From: Eubacteriales bacterium
GTDB taxonomy: Bacteria > Bacillota > Clostridia > Monoglobales > Firm-18
Direction: 5' to 3'
Assembly (NCBI GenBank): GCA_028697835.1
Contig: JAQVDK010000005.1
Coordinates: 1 to 47,498, forward strand
DNA: 47,498 bases
Part shown: in pieces, positions 1 through 47,498 of the stretch
Numbering within the stretch: the first letter of the stretch is position 1
Layout: every line of letters starts with the position of its first letter
Program-made: the position numbers and the translations under genes
Notes under the pieces: model-generated
Told to the model about the DNA's origin: nothing
Databases searched by the model: none
What the model saw: the letters and a program-made list of their open reading frames with translations, nothing else

Positions 1-61
1 TTGGTAGAGCAATTGACTCTTAATCAATGGGTCCTGGGTTCGAGTCCCCGATGGCGCACCA
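1..61 (+). tRNA. tRNA-Lys(CTT), 5' end cut off by the window
   Basis: This is the 3' part of a tRNA, starting in the D loop. The anticodon arm pairs ATTGA with TCAAT around a seven-base loop, CTCTTAA, whose central CTT (19-21) decodes the lysine codon AAG. The T loop TTCGAGT follows, and the 3' acceptor strand ATGGCGC ends in an encoded CCA at 59-61. One oddity is a T-C mismatch (35 and 49) in the T stem. The first part of the gene (acceptor 5' strand and D stem) lies outside the window, so the cloverleaf cannot be checked in full. Confidence 0.93.
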
Positions 62-66
62 CCTAC

Positions 67-100
67 AAACCGCATGAACATTGGTTCATTGCGGTTTTTT
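67..100 (+). terminator. Intrinsic terminator of the tRNA-Lys transcript
   Basis: An imperfect inverted repeat (AAACCGCA-TGAAC against GTTCATTGCGGTTT, loop ATTG) is followed directly by a T run. It sits six bases after the tRNA CCA end, as expected for rho-independent termination of a tRNA operon. Confidence 0.85.
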
Positions 101-371
101 GTTTTGCTCTAAAAACATTGATACATATGTGTGGTTTACATAAAACTTTTTAAGAAACTGTCAAAAGATAAGAAGAAAAAGAAAAAGCTATCGAAATTTA
201 TCGCAGCAAAATTCTAATAATATCAGCAAATAATTCAATGGCACAAAAGTTTAATGTCGATAAAAAGTAGTTTTATTATAACCCCTTAAATGTGAAAGCA
301 AAAACCATGCATTAAAACACGCCTTTGGTGAAAAATTGTGTAGATAATCATATTTTACGCCCTTTAAATAC

Positions 372-400
372 TTGTTTTAAACGGGAGGAAGTGGTATAAT
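372..400 (+). promoter_or_regulatory. Sigma-A-like promoter with extended -10
   Basis: A -35-like TTGTTT (372-377) is followed after 17 bases by a perfect TATAAT (395-400). TGG directly before the -10 gives an extended TGnTATAAT element. The predicted transcript would start near 406-408 and run through the leader into the recombinase gene at 591. Confidence 0.6.
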
Positions 401-430
401 AAACCATGAAAGTCTATATCGACATCAAGA

Positions 431-462
431 CAACTTCGCAAAATAAAGATTTTGCGAAGTTG
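431..462 (+). repeat. 13-bp perfect inverted repeat (hairpin) in the recombinase leader
   Basis: CAACTTCGCAAAA (431-443) is perfectly complementary to TTTTGCGAAGTTG (450-462) with a six-base loop. No T run follows, so it is not a standard terminator. It lies just downstream of the predicted promoter, and could be a leader RNA structure or an operator. Confidence 0.7.
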
Positions 463-522
463 GGAAGAGGGAATTTAGCACTATTGTGTCTAAAATTGAA
501 AAAAAAATTAGGCTTATAGAAA

Positions 523-538
523 ATAAGCTTAAGCTTAT
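523..538 (+). repeat. 16-bp perfect palindrome
   Basis: ATAAGCTTAAGCTTAT is exactly self-complementary and contains AAGCTT twice. It lies about 50 bases upstream of the recombinase start. It may be a protein-binding site, or chance in AT-rich DNA. Confidence 0.5.
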
Positions 539-590
539 GAATAAATACACTGCTTAAACTGAGCATTATAAGAAATGTTGGTGATTAGAT

Positions 591-1553
591 TTGAAAAATT
601 ATCAGGACGCTCCCAAGGTTTTAAGAGATTTTTTAAATTACATAGACACTATCAAGGGCAAATCTAAAAACACTTCCAAGGAATATTATTATGACCTTAG
701 AACTTTTTTGCGTTTTTTAAAAATCAACAATAATTTAGTAAGTGACTCAGCACCTTTTGACGAAATCACAATAAGCGATATTACTGTCGAGATGCTCTCT
801 GAGGTTACCTTGAGCGATTTATACGCATATATGGCATATGTGAACCGTGCCCGTGGCAACAGCGCTTCCTCAAGGTCGCGCAAGGTATCCAGCCTAAAAT
901 CATTTTATAGATATTTAACCGTTAACGCAGGTTATTTTAAAAACAATCCTGCTAAAGACTTAGAATCCCCAAAAATTGGAAAGACGTTGCCGCGCTATTT
1001 GGATTTGGATGGCAGCATTGCCCTGCTTAATGCTGCTGCAGAAAATAAGCGGGATTATTGCATGCTTACCCTTCTTCTCAATTGCGGCCTGCGTGTTTCC
1101 GAGCTTACCGGTATAAATATTTCGGATATAAAAAAAGACACCCTAACCATTGTTGGCAAGGGCAATAAAGAGCGCACCATATATCTTAACAATGCCTGTA
1201 TTAACGCTATAAAAAGCTATATGGAAATACGACCAAAGGACAAAGTAAAAGACCGGGATGCCCTGTTTTTAAACAAAAACAATGAACGGATAAGCCCAAG
1301 GGGTGTACAGCTTATTGTAAAAAAATATTTGGGGCTGGCAGGCCTTGACACAAAGAAATATTCCACTCACAAGTTAAGGCATACTGCCGCAACATTAATG
1401 TATCAGCATGGAAATGTAGATGTTAGGGCGCTGCAGGAAATATTGGGGCATGAAAACCTTTCTACTACTGAAATTTATACCCACGTTGACAACAAACAGC
1501 TAAAAGATGCGGTAAGCAGCAACCCACTGGCAAATATCAAGCAAAAAAATTAG
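591..1553 (+). CDS. Tyrosine recombinase of the XerC/XerD type
   Basis: A 320-residue site-specific tyrosine recombinase, close to the usual Xer length of about 300. The N-terminal SAM-like core-binding domain spans roughly residues 8-115 and the catalytic domain roughly 130-312. The full catalytic set is visible: R168 (CGLRVSE), K190 (GKGNKER), H260-x-x-R263 (HKLRH), H287 (LGHENL) and nucleophile Y296 (IYTHVD). These match Xer proteins, which resolve chromosome dimers at dif sites. The start is TTG at 591, preceded by a weak GGTGAT. An insertion near residues 50-70 makes the N-terminal part slightly long. No other mobile-element gene is nearby, and the lexA neighbourhood is chromosomal, so a housekeeping role is more likely than a phage or transposon integrase. 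XerC and XerD cannot be told apart from this sequence alone. Confidence 0.88.
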   Translation: MKNYQDAPKVLRDFLNYIDTIKGKSKNTSKEYYYDLRTFLRFLKINNNLVSDSAPFDEITISDITVEMLSEVTLSDLYAYMAYVNRARGNSASSRSRKVSSLKSFYRYLTVNAGYFKNNPAKDLESPKIGKTLPRYLDLDGSIALLNAAAENKRDYCMLTLLLNCGLRVSELTGINISDIKKDTLTIVGKGNKERTIYLNNACINAIKSYMEIRPKDKVKDRDALFLNKNNERISPRGVQLIVKKYLGLAGLDTKKYSTHKLRHTAATLMYQHGNVDVRALQEILGHENLSTTEIYTHVDNKQLKDAVSSNPLANIKQKN

Positions 1554-1711
1554 CTGTCGGGAAACTCAACCTCATCTATGGTTATGATTTTGTAGTCGCC
1601 ATCAACTTCGATACATTTTCCGCAATTATCGCACACTTTATTGGGGTTGATGTCGCAAAACTCACATTCCCCGCAGATTATACATTCTCTATCGTATAAC
1701 ACGCATTTCAT
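1550..1711 (-). CDS. Small eight-cysteine protein, possible metal or Fe-S binder
   Basis: A 53-residue protein on the opposite strand to its neighbours, with stop TAA at 1550-1552 overlapping the end of the recombinase gene by four bases. Its start (ATG at 1711) has a good GGAGGAAATT ribosome binding site. An in-frame ATG five codons upstream would use up that site, so the shorter start is preferred. It has eight cysteines, C3, C10, C13, C16, C19, C27, C30 and C33, in CxxCxxCxxC and CxxCxxC spacing, followed by an acidic C terminus rich in Ile, Asp and Glu. This pattern suggests zinc or iron-sulfur binding, but the family and function are not known to me. The cysteine spacing and ribosome binding site make it credible as a real gene despite its size. 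Confidence 0.72.
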   Translation of the reverse strand: MKCVLYDRECIICGECEFCDINPNKVCDNCGKCIEVDGDYKIITIDEVEFPDS

Positions 1712-1745
1712 ATCAATTTCCTCCATAAAATAAGGCGGTGCTTTT

Positions 1746-2339
1746 ATGTATGATGATTTAACAAGCAGGCAGCTTGAAATTTTAAGCTTTATTACGGAAT
1801 TTATAAGTTCAAACGGCTACCCCCCTTCGATTAGGGAAATCGGAAAGGCTGTTGGATTAAAATCCACATCCTCTGTCCACAACCACATTCAAGCACTTGA
1901 AAGATTAGGGTATATTACAAAAAACGGTTTAAAAAAACGCTCTATGTTTCCCTCTAACCTTTCAAAACATATAAACGTTCCGGTAGTTGGCAAAATAACC
2001 GCCGGGGCGCCAATTTTAGCCGTTGAAAACATTGAGGACTATTTTCCCATACCTGAATCCTTTGCCAAAAACAAGGATTTATTCATTTTAACCATCTCCG
2101 GTGACAGCATGAGGGATGCCGGCATCTTAGATGGCGACTATGTTATTGTTCAAAAACAAAACACCGCCCAAAGCGGCGATATAGTGGCTGCGCTGATTGA
2201 CAACGAAGCAACAGTTAAGACATTCTATAAAACAGACACCGAAATTATCCTTCAGCCTGAAAATCCCGCATATGAGCCTATAAAACTAAAACAAGTTGAA
2301 ATACTTGGCAAAATTACCGGCGTGTTTAGAATGTTATGA
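1746..2339 (+). CDS. lexA: LexA, SOS-response repressor and autoprotease
   Basis: A 197-residue, full-length LexA. The N-terminal winged helix-turn-helix (about residues 1-65; motif PPSIREIGKAVGLKS around 26-40) binds operator DNA. The C-terminal S24 peptidase domain (about 78-197) has the self-cleavage bond A86-G87, the catalytic serine S121 in GDSM and the lysine K158 in ATVK. Activated RecA triggers cleavage, which relieves repression of DNA-repair genes. AAGGCGGTG precedes the ATG at a suitable distance. No GAAC-N4-GTTC type operator is evident in the bases just upstream, so autoregulation cannot be supported from the sequence here. The last 14 bases overlap the 3' end of the convergent PLP-enzyme gene, and no terminator is visible between them. 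Confidence 0.95.
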   Translation: MYDDLTSRQLEILSFITEFISSNGYPPSIREIGKAVGLKSTSSVHNHIQALERLGYITKNGLKKRSMFPSNLSKHINVPVVGKITAGAPILAVENIEDYFPIPESFAKNKDLFILTISGDSMRDAGILDGDYVIVQKQNTAQSGDIVAALIDNEATVKTFYKTDTEIILQPENPAYEPIKLKQVEILGKITGVFRML

Positions 2340-3615
2340 TTTTTGCATCAAAAAGGGATTGAACAGCACTTGCTATGCCGACATAAGCGCTGTCAAAGGT
2401 CAAGCCCCCTTGCATATACACTATGTAAGGCGGCTTTATGGGTCCGTCCGCCGATAGCTCAATAGACGCACCTTGATTAAATGCGCCTGCCGCCATTATT
2501 ACTTTGTGGCTGTATCCGGGCATATCCCAAGGCTCGGGAACTACAAAGCTGTCAATTGGCGCTCCCTTTTGAATACCTTGGCAAAACTTAACAACTCCCT
2601 GTTCGCTGCCCATTTTAATCGCTTGAATAATATCACTGCGTACATCATCAACCTTTGGAGAAACTTCAAAGCCTAACCTGCCAAATACCGCGCCGCAAAA
2701 AAGTGCGGCTTTAAGGCTTTCGCCGACTATATGAGGCGCCATGAACAATCCCTGAAGAATCTCTTTATTCGTGTTTAAGGTTGCGCCTACATCTTTTCCA
2801 AGGCCCACCGAATTTAGCTTGTATGAAACAAGCTCCACCAAATCTTTTCTGCCGGCTACATAACCACCTGTGGAAACCAAGCCGCCCCCGGGATTTTTAA
2901 TCAGCGAGCCTGCCATAAGGTCCGCCCCATAATTGGTCGGCTCATCAGCTTCAACAAATTCTCCATAACAATTATCCACAATACATATTATATTGGGATT
3001 TATTTTTTTTACTGTTTCTATAATTTTTCCTATTTCCTTGTTTGTAAGAGACGGGCGCCAATCATACCCTTTCGACTTTTGTATCAAAACCGCTTTGGTA
3101 TTTTCGCCCAAAGTTAACATAATATTATTATAGTCAACACAACCGTCAATTAAATCAATTTGCTTATAATCAACACCGAATTCTTTTAGCGAGCCTTTGC
3201 CGTGTCCTGTTATCCCTATGACTTCTTCCAAGGTGTCGTATGGTTTTCCGGTAACGGACACAAGGGTATCCCCGGGGCGCAAAACACCAAAAAGACAAAG
3301 TGATATTGCATGTGTTCCGCTTACTATGTTATGGCGTACCAATGCATCTTCAGCTCCAAAAACCTGTGCATAAACACTGTCAATGGCTTCTCTTCCTGCA
3401 TCGCCGTAGCCATAGCCGCTTGTGCTTGCAAAATGTGTGTCGCTTATTTTATTGTCCTTAAAAGCCGCCAAAACTTTAAGTTGGTTATATCTTGATATTT
3501 TTTCGATTTTGGCTGCCTGCAATATTATTTTCTCATATGTTTCCTCACAAAAATTATAAACCTTTGGCGAAATGCCAAAGCTTTTGCCTAAAACATCCTT
3601 TGTATCGTAAATCAT
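2326..3615 (-). CDS. PLP-dependent enzyme, methionine gamma-lyase-like (PF06838) family
   Basis: A 429-residue fold-type I PLP enzyme of the family annotated as methionine gamma-lyase family or, historically, aluminium-resistance protein. The likely PLP lysine is K240 in GSLIKNPGGG, and an aspartate that would bind the pyridine nitrogen lies in IVDNCYGEF about 25 residues earlier. SGTHAISLCLFG matches the phosphate-binding region of cystathionine gamma-synthase relatives. The chosen ATG at 3615 overlaps the upstream aminopeptidase stop as ATGA and has GGAGG seven bases upstream. An in-frame ATG five codons earlier includes that ribosome binding site and is less likely. The substrate is unknown; sulfur amino acid cleavage is only a family-level guess. 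It ends the murD-M42 operon. In many Firmicutes this gene sits near hfq/miaA instead, so the context here is unusual. Confidence 0.85.
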   Translation of the reverse strand: MIYDTKDVLGKSFGISPKVYNFCEETYEKIILQAAKIEKISRYNQLKVLAAFKDNKISDTHFASTSGYGYGDAGREAIDSVYAQVFGAEDALVRHNIVSGTHAISLCLFGVLRPGDTLVSVTGKPYDTLEEVIGITGHGKGSLKEFGVDYKQIDLIDGCVDYNNIMLTLGENTKAVLIQKSKGYDWRPSLTNKEIGKIIETVKKINPNIICIVDNCYGEFVEADEPTNYGADLMAGSLIKNPGGGLVSTGGYVAGRKDLVELVSYKLNSVGLGKDVGATLNTNKEILQGLFMAPHIVGESLKAALFCGAVFGRLGFEVSPKVDDVRSDIIQAIKMGSEQGVVKFCQGIQKGAPIDSFVVPEPWDMPGYSHKVIMAAGAFNQGASIELSADGPIKPPYIVYMQGGLTFDSAYVGIASAVQSLFDAKIITF

Positions 3616-4583
3616 AAAACCTCCATACAAGCTTTTGTCAGTAAGTTAATTGCCCCTTTAACATCAGAAATAGATACGGTTTCACAAGGTGTGTGTATAT
3701 ATCGGGTAGGTATGGAAATTGCGCCTGTTGCAACTCCGGCGCCGCTTGTGTGAATTGCTCCGGCATCTGTTCCGCCTACGTCAAGCACTTCATATTGAAC
3801 CTTGATATTGTGCTTTTGGGCAACATCGGAAAGATGTTTTTTTATAATCGGATGACACATAATTGAATTGTCTTTAATTTTTATAGCAGGACCTTCACCT
3901 AATTTCAAAGGATATTTTCCTCCTCCGGGAAAATCGTCGCAGGTTGTAACATCAACTGCTATGGCATAATCGGGCGAAATACCTGCGGCTGCTGTTTTAG
4001 CACCTCTTAGCCCCAGTTCCTCCTGCACGCTAAAGACAAAATACAGGTCGTTTTCACTGCCGCTTATTTGCTTTAATGTTTCTATTAAAATATAACATCC
4101 TACTCTATCATCAAGGGCTTTTGAGGATATAAAATCACCGAAAACATCAAAAGCTCCCCTCATCACACCCACATCTCCAACTTTTACACTGTAAGGCTTG
4201 TCGCCTTTACACGCATCAAAAGAGTCAATGTAGAAATCCGCTAATTTACTTGGTTTTTCGACTTTTTTATACACAACTCCTACTGCACCGTTTTCAAATT
4301 CCACCTTGCTGCTGTGTAAAGTTTCCGGCTTTACACCACCTATATTCGAAAAATGGATATAATTTTTATCGTCTATAACGGTTACTATAATTCCTACCTC
4401 GTCCATGTGGGCAGAAAGCATTATTTTTTTTCCGGTTCCCTTTTTTCTAACGATAAGATTACCCAATGTATCTTGGGTGATTTCATCAGCGTATGGCTTA
4501 ACTTCATTTTTTATTATTTCCCTAATTTTGCCTTCGTTTCCAGAAGGACCAAAGGCTTGGCAAAGTCTTCTTAAAAGCTCCAC
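3612..4583 (-). CDS. M42-family metallo-aminopeptidase, copy 3 of 3
   Basis: A 323-residue M42 peptidase (glutamyl aminopeptidase / TET / FrvX-like family), a binuclear metal exopeptidase that usually forms dodecameric tetrahedral particles and trims short peptides. All expected ligands are present: H59-x-D61 (SAHMDEVG), D158 (ALDDRVG), catalytic base E188 and ligand E189 (VQEELGLRG), D211 (IAVDVT) and H297 (RYIHTPCE). Start is GTG at 4583 with AAAGGAGG upstream, overlapping the preceding M42 gene by 13 bases. This is the most divergent of the three copies: it lacks the G-x-KPPH segment of the other two and has a KPSKLADFYID region there instead. Cytosolic, with no signal peptide. Peptide specificity cannot be read from the sequence. 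Confidence 0.92.
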   Translation of the reverse strand: MELLRRLCQAFGPSGNEGKIREIIKNEVKPYADEITQDTLGNLIVRKKGTGKKIMLSAHMDEVGIIVTVIDDKNYIHFSNIGGVKPETLHSSKVEFENGAVGVVYKKVEKPSKLADFYIDSFDACKGDKPYSVKVGDVGVMRGAFDVFGDFISSKALDDRVGCYILIETLKQISGSENDLYFVFSVQEELGLRGAKTAAAGISPDYAIAVDVTTCDDFPGGGKYPLKLGEGPAIKIKDNSIMCHPIIKKHLSDVAQKHNIKVQYEVLDVGGTDAGAIHTSGAGVATGAISIPTRYIHTPCETVSISDVKGAINLLTKACMEVL

Positions 4584-5590
4584 AAAGCCGCCTCCTTTGT
4601 TAAAAATTTATCCAATATATCTTTGCAGGAATTTATATCATCAATACATGCCACGTTTGACGGGGAATGGATATATCTGCAAGGGACGGATATAACAGCG
4701 GTTCTTACTCCTGTTTCGCTAAGATGTATTACCGACGCGTCGTTCCCGCCAAAAGTAGTTTGCTTAAATTGAACATTGATATTATGGGCTGTGGCAGTGT
4801 TATACAGCGCATTTCTAAGGCCTATATCCGAATACGAGCCCCTATCCATAATGGAAAGCGCCGCACCATGCCTTAACTTGGTTGAAAATCCGTCTTCGGT
4901 TGAGCCTGCAACGTCAGAGCAGGTGGTGCCTTCCACTACAATGGCAATGTCAGGCTTTACTTGGTATGCTGCAATTGCACCGCCCCTGCAGCCCACTTCC
5001 TCCTGCACAGTAAACACAAAATATATATCATGGAAGTAAGTGTTTTTTGCAAGCTCTATTAAAACATAGCACCCAACTCTATCATCTAATGCCTTTGCCT
5101 TTATAAGATTGCCTCCAAACTCAACATACTGGCTGTCGAAGGCAACATAGTCGCCCAAGTTTACATAGTTTTTTGCATCTTCTTTGTCTTTTGCTCCTAT
5201 ATCTATATATAAATCCTTTATTTTTGGTGCCTTGTCAGCTTTATCATCGTTTAAATGAGGCGGTTTGTCGCCTATCACTCCCGGTACTTTGTTTATGCCT
5301 ATTACAACTTTTTTTGCTATCAAAACCCTCGGGTCTATTCCACCCACTGTTTTAAAGCGCAAATACCCTTCGTTTGTAATATCCGTTATTATCAGCCCTA
5401 CCTCGTCCATGTGTGCCGAAAGCATTATTTTTCTGCGGCTGTCTCCAACTCCTTTTTTATAGCAAATAAGATTTCCCATAGAATCTGTTTCAATGCTGTC
5501 GCAAAGACTTTGCATTTCATTTGCGATTAAATCCCTTACATCATTTTCACAGCCAGAAACGCCAAAAGCGTTGCATAAGGATTTTAACAT
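4571..5590 (-). CDS. M42-family metallo-aminopeptidase, copy 2 of 3
   Basis: A 339-residue M42 peptidase. Ligands: H60-x-D62, D169 (ALDDRVG), E197/E198 (VQEEVGCRG), E220 and H308 (RYIHSP). At the D/E metal position this copy has Glu (VVEGTT) where its two neighbours have Asp (VDVT); both variants occur in M42 enzymes. The start is placed at ATG 5590, inside the end of the upstream gene (ATGTTAA overlap), because GAGGAGGG lies six bases before it. A longer in-frame start nine codons upstream has no such site. It carries the GVIGDKPPH segment shared with copy 1. Cytosolic, co-transcribed and translationally coupled to both neighbours. Confidence 0.92.
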   Translation of the reverse strand: MLKSLCNAFGVSGCENDVRDLIANEMQSLCDSIETDSMGNLICYKKGVGDSRRKIMLSAHMDEVGLIITDITNEGYLRFKTVGGIDPRVLIAKKVVIGINKVPGVIGDKPPHLNDDKADKAPKIKDLYIDIGAKDKEDAKNYVNLGDYVAFDSQYVEFGGNLIKAKALDDRVGCYVLIELAKNTYFHDIYFVFTVQEEVGCRGGAIAAYQVKPDIAIVVEGTTCSDVAGSTEDGFSTKLRHGAALSIMDRGSYSDIGLRNALYNTATAHNINVQFKQTTFGGNDASVIHLSETGVRTAVISVPCRYIHSPSNVACIDDINSCKDILDKFLTKEAALWSF

Positions 5591-6600
5591 TCCATTCCCT
5601 CCTCTATTGTGCTGCAAATAGTTGAAGCAACAGCTTCAATATCGGACATGCAAACCGTTTCTACCTGTGTATGCATATACCGCAAGGGAACGGACACCAA
5701 GGCGCAGGGGATACCTTTTTTAGTTATTTGAATAGCCCATGCATCTGTACCGGAGTTTCCTGCGCACACTTCTATAACATGGGGGATTTCGTGTTTTTTG
5801 GCTGTATCAATCAGCGCCTTGGACAAGCTTGGATGTAAATTCGGTCCAACGCCAACAGCTACGCCGCAGCCCAAGGGAAATGCATTGCTCGAGCTTTCTG
5901 TATATGGGGAAATGCCATGGGTAACGTCTATTACAATAGCGGCATCGGGATTTATGCTATATGAGGCAACTTTTGCCCCCCTTAGTCCAACCTCTTCCTG
6001 AACTGCAGCTAAAAAAACCAACTCATAAGGCAAATCTTTGCCTTTAAGCCGTTTTGCACATTCTATAAGGCACCATATACCCATCCGATTGTCAATGGAT
6101 TTAGAGGCCATTTTTTCATTCTGAAGCCTAACCGGTTTTGACACAAAGGTAATGGCGTCGCCTATTTGAATTTTACCTAATAGTTCTTCACGGGAAAACC
6201 CGGCGTCGATATACATTTCATCTGTTTTATAGTTTTTCTTGCTTTCTTCCTCGGTTTGCAGGTGCGGAGGTTTTGACCCTATCACGCCAAAGACCTTTTC
6301 CTTGCCATGTATGAAAACCTCTGCCGCCGGAAGTGTAGCAGGGTTTATTCCGCCTATTTTAACAAAGCTTATAAATCCTTTATCGTCAATATTTTTCACC
6401 ATTAAGCCTATTTCGTCAAGGTGGGCTTCAATCATGATTTTCTTGCCCCTGCCTTTGCCTATTACACCTACCACATTGCCTAAAACGTCCGTATCAACAA
6501 AGTCGCAATGCTGCCTCAGCATATTGCAAACCTTGTTTCCAATCTCAAATTCAAATCCGGATATACCTTCAAAACTGCATAATTTCATTAAATCTTCCAT
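5584..6600 (-). CDS. M42-family metallo-aminopeptidase, copy 1 of 3
   Basis: A 338-residue M42 peptidase, first of three consecutive paralogues. Ligands: H60-x-D62 (EAHLDEIG), D170 (SIDNRMG, with Asn where the others have a second Asp), E202/E203 (VQEEVGLRG), D225 (VIDVTHG) and H310 (RYMHTQVETV). It has the GVIGSKPPH segment. The ATG at 6600 lies directly after the murD stop, and the GATGGAG within the last murD codons serves as its ribosome binding site. The three copies differ considerably over their length, so this is an old paralogous set rather than a recent tandem duplication. Probable role: hydrolysis of oligopeptides to free amino acids. Confidence 0.92.
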   Translation of the reverse strand: MEDLMKLCSFEGISGFEFEIGNKVCNMLRQHCDFVDTDVLGNVVGVIGKGRGKKIMIEAHLDEIGLMVKNIDDKGFISFVKIGGINPATLPAAEVFIHGKEKVFGVIGSKPPHLQTEEESKKNYKTDEMYIDAGFSREELLGKIQIGDAITFVSKPVRLQNEKMASKSIDNRMGIWCLIECAKRLKGKDLPYELVFLAAVQEEVGLRGAKVASYSINPDAAIVIDVTHGISPYTESSSNAFPLGCGVAVGVGPNLHPSLSKALIDTAKKHEIPHVIEVCAGNSGTDAWAIQITKKGIPCALVSVPLRYMHTQVETVCMSDIEAVASTICSTIEEGMEC

Positions 6601-6602
6601 TT

Positions 6603-7955
6603 TTATAGCTCCATCACTAACTTTTTGAACATTTTTCCTCTTTCTTCAAAGTTTTTAAACATATCAAAGCTTGCACAAGCCGGCGACAAAAGAACCACAT
6701 CGCCTTTTTGGGCAACAGACGAGGCGGTTTTGACAGCTTGCTCAAGGCTTTCACTCATAATAATCTCGGGCTTTTCGCCTTGGGCGTTTTCAACCGCTGT
6801 TTTAATTTTTTCCGCCGTTGCACCAAGCAAAATCAGAGTTTTAACCCTTTTGGCAATAACTTTCCCAAAATCTTCAAAGGGAATTTCCTTATCATACCCA
6901 CCGGCAATAAGAACTACCTTTTGGTCAAATGAATAAAGACCTGCCGTTGCTCTTGTGGGACTGCTTGCAATTGAATCGTTGTAGTAGCGAACACCGCCGG
7001 CTTCTCTTACAAACTCAATCCTATGCTCTACGCCGCCAAAGGTTTTTGCAACCTTTTTTATGGTTTTATCGCTTACTTGTCCGTAAACCGCTGCAATTGC
7101 AGCCATATAGTTTTCTACATTATGCTTTCCGGGCAAAAATATGTCGCGGCAATTTAGCACATGGGTGCTTTTAAAGTATATGCTGTCATTGTCAACATAA
7201 ACATCGTTTGTTTTATCCGTGCCAAAGGATATTACCTTGCCCTTTGCCTTGCATGCAAATGATTTGGTAATTTCATTATCAAAATTAAGGACTAAAACAT
7301 CGCCGAGGTTTTGATATTTATAAATGTTTTCTTTGGCGGCAATGTATTCTTCCATGCTTTTGTGCATATCAAGGTGATTGGGCGATAAATTGGTAACAAC
7401 CGCAACAGATGGGCTTTTTTTCATTGTATGAAGCTGAAAACTGCTAAGCTCAACAACTACTTTATGCTCCGGCTTTATATTATAGATTTCACTAAGAAGC
7501 GGCTTTCCGATATTTCCTCCCAAATGACATGTAAACCCCTCGGCTTTTAGCATTTCATATATCAGCGTAGTGGTTGTTGTCTTTCCGTCACTTCCTGTGA
7601 CAGCAATAATTTCGGCAGGGCAAACATCAAAGAAAACCTCCATTTCAGAGGTTATTATACTGCCCCTGTTTTTAGCCTGCACAAGCTGAGGGATGTCTAT
7701 GCGCATTCCGGGTGTTTTAAAAATTATATCCTCGTTTATGCCTTCCAGATAGTTTTCACCTAAAACCAGGCGAACGCCTAAACTTTTAAGCTTCGCACCG
7801 GTATCGCCAAGATCGTCAAAGTTTTTTTTGTCCCTGGCGGTTACCTTTGCACCCATTTGGGAGAGCATGCAAATAAGCGGCGTATTGCTGACTCCAATTC
7901 CCAAAACGCCGACATTTTTATTTTTAACATAAGATTTAAAATCTTCTATCGTCAT
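6603..7955 (-). CDS. murD: UDP-N-acetylmuramoyl-L-alanine--D-glutamate ligase (MurD)
   Basis: A 450-residue Mur ligase that adds D-glutamate to UDP-MurNAc-L-Ala in cytoplasmic peptidoglycan precursor synthesis. It has an N-terminal Rossmann-like domain (GVLGIGVSN near residue 15), an ATP-binding P-loop GSDGKTTTT at 121-129, a central-domain NLSPNHLDMH motif, and a C-terminal domain with YNDSIASSP and a conserved SPACASFDMF near the end. CAGGTGG precedes the ATG. It is isolated from the dcw cluster and is instead followed by three M42 peptidase genes. A terminator-like hairpin lies upstream, between it and ispH-rpsA, so it may have its own expression or be transcribed by read-through. Confidence 0.95.
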   Translation of the reverse strand: MTIEDFKSYVKNKNVGVLGIGVSNTPLICMLSQMGAKVTARDKKNFDDLGDTGAKLKSLGVRLVLGENYLEGINEDIIFKTPGMRIDIPQLVQAKNRGSIITSEMEVFFDVCPAEIIAVTGSDGKTTTTTLIYEMLKAEGFTCHLGGNIGKPLLSEIYNIKPEHKVVVELSSFQLHTMKKSPSVAVVTNLSPNHLDMHKSMEEYIAAKENIYKYQNLGDVLVLNFDNEITKSFACKAKGKVISFGTDKTNDVYVDNDSIYFKSTHVLNCRDIFLPGKHNVENYMAAIAAVYGQVSDKTIKKVAKTFGGVEHRIEFVREAGGVRYYNDSIASSPTRATAGLYSFDQKVVLIAGGYDKEIPFEDFGKVIAKRVKTLILLGATAEKIKTAVENAQGEKPEIIMSESLEQAVKTASSVAQKGDVVLLSPACASFDMFKNFEERGKMFKKLVMEL

Positions 7956-7977
7956 ATTAAACCACCTGTTTAAAATT

Positions 7978-8004
7978 AAAGCATCTTATTTTCAAAGATG
8001 CTTT
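7978..8004 (-). terminator. Terminator-like hairpin after ispH-rpsA
   Basis: AAAGCATCTT (7978-7987) pairs with AAGATGCTTT (7995-8004) across a seven-base loop. Read on the minus strand, it follows the rpsA-fusion stop and is succeeded by a modest T-rich tract (TTTAATTTTA). It would partly separate ispH-rpsA from murD. The T tract is interrupted, so termination may be incomplete. Confidence 0.55.
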
Positions 8005-8038
8005 AATATAAATCTATGCAAGTTTGTATAAATTAATA

Positions 8039-10051
8039 TTATTCTTCAGCCGTTTCTTCGGTAACTTCTTCGCCTGTTTCTTCTTTTTGGGCCTCACCGT
8101 CAGCGGTGTTTGCTGTATCTTCCGTTTCCTGTGCAACTTCCTCAGTGGCCTGCGGTTCAAGCAATGCACGAATGCTAAGGCTGATTTTCTTATTCTCCCA
8201 GTCAATAGCAATAATTTTAGCTTCAACTTCCTGACCAACCGAAAGAACACTTGAAGGATTTGGAATCCTCTCGGTTGAAATTTGGGAAATGTGAATCAAA
8301 CCATCTACTGATGGCAAAAGCTCTGCAAAAGCACCAAACGACACAAGGCGCACAATCTTAACTTTAACAACATCTCCCACGTTATACATTGCCTGAGCTT
8401 TAATCCATGGATTATCCTCAGGACGCTTGTATCCAAGGGATACCCTGTTATCTTCTTTTGACAGACTAAGGATATATACCTTTACATTATCTCCAACGTT
8501 TAAAACTTCTGACGGATGGTTTATCATACTCCATGAAAGCTCGGAGATATGTATCAAACCATCTATCCCGCCTATATCAACAAACGCACCGAAATCGGTT
8601 ATTGATTTTACAACGCCTTCATATTCTTTGCCTACCTCGGCATTTGCCCAAAATTCTTCAAACTTTTTCTGTTTAACCTCTTGAAGAACGGATTTAATGG
8701 AGCCTACAACTTTTCTGCGTCGAGGATTTATTTCCGTAATCCTAAATTGCACCTTAGTGCCTACCAGTGAGCTTAAATCCTGCAGATATCTGTCGCTTGC
8801 CTGTGAAGCCGGAATAAAAACACGGGATTCGTTATAAAGGACAATAACTCCTCCTCTTACGGCGTCGATAACCTTGCCTGTAAGAATTTCCTTGGTTTCC
8901 AAGGCTTCTTCAAGCTTTTTCCTGCTTTCAATTGCTGCAAGCTTTCTTACAGACAACCCCACAACGCCTTCTTTATCACTAACACGATAAACGAAAGCCT
9001 CAATTTCTTGTCCAATCTTGACAACTTCTTCCGGCTTTAAATCGGAATCGCTGGAGAGTTCGTCAGCCGTAATAACACCGTCCATCTTAAAGCCAATGTC
9101 AACATAAACTTCTGTTGGTGTAATGCCTATGACAGTTCCTTTCACTATATCTCCAGTTGTCGGATTGACTAAAGTACTTTCCAACTCTTCCACAAAATTC
9201 ATCTCTTCCATTGTTGTTTTTTCTGACATAAAATTAATGACCTCCTTAATAATCCATTCAGGCGTAGAGGCTCCCGCCGTAACACCTATAATGCATTTAT
9301 CAAAAACTGACTTTGGCAGTTCTGATGCTGTTTCAACGTGATAAGTTTCAGGACAAATACTGCTGCAAATATCAAATAATTTTTTTGTATTCGAGCTATG
9401 CCTTCCGCCAATCACAATCATGCAATCGGAATTTTCGGCCATTTTTTTTGCTTCGCTTTGCCTTTCATCCGTTGCACTGCATATTGTATCAAATATTAGC
9501 ACCTCTTTGCAAGATGTTTTTGCATTTTTTTTGATTTTTTCCCAAATTTCTTTTGAAGAAGTTGTTTGTGCAACCAAACAAATCTTCTCGCCATTTGCTT
9601 TGCACTCAAACTCATGCAAGTCTTGAACAATTTCGGCACAGTTTTCGCACCATCCGTTAATTCCTTGCACTTCAGGGTGGTTTGGGTCGCCGAAAATTAT
9701 AGTCTTATATCCTTTATTATGATATTCTTTTACAATTTTATGAATTTTTCTTACATAAGGGCAAGTAGCATCGATAACATTTGCGTTTATTCTTTCAAGC
9801 TGGTCATATATTTCAGGCGCCACCCCATGAGTTCGTATAATAACCGTAGAGCCTTTGGAGATATCTTCCACCCTATCCGCTTCAAAAATTCCAAGAAGCC
9901 TAAGCTTGTCTATAACCTGGGCATTATGTATAAGCGGGCCTAATGTATAGACTGTGCTCTTTTTTTGCTTGTCAGCAGTTTCATAAGCGATAGAAATAGC
10001 TCTTTTTACGCCAAAACAAAAACCCGCACTTTTGGCAAGATTAATTTTCAT
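8039..10051 (-). CDS. ispH: IspH (HMB-PP reductase) fused to ribosomal protein S1
   Basis: A 670-residue bifunctional protein. Residues 1-280 are IspH, the [4Fe-4S] enzyme that makes IPP/DMAPP in the last step of the MEP pathway: cluster cysteines C12 (GFCFGV), C97 (DATCPYV) and C191 (TICSAT), and substrate histidines H42, H75 and H125, are all present. After a short linker, four S1 RNA-binding domains follow at about 298-370, 388-455, 473-541 and 557-628 (the last two with the FGAF and GLIHIS motifs), then an acidic Glu/Thr-rich tail. This fusion is known in Clostridia. The gene overlaps plsC by ATGA. The reading frame is intact across the junction, so it is not a frameshift artefact. S1 here may be a translation-related RNA binder rather than a classical 30S protein. 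Confidence 0.95.
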   Translation of the reverse strand: MKINLAKSAGFCFGVKRAISIAYETADKQKKSTVYTLGPLIHNAQVIDKLRLLGIFEADRVEDISKGSTVIIRTHGVAPEIYDQLERINANVIDATCPYVRKIHKIVKEYHNKGYKTIIFGDPNHPEVQGINGWCENCAEIVQDLHEFECKANGEKICLVAQTTSSKEIWEKIKKNAKTSCKEVLIFDTICSATDERQSEAKKMAENSDCMIVIGGRHSSNTKKLFDICSSICPETYHVETASELPKSVFDKCIIGVTAGASTPEWIIKEVINFMSEKTTMEEMNFVEELESTLVNPTTGDIVKGTVIGITPTEVYVDIGFKMDGVITADELSSDSDLKPEEVVKIGQEIEAFVYRVSDKEGVVGLSVRKLAAIESRKKLEEALETKEILTGKVIDAVRGGVIVLYNESRVFIPASQASDRYLQDLSSLVGTKVQFRITEINPRRRKVVGSIKSVLQEVKQKKFEEFWANAEVGKEYEGVVKSITDFGAFVDIGGIDGLIHISELSWSMINHPSEVLNVGDNVKVYILSLSKEDNRVSLGYKRPEDNPWIKAQAMYNVGDVVKVKIVRLVSFGAFAELLPSVDGLIHISQISTERIPNPSSVLSVGQEVEAKIIAIDWENKKISLSIRALLEPQATEEVAQETEDTANTADGEAQKEETGEEVTEETAEE

Positions 10052-10665
10052 TTACTTTCCTCCGCCAAGGCGTATATTTTTTGCATAAGCTCAAGGCTTA
10101 GCTTGTTTAGCTCTTCCTGAGTAACCTTTTTATTATAATATTCTGTGTAGTAAATCGGGTCTCCATATATTATTTTCACTTTTCTAAAAATTCTGTACTC
10201 CCCCAAAATCAAGGCGGGTACAATGGGGACTTGTCCCTTTATTGCAAACATAACGGCACCGGATTTGACCTTGTTTATATCGTCTAAATTTCTCGTGCCT
10301 TCGGGGAACATAATTAAAATATTATCGCTTTTAACTAAGGATATGACTGTTTTAAGGGTACCGATTTCAAAGGCGCCTCTTTTTATTGGAACAACCCCTA
10401 ATCCTTTTAATAAATGCCCAAAGGGCTTGAATGCGAAAAGCTCTCTCTTTGCCAAAAACTTGATGTGCTCTGATAAAGATTTTATACGCGTTTGCAAAAA
10501 CGCAACCAAAAGGATTGGGTCAAAATTGCTCTTGTGGTTTGCGCAATGTATAAAACCGCCTGACTGTGGTATTTTTTCCTTGCCCTTTACACTAACAAAA
10601 AAGAATGTCCTGAAAAACAGACGCAAAACAGGAAGGACAATAGAGTATATTAATTTATATATCAA
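10048..10665 (-). CDS. plsC: 1-acyl-sn-glycerol-3-phosphate acyltransferase (PlsC family)
   Basis: A 205-residue lysophospholipid acyltransferase that would convert lysophosphatidate to phosphatidate at the membrane. The N terminus is hydrophobic (residues 1-25). Motif I is NHKSNFD with H44 and D49 (HX4D), motif II is near VVPIKRG (about 91-97), and motif III is FPEGTR (120-125). Length is typical for short bacterial PlsC. It overlaps cmk and ispH by four bases each, giving a cmk-plsC-ispH/rpsA operon. Confidence 0.92.
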   Translation of the reverse strand: MIYKLIYSIVLPVLRLFFRTFFFVSVKGKEKIPQSGGFIHCANHKSNFDPILLVAFLQTRIKSLSEHIKFLAKRELFAFKPFGHLLKGLGVVPIKRGAFEIGTLKTVISLVKSDNILIMFPEGTRNLDDINKVKSGAVMFAIKGQVPIVPALILGEYRIFRKVKIIYGDPIYYTEYYNKKVTQEELNKLSLELMQKIYALAEESK

Positions 10666-11336
10666 CCCAATCTCTCCCTAATTGTTTTAATAATAAGGTC
10701 AACGGATTGCTGCAGGGTGTTTCCCGTGGTATCTATAACAATAGCGTCGTCAGCCGGCTTTAAAGGGGAACACGCCCGGGTGGAATCGTTTTTATCCCTA
10801 AGTTCTATGTCCGCCTTTACTTCTTCCAAGCTGCAAGGAGTTCCTTTTTCCAAAAGCTCCAAATATCTTCTGTTTGCCCTGTCGTCAACGGATGCGGTCA
10901 AAAATATTTTTATTTGGGCATCAGGCAAAACGTGGGTTCCAATATCCCTGCCGTCCATGATGACATTTTGCTTTTGCCCCAGTAATCTTTGAAGCTCCAC
11001 AAGCTTTTCCCTTACCTTGGGGATTGCCGAAACATCCGATGCAGCAATGGAAACCTCGGGAGTTCTTATTTTTGAAGTAACGTCTTCGCCGTCAAGGAAC
11101 ACAAGCTGACCGTCTTGGCCATGCTCTATTTCAATGCTTATATCATCCACAATCTTAGAAATTGCGTCAATGTCTTTTTTCGTATCAAGGCTGTGGCGCA
11201 GGGCTTTGAGCCCAACAGCACGATACATTGCACCTGTGTCTATGTAAATAAACCCAAGCTCCTTTGCAACAATTTTTGATATGGTACTTTTGCCCGCCCC
11301 TGCGGGGCCATCAATGGCCACTCTGATTTTTTTCAT
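10662..11336 (-). CDS. cmk: Cytidylate kinase
   Basis: A 224-residue (d)CMP kinase that phosphorylates CMP/dCMP to the diphosphates with ATP. The P-loop GPAGAGKS is at 10-17. DTGAMYRAVG and the DGRDIGTHVLPDA motif, typical of Cmk, are present. ATG 11336 is chosen because AGGTGAAC sits just upstream; seven extra codons are possible but would swallow that site. A promoter lies 30-58 bases upstream. It heads the operon through plsC to ispH-rpsA. Confidence 0.95.
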   Translation of the reverse strand: MKKIRVAIDGPAGAGKSTISKIVAKELGFIYIDTGAMYRAVGLKALRHSLDTKKDIDAISKIVDDISIEIEHGQDGQLVFLDGEDVTSKIRTPEVSIAASDVSAIPKVREKLVELQRLLGQKQNVIMDGRDIGTHVLPDAQIKIFLTASVDDRANRRYLELLEKGTPCSLEEVKADIELRDKNDSTRACSPLKPADDAIVIDTTGNTLQQSVDLIIKTIRERLG

Positions 11337-11365
11337 AAGTTCACCTGCCAACTGCAATTAAGGAT

Positions 11366-11394
11366 ATTATACACAAAATTTTAATTTAATACAA
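11366..11394 (-). promoter_or_regulatory. Sigma-A promoter for the cmk operon
   Basis: On the minus strand, TTGTAT (-35) is followed after 17 bases by a perfect TATAAT (-10), about 30 bases upstream of the cmk start codon. It lies in the gap after the preceding unknown gene. Confidence 0.72.
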
Positions 11395-11397
11395 TAG

Positions 11398-11859
11398 CTA
11401 TTTTATAAAAATTCGCCCTAAAATTGAAATATTTGAATTAATTTGCACATAATCGGAATCATTTTCTATCTTCATATTTTCGCTAAGCTTTTCCACGCGA
11501 ACAACAAAAGGCTCTGATATATCCCGCCCGTCAATTTCTATAACCGAATTGTCCGAAACGGTTATAGTTATGGCATTATCGTAAAAAAACGCAATGGTTT
11601 TTCCGTTTTGCAAAACTTCAATGTCCGCAGAAGGATTTATACCTTCCAAAATAAGCTTTAATTCGCCTAATTTGGAGGAGTAGTTTTCAGCATTTGTATA
11701 TACTCCCTCAAATTTGTCTATATATGTTAAAACCACCCTTGCACCGGGGGTTGTCAGTGCCAGCTGCGCAATTAGCAACACTGCCGTTAAAATGAAAATC
11801 GTGATTTTATATGCCTTGCTTAAATTTATATATATTGGTTTTTTCTTGAAAAATCGCAT
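11398..11859 (-). CDS. Membrane-anchored protein of unknown function
   Basis: A 153-residue protein that I do not recognise. It has a basic N terminus, one transmembrane helix at about residues 18-37 and a C-terminal segment (40-153) rich in beta-strand-forming residues, which should lie outside the membrane by the positive-inside rule. There are no cysteines and no catalytic motif that I can see. CTGGAGGTG precedes the ATG. It is 36 bases downstream of the BaiN-like flavoprotein and immediately upstream of the cmk promoter, so it is the last gene of the carboxyltransferase/rpiR run. It could be an envelope or sporulation protein, but that is only a guess. Confidence 0.75.
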   Translation of the reverse strand: MRFFKKKPIYINLSKAYKITIFILTAVLLIAQLALTTPGARVVLTYIDKFEGVYTNAENYSSKLGELKLILEGINPSADIEVLQNGKTIAFFYDNAITITVSDNSVIEIDGRDISEPFVVRVEKLSENMKIENDSDYVQINSNISILGRIFIK

Positions 11860-11895
11860 AAAAACACCTCCAGGAATATTTTATGCGATTTTATT

Positions 11896-13119
11896 TTATA
11901 TATTCTCACCGGCCAGGTAACCGGTGCTAAATGCAATTTGAAGGTTGTATCCGCCCGTATATGCGTCGCAATCGATAACTTCCCCTGCAAAAAACAATCC
12001 CTTTGCAAGCCTTGATTCCATGGTGGAAGGGTTTATTTCTTTTACGCATACGCCGCCGGAGGTTATTATCGCCTCTTCGATGGGCCTTGCTCCGGTTATG
12101 CTAAGGGGCAGGTTTTTGAGCAAATAGGCAAGACTTTTTCGCTGCTCTTTCGAGATTTGATTTACTTTAAGCTCCGGAGAAATCCCGGAAAGCTCAACTA
12201 TTACCGGAATTAATTTTTTCGGCAAAAGCTCAACCAGGGCATTTGAAAAGTTTTTGTTTATGAATTTTTGAAAATCCCTTTGGATACGTCTGTCAAGCTG
12301 CTCAAAAGTTAAAGCCGGCTTTAAGTCGATAATCAAAGTAAACTCGCCGTCTGTATTTTTAATATGAGCGCTTGAGCTTAAAACTACAGGACCGGACACC
12401 CCAAAGTGGGTAAAGAGCATTTCGCCAAAATCCTTGTATAAAACTTTGTTTTCTTTTTTAAGGGTTATTTCCACATTTTTAAGGGACAACCCCATAACAT
12501 CCTTAACCCATGCCTCTTTTGTGTTAAGCGGTACAAGTGAAGGCTTTGGGGGAATTATTTTATGCCCTGCTTTTTCGGCGAATTTATATCCGTCGCCGGT
12601 AGAGCCGGTCAGCGGGTAAGATACTCCGCCGGTTGCTATCAAAACACTTTCGGCATATATTTCTTCTCCACTTGACAAAGCAACTCCAAAAACCTTTCCA
12701 TCAGATATCAATATATCTTTAGCGCAGCCGCTTATAATGGCGGCGCCGCTTTTTTTGGCATAACTTACAAGGCTGTCTGCAACCTCCTTGGCGCTGTCGG
12801 ACTGGGGAAAGACCCTTCCTCCTCGCTCTACCTTTGTTTCAACACCTAAGGAATTAAACAGCCTTATTGTATTTTCATTTGTAAAAGTGTAAAAAGCGCT
12901 GTATAAAAAACTGCTGTTTGTAACCACATTTAAAATAAGGTCGGGTATATCGGCTGCGTTTGTAATGTTGCACCTTCCCTTGCCTGTTATGCGCAGTTTT
13001 TTTGCCAAAAGCCTGTTTTTGTCAATAAGCAGCACATTTCTACCTCGCTGTGCGGCCACCGCCGCTGCCATAAGACCGGCGGGTCCTCCGCCTATTATCA
13101 CCGCATCAAATTTATCCAT
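11896..13119 (-). CDS. FAD-dependent oxidoreductase, BaiN/YhiN (HI0933) family
   Basis: A 407-residue flavoprotein. It has an N-terminal Rossmann dinucleotide-binding motif GGGPAG (10-15), the family motif KKLRITGKGRCNITN at about 43-57, a central insert domain, and a C-terminal FAD motif with GLFFAGEVIDCDAYTGGYN. Members are annotated as aminoacetone oxidase-like or NAD(P)/FAD oxidoreductases, and the physiological substrate is mostly unknown. The start at ATG 13119 overlaps the rpiR stop by eight bases; a longer in-frame version 24 codons upstream lies entirely within rpiR and is rejected. In Clostridia this gene is often next to cmk, as here. Confidence 0.9.
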   Translation of the reverse strand: MDKFDAVIIGGGPAGLMAAAVAAQRGRNVLLIDKNRLLAKKLRITGKGRCNITNAADIPDLILNVVTNSSFLYSAFYTFTNENTIRLFNSLGVETKVERGGRVFPQSDSAKEVADSLVSYAKKSGAAIISGCAKDILISDGKVFGVALSSGEEIYAESVLIATGGVSYPLTGSTGDGYKFAEKAGHKIIPPKPSLVPLNTKEAWVKDVMGLSLKNVEITLKKENKVLYKDFGEMLFTHFGVSGPVVLSSSAHIKNTDGEFTLIIDLKPALTFEQLDRRIQRDFQKFINKNFSNALVELLPKKLIPVIVELSGISPELKVNQISKEQRKSLAYLLKNLPLSITGARPIEEAIITSGGVCVKEINPSTMESRLAKGLFFAGEVIDCDAYTGGYNLQIAFSTGYLAGENI

Positions 13120-14002
13120 TTTTCTCGCTCTTATCATCCGACAGTGATTCATAAACCTCATATTCCCGCCAAATTTCTTCAAGCTTGTCAAAGGTTTTGT
13201 AGATACTGTCCTTTTTCTTCATGCCCAGTGCTGCAATAAGGGCGTTTATTACGCTAAGTGGAGCTACCAGAGAGTCTGCAAAGGAGGCTATGTCCGTTCT
13301 TGCAATCAGCGGATGAGTGGCAATTGGTGCAAGAGGAGATGTTTCGCTATCGGTAATGGCCACTATCTGCGCCCCCTGATTTTTCGCATATTCCGTTGCC
13401 TTTATCGTCCTTGCGGAATATCTGGGAAAAGATATGGTGATTACCACATCTTTGCTTGAAACCCTTAAAATCTGCTCGAATATTTCACTGGCGCTGGTGG
13501 TTTGCACAAGCCTTACATTGTCGAATATAAGGTTTAGGTAAAATCCTAAAAAACTTGCAAGGGCGGACGAGCTTCTAACTCCAATAATATATATTTTTTC
13601 GGCTGATAATATAGTTTCAACAGCGCTGTCAAACGCACCGTAATCTATTTCCTCTAAAGTCTGCTTAATTTTCATTATGTCAAAATTCAAAATTGTGGAT
13701 AGCAAATTTTTATTACCAATTCTTGACGAGGTCATTTCCATCCTTTGAAGAGATGTTAAATTAGTCCTGACAAGCTCTTGAAGGGCACGTTGCAGCATTG
13801 GATAGCCCTCATAGCCCAACTCTACGGCAAACCTTACAACAGTCGAACAGCTTACCGAAATAGTTTCGCTAAGCTGGGAGGCAGTCATAAACGCTGCCTT
13901 GTCGTAATTTTCCGCAAGATAGTCTGCAATCTTTTTTTGCCCTTTGCTAAATGTGTCATACAAATTATTCATTCGCTTCAATAAGTCTGAATGCTTGTTC
14001 AT
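13112..14002 (-). CDS. MurR/RpiR-family transcriptional regulator
   Basis: A 296-residue regulator with an N-terminal HTH_6 domain (about residues 8-80; TASQLSETISVSCSTVVRFAVELGYEGYP segment) and a C-terminal SIS sugar-phosphate-binding domain (about 130-265; IIGVRSSSALA and ISFPRYSART). Such proteins sense phosphosugars and usually control adjacent sugar-catabolism genes, but none is next to it. It lies directly after the carboxyltransferase cluster and overlaps the BaiN gene. A 16-bp perfect inverted repeat lies 18 bases upstream of its start. AGGTG precedes the ATG. Target and ligand are unknown. Confidence 0.9.
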   Translation of the reverse strand: MNKHSDLLKRMNNLYDTFSKGQKKIADYLAENYDKAAFMTASQLSETISVSCSTVVRFAVELGYEGYPMLQRALQELVRTNLTSLQRMEMTSSRIGNKNLLSTILNFDIMKIKQTLEEIDYGAFDSAVETILSAEKIYIIGVRSSSALASFLGFYLNLIFDNVRLVQTTSASEIFEQILRVSSKDVVITISFPRYSARTIKATEYAKNQGAQIVAITDSETSPLAPIATHPLIARTDIASFADSLVAPLSVINALIAALGMKKKDSIYKTFDKLEEIWREYEVYESLSDDKSEKNG

Positions 14003-14020
14003 ACAATATACACCTCAAGA

Positions 14021-14058
14021 ACAACTGGTGTAAAGCGTGTATGCTTTACACCAGTTGT
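14021..14058. repeat. 16-bp perfect inverted repeat between the 5S subunit gene and rpiR
   Basis: ACAACTGGTGTAAAGC (14021-14036) and its exact complement (14043-14058) flank a six-base loop. As RNA this is a very stable hairpin. On the minus strand it follows the carboxyltransferase stop by five bases, but no T run follows. It precedes the rpiR ribosome binding site, so it may be a processing site or an operator for the regulator. Confidence 0.8.
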
Positions 14059-14063
14059 AATAA

Positions 14064-15464
14064 TTATACCGGATGAGTCATGTTTTGCATATCAACAAGT
14101 GATGTTTCTATCTTATATTTTGCAGCGCGCCTTTTTTCAAAAAACTTGATGGCCACCTGGTCAAACAAAGCATAGGACAAAACGTCTTCATCTTGTTCGA
14201 TATATTCTTTAATTTCATCCCTAAGCTTGTCAAGCTCCGGCGGAATATGGTCTGCGGGTCTGCCTTCGACGGGTTTTTCATCACCGATAATGCTCTTTCT
14301 AAATTCATCGTCGATTGCCACGGGTGTTTTTCCGTATTCGCCTTTAACCAAGCCTTTAGACTCTTTTGTAACCATTTTATATCTTTCACCCATAAGCACG
14401 TTTAATACTGCTTGTGTTCCTACAATTTGGCTTGTGGGAGTTACAAGAGGCGGATATCCAAAATCTTTTCTGACCTTTGGAACTTCCTCCAAAACTTCTT
14501 CGTATTTGTCCATTTTGTTTTGCTGCTTAAGCTGCGAAACCAAGTTTGAAAGCATTCCGCCGGGAACCTGATATACAAGAGTATTTATATCCACGCCAAG
14601 CACCTTTGCATCTAAAAGTCCTGACTGTAAGTATTTTTCCCTAAGGGGTCGGAAAAATGCGGTAACTTCGCTTAGTGCATCAAGGGATATTCCTGTGTCG
14701 TATTCAGTGCCTTGAAGTGTTGCCACAAGAGGCTCCGTAGGCGGCTGAGACGTTCCCATAGCAAAAGGAGATAGTGCGCAGTCCACCACATCAACACCTG
14801 CCTCTATTGCCTTCAGATAGGTCATGGAAGCAACGCCGCTTGTGTAGTGTGTATGAAGCTGTATAGGAATTTTAACAGCCTCTTTCATTCCTTTTACAAG
14901 GTCGTATGCAACATAAGGCTTTAAAAGTCCTGCCATGTCCTTTATACATATGGAATCTGCACCCATGTCTTCAAGCTGCTTTGCCAATTGTATAAAGGTA
15001 TCGTTATTGTGGACAGGGCTTATTGTATAGCACACTGCCGCTTGCACATGCCCGTTTTCCTTTTTTGTTGCTGCAATAGCAGTCTCAAAATTTCTGATAT
15101 CGTTTAAAGCGTCGAAAATTCTAAGTATATCAATACCGTTTGCAATGGACTTTTGCACAAAGTATTCTACCACATCGTCAGCATAATGTCTGTAGCCTAA
15201 GATGTTTTGTCCCCTAAAAAGCATTTGTAAGGGAGTTTTTTTAGCTATTGATTTGAATTTCCTAAGCCTTTCCCATGGGTCTTCATTCAAGAATCTAAGG
15301 CATGCGTCAAAGGTTGCCCCTCCCCAGGCCTCAAGGGAATGATATCCCATGTTGTCAAGCTTCTCTACTATTGGAAGCATTTCCTCTGTTGTCATGCGTG
15401 TTGCAACAAGGGACTGGTGGGCATCACGCAGTATAGTTTCTGTAATGCCAACTTTCTTTGCCAT
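14064..15464 (-). CDS. Carboxyltransferase subunit, pyruvate/oxaloacetate type (OadA / transcarboxylase 5S)
   Basis: A 466-residue subunit that moves CO2 between biotin and pyruvate/oxaloacetate. The HMGL-like TIM barrel begins with ETILRDAHQSL (D14), the carbamylated-lysine site is K175 in ICIKDMAGL, and the metal histidines H204 and H206 are in IQLHTHYTSG. A conserved carboxylase domain follows (about 300-450). The biotinyl domain found at the C terminus of many OadA or pyruvate carboxylase proteins is absent and is encoded by the upstream gene, as in the 5S subunit of Propionibacterium transcarboxylase. The start ATG has AGGAGG upstream. Without a membrane beta subunit in the cluster, a soluble transcarboxylase-type role is as likely as a sodium-pump decarboxylase. 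Confidence 0.92.
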   Translation of the reverse strand: MAKKVGITETILRDAHQSLVATRMTTEEMLPIVEKLDNMGYHSLEAWGGATFDACLRFLNEDPWERLRKFKSIAKKTPLQMLFRGQNILGYRHYADDVVEYFVQKSIANGIDILRIFDALNDIRNFETAIAATKKENGHVQAAVCYTISPVHNNDTFIQLAKQLEDMGADSICIKDMAGLLKPYVAYDLVKGMKEAVKIPIQLHTHYTSGVASMTYLKAIEAGVDVVDCALSPFAMGTSQPPTEPLVATLQGTEYDTGISLDALSEVTAFFRPLREKYLQSGLLDAKVLGVDINTLVYQVPGGMLSNLVSQLKQQNKMDKYEEVLEEVPKVRKDFGYPPLVTPTSQIVGTQAVLNVLMGERYKMVTKESKGLVKGEYGKTPVAIDDEFRKSIIGDEKPVEGRPADHIPPELDKLRDEIKEYIEQDEDVLSYALFDQVAIKFFEKRRAAKYKIETSLVDMQNMTHPV

Positions 15465-15509
15465 TTTATACCTCCTAAAACGAAAATTTATAGCTCACCG
15501 TGCAGTATG

Positions 15510-15944
15510 TTAGGCAAGTGAGATTAGCGGGTCCCCTGTGTTTACGGAAGAGCCTGCGGATGTGTTTATTGCAACAACCTTTCCGCTCTTTGGAGCCATA
15601 ATTTCGTTTTCCATTTTCATAGCTTCTAAAATAAGAAGCACTTGCCCTTTTGTAACCGTATCGCCTACATTAACTTTAATAGAAACAATGCTGCCGGGCA
15701 TTGGAGCCGCTACAACAGTTGCCCCCGGTGGTGGAGCCTGAGTTGAAGCTTGTTTGGGCTCTTCAACCGGAGCAGGAGCGGGAGCCGGGGCCGCTTGTGG
15801 CTGCGGGGCGGCAGCGGGCTGCTCTGCTTTTACAGGCACTTGAGTTTGAGAGACAACGGGCGGTGCTGCTTGGTAGGATGCACCTATTTCTTCTACTCCT
15901 ACTTCATAAGTCTTTCCATTTACATTTATCCTAAATCTTCTCAT
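15510..15944 (-). CDS. Biotin carboxyl carrier protein (1.3S / gamma-type)
   Basis: A 144-residue biotin carrier. An N-terminal beta segment (1-25) is followed by a long Pro/Ala-rich flexible linker (about 26-75) and a biotinyl domain (76-144) with K110 in EAMKMENE as the biotinylation site. The linker would let the biotin arm move between the pyruvate- and CoA-specific carboxyltransferases encoded on either side. AGGAGG is present upstream of the ATG. The linker coding sequence is locally GC-rich because of Ala/Pro codons, which does not suggest transfer. Confidence 0.95.
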   Translation of the reverse strand: MRRFRINVNGKTYEVGVEEIGASYQAAPPVVSQTQVPVKAEQPAAAPQPQAAPAPAPAPVEEPKQASTQAPPPGATVVAAPMPGSIVSIKVNVGDTVTKGQVLLILEAMKMENEIMAPKSGKVVAINTSAGSSVNTGDPLISLA

Positions 15945-15970
15945 TAATTTTTACCTCCTGACTTTAAACT

Positions 15971-16282
15971 TTAGTACATTATTTCCCTGATACCTGCACT
16001 TCGCCAGGGATTTGAAGATGCGTTTACCCTCCTAAACGAAGTAATTCTTATACTGCTGGAAGGTTTGTCCAAATACGCTGCTATGGCAGCGGATATGACC
16101 GCCACTATTTCTTCCTCATCACCAGCGGAAGTTAAAGGGGCAGATTCCAAAGAAACAGCTTTTTTGCTGCCGCTTTGACTAATGTCATATATAAGTTTTA
16201 TGAAAAGCACTATGCCCAAAACAGCAAAGGCGGATATTATAATCGCCCATGCGGCAGGCAAGCGTACAAAAACTTCACCCAT
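15971..16282 (-). CDS. OadG/MmdC-like small membrane subunit
   Basis: A 103-residue protein with one transmembrane helix (about residues 10-32) and a cytoplasmic C-terminal region containing AVISAAIAAYL and a terminal WRSAGIREIM-like segment, as in OadG-type subunits of sodium-translocating decarboxylases. In those pumps this subunit holds the complex at the membrane and helps assembly. It lies 16 bases before the end of the upstream carboxyltransferase gene's intergenic space. Its presence suggests membrane association, even though no beta-subunit (OadB/MmdB) gene occurs in the window. Confidence 0.8.
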   Translation of the reverse strand: MGEVFVRLPAAWAIIISAFAVLGIVLFIKLIYDISQSGSKKAVSLESAPLTSAGDEEEIVAVISAAIAAYLDKPSSSIRITSFRRVNASSNPWRSAGIREIMY

Positions 16283-16297
16283 TACAGTTCACCTCAT

Positions 16298-17800
16298 TCA
16301 TACAGGCATTGTTCCATGCTTTTTAGGTATTCTTGATTCTCGCTTACCAAACAGCATATCAAATGCACTGATTAGTCTTGGTCTTGCGTTTTCGGGTTCT
16401 ATTACATCATCAATAATTCCCGACTCCGAAACAGCAAACGGCGACGCAATATTATCAGCATAATAAGCGGTTTTTTCACTTCTTGCACTAATCGGGTCGT
16501 CGGATGCCGCAATCTCGTCTTTATACAGTATATTTGCGGCTGCCTCCGGCTGCAGGATAGAAACCTCGGCTATCGGCAATGCAAGAACCATGTCCGCACC
16601 TGCAGATTTTGAGCCCAATACCATATGGCTGCTTCCATATGAGCGCCCAACTACCAAGGTTACCTTTGGAACAGAGGCTTCAGCATATGCAAAAAGCAAA
16701 GACGCTCCGTATTTGGAAATGCCGCCATGCTCTTGCTGCTCTCCCACGGCAAAGCCCGATGTGTCAACCAATGTTAGAACCTGTATATTGAATGCGTCGC
16801 ATATTCTTATGAATTTAGATGCCTTTTTACAAGCATCTATATCCAATACGCCTTCTTTTGCAGCAGGTCTGTTTGCGATAACGCCTGTGGCAACTCCATC
16901 CAGCAAAATAAATCCGGTTATTATATTATCCGCATATTTTTCGCCAATTTCAAAAAAACTGCCGCTATCTGCAATTTCATTGATAATTTGAACCATGTCA
17001 GAAGGGCCGTCCCCTGAAACTGCCGGCAATATGTTTTCGGAAAGCCTGCCTGCACTATCGCTTGGCGCAAATAATGGAGTTTCCTCCAAATTGTTGGCAG
17101 GCAAATACTCAAGAAGCTTTTTAACACCAAGAAAACACTCTTCCTCGTTTGGATATACAAAATCAGCCACTCCGTTTGCTGCGCAAACCTTTGCACCGCC
17201 TAAAGACTCGGCGTCAATTTCCTTGCCCGTTGTGCCGGATGTAACCTCGGGCCCTGTCATAAAAATGTATGACAAATTATCCACCATAAACACAAAATCG
17301 GCTAATCCCGGGATAAAAATGCTTCCCCCTGCGCAAGGCCCCAAGACCACTGAAATGTGCGGAACAACTCCAGACAGCTTGGTGGTTTTTGAAAGGGCTT
17401 GACCCATGTTAAACAAAACGTCACTGCCCTCGGTAATACGCACTCCGGTAGAATCTAATATACTGATTACAGGAGCTCCCGCTTTAAGCGCCAGGTCAAG
17501 CAAATTGGATATTTTTTTTGCGCCAATTTTGCTAACTGCACCGCCAAGTGCGGAAAATTCCTGCACATAGGCATAGACAAGGCTTCCGCCAACAGTGCCA
17601 TAGCCCGTTATAACCCCTTCTGTCGCAACGCCTTCAGATGTAAAAGCACCCAATTCCACAAAACTTCCTTCATCAAATAGGAAGCGAATTCTCTCGCGAG
17701 CGCTCATCTTGCCTTGGACAGCTTGTCCAACGTTTAAAAGTTCATGCTTTCGTTTTTGTAGCTCTTGCAAACGTTGGGCTTTTTTCTCTACGCTGCTCAT
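16298..17800 (-). CDS. Acyl-CoA carboxyltransferase (MmdA / PCC beta / transcarboxylase 12S family)
   Basis: A 500-residue carboxyltransferase with two crotonase-like halves (about 20-250 and 260-495). Glycine-rich oxyanion segments such as GPCAGGSIFIPGLADF in the first half and RSYGSSHMVLGSKS in the second match methylmalonyl-CoA decarboxylase alpha and propionyl-CoA carboxylase beta. It would transfer CO2 between biotin and an acyl-CoA such as propionyl-CoA/methylmalonyl-CoA. ATG 17800 is selected because GGAGG lies upstream; a start 20 codons earlier lacks a site. A good promoter is 42-70 bases upstream, so this gene heads the operon with oadG-like, biotin carrier and 5S-like genes. Confidence 0.9.
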   Translation of the reverse strand: MSSVEKKAQRLQELQKRKHELLNVGQAVQGKMSARERIRFLFDEGSFVELGAFTSEGVATEGVITGYGTVGGSLVYAYVQEFSALGGAVSKIGAKKISNLLDLALKAGAPVISILDSTGVRITEGSDVLFNMGQALSKTTKLSGVVPHISVVLGPCAGGSIFIPGLADFVFMVDNLSYIFMTGPEVTSGTTGKEIDAESLGGAKVCAANGVADFVYPNEEECFLGVKKLLEYLPANNLEETPLFAPSDSAGRLSENILPAVSGDGPSDMVQIINEIADSGSFFEIGEKYADNIITGFILLDGVATGVIANRPAAKEGVLDIDACKKASKFIRICDAFNIQVLTLVDTSGFAVGEQQEHGGISKYGASLLFAYAEASVPKVTLVVGRSYGSSHMVLGSKSAGADMVLALPIAEVSILQPEAAANILYKDEIAASDDPISARSEKTAYYADNIASPFAVSESGIIDDVIEPENARPRLISAFDMLFGKRESRIPKKHGTMPV

Positions 17801-17841
17801 CCTTTTATTTACCTCCTGCCAAAAAAATTCTAAACAGTTCC

Positions 17842-17870
17842 ATTTTACTATATTCGACAAAAAACTTCAA
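17842..17870 (-). promoter_or_regulatory. Sigma-A promoter for the carboxyltransferase operon
   Basis: On the minus strand, TTGAAG (-35) and TAAAAT (-10) are separated by 17 bases. The predicted start is about 35 bases upstream of the carboxyltransferase ATG. There is no other gene in the gap. Confidence 0.68.
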
Positions 17871-17896
17871 TAGTTTAATGGAAATATATTAAAAGT

Positions 17897-18223
17897 TTAA
17901 CAATTCGACTTAAAATACCCTTCCAGCATTAGTGAATATGCATAATGGGAAGAATTTTCCACAGGCTTGAATTTCAGCCTTTCAAGGACCTGTTCTAAGT
18001 CTTTGCTTTTACAGATTACCTTTTTAACCCCTTTTAAATCAAGGCTGTTTAGGATGGACTTTCCCATGTCAAAGGCAAGATTAGGCTTGTACTCCCTTAT
18101 GAATACAAGCTCTGCCGTATCGCCTTCTGTTTTTGCATAGGCTTCGCTTATAACTTCTTCTCCATCTTTCATTTGCATAAAAACCTCGTTTTCCACAGGG
18201 CTGATATTAAAAACAGTTATCAT
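17897..18223 (-). CDS. Small protein of unknown function, possibly a reduced GNAT fold
   Basis: A 108-residue protein overlapping the pseudouridine synthase gene upstream by four bases (18220-18223), so translationally coupled. The sequence alternates predicted strands and helices. Its second half (FDMGKSILNSLDLKGVKKVICKS, then RLKFKP and a short LEGYF ending) loosely resembles the C-terminal part of GNAT acetyltransferases. It lacks a clear acetyl-CoA-binding R/Q-x-x-G-x-G/A loop, so activity is doubtful. It has three cysteines, two of them near the ends, with no metal motif. It is the last gene in the uvrC-to-rluB run. Confidence 0.7.
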   Translation of the reverse strand: MITVFNISPVENEVFMQMKDGEEVISEAYAKTEGDTAELVFIREYKPNLAFDMGKSILNSLDLKGVKKVICKSKDLEQVLERLKFKPVENSSHYAYSLMLEGYFKSNC

Positions 18224-18936
18224 TTCTTGTCCACCAGCTTTCGTAAATAATCAAGCTCCACCTTGGTAAGATGCCTCCATCTTCCCAAAGGGATATTGCC
18301 TAATTTAAGTATCCCTATTGATATTCGTTTAAGGGCAACAACTTCATAACCCACAGCCTCCGCCATCTTTCTTATTTGGCGGTTTCTGCCCTCACGGATT
18401 GATATTTCAAGCATATTGTTCTCAATAAGGTCCACCCTTGCGGGCAAGGTTCTTTGCCCGTCTATTATAACCCCTCTTCTAAGCCTGTCAATAGCTTTTT
18501 GTGAAGGGACTTTGTCTAAGGTTACTATATATGTTTTTTGTATTTTGTGCTTTGGATGGCTCATAGCATAGGCAACATCACCGTCATTGGTCAAAAGAAG
18601 CAGCCCTTCTGTGTCATAATCAAGCCTTCCAACCGGAAAAACCCTGGTATGAACTTCGCCTTTTATAAGGTCCATAACTGTCCTCCTGCCAAAGTCATCG
18701 GATGCGGTTGTAAGGTATCCGGCTGGCTTGTTAAGAAGCACATAAACCTTTTTAGAAGTCGGCTTTATCCTTTGACCGTCAACGGTTACAACGTCGTCTT
18801 GGCCGACTTTGGTGCCAAGCTGTGTGACAATTTCCCCGTTTACCGCAACTCTTTTTTGCAGAATCATCTCTTCCGCCTTACGTCTTGAAGCTATACCGCA
18901 ATCTGCAATATACTTTTGCAGCCTAATTTCTTCCAT
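18220..18936 (-). CDS. rluB: Pseudouridine synthase, RluB/RsuA family
   Basis: A 238-residue rRNA pseudouridine synthase. An N-terminal S4 RNA-binding domain (LQKYIADCGIASRRKAEEMI at about 6-25) precedes the catalytic domain, with the catalytic aspartate D106 in GRLDYDTEGLL. Bacterial homologues modify 23S rRNA helix 89 (RluB) or 16S rRNA (RsuA); the Firmicute homologue near scpAB is normally RluB. GGTAGGAGG precedes the ATG. The scpA-scpB-ytfI/J-dacF-rluB order is a common Firmicute arrangement, which supports the name. Confidence 0.9.
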   Translation of the reverse strand: MEEIRLQKYIADCGIASRRKAEEMILQKRVAVNGEIVTQLGTKVGQDDVVTVDGQRIKPTSKKVYVLLNKPAGYLTTASDDFGRRTVMDLIKGEVHTRVFPVGRLDYDTEGLLLLTNDGDVAYAMSHPKHKIQKTYIVTLDKVPSQKAIDRLRRGVIIDGQRTLPARVDLIENNMLEISIREGRNRQIRKMAEAVGYEVVALKRISIGILKLGNIPLGRWRHLTKVELDYLRKLVDKK

Positions 18937-18937
18937 A

Positions 18938-20059
18938 TTATCCTCCTACCATCTTTAGTAATTCGGAAAACACATAACCAAAGGAATTTTTAATTTTATT
19001 GCCTGTTGTAATGGGAATATCCCTGTCCGCTACAAGGTTTACGGTCTTTACAAGCTCGCTGTTTAAATACACGCTGGCGCTGCCCACAAGCTGACCTTTA
19101 AAAACAGGCGCATTTATAAAATTGGGCACATCATAAACCACTTTTATTTTATCATCTTTTTTAACGGCAAGCTCAACGCCAAGGTCGGAATATAAAGGCA
19201 CACGGTTTTCCTTGGCGCCTATTACAGACACGCTTTTCATATAGTCTCCCCGACCGAAGGCTTTTTGATAATGATAGTTTGAAAACCCGAAGTCGAGCAT
19301 TTTCATATGGTCGTTCCAGTCATCGGGGGCGTTTAAAGTAACCGCAATAAGCCGAAGGGAATTTTTGGTGGCAGAAGAAACAAGGCATCTGCCGCTTTTT
19401 TTGGTAAAGCCTGTTTTTACGCCATCTGCGCCTTTATACATGGTAAGAAGCTTGTTATGGTTTCCAAGGGTTCTGATCATTTCTCCCCCGTCGGTTCCTA
19501 TTGTCTTAATCCTTGTGCCGCAAATTTCGGAAAATTTGTCATTAGCCAGTGCATGCCGCGTCATTTGCGCCAAATCATATGCCGTGGTGTAGTGATTTTC
19601 ATGGTCCAACCCATGGGGATTGGTAAAGGATGTATCCCTAAGCCCTAAAGCCATGGCCTTTTCATTCATCAGCTTTGCAAAGGATTCCACATCTTTGGCT
19701 ATATGCTCCGCAATAGCTGTGGCAGCGTCGTTTCCTGAGTTTAGCATAAGGCCATAGAGCAAATCTATAAGCTTTATTTTTTCGCCGCCTTTAAGGTACA
19801 TGGACGAGCCTTCCACTCTTGCGGCATTATGGCTTACGGTGGCTACGGAGTTAAGGTCGCCCCTTTCCAAGGCGACAATTGCCGTCATAATCTTTGTGGT
19901 GCTTGCCATAGGCCGCCTCTCATACGCATTGTTTTCCAATATAACCCTTCCCGTATGGGCGTCTATCAATATTGAGCTTTGGGCGGAAAGAGCCTTTGCC
20001 GACGGGATTTGCAAGCACATTAAAATGATGAGAAGTAGAAATTTCCTATACCTATACAA
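18938..20059 (-). CDS. dacF: D-alanyl-D-alanine carboxypeptidase (DacF-like, class C PBP)
   Basis: A 373-residue serine carboxypeptidase that trims the terminal D-Ala of peptidoglycan stem peptides. An N-terminal signal peptide (to about residue 25) is followed by the penicillin-binding catalytic domain with S53-x-x-K56 (ASTTK), SGN at 108-110 and KTG at 215-217. A C-terminal beta domain with a final amphipathic/hydrophobic segment resembles PBP5. I place the start at TTG 20059, six bases after GAGGTG; a GTG three codons upstream is possible but would overlap that site. The ribosome binding site lies in the 3' arm of a terminator-like hairpin (20060-20089). Its position after the sporulation genes gerW and ytfI fits a spore-cortex role. 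Confidence 0.9.
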   Translation of the reverse strand: MYRYRKFLLLIILMCLQIPSAKALSAQSSILIDAHTGRVILENNAYERRPMASTTKIMTAIVALERGDLNSVATVSHNAARVEGSSMYLKGGEKIKLIDLLYGLMLNSGNDAATAIAEHIAKDVESFAKLMNEKAMALGLRDTSFTNPHGLDHENHYTTAYDLAQMTRHALANDKFSEICGTRIKTIGTDGGEMIRTLGNHNKLLTMYKGADGVKTGFTKKSGRCLVSSATKNSLRLIAVTLNAPDDWNDHMKMLDFGFSNYHYQKAFGRGDYMKSVSVIGAKENRVPLYSDLGVELAVKKDDKIKVVYDVPNFINAPVFKGQLVGSASVYLNSELVKTVNLVADRDIPITTGNKIKNSFGYVFSELLKMVGG

Positions 20060-20089
20060 AAAAATCACCTCATCATTAATATATGAGGT
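20058..20089 (-). promoter_or_regulatory. Hairpin with T run overlapping the dacF ribosome binding site
   Basis: On the minus strand, ACCTCAT and ATGAGGT (plus-strand arms 20067-20073 and 20083-20089) form a seven-base-pair stem with a nine-base loop, followed by GA and seven T. The 3' arm contains the GAGGT of the dacF ribosome binding site. It could act as a weak terminator after gerW and also hide the site from ribosomes. Confidence 0.5.
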
Positions 20090-20100
20090 AATACTGCTTA

Positions 20101-20469
20101 TTAGTCATTGCTTTTGCCAAATAGCCCTGTCATGCTCTTGACAAGCTCGGGAAGTGTTTCTATAACCTTTTCCAAAGGGGTGGCGGTATCAACATTAAGC
20201 ATTTTCACATTTCCATTGCTTACAACTAAAAAACCAACAGGAGCAACGCTTACCCCTCCACCGCCGCCGCCGGACAAATTATTTTTATCGGGAGCTAAAG
20301 CTCCATCCCAGCCGCCCATGCCAAAGCCGAAAGAAACCTTTGAAACGGGAATAATCACCGTTCCGTCCGAAGTTTCTATCGGATTTCCGACAACAGTGTT
20401 TACATCAGTCATATCCCGAAGTCCTTTAAGGATTGAAGAAAACATGTTTTCCAATTCGTTTGCAGCCAT
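20101..20469 (-). CDS. ytfJ: GerW/YtfJ-family spore protein
   Basis: A 122-residue member of the GerW (YtfJ) family, found in endospore formers; in Bacillus YtfJ is needed for normal germination with some nutrients. It has the typical central pattern GTVIIPVSKVSFGFGMGG, then a polyglycine turn of six Gly and VAPVGFLVVSNG, followed by an amphipathic C-terminal helix. No signal peptide. The start ATG overlaps the DUF2953 stop (TAAATG) with GGTGGTG upstream. With ytfI and dacF it forms a spore-related set. Confidence 0.92.
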   Translation of the reverse strand: MAANELENMFSSILKGLRDMTDVNTVVGNPIETSDGTVIIPVSKVSFGFGMGGWDGALAPDKNNLSGGGGGGVSVAPVGFLVVSNGNVKMLNVDTATPLEKVIETLPELVKSMTGLFGKSND

Positions 20470-21060
20470 TTAAGACACCACCATTCTTATATTTGATATC
20501 TTTTCCTTATTTCTTTCATAAAGCTTTTTAGCTCTTGGAACAATGCTTAAAAAACGTATTATTCTGGTTTCTAAAACAAGGCACGCATCAACATCGAAGC
20601 AAGCTTGCGTATAGTTTGGATATACAGCGATATTGGTCTTGTTTTCTATATCAATATACCGTTTTAGCAAGGTCACCATGCCCGTTATCCCCGACCAGAC
20701 GACACCGTTTGCAATTCCCGTTACAGCCGCATCGCCAAAACCAAAGTTTACGGACACATTAAAAACTTTATAATCAAACATTCGCGAAGATTCTTTTAAT
20801 AATGAAATTATTTCATATTTTTCCTGTTTGTAAACATCACGGGCTTCTATTAAGGCTGTTTTTATATGCTCTAATTTTATCTCTTTTTTTGGCTTTGGTT
20901 TTTGGGGTTTCTTTTTGTCAGCGGTTGAAAACAGCTTCAACCTTCCGGCTTTTATGGTAAGCTCGCCATCTTGGTATGTTATCTCTATACGCCAATTGCA
21001 AAGGGCGAAAAATATTAAAACAAGTATGACCGACAAAACCAAAACAATAAAAATCCACAT
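20470..21060 (-). CDS. DUF2953 membrane protein (YtfI-like)
   Basis: A 196-residue protein with an N-terminal transmembrane helix (about residues 2-20), a charged Lys/Pro-rich segment (about 55-75), and a C-terminal part with FGFGDAAVTGIANGVVWS, characteristic of DUF2953. The start at ATG 21060 is preceded by AGG at a suitable distance; a longer start 11 codons upstream is weaker. In Bacillus, ytfI precedes ytfJ and both are expressed in the forespore; the same pairing here supports a sporulation role. Confidence 0.85.
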   Translation of the reverse strand: MWIFIVLVLSVILVLIFFALCNWRIEITYQDGELTIKAGRLKLFSTADKKKPQKPKPKKEIKLEHIKTALIEARDVYKQEKYEIISLLKESSRMFDYKVFNVSVNFGFGDAAVTGIANGVVWSGITGMVTLLKRYIDIENKTNIAVYPNYTQACFDVDACLVLETRIIRFLSIVPRAKKLYERNKEKISNIRMVVS

Positions 21061-21095
21061 ATAAAAACCTGCCTTGAAAATACGTTGATACAAAC

Positions 21096-21665
21096 TTATA
21101 AATCTATTATCTGCTGCGAGCCTTCGGACTCGGTATCTATAGGCTCTTCAATTACAAATTCGTCAATGGAGGGAAGCTCTGACAAGGAGCTTACAGCAAA
21201 GCTTCGCAAAAATTCGTCGGTAGTGCCAAATAAAGCGGGCCTTCCCGGAGCGTCCAGCTTGCCTTTTTCTTCAATAAGTCCAAGCTCCAAAAGCCTGTTT
21301 ACGGAATTATCCGAATTTACCCCTCTTATATTCTCGATTGTGCTTCGGGTTACAGGCTGTTTGTAGGCAACAATGGCAAGGACTTCAATGGTTGCCTTAG
21401 ACAGAGGGTTTCGCTTGCGTGGCTGCACTATTTTTTGAACATATTTTGCATATTCGCCTCTTGTCGCCATTTGATATTTGTCCCCAACCTGTATTATTTT
21501 TATACCTCTTTGCTCGTAATCATACTTGTCAGTAAGGCGTTTAACAACAGATTGAAGGGTGGCTTTGTCCACTTCCACAATTTCGCTTAATTTGTCTATG
21601 GAAATTGCATCGCCACTGGCGAACAAAACAGCTTCTATCACAGACTCAATTCTTTTTATGTTCAA
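21096..21665 (-). CDS. scpB: Segregation and condensation protein ScpB
   Basis: A 189-residue ScpB, the winged-helix dimer that joins ScpA and SMC in the condensin that compacts and segregates the chromosome. KRIESVIEAVLFASGDAIS at the start and AIVAYKQPVTRSTIENIRGVNSD are typical of the family. The start is TTG 21665, within the last codons of scpA (20-base overlap), with a weak GGGGTAG upstream. The C-terminal tail is acidic (about 170-185). Confidence 0.95.
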   Translation of the reverse strand: MNIKRIESVIEAVLFASGDAISIDKLSEIVEVDKATLQSVVKRLTDKYDYEQRGIKIIQVGDKYQMATRGEYAKYVQKIVQPRKRNPLSKATIEVLAIVAYKQPVTRSTIENIRGVNSDNSVNRLLELGLIEEKGKLDAPGRPALFGTTDEFLRSFAVSSLSELPSIDEFVIEEPIDTESEGSQQIIDL

Positions 21666-22404
21666 GGTCTTTTCTACCCCTTTTTTTGTTTAAATAACTG
21701 ATTTCTACAACTCCGTTGTTATCCTCAACAGCTATGCGGTTCACTTTTATAAGCTCAAGCACCGCCAAAAACGAAGCAACAACCTCATCCCTTGACTTCA
21801 TATTTTTAAATATATCTAAAAACTTAATTTTTTTAAGTATTTTCAGCTTGGACAATACCGCCTTTACTTTAGAAAAAACTGAAACAGATTCCCTGCCTGC
21901 CATTTCTCTGAATTTTTTAGCGGAAAGAGGCCGGCGGAAGGAAAGCCTTTCGGCAACATCTGCAATCGCGTCATGAAGATGGTCAAGTGTAACAAAGGAC
22001 AGGCTTTCATCTATTAAAATAGGCTCTATGTACTCTCTGGGCTTGTAGAATGTATGGCTGGCGATGGCTTCCCTTTCACTAAGGTAAGCAGCCGCCTTTT
22101 TAAAGCGCTTATACAAAATAAGCCTTTGTGCAAGTTCCAGCCTGGGGTCCTCTTCCTCTTGCTCTTCATCATGCTTTGGCAGCAATGTTTTTGATTTTAT
22201 ATATAAAAGATTTGCCGCAATCACCAAAAATTCGCTGGAAATTTCAATGTCAAAAAAATTCATCTGCTCAAGGTATTCCATATACTGCTCGGTGATTTCA
22301 GAAATAGGTATGTCGTATAAGCTTACCTTGTTTTTTTGTATTAAATGCAAAAGCAAGTCAAGAGGACCTTCAAAGGTGTCAAGCTTAAATGAAATCTGTT
22401 TCAT
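21646..22404 (-). CDS. scpA: Segregation and condensation protein ScpA
   Basis: A 252-residue kleisin subunit of the SMC-ScpAB complex. The N-terminal motif FEGPLDLLLHLIQKNKVSLYDIPI (about residues 12-35) and the C-terminal winged helix are the SMC-binding ends, with a Glu-rich middle segment around residues 80-90. ATGA overlap with the upstream M50 protease gene shows translational coupling. It has the usual position next to scpB. Confidence 0.95.
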   Translation of the reverse strand: MKQISFKLDTFEGPLDLLLHLIQKNKVSLYDIPISEITEQYMEYLEQMNFFDIEISSEFLVIAANLLYIKSKTLLPKHDEEQEEEDPRLELAQRLILYKRFKKAAAYLSEREAIASHTFYKPREYIEPILIDESLSFVTLDHLHDAIADVAERLSFRRPLSAKKFREMAGRESVSVFSKVKAVLSKLKILKKIKFLDIFKNMKSRDEVVASFLAVLELIKVNRIAVEDNNGVVEISYLNKKRGRKDLEHKKN

Positions 22405-23048
22405 GCGCCTATCCCCATTAAATTAATTAAATAAAATATAAATGTTATGATGTTTTCAACCCCGGTTACCAAAAGCTTTGAAACAACTCCGGTAGCAAGC
22501 AAAAGTATCATGATAATCATGCCATAGGACTCTATCCTCATCAAGCTGAAATACCACCTGTTTGGAAGAACTGCCCCCACAATTTTAAAACCGTCAAGAG
22601 GCGGTATTGGCAAAAGGTTGAATATGGCAATAGAGCAATTGTATATAAAAAGCTTCGTAAGAAAAATAACGATTATTCCCTCTGATGATATATACGGATA
22701 GCGCACCGCCCCCATCAAAACCAAAATTGTCGCACTTATAAACGCTAAAATAATATTGGAAAGCGGACCCGCCAAGGACACAAGTGCAATTCCACGTTTG
22801 GGGTCTTTAAAATTCCTTGGGTTAATGGGCACTGGCTTTGCCCAGCCAAACCCAACGGAAAGAATGGCTATAAAGCCTATCCAATCAATGTGCGCAAGAG
22901 GGTTTAATGTAATTCTTTTTTGCCGCTTTGCCGTATTATCCCCCAAAAGGTAAGCAACAAGCCCATGAGAAAGCTCATGAATGCTAAAGGAAATAAGCAA
23001 TGCGGGAATCAAAAGTATCCATTCCGTTATGGAAGTGTTTCTAAGCAA
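22401..23048 (-). CDS. Site-2 protease family (M50) membrane metalloprotease
   Basis: A 215-residue polytopic membrane protein of the M50 rhomboid-sized S2P group. The zinc motif H24-E-L-S-H28 lies in the first helix, and the NLLPIPPLDG motif near residue 147 supplies the third ligand Asp. About five hydrophobic segments are visible. Such YwhC-type proteins often lie before scpA in Firmicutes, as here; substrates are mostly unknown. The start is TTG 23048 with GTAGGTGA upstream. Confidence 0.9.
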   Translation of the reverse strand: MLRNTSITEWILLIPALLISFSIHELSHGLVAYLLGDNTAKRQKRITLNPLAHIDWIGFIAILSVGFGWAKPVPINPRNFKDPKRGIALVSLAGPLSNIILAFISATILVLMGAVRYPYISSEGIIVIFLTKLFIYNCSIAIFNLLPIPPLDGFKIVGAVLPNRWYFSLMRIESYGMIIMILLLATGVVSKLLVTGVENIITFIFYLINLMGIGA

Positions 23049-23059
23049 AAAATCACCTA

Positions 23060-24358
23060 CTATATATCATTAAGGATAATATCGTCATAGCTTTCACGCT
23101 TTACAACAAGCTTTGCCTTGCCGCCCTTTATCATCACAACGGGGGGGCGGGGAATTCTGTTATAATTGCTTGCCATGGAGTAATTATATGCCCCTGTTAC
23201 CAAAACAGCAAGCAAATCACCGGTTTTAATTTGAGGAAGTGCTATATCCCTTATTAAAATATCCCCGGATTCGCAGCATTTTCCGGCAATGGTTACAACC
23301 TCCTGGGCGGCTGCGGCGGGTTTTTCTACCAAAACCGCCTCGTAGTTGGCTCCATACATAATATGCCTTGGATTGTCGCACATGCCCCCGTCCACTGACA
23401 CATATGTGCGGACATCGGGAATTCTTTTAACATTGCCAACTGTATATACGGTAATTCCCGCAGGCCCTACAATAGAGCGTCCCGGCTCCATAATTATTTT
23501 AGGAAGCTTAATCTTCCTTTTGTCGGACACTTCCTTTACAACCCTTGAAACATTTTTAATATATTCGTCATATGAAACAGGATTGTCCTGCTCAAGATAT
23601 TTTATACCATATCCGCCGCCTAAATTAAGCTCGGTTATTTCTATGCCATGCTTGTCCTTTAAATCGCCGATAAAATTAACCATTTTTTCGGCGGTAAGCA
23701 AAAACGGCTCTATATCAAAGATTTGCGAGCCTATGTGACAATGAACGCCAACAACATTAATGTTAGGAAGGCTTGCTGCAAAACTTATGATTTCTTCCGC
23801 TTCGCCATTTTCAAGAGCAACCCCAAATTTAGAGTCGATTTGACCTGTCATAATAAACTCATGGGTATGTGCATCTATTCCCGGCTTTATCCTGAACGAA
23901 ACCGCTATGGTTTTGTCATGCTCTCTTGCAATTTCACTTAAAAGCTCAAGCTCTGTCCTGTTGTCTATGACAATTCTTCCAACATTGTTTTCCACAGCCA
24001 TTTCAAGCTCTTGACGGGTCTTGTTGTTTCCATGAAAATAAACCTTTTCCATAGGAAAGCCTGCCTTTAGCGCAGTATAAAGCTCCCCTCCGGAAACCAC
24101 ATCAATGCCAAGGCCTTCCTCGTGCACCACCCTGCACATATGTAAGCAGGAAAAAGCCTTGCTTGCATACAGCACAAGACCATTTCCGCCATAGTATTTG
24201 TCCATGGCATTTTTATATATCCTGCAATTTTCCCTGATTATATCTTCATCCATAAGATAAAGAGGTGTTCCATATTCCTTGGCCAACCGGGCAACATCAA
24301 GACCGCCCATGGTCAAATGATTTTTTTCATTGATTCCCAAAGATTTTATCGTTTGCAT
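23060..24358 (-). CDS. lysA: Diaminopimelate decarboxylase
   Basis: A 432-residue fold-type III PLP enzyme that decarboxylates meso-diaminopimelate to lysine. The PLP lysine is K67 (LYASKAFSC), with a glycine-rich phosphate-binding GGGYG near residue 245, EPGRSIVGPAG, and the CCESGDIL motif with the second-subunit cysteine. AGGTGG precedes the ATG. The gene gives the cell its last lysine-biosynthesis step and affects the DAP pool used in peptidoglycan. It lies between uvrC and the M50 gene, all on one strand. Confidence 0.95.
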   Translation of the reverse strand: MQTIKSLGINEKNHLTMGGLDVARLAKEYGTPLYLMDEDIIRENCRIYKNAMDKYYGGNGLVLYASKAFSCLHMCRVVHEEGLGIDVVSGGELYTALKAGFPMEKVYFHGNNKTRQELEMAVENNVGRIVIDNRTELELLSEIAREHDKTIAVSFRIKPGIDAHTHEFIMTGQIDSKFGVALENGEAEEIISFAASLPNINVVGVHCHIGSQIFDIEPFLLTAEKMVNFIGDLKDKHGIEITELNLGGGYGIKYLEQDNPVSYDEYIKNVSRVVKEVSDKRKIKLPKIIMEPGRSIVGPAGITVYTVGNVKRIPDVRTYVSVDGGMCDNPRHIMYGANYEAVLVEKPAAAAQEVVTIAGKCCESGDILIRDIALPQIKTGDLLAVLVTGAYNYSMASNYNRIPRPPVVMIKGGKAKLVVKRESYDDIILNDI

Positions 24359-24403
24359 AATACCACCTCACCAAGTTATTTTATCACATGTCAAATGCCA
24401 TTG

Positions 24404-26230
24404 TCAAACATCCTTGTTAAAATATTCAAATATATTTTTTGCAGTTGTCTTATCTATACCAGCCACAGCACTAAGCTCCTCAAGGCTTGCATTTTTAACG
24501 GCAGATACCGTTTTAAAGTGCTTCATTAAAGCTGCCCGCCTTTTTTCACCTACGCCTTTTATTTTTTCAAGCTCAGAAGCAAATGCCGACTTTTTGCGCC
24601 TTTTCCTATGGGAGCCAATGGCAAACCTGTGAACTTCATCTTGAACCCTTGTAAGGAAATTAAAGGCAGCACTTTGCCTTTTTATATCCAGCTCCTCATT
24701 TTGTGTGGTAAGACCACGGGTTTTGTGCCTGCTGTCTTTTACCATTCCAAAGCATGGTATGTCAAGCTTGAAAAAACCAAGTATTTCCGCTACGCTTGAT
24801 ACATGACCTTTTCCCCCGTCAAGCAAAATCAAATCAGGCAGGGGAACAAACCCTTCTTCCCCTTCTATACCATTTGACAGTCTTCTGTATAGCACTTCCT
24901 TCATGCTCTCATAATCGTTTGCATCGGTTACGGAGCGAATGTTAAACTTTTTATAGTCGCTTTTTTTAGGCTGTCCGTTTTCAAAAACAACGCACACGCC
25001 CACGCTGTCTTTTCCGGATATATTGGAAATGTCATAAGCTTCAATCCTCATGGGAGCGGCTTTAAGCCCCATAAGTTCTTTAAGCTCGAACATCAAATCG
25101 TCCATTTTACGCTTGTTTGCATCTGCTTTCATAAGGTGCAGCTTCAGCGCTTCCAAAGCATTTTTCTCCACCATTTTCACAACGCCAAGCTTTTCACCCC
25201 TTTGAGGAACTAAAATCTTTATGGAAGAGCCGCATTTTTCAGACAGCCACTTTTCAATAAGCTGTTTATCCTCGATTTCATGCTGCAAAATAATGTTTTT
25301 GGGTATATAGGTGGAAACTCCGTAGTATTGCTTTACAAAATCGGAAATAAGCTCACTGTCGCTGCTTTGGTCATTGTTTTTAATCACGTAATTTTCCCTG
25401 CCCACCATTTTACCGTCACGCACGAAAAATATTTGTATGCAAACGATATTTTCCTCTTTTGCCAGCGCAATAACATCTTGGTTTCCCTGTGTGGTTGAAA
25501 CAACCTTTTGCCTTTCGGCAATCCTTTTTACGGCAAGTATTTTGTCACGCAGCTTTGCCGCCCTTTCAAACTCCAAGTTATCTGACGCTTTTTGCATTTC
25601 CTTTGAAAGGCGCTCTATAATATCCGCCTGCTTGCCTTCTAAAAGGGCTATAATATCGTCAAAAACAGCCTTATACTCCTGCTGGCTTATTTTATTGTCG
25701 CAAGGGGCGCTGCACTGGTTAATATAATAATAAAGACAGGGCCTTGATTTTCCGATATCACGGGGCAAAACCCTTTTGCAAGAACGAACGTTGAAAACTT
25801 TTCTTGCAACATCCATAGTTTCTTTGAAAATCGCAGTGTTTAAATAAGGACCAAAATATCTTGCACCGTCGTTTTCAATTTTTCGTGCAAGAACAATGCG
25901 AGGATACTCCTCGTTAATCGTAACTTTAATGTATGGATAGTTTTTATCGTCTTTTAAAAGGACGTTATACCTTGGCCGATGCTCTTTTATTAAATTGCAC
26001 TCCAAAACCAAGGCCTCAAATTCGGTATCGGTTATGATGTATTCAAATCTTTCAATATTTGAAACCATGGCCGCAACCTTTGGAGTATGAGCCTTTGTAT
26101 TTTGGAAATATTGGGAAACCCTGTTTTTTAAATTTTTAGCTTTTCCAACGTAAATTATTTCGCCGTCTTTCGAGCGCATTATATAAACACCCGGGTTTAC
26201 TGGCAAGGCCTTTACCTCGTCCTTTAGCAT
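24404..26230 (-). CDS. uvrC: Excinuclease ABC subunit C
   Basis: A 608-residue UvrC, the nuclease that makes both incisions in UvrAB-dependent nucleotide excision repair. In order: GIY-YIG domain (NPGVYIMRSKDGEIIYVGKAKN, about 12-33), UVR motif for UvrB contact (about 200-235), the RNase H-like endonuclease domain (AYDISNISGKDSVG around 400, ILLDGGKGH around 470) and a C-terminal double helix-hairpin-helix (GVGEKRRAALMKHF and AGIDKTTAKNI). No LexA-type box is visible before it. It is the first gene of the run to the small unknown at 17897. Confidence 0.97.
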   Translation of the reverse strand: MLKDEVKALPVNPGVYIMRSKDGEIIYVGKAKNLKNRVSQYFQNTKAHTPKVAAMVSNIERFEYIITDTEFEALVLECNLIKEHRPRYNVLLKDDKNYPYIKVTINEEYPRIVLARKIENDGARYFGPYLNTAIFKETMDVARKVFNVRSCKRVLPRDIGKSRPCLYYYINQCSAPCDNKISQQEYKAVFDDIIALLEGKQADIIERLSKEMQKASDNLEFERAAKLRDKILAVKRIAERQKVVSTTQGNQDVIALAKEENIVCIQIFFVRDGKMVGRENYVIKNNDQSSDSELISDFVKQYYGVSTYIPKNIILQHEIEDKQLIEKWLSEKCGSSIKILVPQRGEKLGVVKMVEKNALEALKLHLMKADANKRKMDDLMFELKELMGLKAAPMRIEAYDISNISGKDSVGVCVVFENGQPKKSDYKKFNIRSVTDANDYESMKEVLYRRLSNGIEGEEGFVPLPDLILLDGGKGHVSSVAEILGFFKLDIPCFGMVKDSRHKTRGLTTQNEELDIKRQSAAFNFLTRVQDEVHRFAIGSHRKRRKKSAFASELEKIKGVGEKRRAALMKHFKTVSAVKNASLEELSAVAGIDKTTAKNIFEYFNKDV

Positions 26231-26260
26231 TTAACTCCCCTTTTTCTACTTAGGATTAAA

Positions 26261-26292
26261 GAAAAAAATAGTTCTGCCCTTGACAGAACTAT
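26261..26292 (-). terminator. Intrinsic terminator after ptsH
   Basis: On the minus strand, ATAGTTCTG and CAGAACTAT form a nine-base-pair stem with a seven-base loop, followed by a run of seven T. It lies about 50 bases after the ptsH stop and before uvrC. Confidence 0.88.
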
Positions 26293-26300
26293 CTATTCGC

Positions 26301-26327
26301 AAAGGAAACGCAATTGGCGTTTCCTTT
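26301..26327 (-). repeat. Second hairpin, between the ptsH stop and its terminator
   Basis: AAAGGAAACGC (26301-26311) and GCGTTTCCTTT (26317-26327) are an 11-bp perfect inverted repeat with a five-base loop. No T run follows on the minus strand, so it may protect the 3' end of the ptsH mRNA rather than terminate it. Confidence 0.75.
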
Positions 26328-26340
26328 ATACACAATATTT

Positions 26341-26604
26341 TTACTCTGCGAAATTTGAACTGATAAGATCTACAAGGGCGTTGACTGCTTGTTCCTCATC
26401 AGGTCCTTCGGCAAGAATGGTAATAGTTGCGCCGCGAGTTATACCTAATGAAAGTACACCGAGCAGGCTTTTTGCGTTTACCCTACGATCGTCCTTCTCA
26501 ACCCAAATCCCAGACTTAAATTCATTGGCTTTCTGGATAAAAAATGTAGCCGGCCTTGCATGAAGTCCAACTTGATTACAAACAAGTACCTCTTTAGAAT
26601 ACAT
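26341..26604 (-). CDS. ptsH: HPr, phosphocarrier protein of the PTS
   Basis: An 87-residue HPr. The PTS phosphorylation histidine H15 (NQVGLHARPA) and the regulatory serine S46 (NAKSLLGVLSLG) are both present, so it should act in PTS sugar transport and, after HPr kinase action on S46, in CcpA-type catabolite control. The presence of H15 argues against Crh. GAAGGAGAG precedes the ATG. It is monocistronic: its own promoter and terminator flank it, and ptsI is not adjacent. Confidence 0.97.
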   Translation of the reverse strand: MYSKEVLVCNQVGLHARPATFFIQKANEFKSGIWVEKDDRRVNAKSLLGVLSLGITRGATITILAEGPDEEQAVNALVDLISSNFAE

Positions 26605-26689
26605 ATTCTCTCTCCTTCAACTATCGACTTAAACAACTTTGAACTTTAAACACAAAACCATATTCCAACACTAAAACTTATTATATAAT

Positions 26690-26718
26690 AGAATACTAAA
26701 TTTTTTTCATAAAGTCAA
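26690..26718 (-). promoter_or_regulatory. Sigma-A promoter of ptsH
   Basis: On the minus strand, TTGACT (-35) and TATTCT (-10) are separated by 17 bases, leaving an AT-rich 5' leader of about 80 bases. I see no clear cre site. Confidence 0.65.
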
Positions 26719-26745
26719 CATATATTTAAAATTTTTGTTCAAGAT

Positions 26746-27708
26746 TTACATATCCAGCAGGAATTCCAAGCCAATATCATTAAATTCCGGCAAATATTCA
26801 TGCCCGAAATCGGGATAAATGTAGTATTTTTTGGGCGCATTAATGTTGTTGTACACCGCAAACTGGGTTGACGGAGGGCACACGGCGTCCATAAGGCCGA
26901 TTCCCATAACAACCTCTGCCTTGATTCTTTTTGCAATATTTTTAATATCTATGTAACCAAGCTTGGTAAATATTTCGTCCTCACGCTCGTGACGAGGGTC
27001 AAAGTTTCTAAAATAGATTTTCAGCTCTTCATAGGCACGTTCCGCCAAATCCATTTCCCAAACCCTTTTATAGTCCGAAAGGAAAGGATATGTGGAAACA
27101 GCCTTGCGAATTCTCGGCTCCAAGGCCGCACAGGCAATGGTAAGGGCTCCCCCCTGCGAGCCGCCAAGGGCACCTACCCTTTTTTCGTCAACCTCAGGGA
27201 AAGACATTACTATCTTCGCAAGCTGTGCAGTATCCAAAAAAATGTGCCTAAACAAAAGCTCATGCGGGTCTGCGCAATCCAAGCCTCTTATAATATGACC
27301 ACGAAGGGTATTTCCTACAACCCCTCCCACATCCTCGGAGCTGCCACCCTGACCTCTGCAATCAAGAGCCGCTATGCAAAAACCTTGCCCTGCATAGGAT
27401 AAAAGCGAGGTCCATTCCGGAGCGGCTCCGGAGTAGCCGTGAAAATGCAAAAGTGCAGGAGCGGGAGAGTCAATAACCTTCGGCCTTGCAAATTTAGCAT
27501 GAATCCTTGCACCCTTGACTCCGGTAAAATATAAGTCAAAGCATTCCACCGTTTTGAACTTGAACTTTGAAGGAATAAGTTTAACATCAGGGTCAATGCT
27601 GTTCATCTCGGACAGGGCCATATCCCAATAATCGTCAATGTCAGCGGGACATGGATTGATTCCCTTATAAGATTTTAATTTTTCTAATGGCATGTCAATA
27701 AGTGGCAT
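26746..27708 (-). CDS. Acetylxylan esterase / cephalosporin-C deacetylase family (AXE1) hydrolase
   Basis: A 320-residue alpha/beta hydrolase of carbohydrate esterase family 7. It deacetylates acetylated xylo-oligosaccharides and similar small esters. The catalytic serine is S184 in GGSQGG, with D274 (GLMDAVCPPS) and H303 (FGHEY) completing the triad. The family's HFHGYSG oxyanion region and DCRGQGGSS are present. No signal peptide, so it is intracellular, as is usual for CE7. AAAGGAG precedes the ATG. No xylan or other sugar genes surround it; it is the last gene after hemZ, with a possible promoter region of ptsH following. Physiological substrate unknown. Confidence 0.9.
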   Translation of the reverse strand: MPLIDMPLEKLKSYKGINPCPADIDDYWDMALSEMNSIDPDVKLIPSKFKFKTVECFDLYFTGVKGARIHAKFARPKVIDSPAPALLHFHGYSGAAPEWTSLLSYAGQGFCIAALDCRGQGGSSEDVGGVVGNTLRGHIIRGLDCADPHELLFRHIFLDTAQLAKIVMSFPEVDEKRVGALGGSQGGALTIACAALEPRIRKAVSTYPFLSDYKRVWEMDLAERAYEELKIYFRNFDPRHEREDEIFTKLGYIDIKNIAKRIKAEVVMGIGLMDAVCPPSTQFAVYNNINAPKKYYIYPDFGHEYLPEFNDIGLEFLLDM

Positions 27709-27728
27709 TTTAAAAACTCCTTTAAAGA

Positions 27729-28916
27729 TTATTTAATATATTTATTAATCAAGCTTTTACGCTCAATCATTTCATCAATCCGCTCTATATAGTCCCTTGG
27801 TTCCTTTACGTTAAAAATCCGGTTTATCAATGAACTGCTTTCACTTATAATTTTCGTAACCCCGCCACCGCCAAGGGAAATAATATTGGACACTTCTTCC
27901 ATTATCATTACATTATACAGACATTCATAGCCTTCCTTTGCATAGCCGACGTTTTCCAAGTCGCCAAGAATATTTTTCTGCCTGTATAGATAGTAAGGGT
28001 TTCTTTTGGTGCTTTTCATAAAAGCCAAGGCATGGTCAACCATTTTAGAAGCGGTTAGCGAAGCCTGGGCATTGTAAGAGTCAAAGCTGCTTCCCATAGC
28101 CTCGTGCAGCTTTGAACCACGCTTTACGCTCATGGTATGAACAGTAACACTCTCCGGAGAAAGCTCCTCAAGCCTGTTTAAGGTTTCTTTAAAATCCTCC
28201 AATGTTTCAAACGGAAGCCCTGCAATAACATCTGCATTAATATTGTCAAAACCGCTTTCCCTTGCCATTTTAAAGGCGGACACTATATCTTCCGCAAAAT
28301 GCCTTCTGCCTATTGCCTTCAAAGTGGCATTTTTCATGGTTTGGGGGTTGATGCTTATCCGGGTAACCCCTTTTTCCTTCATTGCAAAAAGCTTTTCCAT
28401 ATCCAACGTGTCCGGACGGCCTGCCTCAACCGTAAATTCTTTTAAGTCTGGCAATTTAAAAGACATTTTACACTCATCAATAATTTTTGTCAAGTGGTTT
28501 GCAGACAAAATTGTAGGAGTGCCCCCGCCAAAATAAACAGACACAATGTTAAGGTTGTTTTCGGCAATTATTTTTGCCGTTTCTTCTATTTCCCGAAGCA
28601 GACAAGAAACAAAAGGCTCTATCAGCCGCTTATTAGTCCCCGATTCGGCGGTTATAAAAGAACAGTAAAGACATCTTGTCCTGCAAAAGGGTATGCCTAT
28701 ATAAAGGCATGCGTCCTTGCTGCCTATATCCTTTAAAAGACGCTTTTGGGTTTTGATTATTTCAATCGATAAACCCGCCTTTTCTTCGCTAACGCCGTAG
28801 AGGTCTATAAAACGCTGCTTAGCTTCATCATAGCAGCAGCCTTCGTCTATCATTTTTCTTATGAGTTTTATGGGCCTAACGTTATTTATTGTGCCCCATT
28901 TGTGCAAGAGTTGCAT
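27729..28916 (-). CDS. hemZ: Radical SAM protein, HemZ / coproporphyrinogen III oxidase-like
   Basis: A 395-residue radical SAM enzyme. The [4Fe-4S] motif CxxxCxxC (C78, C82, C85; CRTRCLYC) opens the core, followed by FGGGTPT, which binds SAM, and the HemN-like ISINPQTMKNATLKAIGRRH and NADVIAGLPFE segments. It matches the HemZ group, annotated as oxygen-independent coproporphyrinogen dehydrogenase; not all are true porphyrin enzymes. It is about 100 residues shorter than Bacillus HemZ, the difference being at the N terminus. ATG 28916, two bases after the MBL stop with AGGGA upstream, is preferred over an in-frame ATG five codons earlier. No other haem gene is in the window. Confidence 0.87.
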   Translation of the reverse strand: MQLLHKWGTINNVRPIKLIRKMIDEGCCYDEAKQRFIDLYGVSEEKAGLSIEIIKTQKRLLKDIGSKDACLYIGIPFCRTRCLYCSFITAESGTNKRLIEPFVSCLLREIEETAKIIAENNLNIVSVYFGGGTPTILSANHLTKIIDECKMSFKLPDLKEFTVEAGRPDTLDMEKLFAMKEKGVTRISINPQTMKNATLKAIGRRHFAEDIVSAFKMARESGFDNINADVIAGLPFETLEDFKETLNRLEELSPESVTVHTMSVKRGSKLHEAMGSSFDSYNAQASLTASKMVDHALAFMKSTKRNPYYLYRQKNILGDLENVGYAKEGYECLYNVMIMEEVSNIISLGGGGVTKIISESSSLINRIFNVKEPRDYIERIDEMIERKSLINKYIK

Positions 28917-28917
28917 A

Positions 28918-29439
28918 TTATTCCCTGACATAAGGATTGTTCTTCTTCTCGTAGCCTATGGTGGTTCTTATGCCATGACCGGGGTAAACGGTTGTATTAT
29001 CCGGCAGGGTGTACAGCCTTCTAACCGAAGCTTGCAATTGCTCTAAATTCCCGGTGGGAAGGTCTGTCCTTCCTATGGACATATGAAAGAGGGTATCCCC
29101 TGTAAAGACAACTCCCTTGCCATAAAAACTAAGCCCGTCCAAGCTGTGGCCCGGGGTTTCGATTATTTCAAGAATTATATCGCCAACTTTAAAGGTTTCG
29201 CCGTCCCTTATAACAGGAACATTGTATCTTTCCTTAACTGCCTCAAGAGCGCTTACATGGTCGAAATGAGAATGTGTAAAGGTTATACCCTTTACAATAT
29301 AGCCGCCATTTTCAATAACGTCAAATATTTTATGCTGCTCGTCACCGGGGTCGATTATTATTACTTCTTTTGTTTTTTTATCGCCAAAAATATAACAGTT
29401 AGCCATATAGCTTCCAACAGGAATTCTCTTTAGTATCAT
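28918..29439 (-). CDS. MBL-fold metallo-hydrolase, glyoxalase II-like
   Basis: A 173-residue metallo-beta-lactamase-fold hydrolase of the GloB-like group. The zinc ligands H56-x-H58-x-D60-H61 (THSHFDH), H98 (TPGHS), D115 (TGDTLF) and H155 (YPGHG) are all present, so the enzyme should be active as a hydrolase, possibly on a thioester. The ATG at 29439 is chosen since GGGAG lies nine bases upstream; a GTG two codons earlier is too close to it. It lies between rel and hemZ, its usual place in Firmicutes. Confidence 0.9.
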   Translation of the reverse strand: MILKRIPVGSYMANCYIFGDKKTKEVIIIDPGDEQHKIFDVIENGGYIVKGITFTHSHFDHVSALEAVKERYNVPVIRDGETFKVGDIILEIIETPGHSLDGLSFYGKGVVFTGDTLFHMSIGRTDLPTGNLEQLQASVRRLYTLPDNTTVYPGHGIRTTIGYEKKNNPYVRE

Positions 29440-29475
29440 AATCACTATCTCCCATAAGACAGGGCAAAATGCCCC

Positions 29476-31680
29476 TTAATGTTTTGTTCTTATAACAGAA
29501 ATTACATCAGGTATTTTCCAAAACCTTTTAATTACCTTTTCAAGCTGTTCTTTGTCGTTTATTTCCAAAGTAACATTTATAATGCCAAGCTGCTCCTTGG
29601 TGGAACGGGCATTTATGGCATGCATTTCTATTTTTAGCTCCGATATAACGTTTGTAACTTCAAGCACCAATCCCTGACGGTCGTTTGCAACAATCTGAAT
29701 TTCGGTATAAAAACTTGCTTTGTGCGTTTCATCCCACCAAACATCTATAAAACGTTCGCCTTCTTGAAGGGCAACATTTTCAAGGTTTCTTGCATTAATA
29801 CAATCCTTTCTGTGTATGGAAACGCCTCTGCCGCGAGTTATATATCCGACTATTTCATCACCCGGAACGGGATTGCAGCAGCGGGAAAAACGTACAAGGC
29901 AATTATCAATGCCCTTGACTATGACGCCATTATTGCTGCTTGGCTTGCGCCTTACATCCTTTACCTGAATTTTGGGTATCAGGGCTTCATACAATTTTTC
30001 GGATTTTCTATATTCCTCTTTAATTCGGGCAATTACCTTGTTTACAGACAAGCCCCCATAGCCTATGGCAGCCAGCATATCATCGCCGGTGTGCAGGTTG
30101 TACCTTTTCAAAACCGGCTCTATCCACTCTTTTTTATTCATGGAGTTAAGGGGCAACCCATTTCGTTTTAATTCTTTTTCAAGGATTTCCTTGCCGCGTA
30201 GAATATTTTCTTCTCTATGTTCTTTCTTAAACCATTCGTTTATCTTTTTCCTTGCCTGGGATGTTTTAACAATTTTCAGCCAGTCACGGCTTGGACCGTG
30301 GGGTACGCTTGATGTAATTATTTCAACTATGTCACCATTTTGAAGCACATAATCCAAAGGTACAATTCTGCCGTTTATTTTTGCACCGATGGTTTTGTTA
30401 CCTATGGCACTGTGTATGGAATATGCAAAATCTATTGGAATGGCGCCTGCGGGAAGGTTTATCACATCGCCTTTTGGAGAGAATACGAATACCTCATCTT
30501 CAAAAAGGTCCCTGCGCACATTGCGCATAAACTCCTCCGCATCGGCGCTTGAGGCATCGCTATACATGTCAATAAGTTGGCGCACCCATTCAAGCTTGGA
30601 ATCAAGGTCGCTTGGACCGGATTTTCCTTCTTTATACTTCCAATGGGCGGCAATACCTACTTCGGAAATTTTATGCATTTCCCAAGTCCTAATCTGGATT
30701 TCAAAAGGTTTTCCAGTAGGTCCGATAACGGAAGTGTGCAGCGATTGGTACATATTCTTTTTGGGCATGGCAATATAGTCTTTAAACCTTCCGGAAATTG
30801 GTTTGTAAAGCTCATGAACCAAGCCTAAAACCGCATAACATTCACTGATTGTGTTGACAATAACCCTGACTGCCAAAAGGTCATAAATCTGGTCTATGTC
30901 AATGTTGTTTGTGTACATTTTGCGATAAATGCTGTAAAAATGCTTTGCCCTGCCTTCAAGATGTGCATCAATTCCAAGCTCACTTAGCTTTGACTCTAAG
31001 GTTGACTTTATATTTTCAAGGTATTCTTCTCTTTCCACACGCTTGGTTGCAATATGGTCGGCAATTTCGTGGTATGCGACAGGGTCAAGGTATAAAAGGG
31101 ATATATCCTCAAGCTCCCACTTGATACGCGACATTCCAAGCCTATGCGCCAAGGGGGCATATATTTCCATAGTTTCCCTTGCGGTGAGCAGTTGTTTTTC
31201 CTTGGTCATGCTTTTTAAAGTGCGCATATTATGAAGTCTGTCCGCAAGCTTAATAAGAACAACCCGTATATCCTTTGCCATTGCCAGAAACATTTTGCGA
31301 AAGTTTTCGATTTGTTGCTCTTCTTTTGTACTATATGGTATTTTGCCAAGTTTGGTAACGCCTTCCACAAGAAAGGCTATGTTTTCACCAAACATGCTTT
31401 TAATATCATCATAGCTATAGCTTGTGTCTTCCACAACATCATGAAGCAAGGCGGCGATTATGGATTCCACATCAAGCTCGGTCTCTGCCAAAATGTGTGC
31501 AACACTTAAAGGATGGGTAACATATGGCTCTCCGGAAATTCGCTGTTGTCCAGAATGCGCCATAATTGCAAACTCATACGCTTTTTCAAGCAACGTAAAG
31601 TCGTAATTTGGAATATAGCCTTTTATTTTTTCTTTAAGTTGCTTGAAGCTTTCGTCCAATTTCAGTTTTTCCTGTTGCAC
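29476..31680 (-). CDS. rel: Bifunctional (p)ppGpp synthetase/hydrolase (Rel)
   Basis: A 734-residue long RSH stringent-response enzyme. The HD hydrolase domain has H80-D81 (LLHDVVEDT). The synthetase domain contains RFKDYIAMPKKNMYQSLH and EIQIRT with its catalytic Glu. The TGS (about 392-455), a zinc-finger/helical region with CCNPVPGDEI, and a C-terminal ACT domain (about 660-734) follow. Both catalytic halves look intact. The start is GTG 31680, eight bases after GGAGG; an in-frame GTG three codons upstream overlaps that site. It lies ten to twenty bases after recJ, in the same operon. Confidence 0.96.
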   Translation of the reverse strand: MQQEKLKLDESFKQLKEKIKGYIPNYDFTLLEKAYEFAIMAHSGQQRISGEPYVTHPLSVAHILAETELDVESIIAALLHDVVEDTSYSYDDIKSMFGENIAFLVEGVTKLGKIPYSTKEEQQIENFRKMFLAMAKDIRVVLIKLADRLHNMRTLKSMTKEKQLLTARETMEIYAPLAHRLGMSRIKWELEDISLLYLDPVAYHEIADHIATKRVEREEYLENIKSTLESKLSELGIDAHLEGRAKHFYSIYRKMYTNNIDIDQIYDLLAVRVIVNTISECYAVLGLVHELYKPISGRFKDYIAMPKKNMYQSLHTSVIGPTGKPFEIQIRTWEMHKISEVGIAAHWKYKEGKSGPSDLDSKLEWVRQLIDMYSDASSADAEEFMRNVRRDLFEDEVFVFSPKGDVINLPAGAIPIDFAYSIHSAIGNKTIGAKINGRIVPLDYVLQNGDIVEIITSSVPHGPSRDWLKIVKTSQARKKINEWFKKEHREENILRGKEILEKELKRNGLPLNSMNKKEWIEPVLKRYNLHTGDDMLAAIGYGGLSVNKVIARIKEEYRKSEKLYEALIPKIQVKDVRRKPSSNNGVIVKGIDNCLVRFSRCCNPVPGDEIVGYITRGRGVSIHRKDCINARNLENVALQEGERFIDVWWDETHKASFYTEIQIVANDRQGLVLEVTNVISELKIEMHAINARSTKEQLGIINVTLEINDKEQLEKVIKRFWKIPDVISVIRTKH

Positions 31681-31699
31681 CCAAGCCACCTCCCTGCTT

Positions 31700-33418
31700 T
31701 TATAATACTTTCAAATCCTTGATAAACATTTGGATTTTCTGCTCTCCTCTAAACTCATTTATGTCCAGTGTGCCAGCAACATCAACAATGTCGCCTATCT
31801 TTAATGTTTGGGCAAGCTTGCCCATGTTAAAGCCTACGGCTTCCAGTTCGCACCCATCACGCAGCAAGGAAAGCTTTATATGTTTTCCTTCGCTCATAGT
31901 TACAAGGCTTTTTATTCTTGCTTTATTGTATGAAAAAACCGGTATAGGGTTACCCATGCCATAGGGCTCAAGCTTTTTAAGGCTGCCAACGCTGTCTATC
32001 GTCAAATCCGAATTTTTCAAATTGGCATCAATTACCAGCGAAGGGATAAAGTCCTCCGGCGATAGTATATTATTAGCATAATTGTTGATTTTATCGGCAA
32101 ACTCCGCTATATTGCCGGCGCTAATCGAAAGTCCGGCAGCCAGCTCATGCCCGCCAAAATTGCTCAGCAAATCTTCACAGTGGCTTAAAGCCTCGAACAA
32201 ATTAAAGCTGCTGATGCTCCGCCCCGAGCCTTTGCCTTCTTCTCCATCTATAGATATCAAAATTGAAGGTTTGTAGTATTTTTCGGTTATCTTGGACGAT
32301 ACTATGCCGACAACACCCTGATGCCATCCTTTTGATGCAACAACCATAACTTTATTTTCGTGCAGATTGTTTTTTTCTATAATCTCTACAGCTTCTTTAA
32401 AAATTTCGCTTTCTATGCTTTGCCGTCGCTTATTTTCTTCGGTAAGCTCGTTTGCAATTTGCAAAGCCTTTTCGTAATCATCACACAAAAAAAGCTCCAA
32501 GCTTTTGTTGGCATTGCCAAGCCTTCCTGCCGCATTAATTCTTGGCGCAACAACAAAACCTATCTTTCCTGCGGTAATTGTTTTTTCCGCCAAGCCCGAA
32601 GCCTGCATAAGGGCTTTTATGCTTTTGTTCTCGCACAGGGACATGTATTTAAGCCCCAAGGAAACAAGTCGCCTGTTCTCATCGGTAAGCGGCACCACAT
32701 CCGCCACCGTCCCAAAACTTACAAGAGGCAGACAAGCCTTAGCCAACTCCTCGGAAAGTCCCCCTTCCAAAGCCGTAACAAGCTTAAACACCACCCCAAC
32801 TCCCGCAAGCTCCTTATATGGGTAGGGACAATCGGGCCGCTTAGGGTCAATAACGGCAACGCAGTCAGGGATACTGCTTTTACACTCATGATGGTCGGTA
32901 ACAACTACATCAATCCCAAGTCTTTTTGCATACTCTATCTCGTCCGCCGCCGCAATGCCCGTATCCACAGTAATAATAAGCTCTGTTCCGCCGGCTTTTA
33001 TTTTGTCCAAGGCGGCCAGATTCATCCCATAGCCTTCGTCTATACGGTCAGGTATGTAATAGCTAACACAAGCTCCCCTTTCCTTTAAATATAGGTATAA
33101 AACAGAGGTGCTTGTAACACCGTCGGCATCATAATCGCCGTAGATTGTTATCTTTTCGTTTTTATCCAAAGCATCTAAAATTCTTTCGACTGCCTTGTCC
33201 ATATCCTTTAACAAGAGAGGGTCATAAAACTTTTCTTTAAAAGTGGGTTTTATTGTAAATCCACCTACAACATCGGTTCTGTTTTGCAGAACCGATGCTG
33301 TAAGATGTGAAAGACCATACTCACTGCAAAGCCTTTCTACAAGCGTATCGTCGTAGTTTTTATAAATCCATTTTTTGTTGCCAATCATTAATTTATCACT
33401 GCTTTCATGGATTTTCAC
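31700..33418 (-). CDS. recJ: Single-strand-specific exonuclease RecJ
   Basis: A 572-residue 5'-3' single-strand DNA exonuclease of the DHH superfamily. Visible motifs are YGDYDADG with D95, D97 and D99, VDTG with D152, and D175-H176-H177 in VVTDHHE, followed by a DHHA1 domain (GRSISSFNLFEAL, FGGHELAAGLSI) and an OB-like C-terminal domain (about 460-572). Start is GTG 33418, preceded by AAAGGAA, overlapping the DUF4340 gene by 14 bases. It is near the short end of the RecJ length range. An 11-bp inverted repeat (33271-33297) lies inside the coding sequence. Confidence 0.94.
   Translation of the reverse strand: MKIHESSDKLMIGNKKWIYKNYDDTLVERLCSEYGLSHLTASVLQNRTDVVGGFTIKPTFKEKFYDPLLLKDMDKAVERILDALDKNEKITIYGDYDADGVTSTSVLYLYLKERGACVSYYIPDRIDEGYGMNLAALDKIKAGGTELIITVDTGIAAADEIEYAKRLGIDVVVTDHHECKSSIPDCVAVIDPKRPDCPYPYKELAGVGVVFKLVTALEGGLSEELAKACLPLVSFGTVADVVPLTDENRRLVSLGLKYMSLCENKSIKALMQASGLAEKTITAGKIGFVVAPRINAAGRLGNANKSLELFLCDDYEKALQIANELTEENKRRQSIESEIFKEAVEIIEKNNLHENKVMVVASKGWHQGVVGIVSSKITEKYYKPSILISIDGEEGKGSGRSISSFNLFEALSHCEDLLSNFGGHELAAGLSISAGNIAEFADKINNYANNILSPEDFIPSLVIDANLKNSDLTIDSVGSLKKLEPYGMGNPIPVFSYNKARIKSLVTMSEGKHIKLSLLRDGCELEAVGFNMGKLAQTLKIGDIVDVAGTLDINEFRGEQKIQMFIKDLKVL
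33271..33297. repeat. 11-bp perfect inverted repeat inside recJ
   Basis: CATCGGTTCTG and CAGAACCGATG flank a five-base loop. It lies in the early recJ coding region (codons about 41-49, encoding part of SVLQNRTD). As RNA it would be a stable hairpin; it might slow translation or be chance. Confidence 0.6.
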
Positions 33419-34784
33419 TAAATTCCTTTACTTTTTTCAACATAGTCTGAACTTGCTCTTTCATTACATAGTAGTTTGCTTTGCCGTTTACACTTATAGC
33501 AACGTATCTGTCGCCGTAAGCAATTCCCTGAACAACATCGTCGCTTCTTCCGTCGTTGAAAGTGAATGTGGTGGTAAACAGTATTTCCCCTGTGGGAGTT
33601 TCGGTAACATCACCTCTTATAAAAAGACCTATTATCTCTTGGTAAATCTTTTTAAAATCACTTTCGTAAGCTGTCTTTCCGTTTACGGAGTAGGTTGCAC
33701 TCTCGCCTTCGTGCTTTATCTCCAAGATGTATTCTTCACCCTGAGCGTCAATCCTTATTCTATCAACGCTTTCAATGTTTTGAATATACACCAAGGTGTC
33801 AATTAAATTCATAATGTCTATATCCTTATAAGAAAACAGCGATGATTTAAGCAGGTAAACATTAGGCTCTCCTTCAACTCTGACATAAACATTATCTTCC
33901 TCAGGCCTACCCAAAGCAAAATTTACAGCCTTTTCGACAGTTTCTTCACCTTTATTTTCGGTGTATTTAAAACCAATTACATAGCCTGGATTATCCAAGC
34001 CGTACGGTGCATAGGAAGATGGATTATCATCAACAAAAGTGGTAACGTCAAAGCCGGATATTTTCTTTAAGATGTCATTTTCCAAGAAATAACTGTTTGC
34101 GTCCCTGCTGTAAGGCGAAACCATTTTCCATGAACTAAAGCCCAAGCTGTTATCCGACAGCTCGTCCTCGGTTTTTGCCTGCAAAATAATGGTTTCGTTT
34201 TTTCTTTTTATTGAAACTTCAGTCAAAGTGGCAGGGTCTATTGAAGCTAAAACCTTGTCCCTGTAGTGGTCAAGCTCTGCCAAAAAGCCTTCAATTTTTG
34301 ACGAATATACAGAATATATTTTCTCGTCATTTGCCAGTTTAAAATAATATCCTGTACCTGTGGGAGTTTTTCTTCCCACAACAAATTTTTGCTCACTGCC
34401 GTCTGCAAGCTTTATAGAAGGTGTTCCTAAAGGCTCGTCAAAGCCAAAAAGCGACAAGTCGCCGGTATCCTCAATTAACACGTCTGCATTAATGCTTGCA
34501 AAATCATACGCCAAATTGTCTATGCGCACATTGTTTAGCTTAATGTTTTCCTTGCCTATAACATACCATTTTTCATCTTTTTTTTCAAATGTATATGAAT
34601 GGTCCGGTGTAGCAATGGTCATGGAAACAATATTATCCTTTTCCGTTTTGAATATCGAAATCGTTTCGGATGGTGTATATCCGTCATCCTGCTCTTTTTC
34701 CGGGGCGGATAACTTGTTAACTAAAAAGTATGCGCCAACGAGAAGCAAAACGGCAACGCCAATGAGTATAATTCTTTTTTTCAC
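33405..34784 (-). CDS. DUF4340-domain protein, part of a Gld-type ABC export cassette
   Basis: A 459-residue protein with an N-terminal signal-anchor helix (about residues 4-22) and a long extracytoplasmic region made of repeated beta-rich units, each with features such as FGLDEPxG-type turns (for example LFGFDEPLGTPSIKLADGSEQKFVVGRK), characteristic of DUF4340. These are usually encoded after GldG-like ABC auxiliary proteins. Start is GTG 34784, overlapping the GldG-like stop as GTGA, with TTAGGAGG upstream. Function unknown; it could be an extracellular partner of the transporter. Confidence 0.85.
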   Translation of the reverse strand: MKKRIILIGVAVLLLVGAYFLVNKLSAPEKEQDDGYTPSETISIFKTEKDNIVSMTIATPDHSYTFEKKDEKWYVIGKENIKLNNVRIDNLAYDFASINADVLIEDTGDLSLFGFDEPLGTPSIKLADGSEQKFVVGRKTPTGTGYYFKLANDEKIYSVYSSKIEGFLAELDHYRDKVLASIDPATLTEVSIKRKNETIILQAKTEDELSDNSLGFSSWKMVSPYSRDANSYFLENDILKKISGFDVTTFVDDNPSSYAPYGLDNPGYVIGFKYTENKGEETVEKAVNFALGRPEEDNVYVRVEGEPNVYLLKSSLFSYKDIDIMNLIDTLVYIQNIESVDRIRIDAQGEEYILEIKHEGESATYSVNGKTAYESDFKKIYQEIIGLFIRGDVTETPTGEILFTTTFTFNDGRSDDVVQGIAYGDRYVAISVNGKANYYVMKEQVQTMLKKVKEFSENP

Positions 34785-36178
34785 AGATGACGCCTCCTAA
34801 TCCATGTTACAAGCCCCCAAACCAGTACCAAGACAGGGATAAATATTATGAAAACCAAGCGCCAAATGTCATAATCCTGCTGTTTTATGTCCAGTCTGGA
34901 GCTTAAAACACTCTTAGGTCTTATATTTACAACGTTAGTATTGTCAATTTGCCAGTTAACGCTGCTTAAGAAAAAGTCCTCGTTCATGGGCAAAAACTGC
35001 TCCGAAAGGAAAAGTGATGAGCCCATAACAAATATTTTCGATGTTTCTTTGCTATTTTCATAGGTTTTTGTTGCGACAACAGCCAAATTTAAAGGACCCT
35101 GGGCAACATCATTTGGGTTTTCTGCGGAAAATGCAACAGATTTTGCAGTAGATGTCAAAAGCGGCTCGATTTTAACCAAATTCTTTTCTTCCCACAGGGG
35201 CTTAATGCTTCTTGACAGATAAGTTACAACATTAATTTTGTTTGATACTATGGCGTTTGTAATGCTGTGCGGCTTTACATCGGGAACAAAGCAGTAAGGT
35301 GTGTTGGAAAGCACCCTTGTAGTATCGCCTTCATATACCGCGTTTCGCTCTACAACAATTCCGTTGTCATACAAATAGCCTTCAAGCTTTGGAAGGTGCG
35401 GCGTGTCAACATCAAAATAAATTTGTATGCTTTTTCCGCTCCTTAGGTAATTGTCCAAATAATCTATTTCTTCTGGTGTAAAGTCTGTTTTGGGCGAAAC
35501 AATTATAAACATATTATATTCATCTGAAAAGCCTTCGGACAAAGTATGCACTTTTTCTACGGCAATATTGTCGTCTTTTAAAGCCTGTTCTGCTGCGTTT
35601 AAAGTAGCTTCCCCATGCCCTTGGGTAAACGCAACAGCCATATCCGATGCCTTAGACAAAGACAAAAGTGCCGATGTTATCTTATATTCTGCTTGAAACT
35701 GGTCATTTTGACCGGTATATGAGCTGTATGACCTAAGCTCCGAAGAAGGGACTATCCTGAACTTTTCCCCGTTGTCCAATATTATCGAGCCGTTTGTTAT
35801 GTTTGAATTTAATGTGTTGTATTTTTGAACAGACATGGGGTTTTTTACCGGGTCAACGGTGGATAGTCTGAAATTCTTGTTAAGGTTTACATATCTTGTT
35901 AGAAGCTCCCTTGTTTGGGTGTCCTCCTGGCTTGTTGCAGACTGAACAACAATAATATCTACCGGTTTGTCTATCGACTTGGCAATTTCTATTGTTTGCT
36001 CGGAAAGCTCAAAGATTTTATTTTCCGTAAGGTCTATCTTTAAAGTAAACTTATCCGAAAGCGTTCCTACGATAAGATTTAAAAGTATAACTACGGCAAC
36101 AAACCCTGCAAAGGTTGCAACAGAGCCCGAGCCGTATATAAATCGTTTGTCAGTGAAAAACTTTTTTAACCCTTTCAT
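34781..36178 (-). CDS. GldG-like ABC transporter auxiliary protein
   Basis: A 465-residue protein with a transmembrane helix near the N terminus (about 17-40) and another at the C terminus (about 435-460, ending in a basic WIRRRHL tail). Between them is an extracytoplasmic ABC_transp_aux/GldG-type domain (DENKIFELSEQT-like start, VVSPKTDFTPEEIDYLDNYL in the middle). ATG 36178 is chosen; the codon before it, TTG, is an alternative. A run of G precedes it as the ribosome binding site. In Bacteroidetes, GldG acts with GldA and GldF in gliding motility; in this organism the role is unknown. Confidence 0.87.
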   Translation of the reverse strand: MKGLKKFFTDKRFIYGSGSVATFAGFVAVVILLNLIVGTLSDKFTLKIDLTENKIFELSEQTIEIAKSIDKPVDIIVVQSATSQEDTQTRELLTRYVNLNKNFRLSTVDPVKNPMSVQKYNTLNSNITNGSIILDNGEKFRIVPSSELRSYSSYTGQNDQFQAEYKITSALLSLSKASDMAVAFTQGHGEATLNAAEQALKDDNIAVEKVHTLSEGFSDEYNMFIIVSPKTDFTPEEIDYLDNYLRSGKSIQIYFDVDTPHLPKLEGYLYDNGIVVERNAVYEGDTTRVLSNTPYCFVPDVKPHSITNAIVSNKINVVTYLSRSIKPLWEEKNLVKIEPLLTSTAKSVAFSAENPNDVAQGPLNLAVVATKTYENSKETSKIFVMGSSLFLSEQFLPMNEDFFLSSVNWQIDNTNVVNIRPKSVLSSRLDIKQQDYDIWRLVFIIFIPVLVLVWGLVTWIRRRHL

Positions 36179-36195
36179 CAAAACATTCCCCCCCT

Positions 36196-36900
36196 TTAGC
36201 TCCAGCGTTTCTTTTCTATTGTCTGGACGGTTAAAAATATGAAAACAGAAGCAAAACTGATAAAATAGACAACAGAAGACAGGCTAAGTATTCCGGTTGT
36301 AAACTCTTGATAGCGTTTTAAAACAGAAAGCCATTCAATGACTTTTTTAAATATTTCGTTGGTTATTGTAGATGCAATCCAGTCGGTAAGCCATATGAAA
36401 AGCATTACCACAAAGCTTATGATAGCTGCGGTAATCTGGCTTTCGGTTGATGCGGATACAAAAACACCTATGGCTATAAGAGATGAGCCAAGAAGGAAAA
36501 ATCCAAGGTAGTGCCCCAAAATACTGTATATAAGAGGGTCACCATATAAAAACATTACCGCAGGATAAGCCATGGTAATAAAAAGAGTTAATCCAAACAA
36601 AGCGGAAGCGGAAAAATACTTGCCAATGACAATTTGCGTTACGGTTACAGGTGACGTTAGAAGTAGCTGGTCGGTTTTGTTTTTTACTTCCTCCGTAAAA
36701 AGCCGCATGGTAAGCATTGGCACCAAAAATATGAAAATAAAAGTCAGGTTTGCAAAGAAATACGACATATCGCTTATCGCATAGTACAAATTGTTTGCAA
36801 CAAAAAACCAGCCTGAAATCAAAAGGGTGATTCCAAGATAGATATAACCTATGGACGATGTGAAATATGACTTTAACTCTCTTTTAAATATCGCTGTCAT
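36196..36900 (-). CDS. ABC-2 type permease (GldF-like)
   Basis: A 234-residue integral membrane protein with about six transmembrane helices, of the ABC-2/GldF permease type. The FKRELKSYFTSSIGYIYLG start and the LLTSPVTVTQIVIGKY segment between helices two and three are typical of the coupling-helix region. It overlaps the ATPase gene by 17 bases. It should form the membrane channel with the ATPase upstream and the GldG-like partner downstream. Confidence 0.9.
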   Translation of the reverse strand: MTAIFKRELKSYFTSSIGYIYLGITLLISGWFFVANNLYYAISDMSYFFANLTFIFIFLVPMLTMRLFTEEVKNKTDQLLLTSPVTVTQIVIGKYFSASALFGLTLFITMAYPAVMFLYGDPLIYSILGHYLGFFLLGSSLIAIGVFVSASTESQITAAIISFVVMLFIWLTDWIASTITNEIFKKVIEWLSVLKRYQEFTTGILSLSSVVYFISFASVFIFLTVQTIEKKRWS

Positions 36901-37936
36901 TGTCTGTACCCTCCTTTGCGGTCATTTCTGTATCTGTATTGGCATCTGTATTGGCATCTTCCGAAGGTGCTTCTTCGGTTAGGGTCTTTTCAACCTCTTC
37001 ACCGGCTTCTTCCACAGTAGTTAACTTCAAGAACACATCTTCAAGTGAAAGATTTTGCGTTTTAAGTAAAAGAATTGGCATTTTATGCTCTGCCAAAGCA
37101 AAAAACACTTCTCTTCTTATATCGCTTTCGTATGTTTTTATAAAGTAGTCGAAAATATTATCTTCTACTTTTTTAGACGAAATAAATTCTATACCCTCAA
37201 TGGTATTTAAAACCTGATTAACCTTTTCGTTTTCGCCTTCAATGCGAACGGTAAAATCGGTGCTGTTTGACAGGTTTTTGGAAAGGTTTTCCGGAGTGTC
37301 GCTTGCAACCAGGCGGCCGTTATTTATAATAATTACACGTTCGCATATGGCGCTTACTTCCGGAAGTATGTGGGAGCTTAAAATAATTGTACGCTCCCTG
37401 CCAAGCTCTTTAATAACATTTCGTATTTCGTTTATTTGCTTTGGGTCAAGGCCTACGGTCGGCTCGTCAAGTATTAAAATTTCGGGGTTGCCCAAAAGGG
37501 CCTGCGCCAAGCCGACACGCTGCTTGTAACCTTTTGAAAGGTTTTTAATAAGCCTATGGCTTACATCGCTTATCCTTACTGTTTCCATAATGCCGGCAAT
37601 ATGCTCGGACCTGTTTGGCAGCTTGATTTTCTTTAAATCATATACGAAATCCAAATAATCAATAACGGTCATATCCATGTAAAGGGGAGGCTGCTCCGGC
37701 AGATAGCCAATCTTTCGCTTTACCTCCTCGGGATGCTTGAGCACATCAAGACCATCTACAACTACCTTTCCCTCTGTACAAGAAAGGTAGCCTGTGATAA
37801 TGTTCATTGTGGTTGTTTTGCCGGCTCCGTTGGGTCCTAAAAATCCCAATATTTCGCCTTTTTCAACCTTGAACGAAACATTGTCAACAGCCTTTTTCTT
37901 TCCGTATCTTTTTGTCAGATTAACAATTTCAATCAA
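36884..37936 (-). CDS. ABC transporter ATP-binding protein (GldA-like)
   Basis: A 350-residue ABC ATPase. Walker A GPNGAGKTT at 34-42, signature LSKGYKQRVGLAQAL near residue 135, Walker B ILILDEPTVGLDP near 153-165 and the H-loop ILSSHILPEV near 190 are all present. The family domain ends at about residue 305; a further acidic, Asp/Thr/Ala-rich tail of some 35 residues follows, containing two tandem copies of a 12-bp unit (36933-36956). It provides energy to the permease downstream. Fourteen bases separate it from aspS. Confidence 0.93.
   Translation of the reverse strand: MIEIVNLTKRYGKKKAVDNVSFKVEKGEILGFLGPNGAGKTTTMNIITGYLSCTEGKVVVDGLDVLKHPEEVKRKIGYLPEQPPLYMDMTVIDYLDFVYDLKKIKLPNRSEHIAGIMETVRISDVSHRLIKNLSKGYKQRVGLAQALLGNPEILILDEPTVGLDPKQINEIRNVIKELGRERTIILSSHILPEVSAICERVIIINNGRLVASDTPENLSKNLSNSTDFTVRIEGENEKVNQVLNTIEGIEFISSKKVEDNIFDYFIKTYESDIRREVFFALAEHKMPILLLKTQNLSLEDVFLKLTTVEEAGEEVEKTLTEEAPSEDANTDANTDTEMTAKEGTDNDSDI
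36933..36956 (-). repeat. 12-bp tandem repeat in the ABC ATPase tail
   Basis: Two exact direct copies of TCTGTATTGGCA (plus strand) encode a duplicated ANTD unit in the acidic tail. Probably slippage or small duplication in a disordered region. Confidence 0.8.
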
Positions 37937-37950
37937 ACAAATACCCTCCT

Positions 37951-39738
37951 CTACTCAATGTTTACAACCTTAATACCAAGCTCCATAAGCTGTTTGGGGT
38001 CAACCACATCCGGTGCGTTAGTCATGGGCTCCGATGCGTTTTGCACTTTAGGGAATGCCATAACGTCACGAATGGACTCGCTGCCTGTAAGCAGCATAAT
38101 CAATCGGTCAAGCCCGTAGGCTATGCCGCCGTGTGGTGGTGTTCCATATTTAAAAGCGTCCAAAAGATAGCCAAACCGCTCATGTGCCACTTCTTTTGAA
38201 AAGCCCAGTAAAGAGAACATTTTTGACTGCAATTCGCTGTCATAAATCCTAATTGAACCGCCGCCAAGCTCGCATCCGTTTAAAACAATATCATAAGCCT
38301 TGGCACGTACTTTAAGAGGGTCAGTATCCAAAAGGTCCAAATCTTCGTCCATTGGCGAGGTGAACGGGTGATGGATTGCCACATATCTTTTAAGTTCGTC
38401 ATCATACTCAAGCAGCGGAAACTGCGTAACCCAAAGGAAGTTAAATTTGCTTTTGTCAATAAGGTTAAGCCTTTGGGCAAGCTCCAGCCTTAGGTTGCCA
38501 AGGGCATCAAAAACAATCTCGTCTTTGTCGGCAACAAACAAAATCACGTCGCCAACTTCCCCGTTTGCCCTTTCCAACATGGCTTTTATTTCATCATCGG
38601 TAAAGAACTTTGTTATTGGCGATTTTAGCTCACCTTCGGCAATGGTAATCCACGCAAGCCCCTTTGCACGATAAATTTTTACAAAATCAACCAAACCGTC
38701 AAGGTCACGCCTTGAAAGCTTGTCTGCCCCGCCTTTTACGTTTATTGCCCTTACACTTCCGCCTGTTGCTACAACATCTGCAAACACCTTAAAGCCGCAA
38801 CCGCGGACTACGTCGGACATGTCTATAAGCTCCATTTCAAAGCGGGTGTCCGGTTTGTCCGAGCCAAACCTTTCCATTGCTTCCTTGTATGAAATTCTTG
38901 GGAAAGGCGTTTCGACTTTTACGCCGATTGTTTTTTCAAATATTTCAGCAATCAAGCCTTCATTAATGGAAATAATATCGTCTATATCCACAAAGGACAT
39001 CTCAACGTCTATTTGGGTAAACTCAGGCTGCCTGTCCGCACGAAGGTCCTCGTCACGAAAACAACGGGCGATTTGGAAATACTTGTCCATTCCCGCAACC
39101 ATTAAAAGCTGCTTATAAAGCTGCGGTGACTGGGGCAGAGCGTAAAACTTACCGTTTTGGACACGGCTGGGGACCAAATAGTCCCGAGCGCCCTCGGGCG
39201 TGCTTTTTATAAGCATTGGAGTTTCAATTTCCAAAAATCCGTTTCTGTTAAAATAGTCACGTGCAACAAAACACGCCTTATGACGAAGGGCAATGTTTCT
39301 TTGCATATCCGCACGTCTAAGGTCAAGATAGCGGTATTTTAAGCGAACCTGCTCGTTTGTGTCTATGTCCTCCTCAATATAGAAAGGAGGTGTTTCGGAT
39401 TTTGAATAAATTACAAGCTTCTTTGCCACAAGTTCAATTTCGCCTGTTTTAATGTTGGGGTTGTATGTTTCCGGGTCACGCTCTCGGATTACACCGCTAA
39501 CCCCAATAACATATTCGCTTCTTATGGTTTCTGCAAGGTTGAAGACTTCCTCTCCGGACTCTTCGTTGAACACAACCTGCATTACTCCCGTTCTGTCACG
39601 AAGGTCAACAAATATAACACCTCCAAGGTCGCGGTTTTTAGCCGCCCAACCCATAAGTGTGATTGTTTTTCCTGCGTCGGCTTTTGTAGGCTCCGCGCAG
39701 TAGCATGTACGTTTTAAACCAGCCAATCCTTTTTGCAT
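37951..39738 (-). CDS. aspS: Aspartyl-tRNA synthetase
   Basis: A 595-residue bacterial-type class IIb synthetase. The N-terminal OB-fold anticodon-binding domain includes GWAAKNRDLGGVIFVDLRDRTG; class II motif 2 is near FRDEDLRADRQPEFTQ; a GAD insertion lies at about 290-420; motif 3 GLDRLIML is near the end. ATG 39738 has GGAG upstream; ten more codons are open upstream but without a site. The 87-base gap to hisS has no T-box that I can see. Whether it is discriminating or charges tRNA-Asn also cannot be decided. Confidence 0.96.
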   Translation of the reverse strand: MQKGLAGLKRTCYCAEPTKADAGKTITLMGWAAKNRDLGGVIFVDLRDRTGVMQVVFNEESGEEVFNLAETIRSEYVIGVSGVIRERDPETYNPNIKTGEIELVAKKLVIYSKSETPPFYIEEDIDTNEQVRLKYRYLDLRRADMQRNIALRHKACFVARDYFNRNGFLEIETPMLIKSTPEGARDYLVPSRVQNGKFYALPQSPQLYKQLLMVAGMDKYFQIARCFRDEDLRADRQPEFTQIDVEMSFVDIDDIISINEGLIAEIFEKTIGVKVETPFPRISYKEAMERFGSDKPDTRFEMELIDMSDVVRGCGFKVFADVVATGGSVRAINVKGGADKLSRRDLDGLVDFVKIYRAKGLAWITIAEGELKSPITKFFTDDEIKAMLERANGEVGDVILFVADKDEIVFDALGNLRLELAQRLNLIDKSKFNFLWVTQFPLLEYDDELKRYVAIHHPFTSPMDEDLDLLDTDPLKVRAKAYDIVLNGCELGGGSIRIYDSELQSKMFSLLGFSKEVAHERFGYLLDAFKYGTPPHGGIAYGLDRLIMLLTGSESIRDVMAFPKVQNASEPMTNAPDVVDPKQLMELGIKVVNIE

Positions 39739-39825
39739 ACTATATTCTCCATTCCGCCAATTTGGCATTTTTTTGTTTTGTAATTAAATGAAAAATAGCC
39801 ATTGTTTTTCTTCGTTTTATTTTTA

Positions 39826-41073
39826 TTATAAATAGTTTTTAAGCTGTGATGAAAGGTCATTTAAAGTAACGTCGGTTTGCTCTCCTGTTTCCATGTTTTT
39901 AAGCTTGGCACTTCCCGAATTTATTTCATCATCACCTAAAACTATTACAAATCTTGCACCAATTTTATCCGCATATTTCATCTGTGCCTTAACGCTTCTT
40001 CCCACAAGGTCCTTTTCGCAGCGGATTCCTTCTTTTCTAAGCTCAAAAGCCAGCTTTTGCGCATATATTGCGGCATTATCCCCGATTGACGAAATATAAA
40101 GGTCGGCTCCACTTGGCTTTTGGGGAAACAAATTCCTGCTTTCAAGGGCCATTATAAGCCTTTCCAATCCCAACCCAAAGCCTATTCCGGGAATGCTTGG
40201 TCCACCCAATTCCTCAACCAAATGGTTATACCTTCCTCCGCCTGCAATAACCATATTGTCTGACTTTATTTCAAAAACCGTGGTTGTGTAATAGTCAAGC
40301 CCTCGGACAATAGTGGGGTCAATGCCATAAGATATCCCCATTGCATCCATAAGTGATTTAACATTATCAAAATGCTCGTTGCACTCTTCGCACTGCTCGT
40401 CAATTATCATAGGAGCCTTGTGACCTATTTCCTTGCAGACGGGGTTTTTGCAGTCTATAATCCTCATAGGGTTTTTGTCAAGCCTTGAAAGGCAGGTACT
40501 ACAAAGCTTATCCTTGTAATCCGTAAAATATTCAATCAGTTTTTCATGGTAAGCCGGACGGCATTTGGGGCATCCGACACTGTTTATGAATATGCCCAGG
40601 TTGTCAAACTTAAGCGTTTCGAAAAATACTTTTGCAAGGGATATAATCTCTGCGTCCATCTGAGGCGAGGCGGAGCCAAATGCCTCAATGCCGAACTGGT
40701 GAAACTCCCTAAGCCTTCCTGCCTGGGGCTTTTCGTATCTGTAGCAAGACAGATTATAATAAAGCTTTGCAGGGGCAGCCTCGGCATAAAGGTTGTTTTC
40801 CAGGTATGCACGAACTACACCGGCAGTACCTTCCGGACGAAGTGTTATGCTTCTTCCGCCTTTATCTTCAAAGGTGTACATTTCCTTTTGAACCACATCG
40901 GAGGTATCCCCCACTCCACGCTCATAAAGCTCGGTATGCTCAAAAACAGGAACTCTTATTTCCTTGTACCCAAAAACATCACAAACCTGGTGAATTTTAC
41001 TTTCCACATAATGCCATTTATAAACCTCGGCAGGTGTAATGTCTTTGGTGCCTCTTGGCGCTTTGGTAAACAT
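39826..41073 (-). CDS. hisS: Histidyl-tRNA synthetase
   Basis: A 415-residue class II synthetase. APRGTKDITP at the start, motif 2 with LRPEGTAGVVRAY and CYRYEKPQAGRLREFHQFGIE, the histidine-specific RGLDYYTTTVFEI, and motif 3 GFGLGLERL are present, followed by the anticodon-binding domain (about 320-415). The gene starts four bases after the FAH-family gene. No T-box leader precedes it. Confidence 0.97.
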   Translation of the reverse strand: MFTKAPRGTKDITPAEVYKWHYVESKIHQVCDVFGYKEIRVPVFEHTELYERGVGDTSDVVQKEMYTFEDKGGRSITLRPEGTAGVVRAYLENNLYAEAAPAKLYYNLSCYRYEKPQAGRLREFHQFGIEAFGSASPQMDAEIISLAKVFFETLKFDNLGIFINSVGCPKCRPAYHEKLIEYFTDYKDKLCSTCLSRLDKNPMRIIDCKNPVCKEIGHKAPMIIDEQCEECNEHFDNVKSLMDAMGISYGIDPTIVRGLDYYTTTVFEIKSDNMVIAGGGRYNHLVEELGGPSIPGIGFGLGLERLIMALESRNLFPQKPSGADLYISSIGDNAAIYAQKLAFELRKEGIRCEKDLVGRSVKAQMKYADKIGARFVIVLGDDEINSGSAKLKNMETGEQTDVTLNDLSSQLKNYL

Positions 41074-41077
41074 GTCA

Positions 41078-41836
41078 TCAACCTCCTGTGAAATAATTTG
41101 TAAGTGTACCTATGTTTTCAATGACAACCTCAACCTTATCTCCGATTTCCATAGCACCACAGCCGCTTGGAGTTCCTGTAGAGATAACGTCCCCCGGCAA
41201 AAGCGTCATTATTTTTGAAATTTCTTCTACTAAAAAATCAACATTCCATATAAGCTTTTCGGTTGTAGAGTTTTGCATAACCTTGCCGTTTAGCAAAAGC
41301 TCCACCTTTGTGCTGTATGGGTCAACATCCGTTGAGATTACAGGTCCCATCGGGGCAAAAGTGTCGAATGATTTTGCCCTTGTCCATTGCCCGTCCTGTT
41401 TTTGTATATTTCGAGCCGTAACGTCGTTCATGCAGGTATAGCCTAAAATATAATCCTTTGCTGTGCCTTTTTTTATGTTTTTGGCGGTTTTGCCAATTAC
41501 AATTGCCATTTCCGCCTCAAAGTCAACCCTGTCCACACCTTGTGGACGGATGATGTTTTCACCATGAGCAATAACAGCGGTGCTTGGCTTTATAAATATT
41601 TTGGGAAAATCATCTGCAAACTCGTTCATTTCCAGTTGGTGGTCATAGTAATTTAGCCCTATGCAGACTATTTTCGATGGCTGACAGGGGGCAAGAAGCC
41701 GTGCCTCGTCAAGACTTACCGTCTTGTCACCAACATGATATGTACCAAACATGTCGCCTTCTATAATATTAATTTTGTCATGACTTAATACGCCTTGGCA
41801 AACCTTATTTTCATAAATAAATCTTACAAGCTTCAC
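41078..41836 (-). CDS. Fumarylacetoacetate hydrolase (FAH) family protein
   Basis: A 252-residue member of the FAH superfamily, whose metal-dependent enzymes cleave or decarboxylate acylpyruvates such as oxaloacetate. CIGLNYYDHQLEMN, the metal-ligand segment FEAEMAIVIG (two Glu), DVTARNIQKQDGQWTRAKSFDTFAPMGP and the GDVISTGTPSGCG turn are typical. Start is GTG 41836, which overlaps the engB stop as GTGA with AAAGGAGAG upstream; the longer ATG version reading into engB is rejected. Its position between engB and hisS is odd. Substrate unknown. Confidence 0.93.
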   Translation of the reverse strand: MKLVRFIYENKVCQGVLSHDKINIIEGDMFGTYHVGDKTVSLDEARLLAPCQPSKIVCIGLNYYDHQLEMNEFADDFPKIFIKPSTAVIAHGENIIRPQGVDRVDFEAEMAIVIGKTAKNIKKGTAKDYILGYTCMNDVTARNIQKQDGQWTRAKSFDTFAPMGPVISTDVDPYSTKVELLLNGKVMQNSTTEKLIWNVDFLVEEISKIMTLLPGDVISTGTPSGCGAMEIGDKVEVVIENIGTLTNYFTGG

Positions 41837-42420
41837 TGTTTGCTCTCCTTTATTATACTGTTTATAAAATCCCACACCTCATCACAGCCATCGCCCTTTT
41901 CCGCCGAAAAAGGTATGACGTTGTCGGTATCCAATGTGGTTTTTATAAGGTCTATTGCACCGTCTATCTGGGATTTTTTAAGCTTATCCTTTTTGGTTGC
42001 GATAACAAACGGCAAAAAGCCGCTGCTTTTAATCCAGTCAAACATCATTATATCATCGTCCGTGGGCCTGTGGCGTATATCCACAACCTGAACAACCTGA
42101 GCCAAATTTTCACGCTTTGCAAGATATGTTTCTATCATCTTTGCCCATCTTATTTTTTCTGCCTTTGAAACCTTTGCAAAACCGTATCCGGGCAAATCCA
42201 CCAAGTTAAAGGTTTTATCTATTTCGTAAAAATTAATGGTTGCGGTTTTACCCGGCACGGAGCTTACCCTTGCCAGCGACTTTCTGCCTAAAAGCTTGTT
42301 AATAAGGGATGATTTGCCCACATTCGAGCGACCTGCCAGTGCAATATCCAAAAGAGAATTTTGTGGGTATTGCTGAGGGGACACAGCTGAAACCAAAAGC
42401 TCTACATTGTTTAAATTCAT
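41833..42420 (-). CDS. engB: Ribosome biogenesis GTPase EngB/YsxC
   Basis: A 195-residue GTPase needed for late 50S ribosome assembly. G1 GRSNVGKS at 30-37, G3 DLPG at about 75-78 ([11 protein letters not shown]) and a TKKD-type G4 are present. It overlaps lon by ATGA. The lonB-lon-engB order is the same as in Bacillus subtilis and supports the assignment. Confidence 0.96.
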
Positions 42421-44828
42421 TGCCTTATTCCCGTCCCTTCGCTTATATTATCCACAAAACCGTTTAACATGAACCGCTCGGCTTTAACCTTTGGACAAAG
42501 GGCAACTTCAATCACCTTGTCCATTGACTTTGTTGTGATAAGCTTTAGGCTGTCTATAACTTCCTTTGGTATATCATCCAAATCCTTTTCGTTATCGGTA
42601 GGATATACCACTGTTTTTATTCCCGCCCTGTATGCTGCCAAAATCTTTTCTTTAAGCCCGCCTATCGGAAGCACTCTGCCCCTTAGGGTTATCTCTCCCG
42701 TCATTGCAACATCTTTTTTGACAGGACAGTCCGTAAGGGCGGAAATCAGGGCAGTTGCCATGGCAATTCCGGCGGAAGGACCGTCTTTAGGGGTTGCACC
42801 ATCGGGAACATGTATATGAATGTCTTTTTTCTCGTGAAAATCGGGGTTGATTTTTAGGCCGTCTGAAATGGAGCGAATATAGCTTATTGCAGCCATGGCA
42901 GATTCCTTCATAACATCGCCAAGCTTTCCGGTCAGCACCACATTTCCCTTACCTTCCATTATATTTACTTCAATTTGAAGAGTATCACCTCCAAATTGAG
43001 TCCATGCAAGCCCCGTTACAACACCAACCTCATCGGTTGCATTAATTTCACCATAATTATAAATTCTTTTCCCTAAGTAAATGTATAGGTTGGATGGTTC
43101 TATTATAACTCTTTTTATATTATCTTCAACAATCTTTCTTGCCGCTTTTCTGCAAATTGTGGCGATTTGACGCTCTAAATTGCGCACGCCCGCTTCCTTT
43201 GTATAATAATTTATAATGTCATAAACTGCATTTTCGCTGAATTTTAACTGGCTTGCTCTAAGCCCGTGAATTTTCCTTTGCTTGGGAATAATGTATTGCA
43301 TGGCAATCTGCGCTTTTTCATACTCCGTATAGCTGGAAAGGCTTATTACCTCCATCCTGTCAAGAAGAGGCCTTGGAATACTTTCCAAGGAATTTGCAGT
43401 GGTTATAAACATAATGTCGGAAAGGTCGAAAGGAACCTCGATATAATGGTCAACAAAAGCATTGTTTTGGGCGCTGTCCAAAACCTCAAGCATTGCCGAG
43501 GCTGGGTCTCCCCTAAAATCGTTGCTCATTTTATCTATTTCATCAAGCAAAATCATTGCGTTTTTACTCTTTGCCTGACGCACCGCATTTATAATCCTGC
43601 CCGGCATGGCGCCGATATAGGTTTTTCTGTGCCCTCTTATTTCCGCTTCGTCACGCACACCGCCCAAAGACAGTCTGGCATATTTTTTGCGAAGGGCCCT
43701 TGCAATACTCTCCGCTATGGAGGTTTTTCCCACACCGGGAGGTCCTACAAGGCATAAAATAGGTCCCTTAACGTCTTTGGTAAGCTGCCTTACCGCAAGA
43801 AATTCCAAAATCCTCTCTTTTACCTTTTCAAGCCCGTAGTGGTCATTGTCCAAAACCTTTTTGGCACGCTCCAAATTATAGTCGTCTTTGGTTGTTTTAT
43901 CCCATGGCAGGGATAAAACGGTGTCCAAATATGTTTTAAGCACTGCACTGTCACCCGCATTGACAGGAAGAGTTGACAGCCTGTCCACATCAGCCAAAAG
44001 CTTTTCAGCCACTTCCTTTGGCATTTTTGACTTTGCGATTTTTTTGCGATATTCCTTTATTTCAGCTGCAATACCGTCTTTATCGCCAAGCTCTTTTTGT
44101 ATAATCTTAACCTGTTCCCTAAGGTAGTATTCACGCTGGTTTTTGTCTATTTGTTCTTTAACTTTGTCGGAAATTTCACGCTCAAGGCGGACTATTTCCA
44201 TTTCCCGATGCATAATTACAATCAAATTCTCGACACGCTTTTCTATGTCTGTTTCCTCAAGGATTTTCATTTTGTCTTTAAGGTTTACAAAAACATTGGC
44301 TGCAATAAGGTCTGCAATCTCGCCCGGGTTTTCCAGATTCATAACAGAGGTAACTATCTCGTGAGGGTTTTTGGAGATTATCTGAAGATATTCGTCAAAT
44401 ATGTCTTTCGCGCTTCTGGTAAGCGCCTCAAGGTGCGGGGTAATTTCAGGCTCCACATTCGGGTATTGCCTGATTTCGCCCAACAAATAATTTTCTTCCT
44501 CGTGAACTTTTAAAAGCTTGCCTCTGTATCCACCCTCAACAAGAACACGGATATTCCCCCCGGGAAGCTTTAAAAGCTGTTTTACTTTTGAAACGGTGCC
44601 AAAGGAGTATAAGTCTTTGGCAGACGGGTCGTCTTTTTTCGAATCCCGCTGAGCAACCAAAAAGATTTGCTGGTCGCCCACCATTGCCTGCTCCAAGGCG
44701 GCAATGGACTTGGGCCTTCCCACGTCAAAGTGAAGGACCATATAAGGAAACACACACAGCCCCCTGAGCGGAAGCACAGGAAGTGTTATTTTTTTATTTT
44801 TCTGTGTGGATTTTTTAGCTTTATCCAA
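42417..44828 (-). CDS. lon: ATP-dependent protease Lon
   Basis: An 803-residue LonA protease that degrades misfolded and regulatory proteins in the cytosol. It has an N-terminal substrate-binding domain (about 14-210), a coiled linker, an AAA+ module with Walker A GPPGVGKT at 362-369, and a protease domain with the catalytic dyad S685 (DGPSAG) and K726 (GGLKEK). The start is TTG 44828 with GAGGTGAAG upstream. A strong sigma-A promoter lies about 100 bases upstream. It heads the run with engB, FAH, hisS and aspS. Confidence 0.97.
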
Positions 44829-45005
44829 AAAAACTTCACCTCAATTAACTATTAATAAAACAAAACTTATACAATCAATCTATTATTGATAAGAATCTAC
44901 CATGTAAACTTTTCATGTCAATATATTATAACTTTTTTTCCGTAATTTTTCAACCTTTTTTTATAAAGTTGCCTTTAAAACAACAAATTAAACCGCACAG
45001 GCACA
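44829..45005 (-). other. 177-base AT-rich gap between lonB and lon
   Basis: It holds the lon promoter and a long 5' leader of about 85 bases. No CIRCE or CtsR-type repeat is recognisable. I see no convincing terminator for lonB. Confidence 0.6.
44925..44953 (-). promoter_or_regulatory. Sigma-A promoter for lon
   Basis: On the minus strand, TTGAAA (-35) and a perfect TATAAT (-10) are separated by 17 bases, in the AT-rich gap after lonB. This is the best match to consensus in the window. Confidence 0.82.
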
Positions 45006-46676
45006 TCAAGCACCTGTTGCGGCGATAAATTTCGCATCCTGCTTTGTGGTATCCAGATTCTTTATATCTGCCTTCTCAATGCCGAAAACTTCCTCGAAAA
45101 CATCTGAAATGTTTGATACTTTTATAACTTCCATTCCTTCTATTTCTTTAAAAATCTCACGGTAATTGTCCTTGGGTATAATCACTTTCTTTACTCCCGC
45201 AGCCTTTGCCGCCTCAACCTTTGCCACAATTCCGCCAACAGGCCTTACCATGCCCTGGATTGAAATTTCCCCGGTCATGGCAATCTCGTTGTCAATGGGC
45301 TTTTTAAAAATAGCCGAATAAACACCGCAAACTATTGCCACCCCTGCGGAAGGTCCGTCAACGGGAGCGCTGCTTGGGAAGTTGATGTGTATGTCATATT
45401 TTGAAAAATCAACATTAAAATATCTTTTCAAAACCGTAAGCATATTTTCCACAGAGGCCCTTGCACTGCTTTTTTTGGTCAGTTTTTGCCCTCTGTTTGA
45501 AAACTCCTCATTTTCCACTATACCTGTTATTTTAAGCTGTCCGCTGCCCTTTTCGGCGCTGACTTCTATGTCCATAAGCATGCCGAGGGACGAGCCGCAA
45601 ACCGCAAGACCGTTTACAAATCCCACGCTTTTTCCCTTTGATACTTTCTTTTCTATTTTTGGGTTGTATTGGCTAAACTCAATAACCCATTCCACATCCT
45701 TTGCTTCTACATTATACCTTCCTTCATATATAGCAAGGCTTGCGGCTATTTGGACAATGCTTACCGCGTCTCTTCCGTTTTGGGCATATTTGGCTATCAG
45801 CGGAAATGTATCTTCCGCAAAGTCAACCCCTGCATTTGCCGCCGCATTTTTTGCTATTTTTATAATATCGTCGTTTGTAAGCGGCTTAAAGAATATTTCA
45901 ACACATCTGGAGCGCAAGGCAGGCGGTATTTCCTCCGGTGTTCTTGTGGTTGCGGCAACAAGCCTGAAATCCGCAGGAAGTCCGTCTAAAAAAATTTCAT
46001 GTATATGTGCAGGGATGTTATTGTCGCTGGAGCTGTAATATGCACTTTCCAAAAATACACGTCTGTCCTCTAAAACCTTCAGCAGCTTGTTCATTTGAAT
46101 AGGATGCAGCTCCCCTATCTCGTCAATAAAAAGCATTCCGCCATGAGCCTTTGTAACCGCTCCGGGCTTTGGCTGCGGAATGCCTGCAGGGCCGTAGGCG
46201 CCTGCACCTTGATATATGGGGTCATGAACTGTTCCGATTAAGGGGTCGGCAATTCCCCTGTCGTCAAACCTAAGCGTTGTTGCGTCTATTTCCACATACT
46301 TTGCAGTGCTTTTAAAAGGCGACCTGGGACTTTTTTTTGCTTCCTCCAACACAACCCTTGCAGCGGCTGTCTTTCCAACCCCGGGCGGTCCGTAAATAAT
46401 CACATGCTGTGGGTTTGGGCTGCATATCGCGGCACGAAGGGCTTTTAAGCCTTGGGACTGACCTACTATTTCCTCCAACGTTTTTGGTCTTATTACCTCG
46501 GACAGCGGCTCGGTAAGTTTTATTTGCTTAAGCCTGCGAAGTTTGTTAAGCTCACGGTTTGACTCTTGCTCCAGCGAGCGTCTGGAGCCTGTTTGCGATT
46601 TTAACATATTTAGAAAATAAAGACCTATTATAATTGAAAAAATAAATTGCACAGCAAACAAAATTGTCATTAACAT
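45006..46676 (-). CDS. lonB: ATP-dependent protease LonB (sporulation type)
   Basis: A 556-residue LonB. It has an N-terminal transmembrane helix (about 3-24), a basic/charged segment, an AAA+ domain with Walker A GPPGVGKT at 96-103 and Walker B-like MLFIDEIGEL, and a Lon protease domain with catalytic S443 (DGPSAG) and K486. It lacks the LonA N-terminal domain, as expected. In Bacillus, LonB is a forespore protease. A GGAAAGGGG precedes the ATG. It diverges from sleB, another spore gene, across about 100 bases. Confidence 0.95.
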   Translation of the reverse strand: MLMTILFAVQFIFSIIIGLYFLNMLKSQTGSRRSLEQESNRELNKLRRLKQIKLTEPLSEVIRPKTLEEIVGQSQGLKALRAAICSPNPQHVIIYGPPGVGKTAAARVVLEEAKKSPRSPFKSTAKYVEIDATTLRFDDRGIADPLIGTVHDPIYQGAGAYGPAGIPQPKPGAVTKAHGGMLFIDEIGELHPIQMNKLLKVLEDRRVFLESAYYSSSDNNIPAHIHEIFLDGLPADFRLVAATTRTPEEIPPALRSRCVEIFFKPLTNDDIIKIAKNAAANAGVDFAEDTFPLIAKYAQNGRDAVSIVQIAASLAIYEGRYNVEAKDVEWVIEFSQYNPKIEKKVSKGKSVGFVNGLAVCGSSLGMLMDIEVSAEKGSGQLKITGIVENEEFSNRGQKLTKKSSARASVENMLTVLKRYFNVDFSKYDIHINFPSSAPVDGPSAGVAIVCGVYSAIFKKPIDNEIAMTGEISIQGMVRPVGGIVAKVEAAKAAGVKKVIIPKDNYREIFKEIEGMEVIKVSNISDVFEEVFGIEKADIKNLDTTKQDAKFIAATGA

Positions 46677-46778
46677 TATACATACCCCTTTCCATGTATA
46701 ATATTATTTCAACAAATCAAGAATAAAATTCCGATATTAGCAAAAAATATTTATCACAAACATACTGGAGGGAGCTAA

Positions 46779-47429
46779 ATGAACAAGCGAAATTTTTTTA
46801 TATTCTTTTCCATAATAGTGCTTATCTTTTCATCATTTGCTTGGTGGCTTTCCACAGCGCCCACTTTGTCCAAAATGGGCTCGTACGGAAACGAAGTCAG
46901 GCAAATTCAAACCCGGCTTAAAAGTTGGGGATACAACATAACAAAAATAGATGGAATTTACGGAACGAATACACGAAATGCAGTAAGACAGTTTCAAATA
47001 AACAACGGGCTTACGCCGGACGGAATTGCAGGGGCGCAAACCCTTGGAGCAATGGGCATACAAAGCTCCAACCCCAGGGAAAACAACATACAGCTGCTGG
47101 CTCGTATTATAAGCGCCGAAGCAAGGGGAGAGCCCTACACCGGACAGGTTGCGGTAGGGGCGGTTGTTTTAAACCGCGTAGCACATCCTTCCTTTCCCAA
47201 CACCATATCAGGGGTTATCTATCAGCCGGGCGCTTTTACAGCCATAGTTGACGGTCAGTTTAATGCCGCAATTGCAATGTCTTGCTACAACGCCGCAAGA
47301 GATGCAATGAACGGCTGGGACCCGACAGGCGGCTCGATATATTATTACAATCCCGCAAAAACCACAAACAAATGGATTTATTCAAGACCTGTTGTAACAC
47401 GGATAGGAAAGCATGTCTTTGCAAAATAA
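46779..47429 (+). CDS. sleB: Spore cortex-lytic enzyme (SleB-like cell wall hydrolase)
   Basis: A 216-residue secreted peptidoglycan hydrolase. An N-terminal signal peptide or anchor (about 5-23) is followed by a peptidoglycan-binding domain (about 35-92; LKSWGYNITKIDGIYG then NAVRQFQ) and a CwlJ/SleB hydrolase_2 domain (about 104-214) with the likely catalytic E114 in SAEARGEP. SleB-type enzymes are lytic transglycosylases that open the spore cortex on germination. GGAGGGAG precedes the ATG. It diverges from lonB and ends in a terminator. The binding domain at the N terminus and the total length agree with the SleB family. Confidence 0.93.
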   Translation: MNKRNFFIFFSIIVLIFSSFAWWLSTAPTLSKMGSYGNEVRQIQTRLKSWGYNITKIDGIYGTNTRNAVRQFQINNGLTPDGIAGAQTLGAMGIQSSNPRENNIQLLARIISAEARGEPYTGQVAVGAVVLNRVAHPSFPNTISGVIYQPGAFTAIVDGQFNAAIAMSCYNAARDAMNGWDPTGGSIYYYNPAKTTNKWIYSRPVVTRIGKHVFAK

Positions 47430-47436
47430 AAATTTA

Positions 47437-47469
47437 AGCCGAAGTGGTAATTTCCGCTTCGGTTTTTTT
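47437..47469 (+). terminator. Intrinsic terminator of sleB
   Basis: CCGAAGTGG and CCGCTTCGG form a nine-base-pair stem (one G-T pair) with a six-base loop, followed by seven T. It lies eight bases after the sleB stop. Confidence 0.92.
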
Positions 47470-47498
47470 GTTGCTCATCTTAAATGGTTTTCCAAATT

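Follow-up and report, generated by a model that had tools for sequence, protein, structure and literature searches.

A conserved trio of M42 peptidase genes that probably encodes a heteromeric, TET-type aminopeptidase with an A:B core and swapped loops

Three overlapping M42 genes

The window analyzed here, a stretch of 47,498 nucleotides from an Eubacteriales bacterium, contains three consecutive M42 peptidase genes on its reverse strand, which we refer to as A, B and C. Specifically, A (5584..6600), the first gene of the operon, encodes 338 amino acids, the second, B (4571..5590), encodes 339 counted from its ATG, and the third, C (3612..4583), encodes 323 from a GTG start. All three match PF05343 far above its cut-off of 23.2 bits (304, 310 and 280 bits for A, B and C, respectively), and their coordinates agree exactly with the overlapping M42 trio that an earlier note on this DNA had placed at 3612-6600. 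The open reading frame listed for B begins with a TTG at 5617. The stop of A and the start of B share 7 nt (5584..5590), with GGAGGG just upstream of the B ATG, and the B stop and the GTG of C overlap by 13 nt (4571..4583), with GGAGG upstream; a GGAGG-like site precedes every downstream start in the cassette, including that of the adjoining gene for a PLP enzyme. Judged from this arrangement, translational coupling of A, B and C is plausible.

The flanking genes lie on the same strand. The PLP enzyme, a member of the Met_gamma_lyase family (PF06838; 2326..3615), overlaps the C stop by 4 nt (3612-3615), and murD (6603..7955) ends 2 nt before A. A functional link to either neighbor was considered and rejected, as both are common mainly to the close family and adjoin the cassette in family f1 and some others only; the earlier note had likewise seen no clear connection. 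We treat both as lying outside the mechanism discussed below.

B and C are only 36-38% identical to A, and the three genes are therefore old paralogues. Each retains the complete HDDEE(D/E)H set of catalytic and metal-binding residues, with all seven positions present as the earlier note had read them, and the sequence of B has a Glu codon at the D/E position, the fourth metal ligand (4931..4933, reverse strand). A and B also contain a K-P-P-H loop (6262..6273 and 5255..5266, respectively, both on the reverse strand), which C lacks. Guided by work on related enzymes (PMC3472314, PMC8993905), we read H113 of the A loop as a residue that would be offered to the B active site, and H112 of the B loop as one that would be offered to that of A. 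With respect to substrate, all scores against the characterized NCBIfam M42 equivalogs (lysyl, glutamyl and other aminopeptidases) fell far under the curated cut-offs (for A, for example, 247 versus 700 bits and 165 versus 469.7 bits), and therefore no specificity can be assigned to the cassette enzymes. A PF05343 profile search of the assembly, which is 95% complete, detected no further M42 gene.

Orthologous groups and linked losses

In a tree of 218 proteins, A, B and C form three clades, each on one side of a strongly supported branch, and the A-B-C order recurs across the class and beyond it, in other classes of the same phylum. Of 46 class genomes sampled, 26 have a strong M42 match, and a count by eye places the cassette in at least 18 of these. 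The clades lead us to reject a recent tandem duplication and, together with this spread, exclude the single-genome duplication that the earlier note had named as the opposing possibility. The point differences that it had listed among the copies are real, and two of them are clade signatures. Glu at the fourth ligand marks B (110/110 intact B), and the absence of the KPPH loop marks C, none of 120 C proteins having it (two apparent loop-His matches proved false by eye); a loop with a conserved His (PPH or KxxH) is present in A and B. The third difference, the Asn that follows the third ligand in copy 1, has no diagnostic value and was discarded as an A marker, as A proteins vary between Asn and Asp at this position.

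In impaired B and C proteins of relatives, the catalytic set is incomplete. Among the 141 genomes in which both A and B were read, the A loop and the B catalytic site are both kept in 110 and both lost in 27, and one-sided losses are limited to three of the A loop alone and one of a B ligand alone. These totals were summed by hand from a set of 137 genomes (loop kept with B intact, 108; lost with B impaired, 26; lost with B intact, 2; kept with B impaired, 1) and four further genomes of one genus (2, 1, 1 and 0 in the same classes), and they derive from clusters fetched from listed strong matches, such that genomes without tandem M42 genes are under-represented. The A loop of one genome, G049, is shortened with its His displaced, and is scored as lost in the 137-genome count and as kept under a looser rule. 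A tree-aware test of dependent versus independent irreversible loss, with the root state fixed and regain forbidden, gave an LR of 58.1. An out-of-sample check on family f45 used 20 genomes retrieved once the hypothesis was in place; the A loop is lost in all six with an impaired B and kept in all 14 with an intact one. There are few independent loss events, and the tree has poor resolution; well-supported branches yield 3 to 5 independent pairs, about three in the same direction and none in the opposite one, for which a sign test is not significant. A metagenome assembly artefact was rejected, as an impaired B and a lost A loop occur together in single-contig, 99%-complete genomes (G013, G167 and G381).

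The A loop His is lost beside an intact B in three genomes (G321, G190 and G427) and also at locus L180, which comes from a contig scan that used the B loop as its pattern and whose loci lie outside the 141 and cannot test retention of that loop. These four cases fit a stepwise order of loss but weaken strict coupling. Genus g59 contains a series of this kind, in which the A KPPH accompanies an intact B at the start (G426, G429), the A loop His has changed to Tyr beside an intact B in the middle (G190, G427), and the loop is gone and B is dead at the end (G430). This one genus may thus offer a natural series of a compartment peptidase passing from all-active towards one-active subunits. The counter-example is G135, from a family of only four genomes, in which a B ligand is lost (His to Gln) and the A loop is intact.

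With respect to what is retained, A shows no catalytic substitution in the 137 genomes (136 complete, one truncated). All 135 readable B proteins of this set, 26 impaired ones included, retain the loop His, as do a further 4 of 4, giving 139 of 139; the loop counts exclude the truncated B of L034 and L072. Among the 323 columns of dead B, this His is the 15th most conserved, and five of the seven catalytic columns occupy ranks 135-242. Such specificity argues against a general relaxation, by which the whole cassette would be decaying in gut lineages with a rich peptide supply and the linked losses would not reflect contact. Relaxation would account for the concentration of B and C losses in families f3 and f45, and for the common and scattered death of C (53 of 120, spread over nine families). 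C loss, however, is not tied to A-loop loss, since 41 of 52 impaired C proteins (a plain count) sit with an intact A loop, and the dead genes that were compared evolve under purifying selection, as described below. We regard relaxation as very improbable.

Taken together, the coupled loss of the A loop and the B site, the retention of the B loop His and the unsubstituted A are what a swapped-loop A:B heterodimer predicts, and the coupled loss fits a loop that acts in trans on the partner subunit. Precedent exists in DNPEP, where the active site needs the essential His170 of the opposing subunit to be complete, and the same has been proposed for M42 enzymes (PMC3472314). In TET2, activity falls when the loop is deleted or H123 is changed, and this residue may be close to the site of the neighboring subunit (PMC8993905). 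The proteins might instead form three separate homododecamers (A12, B12 and C12) of differing specificities that are co-expressed, with dead B and C in unrelated regulatory or binding roles and A loop-independent. A could indeed have become loop-independent, because C-type enzymes work without the loop; TmPep1050, whose aligned loop region contains no PPH, is an active aminopeptidase (PMC3511314). Homododecamers would also agree with the active homo-oligomers formed by single M42 enzymes (CelM; PMC3511314), with the homododecameric TETs of P. horikoshii (PMC4220976), with the occurrence of intact C without A-B beside it (loci L268, L271 and L276), and with the separation of A and B in G049, where they lie on contigs not cut between them. 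Left unexplained, however, would be the loss of the loop from the only active enzyme where B dies, and the persistence of the loop His in 26 of 26 readable dead B proteins, conserved above the old ligands. Moreover, apart from G049, every A seen without an adjacent B lies in a cluster truncated by a contig end. Separate homododecamers therefore appear unlikely to us.

Dead subunits and the place of C

In the pairs tested, purifying selection acts on dead B and dead C, with dN/dS values of 0.09-0.28 in nine of ten comparisons (the tenth was not computable). These values, along with intact reading frames, lead us to reject pseudogenes for those pairs. AlphaFold monomer models were made for one dead B and for the dead C of Ructibacterium gallinarum (pLDDT 86 and 90.5, respectively) and predict that the two-domain M42 fold is kept even in these dead members. 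The best structural matches of both models are M42 TETs, with TM values to 9qr6 of 0.91 (dead B) and 0.85 (dead C) that cover nearly the whole length, and the M42 matches of the dead-B model include 9a5r, a YtoP-YsdC model. Titles and abstract openings of open-licence papers yielded no literature on inactive M42 subunits or M42 trios; passages of PMC4596419 and PMC4517919 name M42 genes and hold nothing further relevant.

We propose that the cassette encodes a heteromeric M42 aminopeptidase of the TET type built on an A:B heterodimer core with swapped loops, a reading to which we assign a probability of roughly three in four. A and B would probably form an obligate heterodimer within a mixed TET particle that also contains C; the physical pairing of A with B, and the membership of C, are what we infer from the comparison. 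One composite site (site I) would consist of the metal and catalytic residues of A and the loop histidine of B, and the other (site II) of the metal and catalytic residues of B and the loop histidine of A; in the window, both would be complete. In several lineages, site II would have been abandoned as a unit, with loss of the A loop and the B catalytic residues, whereas site I would always be kept, with a dead B persisting and still lending its loop to A. This proposal is the best explanation of orthology, gene order, coupled and one-sided loss, purifying selection in the pairs tested and the M42 fold predicted for one dead B and one dead C in our own comparisons, taken with the DNPEP loop swap, its likely sharing by M42 enzymes and the assembly of TETs as dodecamers of dimers in the literature. 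The earlier note had argued for a mixed particle from gene overlap, which alone is a weak basis; the comparative evidence speaks for an A:B heterodimer specifically and, through the dead C genes retained beside A-B, lends indirect support to a place for C in the same particle.

C, which is always without the loop, would be a third, loop-independent enzyme subunit, and a dead C kept beside A-B would most simply be a structural subunit of the same particle. A lone dead C would be catalytically useless, yet all 53 impaired C genes adjoin A-B or, in G001, B and an A fragment at a contig end, and B and C overlap or are closely spaced in most clusters. Somewhat short of even odds, though a serious contender, is the possibility that the A:B heterodimer is right and C is a separate homo-oligomer or has another role, leaving two subunit kinds only. 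A-B pairs without a detected C are common (23 of 137 genomes, with f49, f65 and f70 among the families), C, being loopless, would have nothing to give a partner A or B, and intact C is also found on its own. The open reading frames of ~850-870 aa that follow B in g9/g10 were considered as fused replacements of C and rejected as unrelated; in L058 the frame after B encodes DNA polymerase I, and in L051 it encodes an Ig-like surface protein.

Returning to a particle that includes C, a tentative and rather doubtful elaboration would combine A:B heterodimers with C:C homodimers, for example as four AB and two CC edges, with one A, one B and one C at each apex. Catalysis would then have been lost from one subunit after another (in C and, separately, in the B site along with the A loop) until one composite site, A with the B loop, was left in a pseudopeptidase shell. 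More broadly, under the proposed A:B core, TET peptidases that are obligate heteromers and include pseudoenzyme subunits would be expected across gut Clostridia, encoded by genes that resemble three plain aminopeptidases.

Relation to known systems

In Thermotoga maritima, TM1048, TM1049 and TM1050 (1vho, 2fvg and 3isx/4p6y) carry consecutive locus tags. Among solved structures, TM1049 matches B best and has a Glu ligand and an R-P-I-H loop, and TM1050 is among the best matches of C, with an aligned loop region that likewise lacks PPH. Judged from a weak match and the locus numbering, TM1048 may be the equivalent of A. Unlike the particle proposed here, these proteins were solved and studied as separate enzymes. 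Compartment peptidases of the proteasome/ClpP type also combine active and inactive paralogous subunits, with a structural role that outlasts catalysis, but their fold and chemistry are unrelated, and the dead subunit of the cassette is additionally predicted to supply a loop residue.

Closer parallels are found among TET-type enzymes. PhTET2-PhTET3 of Pyrococcus horikoshii are M42 paralogues that can share a tetrahedral particle of defined apex composition, assembled in vitro out of active subunits that had already formed dimers (PMC4220976), whereas the cassette is set apart by its predicted A:B heterodimer, reciprocal loop use, overlapping genes and, in some lineages, dead subunits. YtoP-YsdC of B. 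subtilis, listed as a paralogue dimer, are Bacillota M42 paralogues found together with support from in-cell crosslinking (PMC10090944), and differ in comprising two genes. Human DNPEP (M18), like the particle proposed here, is a dodecamer of dimers with a loop-swapped active site, but it is a one-gene homodimer with two identical sites, for which separate decay is impossible (PMC3472314). Because paralogous subunits let the halves of a composite site decay separately, the cassette brings a genetic argument to the question of whether the loop histidine of M42 enzymes acts on the partner subunit of the dimer.

The M42 gene cassette and the age of the trio

The three M42 peptidase genes of the window are all encoded on the minus strand, A (5584-6600) coming first, followed by B (4571-5590) and then C (3612-4583), and the cassette is flanked by murD and a gene for a Met_gamma_lyase-family PLP enzyme. 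From A through to the PLP enzyme gene, successive ORFs in the window sequence share 7, 13 and 4 nt, and a GGAGG-like site precedes every downstream start. All three proteins belong to PF05343 and are the sole matches to this profile in the 1.79 Mb assembly, with B and C being 36% and 38% identical to A. These ORF coordinates, overlaps and family memberships confirm the three overlapping M42 genes described in the earlier note, as did reading of the positions for its claim of a full catalytic and metal set in all three copies. KPPH, the motif of a segment termed here the loop, is present in both A and B; the lack of G-x-KPPH in the third copy was likewise borne out, as C never carries the loop. 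The window cassette thus represents the undegraded state; in G001 and G006, genomes of the same family, C is already dead.

Elsewhere in the window, a minus-strand ORF at 8039-10051 joins, on by-eye reading of its sequence, an IspH-like N-terminal part to S1-type repeats; in several genomes of the order, relatives of this ORF are found upstream of murD. An Rfam match indicates a tRNA at 1-58 (plus strand), cut by the window and contig start, with none reported by ARAGORN.

With respect to distribution, M42 is present in 43 of 51 genomes of the order, and forty regions from order genomes, read for gene arrangement, yielded tandem A-B or A-B-C clusters of mostly overlapping genes in the same order. 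Forty further regions from the class keep A-B-C order, the exceptions being L084, where C sits upstream of murD, and L102, where A is cut off by the contig end. A strong M42 match (below 1e-50) was found in 26 of 46 genomes of an even class sample, at least 18 of the 26 having three M42s close together by a by-eye count. Tandems were also counted by eye in 15 of 51 genomes of a phylum sample, these from other classes, and all 15, once fetched, carry A-B-C with complete sites. In a tree of 218 proteins, a single branch sets each group apart from all others, with support of 100 for A, 99 for B and 97 for C. Taken together, the gene-order survey of order, class and phylum and the three supported clades show that the trio is ancient, and they rule out the recent duplication in one genome that the earlier note had raised. 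Four-gene cassettes with a second C-type gene (A-B-C-C') were also seen (L156, L159, L163, L165, L167, L171, L172 and others), Intestinimonas butyriciproducens being among the carriers.

Loss of catalytic residues in B and C

Seven catalytic or metal positions were scored (His, Asp, Asp, Glu, Glu, Asp/Glu, His). Of 137 genomes, 136 have all seven in A, and the remaining one has a truncated A. At least one position is lost from B in 27 of 137, and at least two from C in 53 of 120, the impaired C being spread over nine families (f1, f3, f4, f13, f15, f23, f32, f45 and f51). An RpoB phylogeny covering 30 genomes, of which 28 belong to the order, requires three changes in B (family f6, genus g9 and the g10/g12/g13/g16 group); the branch setting g9 apart has support 92/93, unstarred. 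Where computable, dN/dS of dead genes is 0.09-0.28 (0.06-0.14 for A and intact B), which points to purifying selection on the dead genes in the comparisons computed. Structure prediction gives an M42 fold for one dead B and one dead C.

The fourth ligand is Glu in 110 of 110 intact B, but Asp in 22 of 27 impaired B. D62 (window B numbering), an Asp two residues past the first His ligand, may have a structural role, as it remains among the well-conserved columns after catalytic loss (rank 22 in dead B, rank 14 in dead C). At L289 4392-5162, in the nearly complete genome G404, a truncated A of 256 aa is followed by B and C, a candidate frameshift or sequencing error. The G004 assembly holds two differing rpoB copies, C8 and C16, which contamination or a true second copy may explain.

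Coupled loss of the A loop and the B site

The G-x-KPPH segment corresponds to the loop of TET2, a tetrahedral dodecameric M42 aminopeptidase (TET), that contains P121-P122-H123. Gauto et al. (PMC8993905) report that deleting this loop or changing H123 strongly reduces activity, and that H123 may sit close to the adjacent subunit's site. In DNPEP the active site is completed by His170 from the opposing subunit, and the authors of that work proposed the same cross-subunit completion for M42 (PMC3472314). Paralogous subunits would split each composite site between two genes, and decay would therefore reveal pairing partners.

Among 137 genomes, 108 retain both the A loop and an intact B, and 26 combine a lost A loop with an impaired B; the loop is lost yet B intact in two (G321 and G190), and kept yet B impaired, by a single His-to-Gln change, in one (G135). 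In family f45, sampled only once the coupling idea existed (20 genomes), the A loop is lost in 6/6 genomes with impaired B and kept in 14/14 with intact B. A dependent-loss likelihood model is favoured over independent losses (LR 58.1, root fixed intact and regain disallowed); the plain Fisher p of 1e-24 ignores relatedness and is unfit for use. Only 3-5 independent pairs fall on well-supported branches, of which ~3 agree and 0 are against, so the case for coupling draws as heavily on the losses being one-sided and on the f45 sample as it does on event counts. Within genus g59, loop and B are both intact in G426 and G429, the loop His is Tyr with B intact in G190 and G427, and the loop is absent with B dead in G430, so A's loop can be lost first. 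As a specificity check, the A loop is kept in 41 of 52 genomes with impaired C; C loss is untied to A-loop loss.

All 135 readable B proteins, 26 impaired ones among them, carry the loop His of B itself. When columns are ranked by conservation in 17 impaired B, this His and nearby Lys, Ala, Leu, Glu and Arg fall in the top 45 of 323, with the first His at 210, the third-ligand Asp at 242, the two Glu at 238 and 135, and the last His at 144. A substrate-site loop kept in a protein without a substrate site would make sense if the loop acts in another protein. Pairing of A with B in a heterodimer that has two composite sites would explain the coupled, one-sided losses: the site built from B residues and A's loop would be dispensable and decay as a unit, and that built from A residues and B's loop would be retained. 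Were the loop to act in cis, or A:A and B:B homodimers to form, the sole active enzyme would be discarding a useful loop while the dead one retained its own. Single non-C M42s have their own loop His in 14/14 read, as homodimers would need. The points against the A:B heterodimer are the exceptions (loop lost with B intact in G321, G190 and G427; the reverse in G135) and G049, in which A and B are not adjacent but occupy different loci (L052 and L053), the sole such separation not found at a contig end; this genome has an impaired B and a shortened A loop.

C beside A-B, and known M42 pairings

Because C never has a loop, it could not complete a partner's site and would be expected to pair with itself. 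The C-like T. maritima TM1050, with PPH absent in the aligned region, is reported to be active (PMC3511314), so an intact loop-less C can work. Impaired C lies beside A-B in all 53 cases, G001 differing in that B and a contig-cut A fragment adjoin C, whereas at L268, L271 and L276 an intact C-type M42 stands by itself, with neither A nor B on the same stretch. This suggests that dead C is of use only together with A-B, most simply within the same particle.

The open-licence literature searched yielded no description of catalytically dead M42 subunits or of the A-B-C cassette. In terms of mixed M42 assemblies, PhTET2 and PhTET3 are reported to have been assembled into heterododecamers in vitro (PMC4220976), and YtoP-YsdC of B. 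subtilis, whose model 9a5r was found by structure comparison, is described as a dimer of paralogues for which crosslinks were obtained in cells (PMC10090944).
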